Shown one piece after another: positions 1 to 43,914 of a stretch of 43,914 nt of DNA. Numbering within the stretch: the first letter of the stretch is position 1; every line of letters starts with the position of its first letter. Source of the stretch: Saprospiraceae bacterium (GTDB lineage Bacteria > Bacteroidota > Bacteroidia > Chitinophagales > Saprospiraceae); NCBI GenBank assembly GCA_016787345.1, contig JAEUUU010000127.1, forward strand, positions 1-43,914. The letters are read 5' to 3'. The notes beneath the pieces were generated by a model. The model did no database searches. It saw nothing but the letters and a program-made list of their open reading frames with translations, and was not told the origin of the DNA. A program made the translations under genes and the position numbers.

Positions 1-2
1 GT

Positions 3-137
3 CCCGGCAAAGTATGGTTGCAGTCACTCCCGGTGAGCCGCCTGGCCTCCCGAATCCTGCAATACAGCACGCAGGGCAAGGAACAAGGCAGTATTCTTGG
101 CGGTTTTGGCAATTTGCTCGACGGCGACGGGCGATAA
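3..137 (+). CDS. C-terminal fragment of an unidentified protein
   Basis: An open frame enters from the left edge and ends at TAA 135-137. It encodes about 44 residues ending in SILGGFGNLLDGDGR. Codon choice (GGC, CTG, CAG) resembles the neighbouring genes. The stop lies directly before a strong hairpin shared with the convergent gene, as expected for a real gene end. The Gly-rich end with a DGD-like motif is vaguely like DUF937-type tails, but this is too short to assign a family. The rest of the gene is outside the window. Confidence 0.65.
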   Translation, partial: PGKVWLQSLPVSRLASRILQYSTQGKEQGSILGGFGNLLDGDGR

Positions 138-167
138 AAAAGCGCCGACCCATGCAGGCCGGCGCCG
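136..167 (-). terminator. Rho-independent terminator, probably bidirectional
   Basis: The stem pairs 142-150 with 157-165 (nine positions, one mismatch) around the loop CATGCA. Read on the minus strand it is followed by a U-run (A136-A141 on the plus strand). It lies 20 bases beyond the stop of the minus-strand FG-GAP gene. On the plus strand it follows the stop at 137 and is trailed by a T-rich stretch, so it probably serves both convergent genes. Confidence 0.8.
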
Positions 168-188
168 ATTGTTTTCATAGCGGTATTG

Positions 189-1919
189 TCAAATCCGGAT
201 GAGTGGGCGTACGGCAAATTGCCCTTGCCCCAATCCGGCGCGTACCCACCAGTTTCCGGCAGGTAAGGTCTCCGGAAGCCGACACACGACTCCCGCTGCG
301 CTGGCTTCACAGCGCAGCGGGATGTTTTTTCCCGTACTGTCGAACAATTCAACCGAAAGGATTGGCCTGTCTGATGTGATGCGAAATTGGTCGACGATCG
401 GGTTGGGGCTGATGTCGAGATGAACCGGGCGACCGGGTTCGCTGGCAGATGTAAGCAGGCTAAGGCCCTGGTTTTCAATTATTTTATAAAAACGATCGCT
501 CGCTTGCGTCCCGAACGACTCGATCAGGCCGGAAGGCCAGCGTACCTCGATCGAGTCGACCCACTCTGCATCGGCCAGACCGAAATGTTGCCTCAGATCG
601 TTGTGGCTTTGGAATGAATTGTGGGCCGATACTTCCCGTATTTGCCAGACAGGCTGTCCGTTGATTGTTGCTTTAACCCTTACTACAGCGCCTATTGCCG
701 AACGGTTGCTGGTGGTCCCCTGCAAGGTCAACTGCAGCCAATGACGGGCGCCTGCCAGGCTGTCGTTGCGAAACAAAGCCCGTGCGGCTCCCGCTCCGTT
801 GGTGAAAAAATCCAGGTCGCCGTCGTTGTCATAATCTGCCAGAGCAATACCGCTCACACTTGCGCCTGCCGTTCCGGCTGTTTCCAAATTGCCAAAAGTG
901 CCGTTGCCCAGATTGCGGTAGCAGCGCACGCTGCTGTTGTTGTCGGCCGAGATCAACACGTCGAGATCGCCGTCGTTGTCGATATCGCCCCAGGTGTTGG
1001 CCAGAAAACTGCCGGCCGGCGTAAACGGTGTAATGAGGCTGGTATAATTGCCGTTGCCATCGTTGCGCCACAAGCGGGTGGGCACGCCGGCGTAATTGGT
1101 CAGACATATATCCAGGTCGCCGTCGTTGTCGATATCCGGAAAATTGTAGGTCTGACCGTTTTGCAGGGCATCAAAAGGCGCTGTACTCAGGCGCATCAAG
1201 GTAAAGGCCCCGGTTTCTTGCAGGAGGTTTTTGTAACAAAAATCGGGGCCGGCGCTGCTGGCCGGACCACTTCCGATAAATAAGTCGGGGTCACCGTCGA
1301 GGTCGTAATCTGCCCAGACCGGTATGGTATACGGTGCAGTCTGATCCGTAAATTCGTAACCGGTCTGTTGGCTGAATGAGCCGTCGGAATTTTGCAGATA
1401 AAGCCGACAGGTAAACGGTCCGCTGGGGTGAAAGGTGCAGCAGGCATGTACGAAAGTGAGGTCGAGCAAGCCGTTGTTGTCGACATCCGCCAAAGCGCAG
1501 TCCCAGCCGGAATAGTCGGCGAAATTGCTCAGGTCTGCATTGCCAACGGAGAATGTTTGGTCGCCGTTGTTGAGGTGGAGCCCGGAGATATAATTGGCTG
1601 TGATGGCATCCGGGTCGCCGTCGTTGTCGATATCGCCCCAACTGGAGCCGGAAGCGATCTGGCCGGTTGTAGCGCCATTGAGGTTGGGCAAAGCGGAAAA
1701 CTGACCGTTGCCGTCGTTGTGGAATAAATAGCGCTGTCCGGCAAACAGATCGGGCCGGTTGTCGTCGTCCAGGTCGATCCAGGCGGCGCCTTTGTAGGGT
1801 GCGGGTGTATTGGAAAATGTAGTAACGGGGTTGTTGGCGTCGTTTACTTTGGTAAACAAATCCTGGGCAGTAACGCACCAGGGTAAAAACAGCAGCGGTA
1901 GCAGGAAAAAGTATTTCAT
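189..1919 (-). CDS. Secreted FG-GAP/VCBS-repeat protein with ASPIC/UnbV domain and T9SS sorting domain (CRTAC1-like)
   Basis: A 576-aa protein. The open frame extends further upstream, but the start is placed at ATG 1919 because it gives a clean signal peptide (MKYFFLLPLLFLPWCVTAQ). The mature part carries at least seven calcium-binding-type loops of the form DxDxDGDxD, the mark of FG-GAP/VCBS beta-propeller repeats, at about residues 45-380. An ASPIC/UnbV domain follows at about 395-475 (GAVVRV, then HFGLADAEWVDSIEVRWPSG). The last 80 residues (SPNPIVDQF onward) look like a T9SS type A sorting domain. It is therefore probably exported through the outer membrane and attached to or released from the surface. 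Such proteins are assigned to adhesion or glycan contexts in Bacteroidota, but the ligand is unknown. It is divergent from the AraC-type regulator. Confidence 0.88.
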   Translation of the reverse strand: MKYFFLLPLLFLPWCVTAQDLFTKVNDANNPVTTFSNTPAPYKGAAWIDLDDDNRPDLFAGQRYLFHNDGNGQFSALPNLNGATTGQIASGSSWGDIDNDGDPDAITANYISGLHLNNGDQTFSVGNADLSNFADYSGWDCALADVDNNGLLDLTFVHACCTFHPSGPFTCRLYLQNSDGSFSQQTGYEFTDQTAPYTIPVWADYDLDGDPDLFIGSGPASSAGPDFCYKNLLQETGAFTLMRLSTAPFDALQNGQTYNFPDIDNDGDLDICLTNYAGVPTRLWRNDGNGNYTSLITPFTPAGSFLANTWGDIDNDGDLDVLISADNNSSVRCYRNLGNGTFGNLETAGTAGASVSGIALADYDNDGDLDFFTNGAGAARALFRNDSLAGARHWLQLTLQGTTSNRSAIGAVVRVKATINGQPVWQIREVSAHNSFQSHNDLRQHFGLADAEWVDSIEVRWPSGLIESFGTQASDRFYKIIENQGLSLLTSASEPGRPVHLDISPNPIVDQFRITSDRPILSVELFDSTGKNIPLRCEASAAGVVCRLPETLPAGNWWVRAGLGQGQFAVRPLIRI

Positions 1920-1973
1920 GTGTTGAACGTTTGGGTGAACAATCGGACCCAAAACTGCTCCTGCTGCAAAATA

Positions 1974-2005
1974 GAAAGGGTAATACCGATAAAGATTACC
2001 CTTTC
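1974..2005. repeat. 11-bp perfect inverted repeat, possible operator
   Basis: The arms GAAAGGGTAAT (1974-1984) and ATTACCCTTTC (1995-2005) are perfectly complementary with a 10-base spacer. They sit in the 155-bp divergent region between the FG-GAP gene and the AraC-type gene. No U-run follows on either strand, so it is not an obvious terminator. A regulator binding site is an inference. Confidence 0.6.
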
Positions 2006-2043
2006 CGAAGGAGATTGACAGTGTACTCCCTTTGTTACGAATG

Positions 2044-2051
2044 TACATTTG
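2044..2051 (+). promoter_or_regulatory. Candidate Bacteroidota -7 element (TACATTTG)
   Basis: It matches TAnnTTTG exactly and lies 23 bases before the ATG of the AraC-type regulator. No well-spaced -33 TTTG is seen, so support rests on the -7 match and its position. Confidence 0.5.
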
Positions 2052-2074
2052 CCTGATCCTACACGCCCGCAACC

Positions 2075-3226
2075 ATGACGCCAAATCCTGTTTTCGATGC
2101 CTGGACGCTCGTTTTTCTCGTGGCAGCCGTACAAGGCTACTTCATCACGGCCGTCTTGTTGCTTTGGAAACGAGGTCGCCCGGCGGCAAACCGGTTGTTG
2201 GCGCTGCTCCTTTTTTTATTCGCTTTGACAATGTCGGAATACGTACTGTACTGGAGCCAGTCGATCAGCCGTTTCCCGCACCTGGCGCATGTGAGTACGC
2301 AATTGCCGTTTTTGTTCGGACCCATATTGTTGCTGTATCTCCGCACTATTTATGAACAGCAAAAACCAAACATCAGCGATTGGGGGCATCTCGTGCCTTT
2401 TTTACTTGCATTGGTTGCTTTCGCACCCTGGTACGGGCTTCCAGCTGGGGAAAAAAGCCTGGTTTTGTTGGGTGAACGCCCCTTTCCTGTACCGGTCTGG
2501 CTGGCACGTTCGGTGCTCTGGCTGAGGATTTTACATTTGTTTGGGTACGCGTTCTGGTGTTTCCGGTACATCCGCCGGCAACCCGGAGTAGGCGCGACAC
2601 CACGCTGGGCCAATTTGTTGAGCGCCTGCTTTGCCGGCTTTGTTCTGGCCTATACTTCCTACTTTATTCTGGTGAGGTTTCCCTTTTTTAACAGCGCATG
2701 GGATTACCATATCTCGGCTGTCATGACGGTGTTTATTTACCTCATTGCCTACGCAGGATATGCGCAACCGGCAGTATTCGACGGATTCGACTGGACGGAA
2801 CCTGCCGCTCCGGTAAAATACAAACATTCAGGTCTGACGGTCGATGCCAGCCGTAGCCTTTTGAAACAGCTGGTCGATATGATGAACTCGGAACAATTGT
2901 ATCGCGACCCGGCGCTGAACCTCGATGCGTTGGCGAATCGTTTGTCGGCCAGCAAACACCATGTTTCGCAGGTGATTAACGAGCACCTGGGCAGCAGTTT
3001 TTTCGACTACGTCAATCAACTCCGTATCGATGAAGCCAAACGACTGATTGCCGAAACCAAGCGCCGCGATCTGCACATCATCGAGGCTGCTTATAAAGTT
3101 GGATTTAACAACAAGGTATCGTTCAATGCCGCCTTCAAAAAAGCGACCGGTATGACCCCGACCGAATATCGTAAACATCACGGCCAAAGCGACGACCCCG
3201 GCGCCCAGCCGGGAGGCGCCGGGTAA
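2075..3226 (+). CDS. Membrane-anchored AraC-family transcriptional regulator
   Basis: A 383-aa protein. Residues 1-235 contain about seven hydrophobic segments. Residues 280-370 form a double helix-turn-helix AraC domain (LDALANRLSASKHHVSQVIN, then AAYKVGFNNKVSFNAAFKKA and the closing TGMTPTEYR). This 7TM plus HTH_18 layout is common in Bacteroidota and is thought to couple a membrane-sensed signal to transcription. The target is unknown; the divergent FG-GAP gene and the palindrome at 1974-2005 are the nearest candidates. The last codons lie inside a GC-rich hairpin. Confidence 0.9.
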   Translation: MTPNPVFDAWTLVFLVAAVQGYFITAVLLLWKRGRPAANRLLALLLFLFALTMSEYVLYWSQSISRFPHLAHVSTQLPFLFGPILLLYLRTIYEQQKPNISDWGHLVPFLLALVAFAPWYGLPAGEKSLVLLGERPFPVPVWLARSVLWLRILHLFGYAFWCFRYIRRQPGVGATPRWANLLSACFAGFVLAYTSYFILVRFPFFNSAWDYHISAVMTVFIYLIAYAGYAQPAVFDGFDWTEPAAPVKYKHSGLTVDASRSLLKQLVDMMNSEQLYRDPALNLDALANRLSASKHHVSQVINEHLGSSFFDYVNQLRIDEAKRLIAETKRRDLHIIEAAYKVGFNNKVSFNAAFKKATGMTPTEYRKHHGQSDDPGAQPGGAG

Positions 3227-3239
3227 AAAGTTATTTTTG
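3197..3239 (+). terminator. Terminator hairpin overlapping the AraC stop codon, with T-rich tail
   Basis: Nine base pairs (3197-3205 with 3215-3223) enclose a 9-base loop. The TAA stop (3224-3226) follows at once, then a T-rich stretch at 3231-3238. The gap between stem and T-run is longer than usual, so terminator efficiency is uncertain. Confidence 0.5.
3232..3239 (+). promoter_or_regulatory. Candidate -7 element (TATTTTTG) for the aminotransferase gene
   Basis: An exact TAnnTTTG match ends seven bases before the ATG at 3247. Transcription would start at or next to the start codon, giving a leaderless or nearly leaderless mRNA. It coincides with the T-run of the preceding hairpin. Confidence 0.4.
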
Positions 3240-3246
3240 CACCCGA

Positions 3247-4080
3247 ATGACGTACAATTTCAATTCGCAGATACTGTACCAACTGCCTCCTGAACTGGAA
3301 ACGGCGCAAAGAGCGATCTTTTACGGCGACGGCCTGTTCGAAACAATCCGAATGTTCGACGGGCAGCTGCCCTTTCTCCGCCAGCATCTCGACCGGCTTT
3401 TTGGGGGCTTGAATGCCCTGGGTATGCTGATTCCCCCGTCCTGGACCCCGGATTTTTTTGAACGGGAAATCCGGAAACTGACATCCCGCTCAGCGCGTAT
3501 CCGCCTGAGCGTGTGGCGGACGCCCGGAGGCTTGTATTTCCCGGAGCACAACGACCCGGTGTTTCTGATCAGTTCTGCTCCCTTGCCCGAGGCTGCTTTT
3601 ACCTGGCGACAGGAGGGCGTCCGGCTTGGCATTTGCGAAACGGTTCGTTTGCCGGTAGATTCCTTTTCGTCATTTAAAACCCTCAATGCGCCGCGTTACG
3701 TCGCTGCTGCCCGCGAGGCGCGGGGCAAAGGTTGGGACGATGGCCTGTTGCTGAATGCTTTCGACCGAATCGCTGAAGCGACCAGCAGCAACCTTTTCTG
3801 GAAAGAAGGCGCCGAATGGTATACGCCGCCGCTATCGGAGGGCTGTGTTGCCGGCACCATGCGTGCCCATGTGGCCCAATTAATCCGTGCCGCCGGCGCA
3901 ACTTTGCTGGAAAAACCGCTGCTTCCCGACCACTTGGTTCGTGCACAAGAAATATTTCTGACCAACGCCATACAAGGCATCGTTCCGGTTCGCATTTTTG
4001 CCGGTAATACACCGGGGAGCGAATCAAGCCAGACATTGTTTGAAAAATTGATCCATTCCGTTTCTGGCTTATCGCTGTAA
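3247..4080 (+). CDS. Aminotransferase class IV (aminodeoxychorismate lyase / branched-chain aminotransferase-like)
   Basis: A 277-aa PLP fold-type IV enzyme. Visible landmarks are YGDGLFET (26-33), the probable Schiff-base lysine K144 in SFKTLN, the EATSSNLF block (E177) and the EGCVAGTMR phosphate-binding segment (198-206). Length and motifs fit PabC-like 4-amino-4-deoxychorismate lyases, which make p-aminobenzoate for folate, but D-amino-acid or branched-chain aminotransferases of this class cannot be excluded by eye. No pabA or pabB is visible. It is followed after 25 bases by accC on the same strand, so the two may be co-transcribed. Confidence 0.85.
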   Translation: MTYNFNSQILYQLPPELETAQRAIFYGDGLFETIRMFDGQLPFLRQHLDRLFGGLNALGMLIPPSWTPDFFEREIRKLTSRSARIRLSVWRTPGGLYFPEHNDPVFLISSAPLPEAAFTWRQEGVRLGICETVRLPVDSFSSFKTLNAPRYVAAAREARGKGWDDGLLLNAFDRIAEATSSNLFWKEGAEWYTPPLSEGCVAGTMRAHVAQLIRAAGATLLEKPLLPDHLVRAQEIFLTNAIQGIVPVRIFAGNTPGSESSQTLFEKLIHSVSGLSL

Positions 4081-4105
4081 CCCTGGAACAAGACATCGCT
4101 GCATT

Positions 4106-5578
4106 ATGAAAAAAATACTGGTTGCCAACCGCGGTGAAATCGCGCTTCGTGTGATGCGCACTGCCCGTAAAATGGGTATTCGTACCGTTGCCGTTTATTC
4201 CGAAGTTGATCGTCACTCTCCGCACGTGCGCTTTGCCGACGAGGCTTTTTGCCTGGGCCCCGCGCCCTCCAGCCAAAGCTACCTGCGAGGCGATAAAATC
4301 CTTGAAATTGCCAAAAAAATCGGGGTAGATGGTATCCACCCCGGATATGGTTTTTTGAGTGAAAACGCTGGCTTCGCCGCGGCTGTGGCCGAGGCAGGCA
4401 TCACTTTTATCGGCCCCAGCCCGCATAGTATCGAAATGATGGGCAGCAAACTGGCCGCCAAGGAAGCCGCTAAAAAATTCAATGTACCCATGGTTCCCGG
4501 TATCGAGGAGGCGATCACCGACGTTGCGATGGCCAAGGAAATCGGCCGCAGGGTAGGGTATCCCATTCTCATCAAAGCCTCGGCTGGCGGTGGCGGCAAA
4601 GGCATGCGTATCGTGGAGCGTGAAGAAGATTTGCAGGAACAAATGGAGCGCGCCATCAGCGAAGCGCAATCTGCATTCGGCGACGGCTCGGTGTTTATCG
4701 AAAAATACGTGACTTCGCCGCGTCACATCGAAATCCAGATCATGGCCGATACGCATGGCAACACGGTCTATGTTTTTGAACGTGAATGTTCGATCCAGCG
4801 TCGTCACCAGAAAGTGGTGGAAGAAGCCCCCTGCGCCATTCTTACCCCCGAAATGCGCAAGGCCATGGGCGAAGCGGCAGTGCGCGTAGCGCAGTCGTGC
4901 AACTACGTCGGCGCTGGTACTGTGGAGTTTTTGGTCGACGACAAGCGCGAATTTTATTTTCTCGAAATGAATACACGTCTGCAGGTGGAACACCCGGTGT
5001 CGGAATACATCAGCGGGCTTGATCTGGTCGAACTCCAGATTCGGGTTGCCCGAGGCGAAAAACTGCCCTTTACGCAAGACGATCTGAAAATCAACGGCCA
5101 CGCCCTCGAGTTGCGGGTGTACGCCGAAGATCCGCTCAATAATTTCCTGCCCTCGGTGGGCAAGCTCACACGTTACCGCCCCCCGGTGGGCGACGGCATC
5201 CGTGTCGACGACGGTTTTGAAGAGGGAATGGACGTGCCGATCTACTACGATCCCATGCTCGCCAAACTGGTGGTGCACGGCGCCACCCGGGCCGAAGCCA
5301 TCCAGCGTATGAAAGAGGCCATCGCCGATTTTGAAGTGGAGGGCGTTGCCACCACTTTGCCTTTCGGCCGCTTCGTGCTCGACCATGAGGCCTTCGTCAC
5401 GGCTAATTTTGACACCAATTTCGTCAACCAGTACTTTTCAGCCGATAAACTGATCGAATCGCATCAGAATCAGGCTGCCGTGGCGGCCATGCTGGCGCTG
5501 CGCCATCACCTGCGTCGTAAAAAGCAACTGAACGCTATCGACGCGGGGGAAAGCAACTGGAGCCGGCGCGTGCGATAA
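4106..5578 (+). CDS. accC: Biotin carboxylase subunit of acetyl-/propionyl-CoA carboxylase
   Basis: A 490-aa protein that carboxylates the biotin of a carrier protein using ATP and bicarbonate. It has the N-terminal biotin-carboxylase fold starting MKKILVANRGEIALRV, the ATP-grasp glycine loop GGGGKGM (161-167), and the catalytic segment MNTRLQVEHPVSE (288-300). It is about 40 residues longer than E. coli AccC, with a basic C-terminal tail. No carrier (accB) or carboxyltransferase gene adjoins it, so its partner subunits must lie elsewhere. That leaves acetyl- versus propionyl-CoA specificity open. It converges with the Roco-TIR gene with only 13 bases between the stops. Confidence 0.9.
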   Translation: MKKILVANRGEIALRVMRTARKMGIRTVAVYSEVDRHSPHVRFADEAFCLGPAPSSQSYLRGDKILEIAKKIGVDGIHPGYGFLSENAGFAAAVAEAGITFIGPSPHSIEMMGSKLAAKEAAKKFNVPMVPGIEEAITDVAMAKEIGRRVGYPILIKASAGGGGKGMRIVEREEDLQEQMERAISEAQSAFGDGSVFIEKYVTSPRHIEIQIMADTHGNTVYVFERECSIQRRHQKVVEEAPCAILTPEMRKAMGEAAVRVAQSCNYVGAGTVEFLVDDKREFYFLEMNTRLQVEHPVSEYISGLDLVELQIRVARGEKLPFTQDDLKINGHALELRVYAEDPLNNFLPSVGKLTRYRPPVGDGIRVDDGFEEGMDVPIYYDPMLAKLVVHGATRAEAIQRMKEAIADFEVEGVATTLPFGRFVLDHEAFVTANFDTNFVNQYFSADKLIESHQNQAAVAAMLALRHHLRRKKQLNAIDAGESNWSRRVR

Positions 5579-5591
5579 ACTGTAAGGCCGC

Positions 5592-8500
5592 TCAAACAAT
5601 TTTCATATCACTCAACGCCCGTTGTATGCCTTGTACGATGGTGGCGTAGGCTTCATCGGCATTGCGCCAGAGCGCAACGGGTTGCAGCCGTCCGCTTTCG
5701 GGTGATACCGGCAGCATTTGCAAGTCGGCAAATGCCATGTCTTGCCAAACGCAGGGTTTCACCAGCACAGGAATGACGCGGCATTCACCGTTCTCGTGGC
5801 GTTTCAGCGCGGGTTGCAACTCATCGTTCCAGATCATGTCCGAACTCAAAAAAGAGGGGCTGATGAGCAACAGAATGATGTCGGCGCTTTGCAAATAACG
5901 CCGCGTAGCATCCTGCCAGTTGGCGCCCGGCGCTATTTCGGCATTGTTCCAGCTGATGGCGCCGCCCAGGCGTTTCAGGGGCTGGAGGTGTTTGTCGAGT
6001 TCTTCTTTTTCCAGCCTGTCTTCAGCAGCATAAGAGAAAAATATCAGGGGAATAGCCGGGGTGAATTGCAGGCCCAGCAGCAGCGGTGAAAACTCCTGCA
6101 GGCGGATGCGTTCTCTGGAATTGGGCGGCACGACGGCCGACAATTGGTTGCGCGCAGCCTGAACCAGCATTTTTAACGGAATAAAGGTGCGGCCGTCGAG
6201 TGAAAGTTCGAGTTCGGCGCGTTTCTCCGCCTCGTCGCGCAGGGCGCCCGGGTTGTTCGACCAGTTGGGCCCCGGTGCGTTGGGTTGCGTGGGGCGCCGG
6301 TTGTCGAGAAATACCGACAACAGGTCGGTCAGGATACGCTGCCGCCATTGGTCGGTATCGGGGCGGCCGCGTTCCACACAAATCATCAGGCGACCCAGAT
6401 TGGGGCTGTCGGGGTCGTCGAGGCCCTTGAGAAACACCCGCAAACGGCTGGTGTGGGTGACAAACAGGATGCCGTTTTTCCAATATTCTTTTTCGCCGAT
6501 GGCCGGGTCGTTGCCATAGCGGAAAATAAGGCGGCGTAGTATTTTCCGATAATGAAACAGCGGCGCCCGCACCATAAAAAATTGTTCCTGGAGGCCCGTG
6601 AGTGCAATCCTGAACAGATTTTCCATTGGGTGTTCGTCGGGCAAATACTGGGGCGCCACCCAGGAGTTCCGGCTGGGATCGGCCGGAAAAATGATCTCCC
6701 ATTCCTGCATAAGGCGCAGCAGCAGTTGGGCTTCGGCGGCATTGGCAAAGTCGGTATTGACCTCCGCTTCTGTAAATCGCCCGCTTTGCTGACGAACGCG
6801 TTCGTTGAGTACCCGGTAGATTTTTTCCGTCAGCCAGGAGGGGTCGGTGTATACTTTCCGGTCGATGTGCGGCAGCCATACCACTGCGCCGATCTGGTGC
6901 AGATAATAAGCCAGGGTTTCCACTTCCGGATCGGTGAGGCCGGTATTGGCGCCGCGGCAGGCGGCGGCAAAATCCTCGAAAGTCAGCCAGGCGTTTTCCT
7001 GAATATGGTTGAGAAACGGATTGGAGCTTTGGTCAGCAGTGCCGGCGCGTAAATCGCGAATGTGACGGCGAATTTGCACCCAGGCCGCGGGCAGGTGTTC
7101 CAGTCGGGCATTGGCCTGCGCTTTTTCGTACAAAACCCGGACGAGGTCTTCCCTGAAAATTTCAAATCCGTAGCGATAGCGGCGTTCCGTGTTTTTTCTC
7201 GAACGGGCCAGTTTGGCGCTGATGCCGGCAACTTTGGTCACGGCGTATTGTTCGAGCAGTTTGGGGTCGAACATCGCTACTGTCGTGCCCTGCAGGTCTA
7301 TTTTATTTTGAACGACAAACAACGGCGGTTTTTCACCCGAAGTGGCGCCGGAGGCATGGAAGCGGATGTTGTCGAGCCAATAAGTGTTTTCAAAGTGTTC
7401 CATCAACAATTCCGTTGCCTGCCCGTCGAGAAACACCGTGGTCGGTTTGGCGCCGTTTTCGTTGTGGCCTGTCTCCCAGAGCAGGAGATAAACGGCGTTG
7501 TTGTCGAGAAATATCTGGTGGGTGCCGTGGTAGTATTCCTGGCCGCCGAAATCCCAGATGTTTACCCGAAGGCGCACTTTGGGCGCATCTTCCGGCAGCA
7601 ATTCGGAGAGGGTTTCGCTGTCGAGCATCCATTCCCGTATCTGGATGCCGTGGGTGGTGTTTTCGCGCTCGTTGAAGGGGCGGCGGCGCAGTACTCTCGA
7701 CAAAGAGGTTTTGCCGGAGGTGGGATTGCCCACCAGGATCAGTTTGACTTCGAGTACCGGTTGGCTGTCGTCGGTAGGGGCGCCGGGGGCATCGGGTGTT
7801 GCTTCCGGTGCGGCGCCCGCCGATTCCATCTGGCTTTTGTCGAGCGAATGAAAAAAGGCGCGCAAACGTGCTACATCGCCTGAAAAAGCGATTTCCGGCG
7901 GGCAATCGGCCACCGGGTTGCGGTCGAGACTCAGGAATTTCAGTTCGGGCAGCGAAACCAGCGGGCGAATTACCTGAATCTGGTTGGCGCTCAGGTTGAG
8001 CCGGAACAATTTCGGCAAACCTTCGAGCGGCGCGATGTCGCGGATCGCATTGCCGGCCAGGTGTAACTCTTCCAGTTGAGTCAATGCGGCCAGCGGACCA
8101 ATGTCGGAAAGGTTGTTGTAATTGAGCGACAGGATTTTCAGCGCCGTCAGATTGCGCAGTGGCTCGATAGACTCCAGGGCGTTGTCGAAAAGGGAAAGGG
8201 TATGCAGCCGGGGCAGCTTGGCCAGTGCGCTGATGTCGCGTATTTCATTGCCGCCCAACGACAGGGATTCCAGGTGCTGCAATTCGGTCAGGGCGGAAAT
8301 GTTGCGCACCGAAGTGCTGCGCGCCGAGAGTTTTTTGAGTTTGGGGAGTTCGCGCAGAACGGCGAAGTCCTCGTCGGTCAGTTGGTTGTTGGGGCCGCTT
8401 TCGGCACTTTCGACAAATTTATCAAGACTTTCATCCCAATAAACCGTGCCCAGGTTGATGTCTTCCAGCCATTGGAATTCTTTCAAAACTTCCGGCAAGC

Positions 8501-8600
8501 GCGTCAGGCCGCAATTGCCGAGATCAAGAAAAGGGGATTGGGTTTGTCGGTTGGTATCCAGGCGGGCTTGTACGGGGTCGATATAATTTGATTTCATCAT
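5592..8600 (-). CDS. LRR-ROC-COR-TIR protein (Roco GTPase with C-terminal TIR domain)
   Basis: A 1002-aa multidomain protein without signal peptide, so probably cytoplasmic. Residues 25-230 are leucine-rich repeats of the LxxLxxLxLxxNxIxDIxPL type. Residues 282-490 form a ROC GTPase with intact motifs: GNPTSGKTS (291-299), WDFGGQ (349-354) and NKID (432-435). Residues 500-830 fit a COR region. Residues 850-1000 form a TIR domain starting IFFSYAAED, with E927 (SSDMIWNDEL) where TIR NADases carry their catalytic glutamate. LRRs usually sense ligands, ROC-COR gives nucleotide-dependent dimerisation, and bacterial TIR domains can consume NAD+. A defence or stress-death role is inference only. Two adjacent ATGs allow starts at 8600 or 8597. 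It stands alone with its own promoter-like element. Confidence 0.9.
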   Translation of the reverse strand: MMKSNYIDPVQARLDTNRQTQSPFLDLGNCGLTRLPEVLKEFQWLEDINLGTVYWDESLDKFVESAESGPNNQLTDEDFAVLRELPKLKKLSARSTSVRNISALTELQHLESLSLGGNEIRDISALAKLPRLHTLSLFDNALESIEPLRNLTALKILSLNYNNLSDIGPLAALTQLEELHLAGNAIRDIAPLEGLPKLFRLNLSANQIQVIRPLVSLPELKFLSLDRNPVADCPPEIAFSGDVARLRAFFHSLDKSQMESAGAAPEATPDAPGAPTDDSQPVLEVKLILVGNPTSGKTSLSRVLRRRPFNERENTTHGIQIREWMLDSETLSELLPEDAPKVRLRVNIWDFGGQEYYHGTHQIFLDNNAVYLLLWETGHNENGAKPTTVFLDGQATELLMEHFENTYWLDNIRFHASGATSGEKPPLFVVQNKIDLQGTTVAMFDPKLLEQYAVTKVAGISAKLARSRKNTERRYRYGFEIFREDLVRVLYEKAQANARLEHLPAAWVQIRRHIRDLRAGTADQSSNPFLNHIQENAWLTFEDFAAACRGANTGLTDPEVETLAYYLHQIGAVVWLPHIDRKVYTDPSWLTEKIYRVLNERVRQQSGRFTEAEVNTDFANAAEAQLLLRLMQEWEIIFPADPSRNSWVAPQYLPDEHPMENLFRIALTGLQEQFFMVRAPLFHYRKILRRLIFRYGNDPAIGEKEYWKNGILFVTHTSRLRVFLKGLDDPDSPNLGRLMICVERGRPDTDQWRQRILTDLLSVFLDNRRPTQPNAPGPNWSNNPGALRDEAEKRAELELSLDGRTFIPLKMLVQAARNQLSAVVPPNSRERIRLQEFSPLLLGLQFTPAIPLIFFSYAAEDRLEKEELDKHLQPLKRLGGAISWNNAEIAPGANWQDATRRYLQSADIILLLISPSFLSSDMIWNDELQPALKRHENGECRVIPVLVKPCVWQDMAFADLQMLPVSPESGRLQPVALWRNADEAYATIVQGIQRALSDMKIV

Positions 8601-8612
8601 GAAGATAGGAAA

Positions 8613-8700
8613 AGCAAGGGCGGTAGCGGTTGAAAGGAATGGAACTTCAAATTTACAGTTCTTTCAAAAAAATACCGCTACCGCCCGTTTCGCCCTTGCT
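8613..8700 (-). terminator. Long interrupted hairpin between the LVIVD-repeat gene and the Roco-TIR gene
   Basis: The arm 8613-8630 (AGCAAGGGCGGTAGCGGT) is the reverse complement of 8674-8700 except for a 9-base insertion in the latter. Pairing continues inward with TGAAAG (8631-8636) against CTTTCA (8661-8666) and GAACT against AGTTC. On the minus strand it starts at the TAA of the LVIVD-repeat gene and ends with a short U-run (CUUUUCC) before the Roco-TIR start. It probably terminates or attenuates transcription from upstream. Confidence 0.65.
8648..8655 (-). promoter_or_regulatory. Candidate -7 element (TAAATTTG) in the hairpin loop
   Basis: Read on the minus strand it matches TAnnTTTG exactly and lies 47 bases before the Roco-TIR ATG at 8600. 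Transcripts starting here would contain only the 3' arm of the surrounding hairpin. No well-spaced -33 element is seen. Confidence 0.4.
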
Positions 8701-11075
8701 TATTGCTTCACGACCAGTACGGGTTCGCTCTGACGACCCTCGCTCAGCAACACGACCTGGTATGCGCCGCGCGGCAGCTCGGCGCCGAAGCGGAGCGTGC
8801 CCGAATTGGCGACAAGCGTCTGATTAAGAATGAGTTGCCCCAGCATGTTGCGCACTTGCAGGGTGCTCGTGCCGGAATGGCTCCACTGGTATTTCAGATG
8901 AAAGTCGGTGCTGCTGGGGTTGGGCGTAACCGAAACAAGCGCTTTCGGGTCGATGTCGACCGCGGCAGAAGCGGCGACAGGGGTTACCTGAAATACGTCG
9001 ACGGCGGCTTCCACCAGGTGGCCGGGCTGCTGGTCGGTTGCGCTGAACGACACTTTTACGTTGTTGGTCAGGGTGATAAAATCCGCCAGATGGATGTCGC
9101 CGGAGTTGCGCCAGGCGCTTTCCGATTCCGTTTCGGTCAGCAGGGTGGCTGTTTGCGTGCCGTTGCTCACCGTCACGGTGAAATTGTCGTTGGGGTTGCC
9201 CGATCCGCCGTCGTCAAGGAACCAGTAGTCGAAGTTGAGGATGGCATCGTCGTAGCCCGCCAGATTCATGGGCGGTGTGGTCAGGGTATTGGTGCCGTTG
9301 TCGACGTCGTCGTTGCCGGCATCGCCGCCGCCGTTGCCGGTAACGTAACATTCCGTGTTGATGTCGCCGTCGGAGTCGATGCCGGGGTTGGAAGATTCGC
9401 CTTGGTAGGTCGTTCCGACGGGTACGCCGCGTTCCCAGTGGCCGGAGTTGGACCCATCGACGCTCGTCCAGCCGAGATTGAGGGCAAAACCGTCGTAATA
9501 GCCTTTTTCGAGGTAAATGGTGGCATTGCCGTTGGCATTGACGACCATATTGCCCGGCAGGTAGCCCCAGTACCCCACGGTGGCTTCGTAGTTGCCGGCG
9601 GGTACGCAATCGAGGTTAAATGCGCCGTTGGGATTGGTCTGGAGGGTGTAATTGGCCGGACCGCTGAGTTCAACCGGGGCATTGGCCAGGGGAAGATTGG
9701 TTCCTTCTTCGAGTACGGTACCCTGAATATTGTAAGCCTCGACTTCAAATACGACGTTCAGATTGGTTACTTCGCCATTGACCAGCGTGACCGGGATGGT
9801 TTGGCTGTCGAAGCCGGGTTTGCTGATCGTAACGGTAAAATTACCCGCTGCTGCCTGACCGGTTTTGAAGACGCCATTGTTGTCGGTAAGCGTATTGATA
9901 AACGGGTCGTTGCTGTTGACGGTGATCGTGGCGCCGCTGACGGGCTGCCCGTTGCAGCCGTTGGTTACCGTACCTTCCAGGTAGGCGGCGCGAACGTAGG
10001 TCGGAGTGAGAACCGTCAAACGGGCTTGGTCTTCAATATTGCTGGCAACAATAGTGCCGGATGGAAAGAAGGGGAAAGCGCCCCATGCCCCCTGAAAAAA
10101 ATCGCCGGTCAGCGGTGGCGCCCAGGTATCGTACCAACCGGTGATGACCAGGTTGTCGGGTTTATGCGCATCGATGATCACGACGCCGTCGGTGTACCAG
10201 GATGTGATGGCCCAGTCGTTGAGTACATGGGTGTTATGACCGATGGAACCATTACCGTCGTTGGTCGAGACGCGATCGAGTTCCTTGATGTCGGTGGGGT
10301 CGGAAATATCGTACGAGGTCACGTACGATGGAGTCGCTTCATCGGTCGTGAGAATTACCTGGTTGTTGTCGAGCAGCCAGGAGTTGTGTGTAAACTGTCC
10401 CGGTGTCTCGATAGTGCCCAGTACGACCGGGTCCTGTTTGTCGCTCATATCGACAATCGAGAGGATGCCGGCATAAATGTGTGAACCGTAAAGAATATCG
10501 TTTTCTGCGTAACCATCATGCACATATCCCAGTTGATCGAAATTGCCGGCATAAGTCGGGTTGTAGGGATCGGCATTGATGTCGAGCACCACCGGGCCGC
10601 CGCTAAACAAATTACTGCCGTACAAGTAGACAAACCCTTTTTCCACGTCGATATGCAGGGCATGGATGGTATTGAGCTGACCGGCAATAGGACCATCGCC
10701 GGTGTAAAAGTGATAGGGCAAAATTGTAGCGGGCAGCGGGCTGAGGTCGATGATTTGAAGACCCTGACCGCCTTCCGAAGTGACGTAAGCGTAGTGTTGG
10801 TACACTTTGATCTCTTTCCAGAGGTTGTTGGGGCCCGGTATTTGTACCAGATTGACCGGGTTGTCCGGATCGGTAATATCTACCACGATCATGCCCAAAG
10901 AGCCGCCAAGCAGGGCATATTCCCGTCCGTTTTGAGTGTATCCGCAGATGTTGGCCAGTGTTTGACCGGGAAAATCCATGGTCGCGCGGGATACCATGTT
11001 GAAATTTTGAGCAATAGCAGGGTGAGCGAAGGCAAGCAAAGCCAACGCCAGCACCGGGAACAACATTTTTTTCAT
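8700..11075 (-). CDS. Secreted choice-of-anchor B / LVIVD-repeat protein with T9SS sorting domain
   Basis: A 791-aa protein. The frame opens at a TTG at 11087, but ATG 11075 gives a proper signal peptide (MKKMLFPVLALALLAFAHPAIAQ). Residues 25-365 hold LVIVD-type repeats (GMIVVDITDPDNP, GLQIIDLSP, VVLDINADPYNP, LSIVDMSDKQDP, VVIIDAHKPDN), a probable beta-propeller. Two carboxypeptidase-regulatory-like beta-sandwiches follow (about 365-445 and 450-530), then a jelly-roll-like region. The last 78 residues (SVTPNPSSTDFHLKY onward) look like a T9SS type A sorting domain. It is therefore probably a surface or secreted protein; its function is unknown. Confidence 0.88.
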   Translation of the reverse strand: MKKMLFPVLALALLAFAHPAIAQNFNMVSRATMDFPGQTLANICGYTQNGREYALLGGSLGMIVVDITDPDNPVNLVQIPGPNNLWKEIKVYQHYAYVTSEGGQGLQIIDLSPLPATILPYHFYTGDGPIAGQLNTIHALHIDVEKGFVYLYGSNLFSGGPVVLDINADPYNPTYAGNFDQLGYVHDGYAENDILYGSHIYAGILSIVDMSDKQDPVVLGTIETPGQFTHNSWLLDNNQVILTTDEATPSYVTSYDISDPTDIKELDRVSTNDGNGSIGHNTHVLNDWAITSWYTDGVVIIDAHKPDNLVITGWYDTWAPPLTGDFFQGAWGAFPFFPSGTIVASNIEDQARLTVLTPTYVRAAYLEGTVTNGCNGQPVSGATITVNSNDPFINTLTDNNGVFKTGQAAAGNFTVTISKPGFDSQTIPVTLVNGEVTNLNVVFEVEAYNIQGTVLEEGTNLPLANAPVELSGPANYTLQTNPNGAFNLDCVPAGNYEATVGYWGYLPGNMVVNANGNATIYLEKGYYDGFALNLGWTSVDGSNSGHWERGVPVGTTYQGESSNPGIDSDGDINTECYVTGNGGGDAGNDDVDNGTNTLTTPPMNLAGYDDAILNFDYWFLDDGGSGNPNDNFTVTVSNGTQTATLLTETESESAWRNSGDIHLADFITLTNNVKVSFSATDQQPGHLVEAAVDVFQVTPVAASAAVDIDPKALVSVTPNPSSTDFHLKYQWSHSGTSTLQVRNMLGQLILNQTLVANSGTLRFGAELPRGAYQVVLLSEGRQSEPVLVVKQ

Positions 11076-11140
11076 GAAAATGAGCAAGTAGATTTGGTAA
11101 AACTAAAACCGGAAAATCGAACGGATTTATTGAAGGCCGG

Positions 11141-11148
11141 CAAAAGTA
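11141..11148 (-). promoter_or_regulatory. Candidate -7 element (TACTTTTG) for the LVIVD-repeat gene
   Basis: Read on the minus strand it is an exact TAnnTTTG match 65 bases before ATG 11075, just past the end of the thioesterase gene. It suggests that the LVIVD-repeat gene is transcribed separately from the export operon. No -33 TTTG at suitable spacing is visible. Confidence 0.45.
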
Positions 11149-11168
11149 CTCGCCTGTTCCGGTTCGTT

Positions 11169-11600
11169 TTATCGCCTTTCGACAATCGTGACGGTCAGGC
11201 GGCTAATACACGACAAATCCCCTTTTTCATCCCGAATTTCGATGTTCCAGACGTGGATTTGCCTGCCGATCCGCACCGGCCTGACCGTGCCCGTCACGCG
11301 ACCACCTTCCCGCACACTTTTCAAATGGTTGGCATTGATTTCAAGACCTACCGCCGTGTGTTTGCTCAAATCGTCGATAGAAAGGGTACTGGCAATACTG
11401 CCCAGCGTCTCAGCCAATGCTACGCTGGCGCCGCCGTGGAGTATGCGGAAGGGTTGTACGGTCGACGACCCCACCGGCATTTCCGCGGTGAGGTAATCCG
11501 GTCCGACTTCGGTAATCGTAATGCCGAGGGCTGACGCCAAAGTATTGTTGTTCAAATTGTTAAGGCCATCGACCGTGGCCGGCTGTTTCCAGATCATCAT
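11169..11600 (-). CDS. Hotdog-fold acyl-CoA thioesterase, YdiI/MenI-like
   Basis: A 143-aa protein starting at one of two adjacent ATGs (11600 or 11597), seven bases after the TolC-family stop. The upstream extension of the open frame overlaps the TolC gene and is not coding. The core QPFRILHGGASVALAET with catalytic-type E64, then VGLEINANHLKSVREG and VWNIEIRDEKG, closely follows the pattern I know for E. coli YdiI. That enzyme hydrolyses 1,4-dihydroxy-2-naphthoyl-CoA in menaquinone synthesis. Menaquinone is usual in Bacteroidota, so this role is plausible, but no other men gene is here and related PaaI-type enzymes use other acyl-CoAs. It is the last gene of the export operon. Confidence 0.85.
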   Translation of the reverse strand: MMIWKQPATVDGLNNLNNNTLASALGITITEVGPDYLTAEMPVGSSTVQPFRILHGGASVALAETLGSIASTLSIDDLSKHTAVGLEINANHLKSVREGGRVTGTVRPVRIGRQIHVWNIEIRDEKGDLSCISRLTVTIVERR

Positions 11601-11607
11601 GTATAAA

Positions 11608-13095
11608 TTAGTTGGCCAGCGTGCCTGCCGACCACAAGAGGGCGACGTTGGCTTTTTGATATTCGCCGACGAGCTTTTGATATTTGATTTGTGCGTCGAG
11701 CCAGCGTTGCTCACGGGTGTTGACGAGGAATACCGAGCTTTCGCCCAACTCGAATTTGGCCAGTTCGGCATCGAGCAGACTGCGATAATTGGTTGTCATG
11801 CCGGCAAACAACACGATTTGACCCGCGTAATTGTCCAATTCGTTGAGATACTGGTTGAATTTCATCTCGATGGCGCGTTTTTTCTGCGAAAGCGCCAGTT
11901 CGGTGTCGCGCACTTTGATCTGCGCCAACTGGTAGTCGCCGCGCGCTTTGCGGTTGAGAATAGGGTAACTGAATGACAATCCGTACTTTGTATTGTTGGT
12001 GACCACGCCGATTCCCTCGCCGGGGTAGGGCGTGGGAAAGAAGGTCCAGCCATTGCCAAGCAGATAATAATTCAGGTCGAGCGAGGGTTTTCGCCATTCA
12101 TTCTTCAAACGCCGTTCGACCGACAGGTTTTGCAGTTTGGCTTCATAGCCACGCAATTCCGGGTGACTGGCAAGGGCCTGCAAACGAAGATCGGTCCTGA
12201 CGGCATCGGGCAACAAGCCAGGTGGCAGCAGCGGATCGAGCCTGGGCGCCGGCGGGAGCAGGGCAGGGGAGAGGGTGGTGTTGATGTCGGTCCACCAGTA
12301 ATTGGCGAGTTCAAGTGCCGCATTTTGCCGCTCCAGCCGCGCGAAATTGACATCGAGTTGTCTGGTCTGCACCTGCAGCAGGGTCTCCGTTGTGTCGATG
12401 GCGGGTTTGTCGCCCTGTACCACGCTTTCCCGAATGGCATCGAGGCGAAGTTGCGCCTGACGGAGCGCTTCTTCGTACACCCTGAGCTGGTTTTCGGCGA
12501 TCACCCAGGTCCAATAGGCTTTCATGGCGTCGAGCAGCAGGTTGTTGAGGATTAGGTCCCGCTCCGCTTCCGCCGCGCGAAGGCCGATACGGGCTTGGGC
12601 CAGATCGGCCCGGCGCTCGTCGAACAACAAACCCTGCCCAAGCCGCCAGGTGATGCCTGCCGACACCTGGCCGTCGGCGGGTAAAGTTGACTCGGGATCA
12701 AGGTAAATACCGGAAGCCTGGTTGTAGGCGCCTTTAAATTCGAGCCCCATCCAGCTGGGTATTTTTATTCCGGCTTCGCCGTAATTGAAATATTCTTTTC
12801 CATTAAAATTTTTGCCGTACACCTCCGCATAAGCCTTCGGGTCGAAGCCGCCGCGCGCTTTCATCAGGTAGGCCCTGGCCTGGTCGAGGCGCAAATTGGC
12901 CTGTACGGCTGCCGGGTGGCTGTTGATGACCTGACGGCGAAAAGAAAACCAGTCCAGCGGCTCTGCGTTCGGGTTTTGCGCGTCCATTCGGGGTAAAAAG
13001 CCCAGGGCTATCCACAGGATAGACAGGCTACGCATCAGGAAAAAAGGTCGAAAGCGCCCGGAATTTTGGATCATATGGAGCAACTGCATCATCAT
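11608..13095 (-). CDS. TolC-family outer-membrane efflux protein
   Basis: A 495-aa protein. Its ATG overlaps the TGA of the HlyD-family gene (ATGA), suggesting translational coupling. A signal peptide is best seen from the internal Met 21 (MRSLSILWIALGFLPRMDAQ), so initiation there, at 13035, is an alternative. The mature protein is rich in long amphipathic helices with duplicated outer-membrane-factor character (for example LDQARAYLMKARGGFDPKAYAE and YQLAQIKVRDTELALSQKKRAIEMK). It would form the outer-membrane channel for the ABC transporter and adaptor encoded upstream. Confidence 0.87.
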   Translation of the reverse strand: MMMQLLHMIQNSGRFRPFFLMRSLSILWIALGFLPRMDAQNPNAEPLDWFSFRRQVINSHPAAVQANLRLDQARAYLMKARGGFDPKAYAEVYGKNFNGKEYFNYGEAGIKIPSWMGLEFKGAYNQASGIYLDPESTLPADGQVSAGITWRLGQGLLFDERRADLAQARIGLRAAEAERDLILNNLLLDAMKAYWTWVIAENQLRVYEEALRQAQLRLDAIRESVVQGDKPAIDTTETLLQVQTRQLDVNFARLERQNAALELANYWWTDINTTLSPALLPPAPRLDPLLPPGLLPDAVRTDLRLQALASHPELRGYEAKLQNLSVERRLKNEWRKPSLDLNYYLLGNGWTFFPTPYPGEGIGVVTNNTKYGLSFSYPILNRKARGDYQLAQIKVRDTELALSQKKRAIEMKFNQYLNELDNYAGQIVLFAGMTTNYRSLLDAELAKFELGESSVFLVNTREQRWLDAQIKYQKLVGEYQKANVALLWSAGTLAN

Positions 13096-14474
13096 TTAGC
13101 GCTTTTTATAGGAGCTTTGGGCACCATGCCGCTGGCTTTTTCGTCGGCAGGCTCGTTTTGGTACAAATCGGGCGGGAAGCCATTCAGCACCCGCCACAGT
13201 TCGTACCACATGGGCACGTTGTTGAGCAGGGCGATGCCTTTTGCCCCCCCTCCGGGCTGGATGGCTTCCGGCCATTTCTGGTCGTTGAGGTCGGGAGCCA
13301 CCAGTACCCTGAATTTGCCATTCGGGCTGATGTTGCGGTCGATTGCCACCACGTTTCCGCCGAAAGTGCCGAGCGAGACCCCCGGCCAGCCGCTGAAAAA
13401 GAAGGCCGGCCAGCCGTCGAAAAGAAAACGCACGCGGCTTCCGGTCGACAAAAGCGGCAGGTCGATGGGGCGGACGTACATTTCCACGGCCAATTGGTAA
13501 TCGGCAGGTTGGATCGTGACGACCGCCTCGCCTTCCTTCACTATTTCTCCGATACCGGGCGCGATGGCCTTGACGATGTAAGCATCCTGCGGGGCGACGA
13601 TGTAGTAGAAATTGGCCCTTCGGGCGTAGTTTTCGCGTTCGATCTCCAGTTTGCTGACCGTTGCACGGGTATCGTATTGTTCGGAGAGCGTGCTGAATCG
13701 GTCGCTTTGCGATTTGGCGATTTTGTTGTCGTATTCGTTGCGGTTGAGGGAAAGTTCGACGCGGTAAATACCCAGATCGTTCTGGCTGGTCGCCAGCTGG
13801 TTTTCGGCCGCCACCATTTTGGTTTCGGCCTCCTGCAGTTTCAGGCGTTTTTCTTCAAATTCGGTGAGTGATTTGATGCCTTTGTCGTACAGCGCTTTTG
13901 TGCCGTTGAACTGGCGTTGCGCCACCTGCAGGTCGATTTTAGCCTGCTGCACTTTCAGGCTGTCGCTGATGATTTTCAGGCGCGCCTGTTCGATTTTTCG
14001 TTCGATCTGCCCGATTTTGTTTTCCCGCTCGCGTTGCATGGCGGCGATTTGGGCCTCCAGGGCGTCGGCTTTGCCACCATAGGAAGCGATGGCGCCGGTT
14101 TTGGCACTGAGTTGACTTTCCACACGGGCAACCAGAGCAGGGTCGAAATATTCAGATTTCACCTCTGAAAGGTGAACAATCGTGTCGCCTTTTTTGACAA
14201 ACTGACCTTCCGTGACGTACCAGTGCTCGATCCGGCCGGGAATAGTAGCATGGATGGTCTGCGGGCGTTGTTCGGGGCGCAGGGTGGTCACCTTGCCGGT
14301 CGCCTGGATATTCTGCGTCCAGGGCAGGAACAGAAACAAAACGAACAGCACGAGCAGGCTGAGCAGCAAGTTGCGCGCGCTCAGGTGCAGGCCGGGCAGT
14401 CGATTTTTTTCAGGCGCTTGCAGGCCTTTTAATTCGTTGCTGCAATTGGGTCTGTTTTCGGTGATGTTCAACAT
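13092..14474 (-). CDS. HlyD-family periplasmic adaptor (membrane fusion protein)
   Basis: A 460-aa protein. One membrane segment lies at about 35-52 (LLLSLLVLFVLFLFLPW). A split biotinyl-lipoyl domain (IPGRIEHWYVTEGQFVKKGDTIVHL, then YYIVAPQDAYIVKAIAPGIGEIVKEGEAVVTI) flanks a coiled-coil hairpin at about 115-290. A beta-barrel follows (LAVEMYVRPIDLPLLSTGSRVRF). It would bridge the inner-membrane ABC transporter and the TolC channel. It lies 27 bases after the ABC gene and overlaps the TolC gene by four, so all three are one operon. Its substrate is unknown. Confidence 0.88.
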   Translation of the reverse strand: MLNITENRPNCSNELKGLQAPEKNRLPGLHLSARNLLLSLLVLFVLFLFLPWTQNIQATGKVTTLRPEQRPQTIHATIPGRIEHWYVTEGQFVKKGDTIVHLSEVKSEYFDPALVARVESQLSAKTGAIASYGGKADALEAQIAAMQRERENKIGQIERKIEQARLKIISDSLKVQQAKIDLQVAQRQFNGTKALYDKGIKSLTEFEEKRLKLQEAETKMVAAENQLATSQNDLGIYRVELSLNRNEYDNKIAKSQSDRFSTLSEQYDTRATVSKLEIERENYARRANFYYIVAPQDAYIVKAIAPGIGEIVKEGEAVVTIQPADYQLAVEMYVRPIDLPLLSTGSRVRFLFDGWPAFFFSGWPGVSLGTFGGNVVAIDRNISPNGKFRVLVAPDLNDQKWPEAIQPGGGAKGIALLNNVPMWYELWRVLNGFPPDLYQNEPADEKASGMVPKAPIKSAK

Positions 14475-14501
14475 GGATATTTGAGCTGGTTTTGTGGTTA
14501 A

Positions 14502-16262
14502 TCAATCGTTGTCACCGGCAAATTCGGCGTTGGTTCGGAAAATTTTGGAGAAATGCTCGGTTTTACGCACCTCGTCAAAGTTTCCGTCGAATACGATTTC
14601 GCCGTCTTTAAGTACGATCACCCGGTCGCAAAGCGCCGCCAGAACCGGGTCTTCGGTGACGGCGACGAGCGTCCAGGGCTGACTTTTGTCCGTCAATAAT
14701 TGAGAGATGCGCAGGCGGTCGCGGTAGTCGAGACTGTTGGTCGGTTCTTCCATAACGACCAGGTTGGGATCCGACACGATGGCGCGTGCCACCACCATTT
14801 TGCTGACGATGCTGCCCGGCAGGTTTTTGCCGCCCGGCAACAGTTCGGTTTGGATACCGGCCGGTTGATCCCGTACGAAACTGCTCAGGCCAACCGCTTC
14901 TATCGTTTGCAACACCCTGGCCATCGGGATGTTCTCCTGCCCAATGGTTATATTTTCCAGAATGCTTCCTTTAAAAAGTTCTTCCTGAGAAGAATAGTCG
15001 CCAATGTGGTTGCGCAGGCTTCGCAGGTTGATGTTTTGTTTGGGCAGGCCGTTGAACAGCAAGGAGCCGGAAAAGTCGCGTCGCAATACCGACAACACCT
15101 GCATCAGGGTGCTTTTTCCCGAACTGTTGTAACCGCTCACGACAACGCGCTCTCCGCCTTTTATGGTGAGGTTAAGGTTGTTCAACACGGGTTTGACTCG
15201 ATCGGGGAATGTGTAGCTCAGGTTACGCAGTTCGACGGAAAAAGGACCGCCGGCACAAAAGTCTTCCACCGGGATGCCGTCTTCGCGTTCCAGTTCGAGG
15301 TCGGCGACCTGGCCGATTTTTTCGATGGCCGTGAGCACGTCGTAGCCGGTTTCGTGCAGCAGGATCAGTTTTTCCAGCGAATCGACCACGAAAATGATCA
15401 GGATTTCGGAAGCGACGAATTGTCCGATGTTCAGCTGGTTTTCCATCACCAGCAAACTGCCCAGAATCAAAAAGCCGCCCATAATCAGCACCCGGAATAC
15501 CACACTGCTGACAAACTGAATCAAAAGGATACGCCAGTGTTTTGCGCGGGCGTCGAGATAATCCGAAGTGATCTGGTCGGCGCGCAACAAGGGGAAGCGG
15601 TTGTCGCCGGCCAATTTGAAGGTGGCTGCTACCCGTCCGATTTCTTCGAGCCAGTAGGCCAGGCGGTATTTTTGCTTGGATTCTTTCAGGCTGGAGGCCA
15701 GTCCGCTCGGGGCCGTCCACCAAAACAGGAGCCCGACCAGCGCCAGTAGCAACAGGGAGAACAGGACGAATGTGGCGTGGTAGAACGACAACAGCAGCAG
15801 ACTGAACAGGATCTGCAGCGCGGCAGTACTGCCTTCAATGACGATTTTGGGTACACCTTTCTGGATGGTCAGTGTATCAAAGAAACGATTGACCATTTCC
15901 GGCAGGTGTTCCTTCCGCAGGGGTTCGAGGTGGAGGCGCGGAATACGTATCGCAAATTCAATCGCCGAATCCGTAAAAACCCTTCTTTGCAGGTATTCCA
16001 TGATCGACAATTGCAGAATCCGCAACAAGCCCACAATCAGGGCCCCAATACTGATAAACAAGACAAGCACCCCCCACGATGCAGAAATACTGCCGCCGGC
16101 GATAAGGCCGATCAAGGCCTGGACGCCCAAAGGAAGCGTCAGGTTGATGGCGCCGATCACCACGGCATACAATACTACCAGCCTGATCTCTCTTCGATAT
16201 TGTCCGAGCAACCGGACGAGCCGGCGCATGGGGGTCAAACTGTTCGGGTTATAGTCGGCCAT
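14502..16262 (-). CDS. ABC exporter, fused permease-ATPase with degenerate ATPase motifs
   Basis: A 586-aa protein from ATG 16262 (MADYNPNSL); the longer frame begins at an unsupported TTG. The N-terminal half has five to six membrane helices of the exporter type; the nucleotide-binding domain spans about 340-575. Walker A is normal (GYNSSGKST, 377-385) and the Q-loop glutamine is present (SSQEELF). But the signature LSGGQ reads LPGSI (481-485), the Walker B aspartate is glutamate (VVMEE, 502-506), and the switch histidine is replaced in VAVTEDP (about 537). ATP binding therefore seems possible but hydrolysis is doubtful or unusual. It heads the operon with the HlyD- and TolC-family genes. 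There is no N-terminal peptidase domain. Confidence 0.88.
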   Translation of the reverse strand: MADYNPNSLTPMRRLVRLLGQYRREIRLVVLYAVVIGAINLTLPLGVQALIGLIAGGSISASWGVLVLFISIGALIVGLLRILQLSIMEYLQRRVFTDSAIEFAIRIPRLHLEPLRKEHLPEMVNRFFDTLTIQKGVPKIVIEGSTAALQILFSLLLLSFYHATFVLFSLLLLALVGLLFWWTAPSGLASSLKESKQKYRLAYWLEEIGRVAATFKLAGDNRFPLLRADQITSDYLDARAKHWRILLIQFVSSVVFRVLIMGGFLILGSLLVMENQLNIGQFVASEILIIFVVDSLEKLILLHETGYDVLTAIEKIGQVADLELEREDGIPVEDFCAGGPFSVELRNLSYTFPDRVKPVLNNLNLTIKGGERVVVSGYNSSGKSTLMQVLSVLRRDFSGSLLFNGLPKQNINLRSLRNHIGDYSSQEELFKGSILENITIGQENIPMARVLQTIEAVGLSSFVRDQPAGIQTELLPGGKNLPGSIVSKMVVARAIVSDPNLVVMEEPTNSLDYRDRLRISQLLTDKSQPWTLVAVTEDPVLAALCDRVIVLKDGEIVFDGNFDEVRKTEHFSKIFRTNAEFAGDND

Positions 16263-16360
16263 TCGATTTTTTTTTCGCAGGCAACGGTACGACAAGGTTT
16301 TTGTTTAAAAATTGGAAAATTATTAACGGAATGTGACAGAGGCCAACTGCACTCAAATTC

Positions 16361-16368
16361 TACCTTTG
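16361..16368 (+). promoter_or_regulatory. Candidate -7 element (TACCTTTG) for the acyl-CoA reductase gene
   Basis: An exact TAnnTTTG match lies 20 bases before the proposed TTG start at 16389. It supports that short, unusual start by placing a transcription start around 16375. No spaced -33 element is visible. Confidence 0.5.
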
Positions 16369-16388
16369 CCGCACAAAAAACGATTGTT

Positions 16389-17420
16389 TTGACCCTCTCG
16401 CAACGCATTGAACTGCTCGCCGAACTCGGCCATTTTTTGAAAAATTCAACGGATGAGGCCCTGGAAACCGCCATTCGTCAGTCTTACGTCGAAAACCGCT
16501 GGTTTACCCCTGAAAATACACGCCAGGCAATCGACGCCATTGCGACACGTTGGCTCGACACCGGTAAATTGCGCAACTGGGCCGATGCCTATCCGATCGG
16601 GCAACACGAGCATCCGGAAAAAACGGTGGGGCTGGTCATGGCCGGAAATATTCCCTTGGTGGGCTTCCATGATTGGTTGTGCGTTTTTATGTCGGGGCAA
16701 CGCGCGCTGGTCAAGTTGTCGGATAAAGACAAGCGTCTATTGCCTTTTTTGATCAAACAAATGGGCGACTGGGCCTTCGAATCCTGGGAGTACACCGAAT
16801 TTGTACCCGACACGGATCAATTGCGCGGTTTCGACGCCGTGATTGCAACCGGTAGCAACAATTCGGCGCGTTATTTCGAACAATATTTCGCCAAATACCC
16901 CCACCTCATCCGCCGCAACCGCAACGGCGTGGCGGTGATCGACGGCAGTGAAACAGCGGCCGATCTGTACGCGCTCGGCCGCGATATTTTTACCTACTTC
17001 GGTCTGGGCTGCCGCAACGTGAGCAAAATTTACGTGCCGCATGGTTACAACTTCGACATTCTGCTGGAGGCCCTGCACGAATACCGGGACATTATTCATC
17101 ACGACAAGTACAAGAATAATTTCGACTACAACCTGACCCTCTTTATTCTCAACAGCATGCCCTACCGCAACAATGGTTGCATTATGCTTCGGGAAGACCC
17201 CGCCATGCACGCGCGTATTGCATCGGTGAATTACGAATACTACGGTGATCGGGAAGAGGTGGCTGACATCATCCGGGCGCGAAAAGAGGAGATCCAGTGC
17301 GTCGTTGCCAAATCCAGCCTGCCCGGTGTTGACACGCTGCCTTTCGGGCAAACACAGCAGCCTGGCCTGAGCGATTATGCCGACGGTGTGGATGTCATGG
17401 CATTTTTAACAGCACTCTGA
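16389..17420 (+). CDS. LuxC-family acyl-CoA reductase
   Basis: A 343-aa protein. No ATG occurs near the conserved N-terminus, so TTG 16389 (MTLSQRIELLAELGHFL) is chosen. It sits just behind a -7 element, and anything longer would run back into the divergent ABC gene. The NAD(P)-binding start GLVMAGNIPLVGFHD (about 81-95), the segment ATGSNNSARYFEQYF, and the GLGCRN motif with likely catalytic C208 fit the PF05893 type, which reduces acyl-CoA to aldehyde through a cysteine thioester. This family is common in Bacteroidota outside bioluminescence; its substrate is not known. No partner gene is adjacent. Confidence 0.82.
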   Translation: MTLSQRIELLAELGHFLKNSTDEALETAIRQSYVENRWFTPENTRQAIDAIATRWLDTGKLRNWADAYPIGQHEHPEKTVGLVMAGNIPLVGFHDWLCVFMSGQRALVKLSDKDKRLLPFLIKQMGDWAFESWEYTEFVPDTDQLRGFDAVIATGSNNSARYFEQYFAKYPHLIRRNRNGVAVIDGSETAADLYALGRDIFTYFGLGCRNVSKIYVPHGYNFDILLEALHEYRDIIHHDKYKNNFDYNLTLFILNSMPYRNNGCIMLREDPAMHARIASVNYEYYGDREEVADIIRARKEEIQCVVAKSSLPGVDTLPFGQTQQPGLSDYADGVDVMAFLTAL

Positions 17421-17423
17421 AAA

Positions 17424-17471
17424 ATCCTCGCATCCTCAGATCCTCGCATCCTCAAATCCTCGCATCCTCAA
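17424..17471. repeat. Three tandem copies of a 16-bp repeat
   Basis: The unit ATCCTCGCATCCTCAA (first copy ends AG) occurs three times head to tail at 17424-17439, 17440-17455 and 17456-17471. Each unit is itself made of two ATCCTCnn octamers. The array fills the whole gap between the convergent acyl-CoA reductase and amidase stop codons. Confidence 0.9.
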
Positions 17472-18584
17472 TTAAAGTCCCCCCTCCATCAATACAAACC
17501 CGTCGTACACCCATTCGCTGTTGCCGATGAGCAGCCATTTTTCCTGTTGATCAAAGATTTGCACACGTGCCCGGAGCCCGAGGCGTCGGACGATAGGGTA
17601 GGAGGTGCCCGGGCCTGATCGCACGTTGAGCGCATCGGTCCCGATCACTTCGCCGTGGCGGGTGCGCACCAGTTCGATCATGGAGGCATGCGCCCACTGT
17701 TTGGGCGCCAGTTCGAACCATTTATCCTGCTGACCGATCACGTCGGTAAAGGCCAGATAAGGCAGGGCGTCGACAACGGGGTAGTTCGGTCCGGGGCCGC
17801 TGCGCACGTTGATTCCGGTGCGTTCGGTTACGCGACCCAGGCGGGTATTGAACAACATTTCCGCGTGCTCCTGGCGTATCCAGCGCCGTTCGCCGATATT
17901 CAGCCAGCCGTTTTTTGCGTCAAAAACGTCGCAAAGGTCGCCGCGTTGCAGTTTGCTGAGCGCTGGCGTCTCGCTTCCCGCGCCCGTACGTACGAGGGTT
18001 TCTTCCACCATAACGCGGGCCAGTGCCGCCCGGGTGTTGGGTAATTCGCTCATCGCTCGCACGACGTCAGTTTTAAATTTGGACCAGGCCGATGCGGAAT
18101 GAAAAACGGCAGGACAGTCTTTACCCGTTATGTCCTGATGGCGGTACAGGTCGGTGATTGTGAATCGGTATTTGTGCAGCAAACGCGCCACCAGTGATAC
18201 GGCATTGTGGTAGGTCTTTTCCCAGTCGCCGCCGTCGCCGGTGCAAATTTCGACGCCGATCAGAAAAAAATTGGGGGAAAAGGAACTGCTGCCCCGGATT
18301 CTATCCCCATCGGGGCGGTAATGGTTGGCGCCTACGTGGTAAGCCACTTCGTTGTCGGGGATACATTGCAGGATCATCTGTTCATCAACCACGTAATGGT
18401 TCGACATGAACATAGCCGCGCTGTTGAAGAAATGCCGCACAGACTGGGCGCTATGGTCGGCCCGGACGTGATCGGTTCCGTGCACCACGATGCCCCGCAG
18501 CTGACGTATCGCGTACTCCTGGGCGTTGCGCAGGTAAGGGCGGTTGCGGTTGTTGGTGAGTAAATCGATCGTAATGGACAGCAT
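17472..18584 (-). CDS. N-acetylmuramoyl-L-alanine amidase (Amidase_2) with three bacterial SH3 repeats
   Basis: A 370-aa protein from ATG 18584; the longer frame starts at an unsupported GTG. Residues 25-165 form a zinc amidase of the PGRP/T7-lysozyme type, with metal ligands likely H35 (IVVHGT), H149 (YRHQDI) and C157 (KDCPAVFH). It cleaves the lactyl-amide bond of peptidoglycan. Three SH3b-like wall-binding repeats follow, two of them with clear NVRSGPGxxYP motifs at 259 and 320 and a more degenerate one at 194-240. No export signal is visible at the N-terminus, unlike typical recycling or division amidases, so it resembles an endolysin. It is divergent from trmD, 59 bases away. Confidence 0.87.
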   Translation of the reverse strand: MLSITIDLLTNNRNRPYLRNAQEYAIRQLRGIVVHGTDHVRADHSAQSVRHFFNSAAMFMSNHYVVDEQMILQCIPDNEVAYHVGANHYRPDGDRIRGSSSFSPNFFLIGVEICTGDGGDWEKTYHNAVSLVARLLHKYRFTITDLYRHQDITGKDCPAVFHSASAWSKFKTDVVRAMSELPNTRAALARVMVEETLVRTGAGSETPALSKLQRGDLCDVFDAKNGWLNIGERRWIRQEHAEMLFNTRLGRVTERTGINVRSGPGPNYPVVDALPYLAFTDVIGQQDKWFELAPKQWAHASMIELVRTRHGEVIGTDALNVRSGPGTSYPIVRRLGLRARVQIFDQQEKWLLIGNSEWVYDGFVLMEGGL

Positions 18585-18620
18585 AAATCCGGCAGATGGT
18601 CCGCTTTGCGGCGAAGACAC

Positions 18621-18628
18621 TAATTTTG
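18621..18628 (+). promoter_or_regulatory. Candidate -7 element (TAATTTTG) for trmD
   Basis: An exact TAnnTTTG match lies 15 bases before the trmD ATG. An upstream TTTG at 18605-18608 is only 12 bases away, shorter than the usual -33/-7 spacing, so the match is partial. Confidence 0.5.
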
Positions 18629-18643
18629 TGGCAAAATAACACC

Positions 18644-19342
18644 ATGCGATTCGATATTATTACTGTCTTGCCCGAACTCTTGGAAAGTCCGTTCAGTCAC
18701 TCGATTCTGAAACGCGCCCGGGAGAAAAATCTGCTCGAAGTGTATTGCCATAATTTGCGCGACTACGCGAGCGGCAAACACCGGCAGGTCGACGATTATC
18801 AATTCGGCGGCGGGGCAGGTATGGTGATGAAAGTAGAGCCTCTTGCCGCTTGCATCGAGCAGTTGTGCAGCGAAAGAAAGTACGACGAGATCATTTACAC
18901 GACCCCCGACGGACAAACGCTGAATCAGTCGGCCTGCAACCGGCTTTCCATGCTGGAAAACGTGTTGATCATTTGCGGCCACTACAAGGGAATCGACGAA
19001 CGAATCAGAAATCAATACGTCACATTGGAAATCAGCATCGGAGACTATGTGCTTTCGGGTGGTGAATTGGCCGCGGCAATAATCGTCGATGCCGTCGGAC
19101 GGCTTTTGCCGGGGGTGCTGAATGACGAGACTTCGGCGCTGTTCGACAGTTTTCAGGACGATCTGCTGGCGCCGCCGGTGTATACCCGGCCAGCCGAATG
19201 GCAGGGACAAAAAGTGCCCGATATCCTGCTCTCGGGCAATGACAAACTGATCGCAGAGTGGCGTCACGAACAAAGCCTGGAACGCACCCGCACCCGCCGC
19301 CCCGACCTGTACGAAAAGTACCTCAGGGGCCATGGGGAGTAG
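18644..19342 (+). CDS. trmD: tRNA (guanine-37-N1)-methyltransferase
   Basis: A 232-aa SPOUT methyltransferase that makes m1G37 next to the anticodon, preventing frameshifting. The start is at ATG 18644 ([17 protein letters not shown]). The trefoil-knot SAM-binding segments are [11 protein letters not shown] (111-121) and [20 protein letters not shown] (131-150). Length matches the family. No rpsP, rimM or rplS is adjacent, unlike the arrangement in many proteobacteria. Its 3' end overlaps the convergent DUF2256 gene by 20 bases. Confidence 0.95.
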
Positions 19343-19487
19343 TGCCTGATTGCCGGTTGCGACGGCAACGTTCGCTGCAATATTTTACCTGATCCCAATT
19401 CTTTTCCCAGCGTTTGCGCCACATGAATGGTCGGCCGCAGACCAGGCATATCTTTTCCGGAAGATCGGACTTATCTGGTTTTTTCAT
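19323..19487 (-). CDS. Small DUF2256-type zinc-finger protein
   Basis: A 54-aa gene: ATG at 19487 down to TGA at 19323-19325. The peptide holds two Cys pairs (CLVCG at 14-18 and CSERC at 37-41) and the sequence [19 protein letters not shown], which I recognise as the DUF2256 pattern. That family is small, basic and probably zinc-binding, often encoded near photolyase or cryptochrome genes; none is visible here. Its function is unknown. The 3' end overlaps trmD by 20 bases on the opposite strand, and the upstream side is AT-rich. Confidence 0.85.
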
Positions 19488-19532
19488 TAATGTTGATTAT
19501 TTATCCTCAGTTAAAATTATCTCAACAATAAA

Positions 19533-19564
19533 TTTTGTATTAAAAACAAAATGTTTTACTTTTG
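19533..19564 (+). promoter_or_regulatory. Bacteroidota-type promoter (-33 TTTTG, 19-base spacer, -7 TACTTTTG)
   Basis: The -33 TTTTG is at 19533-19537 and the -7 TACTTTTG at 19557-19564, separated by 19 bases, the spacing expected for the primary sigma factor in this phylum. It lies 32 bases upstream of the zinc-ribbon gene in an AT-rich stretch. It is the best-formed promoter in the window. Confidence 0.7.
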
Positions 19565-19596
19565 TGGTTCAAAAATTATCCTGACCGCACTGAATC

Positions 19597-20559
19597 ATGA
19601 AAGGCTGTCCGAACTGCGCGGCTGAAATTATTCCAGGCGCCAAATTTTGCCATCGTTGCGGCGACAAGATCGCCGAGAAGACCAAACTATGCCCGGCATG
19701 TCACGAGACCAATCCGCTGGCCTCGGTATTTTGCCATCATTGCGGTTATCATTTTGAGGGCCGGCAGCGGCATGAGGCGGTATATCAGCCACTGTTCCCT
19801 CTGGATTTTCAGGGGGCGGATTTGACCAATCAGGTGAAAGCCCTGTTTTTTCGGAGTTTGAGAAAAAGAGTGGAGGATGAGCACGATATAAACCGGTACA
19901 GCGATTACGTCGAGCGGTTTTATGCTTCTGCTTTCCACAGTATTTACGATTCAAGATCCCGCCAGATTGCCGAAGACGCCAGTCAGCAGTGGCGCCGTTT
20001 CGGGCAAAATGCCCTGCCCGAGATCGACCGCCGGATCGATCACGCCTTCGAAGGTCTGCTGGATTATTTTGTCATTCAGTTTTGTCCCGACCTGAACGGC
20101 ATCATTTTGCCAGAAACGATTCTGAAGTACGACAGCGTTTCGCCGGAGAAGACGGATCTGTGGCAAATGATCCGGGATTTTCTCGATTTTCGCCGTGAAA
20201 ACGAGCATTTCTACTTCGATTTTATCGCCATGCCTGAACAGCTTTTGGCAAACGCCTGCAAGCATTATTTGTTTGCAGATCGCAAGGAACGTGTGTTTTT
20301 TCTTTGCGATCTTTCCCTGAAAGGCAACTGCAAGGAAGGTTTTGCCATGACCGACCGCGCCCTTTATTGGCGAACGCCATACGGCAAGCCTCAGGCCGTG
20401 GCTTACCATCAGTTGATAGAATTGCGCAAGGAAAAAGACTACCTGTTGATCAACCGGCAGTTTTTTACCGTCAATCCTTCCATGAACCTGAAAATGTGCA
20501 AACTGTTGAAAAAACTGAGGGGATGGAAAAGCGTGGGCGCCACTTATGAAACGGCCTGA
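19597..20559 (+). CDS. Double zinc-ribbon protein of unknown function
   Basis: A 320-aa protein. The N-terminus has two zinc ribbons: CPNC...CHRCG (residues 4-22) and CPAC...CHHCG (32-50). The central part (about 65-230) is charged and probably helical, without recognisable motifs. The C-terminus (EGFAMTDRALYWRTPYG, then VAYHQLIELRKEKDYLLIN) resembles bacterial PH-like domains of the kind attached to zinc-ribbon proteins. No signal peptide or membrane segment is seen. It has its own promoter and a downstream hairpin, so it is probably monocistronic. Confidence 0.8.
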   Translation: MKGCPNCAAEIIPGAKFCHRCGDKIAEKTKLCPACHETNPLASVFCHHCGYHFEGRQRHEAVYQPLFPLDFQGADLTNQVKALFFRSLRKRVEDEHDINRYSDYVERFYASAFHSIYDSRSRQIAEDASQQWRRFGQNALPEIDRRIDHAFEGLLDYFVIQFCPDLNGIILPETILKYDSVSPEKTDLWQMIRDFLDFRRENEHFYFDFIAMPEQLLANACKHYLFADRKERVFFLCDLSLKGNCKEGFAMTDRALYWRTPYGKPQAVAYHQLIELRKEKDYLLINRQFFTVNPSMNLKMCKLLKKLRGWKSVGATYETA

Positions 20560-20580
20560 CTTTAATGTACGCTTGGCAAT

Positions 20581-20612
20581 AAAGCGCTGACCGCACTCAT
20601 TTCAGGGCTTTT
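20581..20612 (+). terminator. Probable terminator of the zinc-ribbon gene
   Basis: AAAGCGCTGA (20581-20590) pairs with TCAGGGCTTT, with one mismatch, across a 12-base loop. The T-run is short (TTTTAAT). It lies 21 bases after the stop. Confidence 0.5.
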
Positions 20613-20676
20613 AATAGTAGAAATAACGCCCCGCCAAGGTCGACGAAACTTTTTCTGATTTTCCGGGGTTCCTGCA

Positions 20677-20709
20677 TTTGGCAATTTGTGCAACACGGTT
20701 GTATCTTTG
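20677..20709 (+). promoter_or_regulatory. Promoter of tRNA-His (-33 TTTG, -7 TATCTTTG)
   Basis: TTTG at 20677-20680 and TATCTTTG at 20702-20709 are 21 bases apart. The -7 element ends 18 bases before the tRNA 5' end, which fits a short leader. Confidence 0.6.
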
Positions 20710-20727
20710 CGCCACTTTAGACAACAC

Positions 20728-20802
<75 letters not shown>

Positions 20803-20806
20803 CCCG

Positions 20807-20840
20807 AATGTCGCCATTGGTTACAATGGCGGCATTTTTT
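20807..20840 (+). terminator. Rho-independent terminator of tRNA-His
   Basis: AATGTCGCCATTG (20807-20819) pairs with CAATGGCGGCATT (20824-20836), one G-U pair, around the loop GTTA. A T-run follows at 20835-20840. Confidence 0.85.
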
Positions 20841-20853
20841 ATTGGTTTTGGGC

Positions 20854-20993
20854 GTTTTGGGTGTTGGGCGTTAGGTATTGGGTTTTGGGCAAAAGGTTCA
20901 TTTCTGCCCTCGGCTACTCCGGCCTGACCGAGGTTAATATCTGAGAGCAGAAATGAACCTTTTGCCCAAAACCTAACGCCCAAAACCCAAAAC
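20854..20993. repeat. Long inverted-repeat element with GGG-rich arm
   Basis: A perfect 27-bp inverted repeat (20881-20907 against 20947-20973) encloses 39 bases that hold a second small stem (CCTCGG/CCGAGG). Outside it, 20854-20873 matches the reverse complement of 20974-20993 with one mismatch, after a 7-base gap in the left arm only. It fills the space between the tRNA terminator and the homogentisate dioxygenase stop. The left side carries five GGG runs between 20850 and 20889. Confidence 0.85.
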
Positions 20994-20994
20994 C

Positions 20995-22146
20995 TTACAG
21001 CCAGGATTGGTAATATTCCGACTCTTCGATCGATACGGCATGTTCGGTCATCAGCAGCGGGCGGAACGTATCCACCATGACGGCAAGTTCGCGGGTTTCC
21101 TTCGCGCCGATGCTTTTTTCCACAGTGCCGGGGTGTGGCCCGTGCGGGATACCGCCGGGGTGAAGCGTAATCATCCCCCTTTCCACGTGTTTGCGGCTCA
21201 TAAAATCACCGTCTACGTAGTACAGAACCTCATCGGAATCGATGTTGGAGTGGTTGTAGGGCGCCGGAATCGCCATGGGGTGATAGTCGTAGAGCCGAGG
21301 GACAAAGGAGCAAATCACGAAATTATGTCCGTCAAAAGTCTGGTGAATCGGCGGCGGCATGTGTACGCGGCCGGTGATCGGCTCGAAATTGTGAATGGAA
21401 AAAGCGTAGGGATACACATAGCCATCCCACCCGATGACATCGAAAGGGTGAGCCAGGTAGTGGTAGGGGTAGATATTGTCCTGTTTTTTGATGTAAAAAA
21501 GGAAATCACCGCGCTCGTTATTCGTTTCGAGATCAACCGGCTTCCGGATGTCGCGTTCGCAAAACGGCGAGTGTTCGAGCAATTGCCCAAAATCATTGCG
21601 GTAGCGTTTGGGCGGGGTGACGGGGCCGGCGCTTTCCACGATCAGCAAGCGGTTGTCGGACGTGTCGAATTCGAGTTGATACGTGGTGCCCCTCGGTACG
21701 ACCAGGTAGTCGCCATATCCGAAACGCAGTTTGCCATACATCGTGCGAAGGGTTCCCGTGCCCTCATGGATGAAGATTACTTCATCGGCATCTGCATTTT
21801 TAAAAAAATACCCGTCCATGCTTTTTCTGGGCGCCGCGAGCACGATTTTACAGTCGTTGTTGACCAAAACAGGTTTGCGCGATTCCAGGTAATCATCGGC
21901 GGGGGCAACCTTGAAACCTTTCAGGCAACGGTGTTTGAGTTGCTTGTCGTGCACCAGTCGGGGCGCGACGTTGATCGGGTCGCCCACCTGCACAATTTGG
22001 GTTGGCGGGTGGCAATGATACAGCAGCGAATAAAGGTTGCTGAACCCTTCGGTGCTGAACAATTCTTCGTGGTATAATTCGCCATTAGGCTGGCGAAACT
22101 GGGTGTGACGTTTGGGCGGAATGTGCCCCAGCGTGTGGTAGTGCAT
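20995..22146 (-). CDS. hmgA: Homogentisate 1,2-dioxygenase
   Basis: A 383-aa iron enzyme that opens the ring of homogentisate to maleylacetoacetate in tyrosine and phenylalanine breakdown. The C-terminal cupin has the characteristic blocks HMPPPIHQTFDGHNFVICSF, PYNHSNIDSDEVLYYVDGDF and HPGGIPHGPHPG, including conserved histidine and glutamate metal ligands. The length is at the short end for the family (usually about 385-445). No maleylacetoacetate isomerase or fumarylacetoacetase adjoins it. The acetoacetyl-CoA synthetase 3.5 kb away could use the pathway's end product. A -7 element lies 67 bases upstream. Confidence 0.92.
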   Translation of the reverse strand: MHYHTLGHIPPKRHTQFRQPNGELYHEELFSTEGFSNLYSLLYHCHPPTQIVQVGDPINVAPRLVHDKQLKHRCLKGFKVAPADDYLESRKPVLVNNDCKIVLAAPRKSMDGYFFKNADADEVIFIHEGTGTLRTMYGKLRFGYGDYLVVPRGTTYQLEFDTSDNRLLIVESAGPVTPPKRYRNDFGQLLEHSPFCERDIRKPVDLETNNERGDFLFYIKKQDNIYPYHYLAHPFDVIGWDGYVYPYAFSIHNFEPITGRVHMPPPIHQTFDGHNFVICSFVPRLYDYHPMAIPAPYNHSNIDSDEVLYYVDGDFMSRKHVERGMITLHPGGIPHGPHPGTVEKSIGAKETRELAVMVDTFRPLLMTEHAVSIEESEYYQSWL

Positions 22147-22213
22147 AACGACAGGTAGTTGTATGGATGGGCTAATGGTAACGCTCGACCGGGGTCAGGG
22201 TTCGAAGCCGGAC

Positions 22214-22221
22214 CAAAGATA
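22214..22221 (-). promoter_or_regulatory. Candidate -7 element (TATCTTTG) for the homogentisate dioxygenase gene
   Basis: On the minus strand this matches TAnnTTTG exactly and would give a leader of about 60 bases. No -33 element at the usual spacing was found. Confidence 0.45.
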
Positions 22222-22258
22222 AAGGCAAGTTGAGGAAATGGCGTTCGTCAAACCTTTG

Positions 22259-23776
22259 CTAACGCTGCATGCCTTCCCGCCATCCGGGCGCAGTCTGATC
22301 GAGTTGAAGAATAGGCAGGCCGTCGGAATCGACAAAAATTTTCCAATACGGCGGTAATTGGAATTCATTCGGAGGAATCAATTCACCCTGTAAAACGAAG
22401 CGGTGGTAATACGGCGTAGCGTCTTCTCCGAGGTAACGAGAGAGGTTTTTTAGGAAAAAATCAAAGTTATTGTACAGGTCGACATTGGACTCGTAGTAGT
22501 AGTCGAGCATTTCAAGCATAAAATCATGCAGGTCTTGCTGCCCTTCGCTGCGCATTTTGATCCGGTTATCGAGGTAAAACGCAAAAACGCAACCGCGCCA
22601 GTAATGCAGTTGGGCAATATCGCGACAGTGGAAAAAGCCGGTAGCAACGAGTTTGTTCGACACTTGTCCCATCGGTTCGCTGTACAAGGGGTCAAAAAAG
22701 TCGAAATTAAGGCGCTCGACGTATTGTTCCGGACTGATGACGCCGCCTGCCAGCATGTTTTTGTAGGCAAAATATTCAGTAAAACCCTCACTGAACCAGC
22801 CAAACTGCATATCCTCTGCCGGGCCGCCGTTTCTTATTTTGCAGCCAATCCAGTCGTGCATCAATTCATGATGAAACAAATGCGAAAGATCGTCGATCGA
22901 TAGTTGCGGACTCGGTGTGGCAAATGCGGCGAATGAATTGGTCAGTCCCATGCCCATGTACTGGTAATGGGCAAAATTCCGCGAGCCCGCCATGCCCGGT
23001 CGTGGCGCCAGCGGCAACAGCGTCATGGTATAATATGGAATGTCCCGATCCTGCCAGAATTCCCGTTGAATCGCAATGGTTTGCTGCAACAACGCTAAAA
23101 GGCTGGAATCGCTGAATGCCCAGTCGTCGCCCCGCAAAGCGAGAAAGACCGGTTGCTCAAATACCTCCGCTTCCAGAATGCGAAAATCACCGCCTACGAA
23201 TACGGATTCCAGCCAGTTCGTACCCACTGCCTGAAACTGCTGATGCTGTTGTTGGGAGCCAAAACTGTTGTGTATGTTCCAGTAAGACGGAAACCCGGTC
23301 CAGTCGATCGTCACATCGAAATTGTTCCATCCATCGGGCAGCAAAAACAGACAATTGCCCAAAACGTGAAACCACTCGGGCTGCAACAAGGGTCTCAGCC
23401 CATATCGCATCGATAATTGATCGTTTTCAAAATCCTGAACCACCCGATACGACATAAGCAAGTTTTGCCCGGGGGCGTGATGCACGGTCACAAAGGAGGA
23501 ATCTTCTGAAAATTGAAGGTCGCTCAGCAAAGGGCTGACTTGTAGTGACTCAATACATCGATTCAAATGTTGCACGCTGCCGAAAGAGTGGGGGAGCGCA
23601 AGGATCGTCGTGCCATCGGCGTCGCCCCTGAAGCGTGCCTCGACGTGCAAACGTAGTTCCGGCCCTGAGAAGACAGGACTGACACGGAAGCCGATTGCAC
23701 CGGCCCAGCTGGTGGCTGAAAAGCCCGCCAGACCGTACAACAAAAGGCAAACGAAAGGGAGATTTCGATTGCGCAT
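22259..23776 (-). CDS. Secreted M61/M1-like zinc aminopeptidase (gluzincin)
   Basis: A 505-aa protein with an N-terminal signal peptide (ending near TSWA, residue 25). The N-terminal half is beta-rich, as in M61/M1 peptidases. The catalytic site is HELMH (303-307) in LFHHELMHDWIG, with the third zinc ligand E330 in WFSEGFTEYFAY 23 residues later, the gluzincin arrangement. No PDZ domain or clear T9SS sorting tail is visible, so it is probably periplasmic. Its substrate is unknown. It lies 112 bases upstream of hmgA on the same strand, but the hmgA -7 element suggests separate transcription. Confidence 0.82.
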   Translation of the reverse strand: MRNRNLPFVCLLLYGLAGFSATSWAGAIGFRVSPVFSGPELRLHVEARFRGDADGTTILALPHSFGSVQHLNRCIESLQVSPLLSDLQFSEDSSFVTVHHAPGQNLLMSYRVVQDFENDQLSMRYGLRPLLQPEWFHVLGNCLFLLPDGWNNFDVTIDWTGFPSYWNIHNSFGSQQQHQQFQAVGTNWLESVFVGGDFRILEAEVFEQPVFLALRGDDWAFSDSSLLALLQQTIAIQREFWQDRDIPYYTMTLLPLAPRPGMAGSRNFAHYQYMGMGLTNSFAAFATPSPQLSIDDLSHLFHHELMHDWIGCKIRNGGPAEDMQFGWFSEGFTEYFAYKNMLAGGVISPEQYVERLNFDFFDPLYSEPMGQVSNKLVATGFFHCRDIAQLHYWRGCVFAFYLDNRIKMRSEGQQDLHDFMLEMLDYYYESNVDLYNNFDFFLKNLSRYLGEDATPYYHRFVLQGELIPPNEFQLPPYWKIFVDSDGLPILQLDQTAPGWREGMQR

Positions 23777-23815
23777 GAATCAATAAAAAATCATTGTAAG
23801 CCAAGACCTATACAT

Positions 23816-23836
23816 AAAAACCGCAGAGCACGGTTT
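23816..23836 (-). terminator. Weak terminator hairpin downstream of selU
   Basis: Read on the minus strand, AAACCG pairs with CGGTTT across a 7-base loop and is followed by a U-run (A23816-A23820 on plus). The stem is short. The same gap holds a second stem (AAAGCGT with ACGCTTT) closer to the selU stop. Confidence 0.4.
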
Positions 23837-23922
23837 CGAAGCGCGCTTGGCAGGAAAAGCGTGATTAAATTACCAACGGAAAACGCTTTGACAGGTAGGA
23901 ATGGATTAAACTGTGCACAAAT

Positions 23923-24951
23923 TTAACAGCCGCGGCTTATTTCCCGACATGCAAGGGCAATTTTTTCAGGGTCGCTGTGCTCCAGTTTCAGGATACGGAT
24001 GTCGGGTGACGGATTGTTGTCGAGCCCATGCTGATACGTTTTGTCGTAGTAGGCCAGGGCTATCTCGGCGGCTCGTTCATAGTGGCCGAGCCGCAGGGCT
24101 TCGAGGGCTTCGTTGAGCCGCAGCCCTCCCAGTTTTTTGTCAATACGGAGAAATGCCTGTTCCAGTTCCCCGGCAGGAAATGCCGCATAGTCGCGTACCA
24201 GGTTTTTGACGCGATCGGTATGCGGGATTTCGATATTCAAGAGCGGGGAATTTTTCATTCGTTTCCACAAGCCTTCAGGTATGTAAACCCGTCCGATTGA
24301 GCGGCTTTCATTTTCCAGCCAAATTTTTTTGCTCCAGTCGAGTTGCTGAAAGGCATCGAACAGATCGTTTTCAAATTGTTCCACGGTGGGTTGACCATCT
24401 TCCCCAATACTTCCGAAGGAAGATCCTTTGTGACGCGCCAGCGCTTCCAGGTCGACGACCTGTTCGCCGAGTGCGCGTAACGCGTGCAGCACCCTGGTTT
24501 TGCCGGCGCCTGTCCGGCCGCCCACGACGATCAATTGGCAGGGGGAGCGTTCAAAAAAATCCAGTACAAATCGTCGATAAACTTTATAGCCGCCGTTGAG
24601 CACGGCGACGTCGAACCCGGCTGCCCGCAACAGCCAGGCCATGCTGCGGCTGCGTTGTCCGCCGCGCCAGCAATGCACCGCAATTTGTTTGCCGGGAGCA
24701 ATTTGGGAGGCGCGGCGGACAAAACCCGCCATTTTGGGGCCCACGATATCAAGTCCGACAGTGAAGGCAACGTCTTTCCCTTGTTGTTTGTACAACGTAC
24801 CAACTTTTGCCCGTTCGGCGTCGGTGAACAAAGGGAAACTGATGGCATCGGGGATGTGGCCCTGGGCATATTCGCCGGGTGAGCGTACGTCGAGCAAAAC
24901 CCTCGTATTGCGTTCGGCGAGCCATTCGTCGGGATTGAGAAGGCGTTCCAT
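23923..24951 (-). CDS. selU: tRNA 2-selenouridine synthase (MnmH/SelU)
   Basis: A 342-aa protein from ATG 24951; the open frame extends to an unsupported TTG. Residues 5-125 form a rhodanese domain with active-site C94 in the hallmark AVHCWRGGQRSRSMAWLL; residues 140-330 form a P-loop domain with GGRTGAGKT (144-152). The enzyme replaces sulfur by selenium in the 2-thiouridine of tRNA wobble bases for Lys, Glu and Gln, using selenophosphate from SelD; selD is not in this window. The DUF2807 gene lies 25 bases upstream, so the two may share a transcript. Confidence 0.9.
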   Translation of the reverse strand: MERLLNPDEWLAERNTRVLLDVRSPGEYAQGHIPDAISFPLFTDAERAKVGTLYKQQGKDVAFTVGLDIVGPKMAGFVRRASQIAPGKQIAVHCWRGGQRSRSMAWLLRAAGFDVAVLNGGYKVYRRFVLDFFERSPCQLIVVGGRTGAGKTRVLHALRALGEQVVDLEALARHKGSSFGSIGEDGQPTVEQFENDLFDAFQQLDWSKKIWLENESRSIGRVYIPEGLWKRMKNSPLLNIEIPHTDRVKNLVRDYAAFPAGELEQAFLRIDKKLGGLRLNEALEALRLGHYERAAEIALAYYDKTYQHGLDNNPSPDIRILKLEHSDPEKIALACREISRGC

Positions 24952-24976
24952 GAGCGGCAAAAATAGCCGCTAAAAA

Positions 24977-25609
24977 TCAATTCGTATTCTCCACGCTACC
25001 CGAACCGGATACCTGGGTTTTTACCGGCCCGTCGACGTTTAATTGAACGTCGCCCGATCCGCTGACGATAACCTGCGCCGACTGGCCTTTCAATTCTCCG
25101 GCTTTGATATCGCCGGAGCCGCTGATGGTGAATTTTTGCTGATCGGCCCGTCCGCTCGCCACTACGTCGCTGGAGCCCGAGAGGGTAACGGTGAATTTAT
25201 TCACATCCAGCGTACCCTTAAAGTTGCCGGAACCGCTTGAAATAAAGGTAAATGAATCTCCCTTGATAGGCGTACCGGCAACAAAGTCGCTGGAGCCGCT
25301 GGAGGCTACCTCTTCCAGTTTTCGATAGGTAATGGTCAGTTTAATCCGGTGATTGCGGTAGTTGCCGCGTTTCATGTGGATGTCGAGGGTATTGCCGCGA
25401 ACTTCGGTCACCACTTTTTCCGGATCGACGCCTTCGGTTTCAAGGGTGATTTTTTCTTCGGCGCCGGCAATCAGTGTCACCTGATCGAAGCCGCCGGAGA
25501 CAGCGATTTTTTCAAAACCGGACAAATTGCGTGTTTCGGTTTTGGTTTGGGCAAACAAGCCGGTAGCGAGGCAGACAAATAAGCATGCAAAAAGAGGACG
25601 GAAAGTCAT
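24977..25609 (-). CDS. Head GIN domain (DUF2807) exported protein
   Basis: A 210-aa protein with a signal peptide (LFACLFVCLATGLFAQ). The mature part is a series of beta-helix turns with recurring SGSGD/SGSSD motifs (for example ISSGSGNF, LSGSSDV, ISGSGDI, VSGSGDV), typical of DUF2807 proteins. These are abundant in Bacteroidota and predicted to be periplasmic or surface-exposed; their function is unknown. It is upstream of selU on the same strand. Confidence 0.88.
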   Translation of the reverse strand: MTFRPLFACLFVCLATGLFAQTKTETRNLSGFEKIAVSGGFDQVTLIAGAEEKITLETEGVDPEKVVTEVRGNTLDIHMKRGNYRNHRIKLTITYRKLEEVASSGSSDFVAGTPIKGDSFTFISSGSGNFKGTLDVNKFTVTLSGSSDVVASGRADQQKFTISGSGDIKAGELKGQSAQVIVSGSGDVQLNVDGPVKTQVSGSGSVENTN

Positions 25610-25632
25610 GATGTTATCCAGACTGTTGAATC

Positions 25633-25671
25633 AAAAAATCAGGTTAATTCGTTTCCGGCAAAAGACCTGAT
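25633..25671 (-). terminator. Terminator of the acetoacetyl-CoA synthetase gene
   Basis: On the minus strand ATCAGGT (plus 25665-25671) pairs with ACCTGAT (plus 25638-25644) across a 20-base loop and runs into six U residues (A25633-A25638). It lies 26 bases after the stop. Confidence 0.6.
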
Positions 25672-25697
25672 CCAAAACGCCCGGGTTGCATCATGCG

Positions 25698-27767
25698 CTA
25701 TTTTTCTCCCCAATTCAAATCCTGCGCCAGGGCAATAAAATACAACATAGCCTCCGGATTGCGCATGGAGTCGCGGTTATAGGCTTTATCGAGCGGTTTG
25801 CGCAGCAGAATTTTCTTAACCGGCGTCTCCATTTTTTTACCCGAGATCGTGTAGGGAATATCTGGCGCCGAGATGATGTCGTCGGGGACGTGCCGCGGAC
25901 TGTAAGCCGTCCGGAGTGTGCTCCGGATTTTGTTTTTAAGCGTATCGTCCAATGCCACGTCTGGCGCGAGCAGTACAAAAAGCGGCATCCAGTCGGTTCC
26001 GTCGTTGCGTTCAAGATTGACGATAAGGCTGTCGCGCAGTTCGGGCAACTGGTCGAGCGCCCGGTAAATTTCTGCTGTTCCGATCCGGACGCCCTGCCGG
26101 TTGAGCGTGGCGTCCGAGCGACCAAGAATCACCACGGTGCCGCGTTCGGTCAGGCGTATCCAGTCGCCATGACGCCAAACACCCGGCCATTGTTCAAAAT
26201 AACTGGATCGGTACTTCACACCGTCAGGGTCGTTCCAGAAATATACCGGCATGGAGGGCATGGCTTTGGTGACGACCATTTCGCCTACTTCGCCCACCGG
26301 GAGCGGGTGGCCGTCTTCGTCCCAGGCCTCCATGGCGCAACCCAGGCAAATACACTGAATCTCGCCCTGCCAAACCGGCAACAAGGGGCAGCCGCCCACC
26401 CAGGCCGTACACACGTCGGTACCACCGGCCATAGAGGAAAGCCAGATTTTGTCGCCGATATTTTGATACACCCAATCGAACGCTTCGGGCGGCAATGGAG
26501 AGCCGGTAGAGCCGATGGAGCGTATCGCACGGAGATCAAATTGCTGCCCGGGCGCCAGCCCCGCCTTGCGGCAACTCACCAGAAATGGCGCACTGGTGCC
26601 GAAATGCGTTATGCCGGTCTCCTCGGCCAATGCCCACAAGGCATTCAGGTCCGGGTATCCCGGGCTTCCGTCGTACAGCACGATGGTGGCGCCGGTGAGC
26701 AGGGCGCCAACGGTAAAATTCCACATCATCCAACCGGTGGTGGAATACCAGAAGAAGCGCTCTCCCGGATGCACGTCGTTGTGTAAATGCAGGTACTTGA
26801 GGTGTTCGAGCAGATTTCCGCCATGCGAATGGGTGATGGCTTTGGGAACGCCCGTGGTGCCCGACGAGTATAAAATCCAGATAGGGTGGGAGAAGGGCAG
26901 GGCTGCAAACTCCTGAATGCTGTTTCTCGGAGCACTTTTCAGGGCATCTTCCCAGACAATGGCGTTCGGGAAATCCTCGGCGCGCATGTTTTCATTCAAA
27001 TACGGGACAAGCACCAGTTTTTCAACCGTTGGCAGCAATTGAAGCAATTCCCGGACGGTTTCCGATTTATCGAAAGATTTTCCGCCGTAGCCATATCCGT
27101 CGCAGGCAATCAGAATGCGCGGCTCGATCTGGGCAAATCGGTCTGCAACGCTCGCTGCGCCAAAGTCCGGCGAGCAACTCGACCATACCGCTCCGATGCT
27201 CATACAGGCCAAAACCGCCACCACGGCGTGCGGGCTGTTGGGTAAAAAAGCGGCAACCCGATCGCCTGCCCGGATGCCTTGTTCGCTGAGCCAGGCAGCG
27301 AAACTGGCCGTCTGACATTCCAGATCGGACCAGGATATTTCCTGCGTAGGTTTTTGTTCGTTTTTATAAAGTATGGCCGGCCGGGAATTGCTTTTTTGGC
27401 GGAAAACATGGTCGGCATAGTTGAGTTTAACACCGGAAAACCACTGGTTGGCCGGCATGCCGGCGCCCCGCAAGACGCTGGAATAGGGCGAGCAACTTTT
27501 TACACCGAAATATTGCCAGATGCTTTCCCAGAATTCAGCCGGTCGGTCGGTCGACCATTCCCACAATGCGCGATAAAGCCCCTCGGCATGCCGAAAGTCG
27601 AATTGCTGTGGATCAAAAACATCCTGCCCTGTTTCCTTTCGGAAAAAATCAGGCTGAATTGTTTTTGATAACCAGACAAGATATTGAGCCAAATGGCTCT
27701 GCTGCATGCCTTCCTTGGTCGGTTGCCACAGCAACCTGGGCGTAGTTTCGTGCCTTTCTGCCTCCAT
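25698..27767 (-). CDS. Acetoacetyl-CoA synthetase (acetoacetate-CoA ligase)
   Basis: A 689-aa ANL-superfamily enzyme that activates acetoacetate to acetoacetyl-CoA via an acyl-adenylate. The AMP-binding loop is LYSSGTTGVPKAITHSHGG; further blocks are GWMMWNFTVGALLTGATIVLYDGSPGYPD and the C-terminal lysine region TISGKKMETPVKKIL. The N-terminal LWQPTKEGMQQSHLAQYLVWL and the LNYADHVF segment fit acetoacetyl- rather than acetyl-CoA synthetases. The length is slightly above the usual 650-660. A role in using acetoacetate from tyrosine breakdown or ketone bodies is inferred from hmgA nearby. Confidence 0.92.
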   Translation of the reverse strand: MEAERHETTPRLLWQPTKEGMQQSHLAQYLVWLSKTIQPDFFRKETGQDVFDPQQFDFRHAEGLYRALWEWSTDRPAEFWESIWQYFGVKSCSPYSSVLRGAGMPANQWFSGVKLNYADHVFRQKSNSRPAILYKNEQKPTQEISWSDLECQTASFAAWLSEQGIRAGDRVAAFLPNSPHAVVAVLACMSIGAVWSSCSPDFGAASVADRFAQIEPRILIACDGYGYGGKSFDKSETVRELLQLLPTVEKLVLVPYLNENMRAEDFPNAIVWEDALKSAPRNSIQEFAALPFSHPIWILYSSGTTGVPKAITHSHGGNLLEHLKYLHLHNDVHPGERFFWYSTTGWMMWNFTVGALLTGATIVLYDGSPGYPDLNALWALAEETGITHFGTSAPFLVSCRKAGLAPGQQFDLRAIRSIGSTGSPLPPEAFDWVYQNIGDKIWLSSMAGGTDVCTAWVGGCPLLPVWQGEIQCICLGCAMEAWDEDGHPLPVGEVGEMVVTKAMPSMPVYFWNDPDGVKYRSSYFEQWPGVWRHGDWIRLTERGTVVILGRSDATLNRQGVRIGTAEIYRALDQLPELRDSLIVNLERNDGTDWMPLFVLLAPDVALDDTLKNKIRSTLRTAYSPRHVPDDIISAPDIPYTISGKKMETPVKKILLRKPLDKAYNRDSMRNPEAMLYFIALAQDLNWGEK

Positions 27768-27860
27768 CGCGATATTCTTTGTTAATCTTGACGAACCGGA
27801 TTCTAATTTCGCGACAAATTCCGGCGATTCTGCCGAATTAAAGAAACAAAAAATTCAGTT

Positions 27861-29441
27861 ATGCGTGCCTTTTCCGCAATTGCTATTTTTTTCTTCACGC
27901 TACTATTCGCGGCCTGCGACACTGCCCGGCCCGCGGCAAAGTCCGGCGGAGACGACGGACTGATCGAAGTGGTGTTTTTACAGATGAACGATGTGTATGA
28001 AATTTCGCCCATGCCTTCCGACAACTCGGGCGGATTGGCGCGTGTGGCGACCGTCAGAAAGGAATTGCTCGCCAAAAATCCGAATGTGATTACGGTGCTG
28101 GCCGGTGATTTTATCAGCCCTTCGGTTATCGGTACGCTGAAATATGATGGAAAACGCATCCGGGGCAAACACATGGTCGAAACGCTCAATACACTGGGGC
28201 TCGACTGGGTTGTTTTTGGCAACCACGAGTTCGACTACGACGACCAGGCCGATTTGCAGGCCAGGCTCGATGAATCGAAATTCAGCTGGCTCGGCGCCAA
28301 TGTGCGTATGAAAAATGCCGACGGCTCTCAAAGCACTTTTTACAAAAACGTTGACGGCAATAAATTAAACTGCGCCGACAACGTGGTGTACACCCTCCGC
28401 GACGCCGACGGCACAACCTTCAATCTCGGTATGTTTGGCGTACTGATCGGCACCGGACGAAAACCTTGGGTGACGTATACCGATCCGGTTTCCACGGCCA
28501 CGCTGCATTATAACGACCTGAAAACCAGAGCCGACGTTGTTGTCGGTCTTACCCACCTCGATGTGGCCGACGACCTCAGACTTGCCTCGATGCTGCCGGC
28601 AGTACCGCTCATCATGGGCGGGCACGACCATACCAACATGCTGCGGCGCTCCGGCAACACGGTGGTGGCCAAAGCCGACGCCAACGCCCGGACCGTATAC
28701 ATACACACCCTTCGATATAATACCCGCACGAAAAAAGCCACCGTCACTTCGCAGTTGCGCACCATCGACGGCAGTATTGCCGATGAGCCTGCCACCGCGG
28801 CGGTCGTAGCCAAATGGGAGAAGATCAAAAACGAATCGCTTGCCAGTTCGGGCTTCGACCCCAATAAAAAAGTTACCGAGTTGAAACAACCGCTCGACTG
28901 CCGCGAAGTAATCGTGCGCATGCAGCAAGCGCCTGCCGGCCAGATGATTACGGCCGCGATGTTGTCGGTGGCGCGTACCCAACCCGTTTGCGCCCTGCTG
29001 AACGGCGGCTCCATCCGCGTTGATGATGTGCTGAGCGGCACGCTGACCGAGCTGGACATCGTCAGAATGCTGCCCTTTGGCGGCGGCCTGTCGGAGGTTG
29101 AAATGAAAGGTTCGCTGCTGCGAAAAACCCTCGATGCCGGCTGGTCGAATCAGGGGAACGGCGGCTACCTGCATTGGGCCGGCGTGAAAAAAGACGAAGC
29201 GAAAAAACAATGGCTGGTCGGCGATAAAATACTCGACGACACCATGGTCTACCGCGTCATTCTGCCCGATTTTCTGCTCACCGGCAATGAGCAGAACATG
29301 GCATTCCTCAAAACGGCAATCGATGCCGATGGAAAGAGCAGTAACCCTGAAATTATGAAGGTGGTGAAGCCCAATCCCAATGACAAGAGTGATCTGCGCA
29401 ACGACATTCGTTTGGCGCTGATCGACTATTTGAGGCCCTGA
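27861..29441 (+). CDS. Lipoprotein 5'-nucleotidase / metallophosphatase (UshA-like)
   Basis: A 526-aa protein. The signal sequence ends in a lipobox (LLFAAC, C19), so it is probably anchored in a membrane on the periplasmic or surface side. The N-terminal metallophosphatase domain has LQMNDVYE, AGDFISPS, GNHEFDYD, GLTHLD and GGHDH motifs. The C-terminal 5'-nucleotidase domain has NGGSIRVD and PFGGGLSEVEMKG. Such enzymes remove phosphate from nucleotides or related esters to scavenge phosphate and nucleosides. The lack of the usual DxH in the first motif (MNDVYE) may mark a subfamily difference. It is divergent from the acetoacetyl-CoA synthetase gene. Confidence 0.88.
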   Translation: MRAFSAIAIFFFTLLFAACDTARPAAKSGGDDGLIEVVFLQMNDVYEISPMPSDNSGGLARVATVRKELLAKNPNVITVLAGDFISPSVIGTLKYDGKRIRGKHMVETLNTLGLDWVVFGNHEFDYDDQADLQARLDESKFSWLGANVRMKNADGSQSTFYKNVDGNKLNCADNVVYTLRDADGTTFNLGMFGVLIGTGRKPWVTYTDPVSTATLHYNDLKTRADVVVGLTHLDVADDLRLASMLPAVPLIMGGHDHTNMLRRSGNTVVAKADANARTVYIHTLRYNTRTKKATVTSQLRTIDGSIADEPATAAVVAKWEKIKNESLASSGFDPNKKVTELKQPLDCREVIVRMQQAPAGQMITAAMLSVARTQPVCALLNGGSIRVDDVLSGTLTELDIVRMLPFGGGLSEVEMKGSLLRKTLDAGWSNQGNGGYLHWAGVKKDEAKKQWLVGDKILDDTMVYRVILPDFLLTGNEQNMAFLKTAIDADGKSSNPEIMKVVKPNPNDKSDLRNDIRLALIDYLRP

Positions 29442-29518
29442 GCGGCGAGAAAAAGCCGGCAGTGGGTGAATTGTGGGATAAAATGCGTTGAAAACACAAC
29501 AATTTTTTAACCGGCTTC

Positions 29519-29547
29519 TTTGACGATGCAAACTTTCCCTACTTTTG
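29519..29547 (+). promoter_or_regulatory. Candidate promoter (TTTG ... TACTTTTG) for the TPR gene
   Basis: TTTG is at 29519-29522 and TACTTTTG at 29540-29547, 17 bases apart, slightly tighter than usual. It leads to the ATG at 29611 with a leader of roughly 55 bases. Confidence 0.5.
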
Positions 29548-29610
29548 CGGGCCTTTTTGGTCAACGACTGAAAAGCAACGAAATTAACCTTTAATTTTTG
29601 AGTAAACACA

Positions 29611-30303
29611 ATGGCAAAACGCAAAGTCGACCAGACGGAAATCATCGAAGAAATTCAGGAAGTGCAGGCGCCTTCCCAGCCGTTTTGGGAAAAATATCAA
29701 AACTACCTGGTGTACGTCATCGGTGCAATTGCCGTATTGGCGGCTGCATGGTGGGGTTATAAAAGCCTGGTCGTGGCGCCCAAACAACAGGAAGCCGTAA
29801 CGGCGATGTGGCAAGCCCAGCGCCAGTTCGAAAGCGATTCTTTCAACCTCGCCCTGAACAACCCGGGTGGCGGCGCCGATGGTTTCCTGACCATCGTAGA
29901 CAAATACAGCGGCACGCCCGCCGGCAATCTTGCCAAGTACTATGCCGGCATTTGCTACCTCAACATGGGCGATTTTGACAATGCTCAAAAATACATGGAG
30001 GAGTTTTCTCCGGAAGGCGATCTGTTGCCTACCCTGAAAAAAGGTCTGCTGGGCGACATTGCTTCCGAAAAGAAAGATTTCGGCAAAGCCCTCGACCTGT
30101 ACGAGTCGGCCAGCAACACCGGCAACAGCGACCTGCTCAAAGCATACTATTGCAAAAAACTCGCCATGCTCAACGAATTTCAGGGCAACAAAGAAGCCGC
30201 TCTGAAAGCCTACAAGCGTTATAAAACAGAGTTTCCCAACCAGAACAGCAACGAATGGCAGCAGGTTGATAAATACATTTATCGACTGGGCGGCGGTCAG
30301 TAA
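29611..30303 (+). CDS. Single-pass membrane TPR protein
   Basis: A 230-aa protein. The N-terminus is cytoplasmic and acidic, followed by one membrane helix at about 31-53 (NYLVYVIGAIAVLAAAWWGY) and about four tetratricopeptide-like repeats (AKYYAGICYLNMGDFDNAQKYMEE is the clearest). The topology recalls the YfgM-like family, which assists SecYEG or periplasmic chaperones; that role is only an analogy. A strong terminator follows, so it is probably monocistronic. Confidence 0.85.
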   Translation: MAKRKVDQTEIIEEIQEVQAPSQPFWEKYQNYLVYVIGAIAVLAAAWWGYKSLVVAPKQQEAVTAMWQAQRQFESDSFNLALNNPGGGADGFLTIVDKYSGTPAGNLAKYYAGICYLNMGDFDNAQKYMEEFSPEGDLLPTLKKGLLGDIASEKKDFGKALDLYESASNTGNSDLLKAYYCKKLAMLNEFQGNKEAALKAYKRYKTEFPNQNSNEWQQVDKYIYRLGGGQ

Positions 30304-30329
30304 ACCACTGATTTCGTTACTTAAAAGTT

Positions 30330-30366
30330 AAAGCCGGATGGCGTCACCAGACACCATCCGGCTTTT
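30330..30366 (+). terminator. Rho-independent terminator of the TPR gene
   Basis: A perfect 12-bp stem (AAAGCCGGATGG with CCATCCGGCTTT) encloses a 12-base loop and is followed by TTTTG. It lies 26 bases after the stop. Confidence 0.85.
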
Positions 30367-30472
30367 GCGTTTTGGGTGTAATTAACTAAAAAAACAGGGC
30401 CCTGAGGACAAAATTGCCCCTATCGCATTGGCTTTCAGTCAAAAAGGTGTGGCGGTGTATCAAAAATGCACT

Positions 30473-30480
30473 TACCTTTG
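30473..30480 (+). promoter_or_regulatory. Candidate -7 element (TACCTTTG) for the PorE-like gene
   Basis: An exact TAnnTTTG match lies about 170 bases before the ATG, implying an unusually long leader. No -33 element at the usual spacing is visible. Confidence 0.4.
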
Positions 30481-30649
30481 TGGCGTCCCTTTTCAAAAGA
30501 TGGTCTCTCCACTATCCTGATTCACGGCAATTCAGGCCCAATTGGCATGAATTGGCTCGTAATCGGGCCTTTTGGCCAATCCCCCTGGCCGGAGGTATTT
30601 TCACAACAATTGCTTCTTAACCGCTTTCATTGGCAAAACAATACCGCTT

Positions 30650-33600
30650 ATGAACTTCATTATTCGTGGCGTAGCGCTTATCGCCGTCTTATTCAGCGCC
30701 GCTACCTGGTTGCCGGCACAAAACCCGGCTGTTCAGGACGATTTGCTGCGCGCCGACAAACAGTTCGACCTTTATGCCTACAACATCGCGCGCAGCAGTT
30801 ATGAAAAGGTCTTGCAGGCCGACCCCTACAATGCCCGCGCATTGGCCCGAATTGCCGATTGCTATGTGCAAACCAACCGCCCGGAAGACGCCCTTCCTTT
30901 TTACGAACGCGCTACCAGCGCCCCGGGTATGGACCCCGATGTGATGCTGCGCTACGGCAAAGCCCTGATGATGACCGGTGATTACGTCACCGCAAAAACC
31001 TGGTTCCAGTTTTATGGCGAGGGCAACCCGACCGTGGGCCAGCACTTCTCTCAAATGTGCGATTACGCGATCTCCGCTTCCAATAAAGAAGCGTTGTACG
31101 TGCCTCGACTCGAAAACCTGAACACCGATGCTGCCGACTATGCACCCGCTTTTTATGGCACTAAAATAGTGTACAACTCGGCCCGAACCGACCTTAAACG
31201 CAAAACAAACCCGAAGTCGACTGCCGACTGGACGGGCGGCAGCGCCACCAACCAGCCGTTTATTACGCAGCGCAGCACGACCGATGGCGCTTTGCAAAAA
31301 CCTGAATTTTTGCGCAGCGACCTGCAAAATACCTGGAACGAAGGCCCGGTCAGTTTCTCTGCCGATGGCAAAAAAGTCGTTTTCAGTCGCAACAACTACA
31401 TCAATGGCGCCCGGCAAATTGCTGAAAAGGGCCTGACCATGAGCCTCTACACCGCGGATGTCGACAACGGTGAGTGGAAAAATATCCGTGCATTCCCCTA
31501 CAACGGTTCCGATTACGGGACCGGCTTCCCCTGCCTGTCGTCCGACGGCAATACTCTGTGGTTTGCCAGCAACCGCCCCGACGGCCTCGGCGGCTGGGAT
31601 ATTTATGTGAGCGAGTGGACCGGCACGACCTGGTCGGCGCCTAGTAATATGGGCGCGCCGCTGAATACCGCCGGCAATGAAATCACGCCTTTTATCGCGG
31701 GCGACAACCTGTATTTCAGCTCCGATTACCATCGCGGCCTTGGAGGTATGGACGTCTTTCGCGCCGAATTACAGGGCTGGCAGGTAAATAATATTTTTCA
31801 CCTGGGTCCGGGCGTCAACTCTCCCCGCGACGACTACGGCTTTATTTTCGATGCCTCCGAAAATATCGGTTATTTCACCAGCAACCGCCCGGAAGGCGTT
31901 GGTAATGAGGACATTTGGCAAATAAAAAAGAAACTGGATGAATTCGTAATCACGGTCGTCGACGAATACCGCACACCGATTGCCAATGCTGAAATCGACT
32001 TCACCGCTTGCGGCGCCGGGGTGATGCGTACTAATGCCCTGGGACAGTACAGTTTTGCCGTTTCGTCAGGACAGGCGGATTGCAATGCTGCCGTGAAAAA
32101 ATACGGGTACCAATCCACGGATATTCAGATTCGTTCGGCCGGCAAAAAGAACCTGACTGTTACACTGAATACACTTCCAGCCTACGCCGAGCCCGAGCCA
32201 ACCGCTGCATCGGCGCAACTCAGTTCGCGTGCAGGGATTCCGGCGCAAAGCCCGGCTACGTATTCAACGCCGCTTGCCACCCCTGCTGCCGATGCGATGG
32301 TCAACCACTCGCTGAACCTGTACGATGCCGTCGGCCGGCCGCTGACCAACGCTACGGTCGATCTGAGTACCTGCGGCCTGGGCAATATGACGACCGACGC
32401 AACGGGTTCGCTGTATTTTCAGTTGCCGGCAGGAACTACATGTTGTCTGGTGGTACAAAAACCGGGTTATGAAGAAGCCGTAATTCCGATCACTTCCAGC
32501 AGTTCGGGCGAAAAATCGGTGTCGTTGAGCCCGCTTAACTCACCTGTCGTGCCGATACAAGCCGGTAAAGCTGGTACTTACACCGGTACGATCCTGGATG
32601 CAGAAACCATGAACGATGTAGAGGGCGTGACCGTCCGTGCGCAAAAACTGCCGAACGGCCAGATCATGTCGACCACCAGCAACAACCTGGGCCGGTATAT
32701 CTTCAATCTGGAAGCCGGCGGTTATTATCAGTTTACGTATTTGAAGAAGGGCTATCAGCAGGAGGTGATGAATTACCTCATCAGCGTAAACAACACGGCC
32801 CGTACGATCACGCACGTCATTCTTCAACCCGGAACCGGAACGAGCACTGCCGCTGCTACGGCCCCGGCGCAATACACGACCCCCACAAGCGTGTCGCCGA
32901 CCCGCCTGATGGCGCCGCAAACGACCGCCGTACCCGCTGCGCCGGCAACACCTACCTTCGATGGCTATGCTGTTCAGCTGGCCGCCCAGCCCACGCCGTT
33001 TACCGATGCCGACATGAAAAAGTACCAATCCTTGTCGTCGATGGGCAACCTGTACACCGTGCAGGATGAAAAGATGAGCCGGCTGCGCCTTGGCGTCTTT
33101 GCCAATAAAGCCGATGCCGACGCGGCCAACAAACAGGCGCAACTGACAGCCAAAGGCTCTTTTGTCGTACCCGAGAAAAAAGCAGAAGAGGCCCTTAAAG
33201 TGTCTTCTCAGACGCTTGCAGCGACGCCTGCCGAATACAATACCATTGCTGCCAAAGGCGGCGGCAAGGGCGCCCCGGTAGTCGGTACACAGCCCCTGAG
33301 CGCAGCGCCGGTCGCTACCCCTGCGCCGGTGGTCAACCCGATCCGTTATGCCGTACAAATTGCGTCGCTTTCGACCAACAAGTCGGTCGATCTGAATGAA
33401 TTCTCCTCTTTGTCGAGCCTCGGCAACGTGTATATGAAGCCGGAAAACGAAATGCTCAAAATCCGCGTAGGTATCTGGGAGCAACACGCCGACGCAGAAG
33501 AAGCCCAGCAACAGATCGTCCAGCGCGGCTTTAAAGACGCCATTATCGTCACGGAAAAAGCCTCCGACCCCTCGCTTCAGAACTTTTTCATCTCGTCTGT

Positions 33601-34036
33601 CAACGTCAGCGGCGATGCCCCGGCCCAGTACAGCGCCCCTGCTTCCACGACGCCGAAATCGGCCAAAATGGCCGGAGCAACACCAGCCATCCAAATTGCA
33701 CCCGGACAGTCGGCCAAGTCGGCGCCAACCGCCGTTCCTGCCAATTACACCCTGGCGCCACCCGCTTCGGCGCTCTCTGCCGAAGGTACGCAATACCTCA
33801 TCCGGGTATGCCTGATGAACGATCTGGACAATTTTGACCCCAAATCGATCCAGGGCGTTGGCGGAAAACAGGAGCGTTGGCCCATCGCCGAGAGCGGCGC
33901 CACGGCCATTATGCTGACCGGCTACACCGAACTCGAATCGGCGCTCACCGCGCTTTATCGCCTGCGCGAGCGCAGTTTCCCCGACGCCTATTTGCTGCGT
34001 CAGGAGAACGGTGAGATGAAGAAGTTGCGGTATTGA
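30650..34036 (+). CDS. PorE-like TPR/PD40 envelope protein with SPOR-like C-terminal repeats
   Basis: A 1128-aa exported protein; start at ATG 30650, giving the signal peptide MNFIIRGVALIAVLFSAATW. In order: TPR-like helices (about 25-140), PD40 beta-propeller blades (about 230-425; LSSDGNTLWFASNRPDGLGGWDIY, then GYFTSNRPEGVGNEDIW), three carboxypeptidase-regulatory-like folds (about 430-505, 550-625, 640-725), then three SPOR-like domains (about 772-845, 898-970, 1046-1128), two with clear YAVQLA/YAVQIA...LGVF/VGIW...ADA signatures, separated by Ala/Pro/Thr-rich linkers. TPR-PD40-CpcReg is the layout of T9SS-associated PorE, but that protein ends in OmpA. SPOR domains also bind peptidoglycan, so a cell-wall anchoring role is inferred. 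Confidence 0.85.
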   Translation: MNFIIRGVALIAVLFSAATWLPAQNPAVQDDLLRADKQFDLYAYNIARSSYEKVLQADPYNARALARIADCYVQTNRPEDALPFYERATSAPGMDPDVMLRYGKALMMTGDYVTAKTWFQFYGEGNPTVGQHFSQMCDYAISASNKEALYVPRLENLNTDAADYAPAFYGTKIVYNSARTDLKRKTNPKSTADWTGGSATNQPFITQRSTTDGALQKPEFLRSDLQNTWNEGPVSFSADGKKVVFSRNNYINGARQIAEKGLTMSLYTADVDNGEWKNIRAFPYNGSDYGTGFPCLSSDGNTLWFASNRPDGLGGWDIYVSEWTGTTWSAPSNMGAPLNTAGNEITPFIAGDNLYFSSDYHRGLGGMDVFRAELQGWQVNNIFHLGPGVNSPRDDYGFIFDASENIGYFTSNRPEGVGNEDIWQIKKKLDEFVITVVDEYRTPIANAEIDFTACGAGVMRTNALGQYSFAVSSGQADCNAAVKKYGYQSTDIQIRSAGKKNLTVTLNTLPAYAEPEPTAASAQLSSRAGIPAQSPATYSTPLATPAADAMVNHSLNLYDAVGRPLTNATVDLSTCGLGNMTTDATGSLYFQLPAGTTCCLVVQKPGYEEAVIPITSSSSGEKSVSLSPLNSPVVPIQAGKAGTYTGTILDAETMNDVEGVTVRAQKLPNGQIMSTTSNNLGRYIFNLEAGGYYQFTYLKKGYQQEVMNYLISVNNTARTITHVILQPGTGTSTAAATAPAQYTTPTSVSPTRLMAPQTTAVPAAPATPTFDGYAVQLAAQPTPFTDADMKKYQSLSSMGNLYTVQDEKMSRLRLGVFANKADADAANKQAQLTAKGSFVVPEKKAEEALKVSSQTLAATPAEYNTIAAKGGGKGAPVVGTQPLSAAPVATPAPVVNPIRYAVQIASLSTNKSVDLNEFSSLSSLGNVYMKPENEMLKIRVGIWEQHADAEEAQQQIVQRGFKDAIIVTEKASDPSLQNFFISSVNVSGDAPAQYSAPASTTPKSAKMAGATPAIQIAPGQSAKSAPTAVPANYTLAPPASALSAEGTQYLIRVCLMNDLDNFDPKSIQGVGGKQERWPIAESGATAIMLTGYTELESALTALYRLRERSFPDAYLLRQENGEMKKLRY

Positions 34037-34051
34037 GCAGTTTATTGTGAA

Positions 34052-34249
34052 TATTTCACGCAAAGTCGCAATGAGGCTGTCTCATAAGTCGGGCCCGCCC
34101 AAAATCGTAGAAATATTATTTCACGCAAAGTCGCAAAGCGCGCAAAGAATTTGCTCCTTGGCGGCCTTTGCGGCTTTGCGTGAAACTTTATTCGCCAAGG
34201 TTCCTGGGTGCTCAGACTTATGAGACAGCCTCTTTGCGGCTTTTAGTGA
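34052..34249. mobile_element. Nested palindromic repeat element, possible MITE
   Basis: Perfect 18-bp inverted repeats (GAGGCTGTCTCATAAGTC, 34073-34090 and 34215-34232) bound a 160-bp core with no open gene. Inside, TTTCACGCAAAGTCGCAAAG (34119-34138) pairs with 34166-34185 (one mismatch). Outside, a second exact copy of TATTTCACGCAAAGTCGCAA (34052-34071) abuts the left end, and a similar inverted sequence (34233-34249) abuts the right end. This looks like one palindrome interrupted by another element that carries the same palindrome. No target-site duplication or transposase is seen. Confidence 0.7.
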
Positions 34250-34327
34250 CTCTTTTTTGACGAAGTTGGATAGAGGGCTATTTGTTTTTTGAACAGTCAA
34301 GTCGGACAAAATGAAATCGGCGGGAGA

Positions 34328-35575
34328 TCAGACTTTAATAAAAAACACTTGTATTGGCGGGGCATTCCGAAACCATAAGCGCAGAAAATATCCGCCTGCC
34401 GGCAATTGGTTGAGCGACAATTGATAAAGTGGTCCGGTCGATTCTGTTTGTTGAATTCCGGCGCTTCGCCCGCTCACGTGCTGCAACTCGAACAACAGCG
34501 GCGTCTCACCGTCCCATTCCACCCATAGATCGTTTTGAACAGGGTTGGGGTACACGCGAGGGTGTTCCGGGGCGGCAGCGACCGTACCGGAAACGCCGCA
34601 TGCTGGACTGTCCAGCAAGCCCGGCCTGGCTACATTCAGGGTTGCCCAAATGCGCGCTTTTTGACCGACAGTAAAAAATGACATGCAGGCATCGTCGGTG
34701 TAGTCCATATAATTCATAAACATGGCATTGTTGCCGCACGAATACTGCGGATAGGCCGGGCAACCGAAGAATGGGCCGCGCTGCACCGGGGTGTCTCCGA
34801 TACCGTCGTCGTCGGTACAGATATTTTCCAGGCCGCCCCAGATGTGTTGCAGATCAAAATAGTGCCCGATCTCGTGCGTGGCCGTTCGGCCAAGGTGGTG
34901 CGGAGCGTTAAAGGCCGCCAGCCCGATTGTTCCGAAATATTTCGGGTCGACGACCACGCCCTGTTCTTCGGGTGGCGCTATACCGGGATAAGTTCCGTAG
35001 CCCAGAATCCCGCCTCCGATGCCCGCTACCCAGATATTCAGATAATGCTCGGGCGCCCAGGCGTCGTGTCCGCCCAGGGCGGTATAACAAATTCTCGGAC
35101 TGCCGTCGGGCGCCTCAGCCATACCGATATTGAGCCAATCGGTAGCGGTACGGGTGATGCCGTTGGTCGATTGCCCGTCGGGTGTCAGCGTCGCGAGGCA
35201 AAATTCGATTTCCACATCGGCGGCAAAGGGTTGAAAAGCCTGCGGAATACTGCCCGCATTACTGTTTTGCAAACGGAAGTCGGCGTTCAGCACATCGATC
35301 TGACTTTGTATCTGGGCATCCGAAATATTCTCAAATGGCCCGAAGTACACCACGTGAACAACCACCGGAATACGAACGATCTCGCGCTGACGGGCGTCGA
35401 TGCCCTCCGCTTCCCGGTTTATTGCATTTTGAAGCAGTGCCCGTTTGGCGGCTACTTCAGGAAATCTGCGGGCATTCCGTTCCGCAAGATGGTCAGTATA
35501 GCATTGCGCCTCGACGCGGGTAGTGGCGAGCGACAAAAACAGAAGAGCAGTTATCAACAGGCGGAAAAAGTGCAT
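34328..35575 (-). CDS. Secreted M43 (pappalysin-like) zinc metalloprotease with T9SS sorting domain
   Basis: A 415-aa protein with a signal peptide (MHFFRLLITALLFLSLATTRVEAQ). The metzincin site is HEIGHYFDLQH (H234, E235, H238, H244), with a Met-turn at MNYMDY (about 287-292). Cysteines nearby are typical of M43 enzymes. The last 80 residues (PRVYPNPVQNDLWVEW onward) resemble a T9SS type A sorting domain. It is expected to be exported and to cleave proteins outside the cell. It is divergent from another exported peptidase gene. Confidence 0.9.
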   Translation of the reverse strand: MHFFRLLITALLFLSLATTRVEAQCYTDHLAERNARRFPEVAAKRALLQNAINREAEGIDARQREIVRIPVVVHVVYFGPFENISDAQIQSQIDVLNADFRLQNSNAGSIPQAFQPFAADVEIEFCLATLTPDGQSTNGITRTATDWLNIGMAEAPDGSPRICYTALGGHDAWAPEHYLNIWVAGIGGGILGYGTYPGIAPPEEQGVVVDPKYFGTIGLAAFNAPHHLGRTATHEIGHYFDLQHIWGGLENICTDDDGIGDTPVQRGPFFGCPAYPQYSCGNNAMFMNYMDYTDDACMSFFTVGQKARIWATLNVARPGLLDSPACGVSGTVAAAPEHPRVYPNPVQNDLWVEWDGETPLLFELQHVSGRSAGIQQTESTGPLYQLSLNQLPAGGYFLRLWFRNAPPIQVFFIKV

Positions 35576-35581
35576 GGCGGC

Positions 35582-35599
35582 AATTTTTTTAAAAAAATT
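35582..35599. repeat. 18-bp perfect A/T palindrome upstream of the M43 gene
   Basis: AATTTTTTTAAAAAAATT ends six bases before the M43 start codon. It would lie in the promoter or leader. Its role is unknown; simple A/T tracts of this kind can arise by chance in AT-rich intergenic DNA. Confidence 0.5.
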
Positions 35600-35734
35600 C
35601 GAGGTCCTTGGCAGCGTTGGAAAAACACCACGCGTTTAGGTGTTAATTTTCATGTAAAAAGATTCCGGGGTTTACGGTTTACTCCGGAGTCAAATGTTCG
35701 AAAAGTAGGTTTTTTTAGTTGGTTTTGTTTGTGG

Positions 35735-35774
35735 CAAAGGGGCTTGCGCAACGCAGCCCCCTTTGTATTTTTTG
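35735..35774 (+). other. Hairpin with T-run inside the M43/M28 divergent region
   Basis: CAAAGGGGCT pairs with AGCCCCCTTTG (one bulged C) and is followed by TATTTTTTG. Structurally it is a plus-strand terminator, but no gene ends here; it lies about 90 bases before the M28 start. It may be a leader attenuator or end an unannotated small transcript. Confidence 0.5.
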
Positions 35775-35861
35775 TCGATAATGTCGCTTTCAGGCAACCT
35801 AATGCGCGATTTTTGATTTCATACGCTTACATTGCCTGACAAACAATCCAAACTTACTTTT

Positions 35862-37442
35862 ATGAAATACAAATTCTTCCTGTTTGTTTTTGTCCTGGGA
35901 GGCGCAGGCCAACTGTTGAGCCAGAACCAGCCCCCCGTTTTGAACAACCTGACGGCTGTTACCAATTGGTCGAACCAGACGGTTACCCTGACCTATGACG
36001 TGTCGGATGCAGAAAACGACCCACTGGATATCCGGGTTCAGGTGTCCAATACCGAGGGCAACACTTACACCCTGACGGGGCAAATCACGGCAACGGGCGA
36101 TATGGGTTTTCCGGTCACGCCCGGCCCTGGTAAAACGATCAATCTCGACTTTTCGGCGCTGACTTCGCTCACGGGTCCATTTACCGTTCGGGTGATTGCC
36201 GATGATCAACAACCGTTTGATTATCAGTCGCTCGTGGATGCCGTCGACAGCAACCGTTTGCGCAACGACCTGATGTTTGTCCAGGGCATTCGGCACCGAA
36301 TCAGCAACCCGGCCCAATTGGCTACGACACAGGATACCCTGCGGAATTGTTTCGTCCAGGCTGGGCTTTACATGAATGAACAGACGTTCCCGTACCAAAA
36401 TTACACCGGTCGTAACATCATCGGCACGCTCCGCGGCATCCAGTCGGGCGAACAGGTGGTGATCGTCGACGCGCATTACGACTCGGTGATCGACGCGCCC
36501 GGGGCCGACGACAACGGTAGTGGAACGGTGGGTGTAATGGAAATTGCCCGTTTGCTCAGTGAGTACCCGACGCGCAAAACAGTGCGTTTCATCGGATTCG
36601 ACCTCGAAGAAGCCGGTCTGATCGGCAGTTTGCGCTACGTCCAGAGCGGCATTCCCAATGGTGAAGATATTCTCGGGGTGTATAATTTCGAGATGATCGG
36701 TTATTACACCGAAACGCCCAATACGCAGGATGTGCCCACGGGTTTCAATCAGTTGTTCCCGGCGGCCTACAACGAGATTCAAGCCAACCAGTTTCGCGGC
36801 GATTTTTTGATCAATGTCGGCAATTTCAACTCGCTCGCTTTCGGCCAGGAATTTGAAAACCTCGCCGCGCAATACGTACCCGATCTGAAAGTGATCTCTA
36901 TTTTCCCGCCGGGCAACAGCGAGATCGCACCCGACCTGCGCCGTAGCGACCATGCCCGTTTCTGGGATGCCGGCCACGAAGCGCTGATGCTGACCGACGG
37001 CGCCGATTTCCGCAACGATTGTTACCATACCCCGATGGATACCTTGGACAAGTTGAACTTTACCTTTATGTCCAACGTCGTAAAAGCCACCCTGGTGGCA
37101 GCGGCGGTCAAGGCCGACGTAGTGCACGGCGATTGGTCGACGGTCAGTTTTCAGGGCGTTCCAAGTGCAACAAACAACCTGAACGATCCCTGCGATATGT
37201 TCGTGCGCCCGCTCAACAATGGGACCTTGATCTTCACTTCTTCGCGTTGCCCCTGGCACGAGGTTCAGGTTGAAGTGTTCGATGCCAAGGGCAGTCTGCT
37301 GTATCACGAAACCGTTCAGTTGTCCAATTCACCCGGCTATACGCAATTTATCCAGGTGCCCACACCGCTGAGTGCCGGAACCTACCTGGTGCGCCTGAGC
37401 GGCGAATTTGGAAGCAAGGTTCAGAAGATGCTGATCCCCTGA
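35862..37442 (+). CDS. Secreted M28-family metallopeptidase with probable T9SS sorting domain
   Basis: A 526-aa protein; start at ATG 35862 (MKYKFFLFVFVLGGAGQLLSQ), since the longer frame begins at TTG. Residues 25-115 are an Ig-like domain. The peptidase core has the two-zinc signature: H205/D207 (DAHYDS), D217 (GADDNGSG), E249-E250 (DLEEAG), E277 (FEMIG) and a late histidine in CYHTPMDT. The C-terminus (about 445-526; FDAKGSLLYHETVQL, LSAGTYLVRLSG) fits a T9SS-type sorting domain. M28 enzymes are usually aminopeptidases. It is divergent from the M43 peptidase and ends before a strong terminator. Confidence 0.9.
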   Translation: MKYKFFLFVFVLGGAGQLLSQNQPPVLNNLTAVTNWSNQTVTLTYDVSDAENDPLDIRVQVSNTEGNTYTLTGQITATGDMGFPVTPGPGKTINLDFSALTSLTGPFTVRVIADDQQPFDYQSLVDAVDSNRLRNDLMFVQGIRHRISNPAQLATTQDTLRNCFVQAGLYMNEQTFPYQNYTGRNIIGTLRGIQSGEQVVIVDAHYDSVIDAPGADDNGSGTVGVMEIARLLSEYPTRKTVRFIGFDLEEAGLIGSLRYVQSGIPNGEDILGVYNFEMIGYYTETPNTQDVPTGFNQLFPAAYNEIQANQFRGDFLINVGNFNSLAFGQEFENLAAQYVPDLKVISIFPPGNSEIAPDLRRSDHARFWDAGHEALMLTDGADFRNDCYHTPMDTLDKLNFTFMSNVVKATLVAAAVKADVVHGDWSTVSFQGVPSATNNLNDPCDMFVRPLNNGTLIFTSSRCPWHEVQVEVFDAKGSLLYHETVQLSNSPGYTQFIQVPTPLSAGTYLVRLSGEFGSKVQKMLIP

Positions 37443-37458
37443 TCGGCGCCGGTTGCAT

Positions 37459-37517
37459 AAAAGGCTTCAAACCTTGTCGGAATTTCCTCCCGTAAGGTTT
37501 GGAGCCTTTTTATTTTT
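37459..37517 (+). terminator. Strong terminator of the M28 gene
   Basis: AAAAGGCTTCAAACCTT (37459-37475) pairs with AAGGTTTGGAGCCTTTT (37494-37510), 17 positions with one wobble, and runs into TATTTTT. It lies 16 bases after the stop and 6 bases before the next gene. Confidence 0.85.
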
Positions 37518-37518
37518 G
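37511..37518 (+). promoter_or_regulatory. Candidate -7 element (TATTTTTG) for the RibF-GT fusion gene
   Basis: An exact TAnnTTTG match ends five bases before ATG 37524 and shares bases with the T-run of the preceding terminator. If used, the mRNA would be leaderless. Confidence 0.4.
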
Positions 37519-37523
37519 CCGCC

Positions 37524-39503
37524 ATGCGGGTTTTTACCGACTTGAATAAACTACCCAACTTTCGCCGTGCCGTTGTGACAATTGGCTCCTTCGATGGAGT
37601 GCACTACGGCCATCGGCTGATCCTGAGAAAAATGCACGAACTCGCCCGTAAAATCGATGGCGAGACGGTGGTCATTACCTTCGATCCGCATCCGCGCACC
37701 ATTGTGCAGGCGGGTGATCCCGATTTCAAACTCATCAGCACGACGGCGGAAAAAATTGAATTGCTGCGTGCGGAAAAAGTCGACCACGTGGTGGTAGCGC
37801 CTTTTTCGCAGGAGTTTGCCCGGCAATCCGCCGATGCTTACATCCGCGATTTTCTGGTCAATAGTTTTCAGCCCAGTATTGTCGTCATCGGTTACGATCA
37901 CCGTTTTGGCAATAACAGGGAGGGCAATCTCGACACACTGCGCGCGGCGGCGACCGGTTTTGGTTTTGAAGTGGTGGAAATTCCTGCTCAGGAAATCGAC
38001 GAAATCGCCGTCAGCTCTTCCAAAATTCGCAAGGCCCTCGAACAGGCGAATATTCAACTGGCCAACCGGCTGCTGGGGCACTCCTTCAGTTTTATCGGAA
38101 CGGTACTGCACGGCGACGGTCTGGGTCGGCAAATGGGCTTCCCGACGGCCAACCTGTCTGTCGATAATCCATACAAAATCATTCCACCGCCCGGCATTTA
38201 TGCCGCTTGCACCTGGGTAGGCGAGCGCCGTTACGATGCCATGCTGTACATCGGCGACCGGCCCACGATCGAGGGCAAACCGCAGATGCGGGTGGAAGTC
38301 AATCTGCTCAACTTTTCAGGCGACCTCTATGGTCAAATCCTGCGGGTGGATGTGCTGGATTTTATCCGCCCGGATCAAAAATTTGATTCACTGGAAGCCC
38401 TGACAGCGCAAATACAGGCGGATCAGGTTGAAATTGAAAAAAGACTGGCAGAACTGAAAAAAGCGCGGCCAGCCGACGACGTGGCAATTGTCATCCTGAA
38501 TTACAACACCCGCCGGCACCTCGAACAGTTTTTACCCTCGGTGGTCGCCCATAGCGAAGGCGCGCGTATTATCGTGGCCGACAACGGCTCGCCCGACGAT
38601 TCGATCGCTTTTTTGAGGACTCAGTATCCGAACGTGGAAGTGCTTGATTTACAAGTCAATCACGGCTTCGCCCAGGGATACAACGAAGCGCTGCGCCAAA
38701 TCGATGCCGACATTTACGTCGTGTTGAATTCCGATGTCGAGGTGACGCCCGGCTGGATGGAGCCCATTCTTGAAGCCATGCGGAAAGACGAACGAATCGC
38801 CATTGCCCAGCCTAAAATCAAAGCCTGGCGCGACAGGGAACGGTTCGAATACGCCGGCGCAGCAGGCGGCTGGATCGATGCCCTGGGGTATCCTTTCTGT
38901 CGCGGGCGGATATTCAGTTTGTCGGAGCCCGATACGGGTCAGTACGACGATCCGCAAGCCTGTTTTTGGGCCGCGGGCGCCGCTTTTTTTATCCGGGCAA
39001 AACTTTACCATGCCTTTGGCGGTTTCGACGGCGATTATTTTGCCCACAACGAAGAAATCGACCTCTGCTGGCGGATCAAACGAGCCGGATACGGTGTGTG
39101 GTGTTTCCCGCAATCGGTGGTGTATCACCTGGGCGGCGGCACGCTCGAATACGAAAACCCGCGCAAGGTGTTCCTCAATTTCCGCAACAGTCTTTATACA
39201 TTGCTCAAAAACGAAACTGCCGCAAAATTGTGCTGGCTGATTCCGGCACGATTACTGCTCGACGGTCTGGCCGGCGTGCGGTTTTTTCTGAAAGGACAAT
39301 TCGCCGCGATCGGGGCGATTGTCAAAGCGCATTTTTCATTTTACGGCAACTGGTCTGCTACGCTAAAAAAAAGAAAACAGGCGATGCAAATCATTGAACA
39401 ACAAAGTGTTGCTCCCGACATGGACCGCTCCGGCGTTTATCCGGGCAGCATCGTCTGGGCTTATTACGCCCGGGGTATCAAATCCTTCAAACGCCTTTTT
39501 TAA
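37524..39503 (+). CDS. ribF: Fusion of bifunctional riboflavin kinase/FAD synthetase (RibF) with a family 2 glycosyltransferase
   Basis: One uninterrupted 659-aa frame. Residues 1-185 are an FAD synthetase (GSFDGVHYGH at 21-30, GYDHRFGNNREG, SSSKIRKAL); 186-312 are riboflavin kinase (GDGLGRQMGFPTANL at 197-211). Together they convert riboflavin to FMN and FAD and have full RibF length. From residue 319 a complete GT2 domain follows at once (VAIVILNYNT, LNSDVEV at 401-407, HNEEIDLCWR at 508-517), like rhamnosyltransferase-type enzymes that build surface polysaccharide. The join is a short charged stretch (ELKKARPADD). GTG 38481 lies exactly at the start of the GT2 domain and could be an internal start. 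RibF is cytosolic, GT2 cytosolic or membrane-associated. Confidence 0.88.
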   Translation: MRVFTDLNKLPNFRRAVVTIGSFDGVHYGHRLILRKMHELARKIDGETVVITFDPHPRTIVQAGDPDFKLISTTAEKIELLRAEKVDHVVVAPFSQEFARQSADAYIRDFLVNSFQPSIVVIGYDHRFGNNREGNLDTLRAAATGFGFEVVEIPAQEIDEIAVSSSKIRKALEQANIQLANRLLGHSFSFIGTVLHGDGLGRQMGFPTANLSVDNPYKIIPPPGIYAACTWVGERRYDAMLYIGDRPTIEGKPQMRVEVNLLNFSGDLYGQILRVDVLDFIRPDQKFDSLEALTAQIQADQVEIEKRLAELKKARPADDVAIVILNYNTRRHLEQFLPSVVAHSEGARIIVADNGSPDDSIAFLRTQYPNVEVLDLQVNHGFAQGYNEALRQIDADIYVVLNSDVEVTPGWMEPILEAMRKDERIAIAQPKIKAWRDRERFEYAGAAGGWIDALGYPFCRGRIFSLSEPDTGQYDDPQACFWAAGAAFFIRAKLYHAFGGFDGDYFAHNEEIDLCWRIKRAGYGVWCFPQSVVYHLGGGTLEYENPRKVFLNFRNSLYTLLKNETAAKLCWLIPARLLLDGLAGVRFFLKGQFAAIGAIVKAHFSFYGNWSATLKKRKQAMQIIEQQSVAPDMDRSGVYPGSIVWAYYARGIKSFKRLF

Positions 39504-39533
39504 GCCGGGGCAAAGGTCCCTGGCACCCGAAGC

Positions 39534-40253
39534 ATGAAATACGAACTTATTTACAAAGACGACGACATCCTGGTGGTCAATAAACCCGCCGGATTGCTCA
39601 CGATACCTGATCGCTTCGGCAATAAAGACAGTTTGCTCGAAGCCCTGCAAAAAGACTTTGGGCACGTACTTACTGTGCACCGCCTCGACCGCGAAACCAG
39701 CGGTATTCTCTGCTTCGCCCGCAACGAAGCGGCGCATCGCAGCCTTTCCATGCAGTTCGAGCGTCATACGACCGACAAGTTCTACCTGGTGCTGCTCGAA
39801 GGCATTTTGCACCACGACGAAGGCGAAATCGACAAACCCATCGGGGAGCACCCGACCATTGCCGGGAAAATGGCGATCAGCAACTCCGGCAAACCCTCTC
39901 TTACTTTCTATCGGGCTCTGGAGCGTTTTCGCCACTTTACATTGGCCGAAGCGCTGATTAAAACGGGACGGACACACCAGATCCGCGTGCATTTTCAAAG
40001 TATCGGATACCCACTCGCGGTGGATGCCCTGTACGGGCGTCGCCCCGCGTTTTTTTTGTCTGAAATAAAAGGAAAGGCTTATAAATCAGGAAAATACAGT
40101 GAGGAAGAACGCCCGATGATGGAGCGCACATCGTTGCACGCTTTCCGTTTGCGCATCGATCATCCGGTTACGGGCGAACGGATGGAGTTCAAAACCGAAT
40201 TGCCCAAAGACTTCAACGCTGTACTGACACAATTGAGGAAATGGGGAGTTTAG
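39534..40253 (+). CDS. RluA-family RNA pseudouridine synthase
   Basis: A 239-aa protein that isomerises uridine to pseudouridine in rRNA or tRNA. The catalytic motif HRLDRETSG (49-57) carries D52; KTGRTHQIRVHFQSIGYPLAVDALYG is the second conserved block. There is no S4 domain at the N-terminus, so it is like the shorter RluA/TruC-type enzymes rather than RluC/RluD. The exact target base cannot be told from sequence alone. It follows the fusion gene after 30 bases and may share its transcript. Confidence 0.9.
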   Translation: MKYELIYKDDDILVVNKPAGLLTIPDRFGNKDSLLEALQKDFGHVLTVHRLDRETSGILCFARNEAAHRSLSMQFERHTTDKFYLVLLEGILHHDEGEIDKPIGEHPTIAGKMAISNSGKPSLTFYRALERFRHFTLAEALIKTGRTHQIRVHFQSIGYPLAVDALYGRRPAFFLSEIKGKAYKSGKYSEEERPMMERTSLHAFRLRIDHPVTGERMEFKTELPKDFNAVLTQLRKWGV

Positions 40254-40302
40254 TAGTGATGAGTAATGAGTGATGAGTGCGGAGTGAGGAGTGTGTGATG
40301 GG
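40254..40302. repeat. Degenerate GATGAGT-type tandem repeat
   Basis: After the RluA-family stop, GATGAGT-like units recur about six times with substitutions (GTGATGAGTAATGAGTGATGAG, then GCGGAGTGAGGAGTGTGTGATG as two adjoining parts). The stretch has no coding features and lies before the TerC gene. Confidence 0.65.
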
Positions 40303-40337
40303 TTGCAATTTTTTCACATTTTAAACAGACATTTGAC

Positions 40338-41345
40338 GTGATAGAACAATGGTTAGGTATGGATTGGGAATCGGCCAGTTTGATCGTATTAAATCTCATA
40401 CTGATCGAGAGCCTGCTCTCGGTCGATAACGCCGCCGTATTGGCCACGATGGTCATGGATTTGCCTGCCAGTCAGCGGCCGCGTGCGTTGCGGTACGGCA
40501 TTATCGGGGCGTATGTTTTCCGCGGTCTTTGCCTGTTGTTTGCTTATAAACTGGTCAAAATCTGGTGGTTAAAGCCGCTCGGCGGTCTTTATCTGCTCTG
40601 GCTGGCCGTCGATTATTTTAAAAAACCGCTTCGCTACGGCGACGCCGGGGCCGATATTTTCAAATTTCTGACCATCGCCGGCTTCCTGTATGTCGTACAG
40701 GCCGAAGTGCCGGTCGATCTGGCTGGCTTTACGTTCAACTTGTACTGGCTGGTGCAAGCGGGGCTGGGGATTTACGCCATTTACCTGCTGTACAGCCTCT
40801 TCATCCTGCCGGCGGATGCCGCCGACGATGGCCAGGTAAACAAATCAAACAACCGGATTTACCAGTTTTTCAACACCCAGGTCGGCGCTTTCTGGAGTAC
40901 GGTGATTTTAGTGGAGATCATGGATCTCGCATTTTCCATCGACAACGTATTTGCCGCCGTGGCATTTACCGACAACATCTGGCTGATCTGCATCGGTGTA
41001 TTTATCGGTATTCTGGCCATGCGTTTTGTGGCGCAATGGTTTGTTCAATTGATGGAAAAGTATCCGTTTTTGGCCAATGCTGCCTTTTTGGTCATCGCCA
41101 TTCTGGGCCTGAAACTGACACTTTCCGTCATTGCGCACCTGGCGCCCGAATCGGCCTACGCCCGCCTGATGGAAACCGAAGCAGCTGATTTGGGTGTTTC
41201 CCTGCTGACCATGAGTTGTTTCGGCCTGCCGATCCTGAGTTCCCTTTTGTTCAATTATCCGCGCCGCAATCCGACACCTGCTTCGACGGAAAGCGCGCAA
41301 ACTTTGTCGGAGACAGGGCCTTTGGACGAAAATACCCAACGCTAA
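40338..41345 (+). CDS. TerC-family integral membrane protein
   Basis: A 335-aa protein starting at GTG 40338; ATG 40362 is an alternative, but would shorten the first helix. About seven to eight membrane helices are visible. Each half has the family's acidic motif: IESLLSVDNAAVLA (E24, D30, N31) and VEIMDLAFSIDNVFAA. Relatives such as Alx and MeeF export manganese, and TerC itself is linked to tellurite resistance; a metal-transport role is inferred. The C-terminal 35 residues are polar. No yybP-ykoY-like leader is recognised. Confidence 0.88.
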   Translation: MIEQWLGMDWESASLIVLNLILIESLLSVDNAAVLATMVMDLPASQRPRALRYGIIGAYVFRGLCLLFAYKLVKIWWLKPLGGLYLLWLAVDYFKKPLRYGDAGADIFKFLTIAGFLYVVQAEVPVDLAGFTFNLYWLVQAGLGIYAIYLLYSLFILPADAADDGQVNKSNNRIYQFFNTQVGAFWSTVILVEIMDLAFSIDNVFAAVAFTDNIWLICIGVFIGILAMRFVAQWFVQLMEKYPFLANAAFLVIAILGLKLTLSVIAHLAPESAYARLMETEAADLGVSLLTMSCFGLPILSSLLFNYPRRNPTPASTESAQTLSETGPLDENTQR

Positions 41346-41380
41346 ATCAAAGAAGTCAAGACGGGTAGCAGCCAAACTTT

Positions 41381-41388
41381 TACCTTTG
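41381..41388 (+). promoter_or_regulatory. Candidate -7 element (TACCTTTG) for ffh
   Basis: An exact TAnnTTTG match lies 53 bases before the ffh ATG. No -33 TTTG at the usual distance is visible. Confidence 0.5.
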
Positions 41389-41441
41389 CGCTTCCCAAAC
41401 GGGTACAACCGAATTTTTCGAGCGAAAAAATACCACGATCC

Positions 41442-42812
41442 ATGTTTCAAAGTCTGAGCGATCGCCTCGAAGGCGCGTTTAAAGTGCTGAGCGGCTCCCA
41501 CAAGATTACCGAACTCAACGTCGCCGAGAGTATCAAAGAGATCCGTCGCGCGCTGGTAGCCGCCGACGTGAACTATAAAATTGCCAAGGAATTCACCGAC
41601 AAGGTGCGCGACAAGGCAATGGGCGCTGAAAACGTGCTCAAAAACGTCAACCCCGGCCAGCTCATGGTCAAGATCGTCATGGACGAACTGACCGAGCTCA
41701 TGGGCGGCCAGTCGGTGGGCATCAATGTAAAAGGTTCGCCTGGTGTGGTGCTGGTGGCCGGTTTGCAGGGTTCGGGTAAAACAACCTTCTGCGGCAAACT
41801 CGCCAAATACCTCAAGGAAAAACGCCAGATGTCGCCACTGCTCGTCGCCTGCGACGTGTATCGCCCCGCGGCCATCGATCAGCTGGGTGTGCTCGGCGAC
41901 AGCATCAAAGTGCCCGTTTACAAGGAAGTTGAGAATAAAAACCCGGTAGAAATTGCCAAAAACGCCCTGGCGCACGCCAAGGCGCACGGCCACAACGTCG
42001 TCATTGTGGATACCGCCGGCCGCCTGGCCGTCGATACCGAGATGATGGATGAGGTCGCCGCTATCAAAGCTGCCGTCAACCCGACCGAGTCGCTGTTTGT
42101 GGTCGACTCCATGACTGGTCAGGACGCCGTCAACACCGCCGAGGCGTTCAACCAGTACATCAATTACGACGGCGTTGTGCTCACCAAACTCGACGGCGAC
42201 ACCCGCGGCGGTGCCGCCCTGTCGATCAAATACACCGTCGGCAAGCCCATCAAATTCGTGTCGATGGGCGAAAAACTCGATGCGCTCGATGTGTTCTACC
42301 CCGACCGTATGGCCCAGCGCATCCTCGGCATGGGCGACATTGTGTCGCTGGTGGAAAAAGCGCAGGCTGAATTTGACGAAGAAGAAGCCAAGCGGGTAGA
42401 AAAACGCATCAAACAAAACAAGTTCGATTTCAACGACTTCCTCGGACAGATGCAGCAGATCAAAAAGATGGGCGACATGAAAAGCCTGCTTTCCATGATT
42501 CCCGGCGTCGGCAAGGCACTGAAAGACGTGGAGATCGACGACAAGGCGCTGGTAAAGGTCGAGGCCATTATTCAGAGTATGACGCCCACAGAGCGCGGCA
42601 ACCCCGATCTGATCAACCTCAGCCGCAAAAAACGCATCGCCAAGGGATGCGGACAGACGCTGGATCAGATCAATCTGTTTATCAAGAACTTCAACGATAT
42701 GCGGAAGTTCATGCACCAGATGGCCAACAGCCCGGCCGGCAAAATGGGTGGCATGCCCGGCGGTATGCCCAAAGGAATGCCGAAGGGATTGCCGGGGAAA
42801 TTCCGGCGTTGA
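41442..42812 (+). CDS. ffh: Signal recognition particle protein Ffh
   Basis: A 456-aa GTPase that binds 4.5S RNA and signal sequences and delivers ribosomes to FtsY and SecYEG. N domain 1-95; G domain with GLQGSGKTT (107-115), DTAGR (190-194), TKLD (248-251) and DGDTRGG; the M domain from about 325 contains FLGQMQQIKKMGDMKSLLSMIPG and the RNA-binding SRKKRIAKGCG. The tail is rich in Met, Gly and Lys (GGMPGGMPKGMPKG). A 21-bp terminator follows. Confidence 0.96.
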   Translation: MFQSLSDRLEGAFKVLSGSHKITELNVAESIKEIRRALVAADVNYKIAKEFTDKVRDKAMGAENVLKNVNPGQLMVKIVMDELTELMGGQSVGINVKGSPGVVLVAGLQGSGKTTFCGKLAKYLKEKRQMSPLLVACDVYRPAAIDQLGVLGDSIKVPVYKEVENKNPVEIAKNALAHAKAHGHNVVIVDTAGRLAVDTEMMDEVAAIKAAVNPTESLFVVDSMTGQDAVNTAEAFNQYINYDGVVLTKLDGDTRGGAALSIKYTVGKPIKFVSMGEKLDALDVFYPDRMAQRILGMGDIVSLVEKAQAEFDEEEAKRVEKRIKQNKFDFNDFLGQMQQIKKMGDMKSLLSMIPGVGKALKDVEIDDKALVKVEAIIQSMTPTERGNPDLINLSRKKRIAKGCGQTLDQINLFIKNFNDMRKFMHQMANSPAGKMGGMPGGMPKGMPKGLPGKFRR

Positions 42813-42838
42813 GAATTGGAAGTCTTTCACCGTTTGTA

Positions 42839-42889
42839 AAAAATTGAAAACTCCTTGTCATCACATGCGACAAGGAGTTTTCAATTTTT
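42839..42889 (+). terminator. Rho-independent terminator of ffh
   Basis: A perfect 21-bp stem (42839-42859 with 42869-42889) with a 9-base loop ends in TTTTT. Because the stem begins with AAAAA it can also work on the opposite strand, for the small minus-strand gene at 42938. Confidence 0.9.
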
Positions 42890-42937
42890 CAAATGCTCTT
42901 TGCAAGGGGGTTGTTGATCAATGTAAAGTTGGCAAGT

Positions 42938-43129
42938 CTACGGTTGCCGCTGCGCCGCCCTCAGGTAAGCCGTTCCGGTCGGGTCGGCCATCAAACCGGT
43001 ATGGATGCTTGTGTCGCGTAGCCCGGCGGGAGGCAAATTGATTCGACCGCCGGGGTCGGCTTTCAGTTCGAGTTGATGAATGGCAAAACCAGCCAGCAGG
43101 AGCAGGCCGATGACAGTGATTGTTTTCAT
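42938..43129 (-). CDS. Small exported or membrane-tethered hypothetical protein
   Basis: A 63-aa open frame from ATG 43129 to TAG 42938-42940. It begins with MKTITVIGLLLLAGFAIHQ, a plausible signal peptide or membrane anchor, followed by a polar Gly/Pro-containing tail with no known motif. No -7 element or convincing ribosome-binding site was found, and the family is not recognised. The bidirectional terminator at 42839-42889 lies downstream. Confidence 0.45.
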   Translation of the reverse strand: MKTITVIGLLLLAGFAIHQLELKADPGGRINLPPAGLRDTSIHTGLMADPTGTAYLRAAQRQP

Positions 43130-43358
43130 GGTAATAAACGTAATAGTGAATGTTAGGGGTTAAGACACCCAAGGCTTCCGACAGGTTACAAACTGAAATG
43201 ATTGCGCTTTTGTCGCTTACGCGTCAATTATCCCAATTCTATCACCGCCATATTCCAAAAAATCGCCAACTTTCGCAACCCTGATACCCCTTAAAGGTTA
43301 GTCCTGTCTCCTCCTGTCTCATTCTGACCTAAATCGTTCATCTTTTAATTTATTCACC

Positions 43359-43914
43359 ATGTTGAGAACTTGCCTCGTAATGCTCGTGGCCGGTCTGTGC
43401 GCGTTATGGCCATTAAACGGACAAAACACTTTTCAAAAACATTATGGCGGTCCTGGCGACGACCACGGCGCCGATGTCGTAGCGGTCGGTGATGGCTACG
43501 TTGTGGCCGGCTATACCAATTCGTCGGGCGCCGGAGGCCTCGACGGTATGTTGATGAAAGTGGACCTCAACGGAAATGTTGTGTGGCAGAACCATTACGG
43601 AACGTTTGAGGATGACCAGCTCAGCCAGGTGACGCGCGGCAACGACGGGGGTATAATAGCCGTCGGCGATACCTACGGCGTCAACGGCAACCGCGATTTG
43701 TGGATATTGAAAACAGATGAACTGGGGAATGTTCAATGGAATAAATGGGTAGGCGGCGACCAGCATGATTTTGCGCATGAGCAGGGCAAAATCCTGGCCT
43801 TGCCCGATGGTTACGTCATTTCCTTTATCCAATACAGCACCCTTTTTAACGGGAGCGCACAAACTGCGATTCTTCGGATCGACAACGCGGGTAATGTGAT
43901 TTGGGAAAAATCCT
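43359..43914 (+). CDS. N-terminal part of a secreted beta-propeller-like protein (runs off the window)
   Basis: ATG 43359 opens a frame that continues past the right edge (185 codons visible). It starts with a signal peptide (MLRTCLVMLVAGLCALWPLNGQ) and then blades of about 50 residues of the type GYVVAGYTNSSGAGGLDGML, KVDLNGNVVWQNHYG, LKTDELGNVQWNKWVGG and LRIDNAGNVIWEKS. This pattern is common in Bacteroidota surface proteins that end in a T9SS sorting domain, but the C-terminus is not visible. The 229 bases upstream show no clear promoter. Confidence 0.85.
   Translation, partial: MLRTCLVMLVAGLCALWPLNGQNTFQKHYGGPGDDHGADVVAVGDGYVVAGYTNSSGAGGLDGMLMKVDLNGNVVWQNHYGTFEDDQLSQVTRGNDGGIIAVGDTYGVNGNRDLWILKTDELGNVQWNKWVGGDQHDFAHEQGKILALPDGYVISFIQYSTLFNGSAQTAILRIDNAGNVIWEKS

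Follow-up and report, generated by a model that had tools for sequence, protein, structure and literature searches.

The window, the whole stretch of 43,914 nucleotides that was analysed (contig JAEUUU010000127.1 of a Saprospiraceae bacterium), carries at positions 37524..39503 of the forward strand a gene in which a FAD synthetase/riboflavin kinase (RibF) and a family 2 glycosyltransferase (GT2) share one reading frame. The initial annotation offered either a recent loss of a stop codon or a lineage trait tying flavin supply to glycan synthesis as its origin. The locus raises the question of whether this composite gene is genuine, how widely it occurs, and whether its two halves work together or only happen to be made together.

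The frame runs uninterrupted from the ATG at 37524 to the TAA at 39501-39503 and contains 659 codons. Pfam searches with the encoded protein located the FAD synthetase (FMN adenylyltransferase) domain PF06574 at residues 13-166 (37560..38021; E 1e-46) and the riboflavin kinase domain PF01687 at residues 184-306 (38073..38441; E 2.8e-38). Taken as a whole the N-terminal half matched the NCBIfam model of RibF, TIGR00083, with an E value of 3.6e-75, and exceeded the cut-offs of both TIGR00083 and NF004160. In the C-terminal half the glycosyltransferase model PF00535 matched residues 322-435 (38487-38828; E 2.2e-18, 67.2 bits against a cut-off of 23.3) and PF13641 matched residues 319-538 (38478..39137; E 4.4e-13), followed by a helical part (39159..39404) with predicted helices at residues 546-563, 566-589, 593-608 and 610-627. 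Within the linker on the 3′ side of the kinase domain (38442..38480), a predicted helix (residues 290-314) ends and a loop follows. The reading of two full-length enzymes in a single frame was confirmed by these models, and the gap between the RibF and GT2 domain models, about 12 residues, was close to the 10 or so first estimated.

A profile search of the window genome, a draft of 191 contigs and 5.28 Mb estimated as 94% complete, gave one match to PF06574 and one to PF01687, both in the fusion protein. Provided that the 94% complete assembly misses none, the fusion protein should therefore be the only RibF of the organism. As in the bifunctional RibF type (TIGR00083; PDB 2x0k and 1mrz), its N-terminal half has both domains, their spacing and the conserved residues; the difference from that type is the complete GT2 enzyme at the C-terminus. 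Among 24 fused proteins of many genera, G25, H27 and H30 of the nucleotidyltransferase GxH..H motif, P207, T208, A209 and N210 of the kinase PTAN motif, and E258 were invariant, as were the GT2 residues N402-x-D404 and E510, E511 and D513 (EExD); we take those of the GT2 half to have catalytic or metal-binding roles. The NxD and EExD motifs are common to the fusion and the GT2/GT-A glycosyltransferases (PF00535, PF13641; by fold, also GlfT2 and the polypeptide GalNAc-transferases), from which the window protein differs by its N-terminal RibF.

Homologues spanning the junction, the search that the initial annotation had proposed, proved to be common. Within the genus of the window organism (37 genomes, its own included) both halves lay in one open frame in 28, of which 25 gave single spanning matches and three had longer linkers. 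One genome had separate genes, and in the remaining eight the locus was cut by contig ends, the junction was unread, or a gene gave no match. Among 298 genomes drawn from the order, a sample in which every spanning match was enumerated, 78 of the 87 family genomes yielded one match that crossed both halves free of stops; the 211 genomes belonging to other families yielded no spanning match. Seven of the nine other family genomes had separate tandem genes and two gave no close match. One of the seven (G313) seemed fused from its search row and was counted as separate, a stop being present at the junction. Two further genomes, G036, which had seemed unlinked, and likewise G988, were set aside; the two contigs of the former end inside the gene. 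Identity among the fused family matches fell to 41%. In a draw of 395 genomes from the phylum, spanning matches with an E value of 1e-110 or better were limited to five Saprospiraceae genomes, the window genome included, and none was found outside this family at that threshold. The named relatives with the fusion are all Saprospiraceae and include the isolates Phaeodactylibacter luteus and Neolewinella persica.

The draft state and incomplete coverage of the window assembly might have raised the suspicion of an assembly or sequencing artefact. This explanation is refuted by the relatives, since the same fusion occurs throughout the genus and family samples, in the two isolates and in an assembly consisting of a single contig (G209), and we give it practically no weight. 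The contrast between the family and the other families of the order is incompatible with an error and equally with a recent stop loss, so the latter proposal is abandoned. Close relatives with always separate genes, which would have spoken against the fusion, were not what was observed: most sampled Saprospiraceae are fused and some have separate tandem genes. Judged from these comparisons, the RibF-GT2 fusion is a true, old and family-wide composite gene of Saprospiraceae, and in this sense the lineage trait suggested at the outset stands.

No RibF-GT2 fusion was found in the literature searched by titles and the beginnings of abstracts. A survey of gene fusions (PMC4921024) refers to RibF, in passages on this enzyme, as a fusion of its own two domains and beside RibD. 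The initial remark that no such fusion was known agrees with both sources, and, the tables of that survey aside, the fusion appears to be without prior description in the literature searched. A plant protein in which FAD synthetase is joined to an inactivated FAD pyrophosphatase (PMC9678776) is likewise a fusion with a FAD synthetase; it differs in the organism and in the partner, which in the plant protein is part of flavin metabolism.

Outside the family the two genes are mostly found apart. GT2 homologues of about 50% identity are present in Flavobacterium, Chryseobacterium, Labilibaculum and other Bacteroidota. In the outgroup genomes for which both genes were listed, ribF and the GT2 gene were neither fused nor head to tail; they lay on different contigs or at a distance on one (about 400 kb in G055 and 9.6 kb in G048). 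The two genes are thus distant from each other in most sampled outgroup genomes. The only proximity other than head to tail was noticed in a Bacteroidia metagenome-assembled genome whose family membership is unestablished (JALHRL010000029.1, locus L121), in which some 0.7 kb separates ribF from a GT2 gene of opposite orientation, so that proximity alone is no unique trait of Saprospiraceae.

Within the family, 45 loci with separate genes were tandem pairs, ribF and GT2 being read from the same strand, and in 13 of these a start codon shared 4 bases or 1 base with the ribF stop. Two family genomes had the genes unlinked, about 81 kb apart in G732 and on different contigs in G744. Some tandem pairs were more widely spaced: L199 has a gap of about 1.4 kb, possibly an insertion; L200 has a spacer of about 220 bases that opens with short, tandemly repeated TTGAATGG-like units; and its relative L202 has a spacer of about 460 bases.

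Trees of both proteins together were built from 131 rows (72 fused, 44 separate, 11 outgroup, two unlinked and two unclassified). The fused and separate labels required 14 changes on the FastTree tree and 13 on the IQ-TREE tree; the changes forced by well-supported branches, with each label set against all other rows, were 8-9 and 11, respectively. At least 8 to 11 changes between the fused and separate states are therefore indicated by these trees, the direction of each being unsettled. The early Saprospiraceae branches were mostly separate in the FastTree tree, which suggests that the tandem order probably preceded fusion and that several fusions or fissions followed. These are trees of the two proteins themselves and not a species tree, and the outgroup branch was weakly supported; in the IQ-TREE tree, which was run without a mixture model, two separate loci (L155 and L191) stood beside the outgroup rows, making the root side weak. 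Separate loci had been deliberately over-sampled (54 of 398 genomes were chosen because their matches were split, partial or weak), so the trees yield no frequencies.

Both domains are under purifying selection, and the linker less so. Over nine sister pairs pN/pS was 0.105 for RibF, 0.115 for GT2 and 0.334 for the linker, and linker length ranged from 1 to 74 residues. A structure model from 28 aligned sequences had a mean pLDDT of 88.8 with both halves well folded; its pTM was 0.56, the domains had no firm mutual placement, and confidence was lowest at the linker. A single-sequence model (mean pLDDT 39.3) was set aside. In Foldseek searches the N-terminal half matched RibF-like structures best and the C-terminal half GT-A enzymes, the GT-A structures among the 50 best rows having 12-23% identity. 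PDB entry 3op1, annotated as a macrolide-efflux protein, matched RibF over most of its length, and its name is likely wrong.

The conserved residues, the pN/pS pattern, the variable linker and the loose domain placement fit two independent enzymes in one chain. Accordingly worded, the explanation that we regard as quite likely is that two independent enzymes are made as a single chain after tandem genes fused. The ribF gene and a GT2 gene widespread in Bacteroidota, distant from each other in most genomes sampled outside the family, would have come head to tail, and their frames would have merged once or several times and sometimes parted again, an order of events suggested by the tree. The chain would then consist of a RibF making FMN and FAD, a short flexible linker, a GT2 of GT-A fold and a C-terminal helical tail. 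From what is known of its family, the GT2 half would move a sugar onto an acceptor, probably at the inner membrane face. The halves most likely act independently; fusion would have them made together in equal amounts and may also hold RibF close to the membrane.

A further possibility was that the GT2 is also made alone from an internal start, the role proposed in the initial annotation for a GTG at 38481. This GTG is present and in frame (38481..38483, Val320), and it is one of the four codons for a commonly conserved valine. Some ATG, GTG or TTG occurs in the linker of 49 of the 74 fused loci; equal stretches of the same genes gave an expectation of 43.3, and for ATG alone the count was 14 against 12.3 expected. 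No ATG, GTG or TTG at all was present in the linkers of the other 25 loci. Linker starts near the chance frequency leave a conserved internal GT2 start unsupported, and as a conserved device it was dropped; we consider separate synthesis from such a codon quite improbable, and the GT2 of the window organism is probably made solely within the fusion.

Whether the fusion also couples the two activities, the other part of the lineage-trait proposal, has to be weighed against the same evidence. Under this explanation local flavin supply or sensing would control the GT2 reaction, or RibF would have to sit at the membrane. It would account for the retention of the fusion across a long divergence, and for the persistence of the tandem order in the unfused pairs, which outnumber by far the unlinked ones; that roughly nine in ten family genomes have kept the fusion could be a sign that coupling is selected, and not that a by-product is tolerated. 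The weakly constrained and variable linker, the domains without firm placement in the model and the repeated interchange of fused and separate states speak against coupling, and we know of no pathway common to RibF and GT2. We regard coupling as unlikely, if somewhat less so than an internal start.

In the window the fusion gene is preceded by an M28 peptidase gene and followed by an RluA-type pseudouridine synthase gene (39534..40253, forward strand; PF00849), with TerC and SRP54 genes also downstream. The rluA gene comes next after the pair in most relatives, and of 44 distinct long family loci 37 had a homologue close to the pair (32 of the 37 fused loci and 5 of the 7 separate ones). A divergent ATPase gene, presumably Mrp/ApbC-like, lies upstream of the pair in 26 of 47 family loci (two repeats among the 47) and is absent from the window. 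The genes beside the unfused GT2 vary from group to group and include some that we assume to be lipid A acyltransferase-like, OmpA-like and DNA polymerase III delta-like; no single function emerged from the neighbour clusters of the lone GT2, nor any pathway shared with RibF. An inverted repeat with arms of about 15 bases, followed by T's, was noticed at 37461-37508, ending about 15 bases before the ATG of the fusion; it probably terminates transcription of the M28 peptidase gene upstream. A scan for inverted repeats with a loop limit of 8 did not list it.

The preferred explanation, independent enzymes in one chain, has a version free of any benefit, in which the junction of an operon drifts neutrally and the fusion is kept since the fused GT2 has no start of its own. 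The overlaps of 1 or 4 bases between stop and start in the separate pairs are a small step from fusion, and the many changes of state also favour drift; the high retention within Saprospiraceae speaks against it. Retention of the frame alone is not decisive here, as loss of the frame would lose the GT2. We give this neutral version somewhat less than an even chance.

The junctions of a few relatives suggest another arrangement. In L139 and L163 (A10) and L178 (A11) a long A run precedes the ribF stop, both frames are open, and the GT2 frame has no ATG, GTG or TTG; L139 lacks a near-cognate GT2 start as well; ATT codons are present in L163 and an ATC in L178. L195, whose GT2 also lacks the three standard starts, was rejected as a candidate, as it has no A run and a CTG start is usable. 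Of three sisters of L163, two (L170 and L172) share its A10 and carry a TTG 20 bases beyond the ribF stop; the third, L171, whose ribF is truncated at the end of the contig, combines A10 with a GTG where the GT2 begins. The GT2 lies in the -1 frame relative to ribF in L139, L163, L170, L172 and L178, and by homology in L171. Runs of A9-A11 at the junction were seen altogether in ten loci (these six and L040, L056, L233 and L235), out of frame in six. Of the nine genomes of g329, four had A10, three had a fusion that lacks the run, and the other two yielded no match; all four species of g55 had A9 or A10, with the GT2 in frame in three of them and, in the fourth, in the -1 frame without a standard or near-cognate start; and A11 was present in one of three genomes of g334. 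In the window gene the longest junction A run is 6, and no such combination of run and frames occurs.

In 119 of 121 loci, with no near-identical pairs among them (L199 and L202, with junctions of more than 400 bases, were left out), sense runs of nine or more A's numbered nine in 11,764 junction bases against none in 226,344 other bases of both genes. Where the amino acids permit such a run, it was realised at 9 of 13 junction sites against 0 of 22 elsewhere. On a 30-row tree the nine loci require four changes or more, and well-supported branches force two of these, so p-values for this enrichment are overstated. In L170-L172 the run is followed in all three by 57 bases that are stop-free only in the GT2 frame, with a pN/pS of 0.64 in that frame against 1.09 and 0.84 in the others, a weak signal. 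The pS of the GT2 gene was 0.46-0.55 among these three loci and 0.79-0.85 to L163, and the A10 was identical in all four.

The A10-A11 runs between frames suggest that in a few relatives a fusion product may be formed via slippage. Such junctions resemble dnaX, where an A10 lies between two frames and is taken as a site of transcriptional slippage (PMC3711429), and slippage in A tracts is described as restoring frames (PMC3017870). Unlike in dnaX, slippage in these relatives, which do not include the window organism, would join two different enzymes, and the dnaX source cautions that neighbouring genes may look like a frameshift when they are fused in other organisms (PMC3711429). One may go further and suppose that the junction in several Saprospiraceae is a selected poly-A slip site (A9-A11) yielding both RibF alone and RibF-GT2 in each cell. 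Slippage on the run by transcription, by the ribosome or by replication (as a phase switch) would then set the amount of glycosyltransferase, and RibF would never be at risk. This proposal is tentative and rather doubtful: the A-run loci come from draft assemblies of many contigs, the standard starts in L170-L172 would be enough for ordinary separate genes, and a lysine-rich linker under weak constraint may simply tolerate such runs.

For genome annotation, the RibF records of about 660 residues from Saprospiraceae should not be taken for single enzymes. The gene pair provides a natural record of two unrelated core genes joining and sometimes parting, in which four states are represented: genes at a distance, tandem genes whose stop and start overlap, frames that differ on the two sides of a poly-A run, and fusion. 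Since Saprospiraceae has cultured members, the cost, benefit and mechanism of the fusion are measurable. The poly-A junctions of the relatives are the part most deserving of experiment; if they are indeed used, slippage in these bacteria would join two different enzymes.
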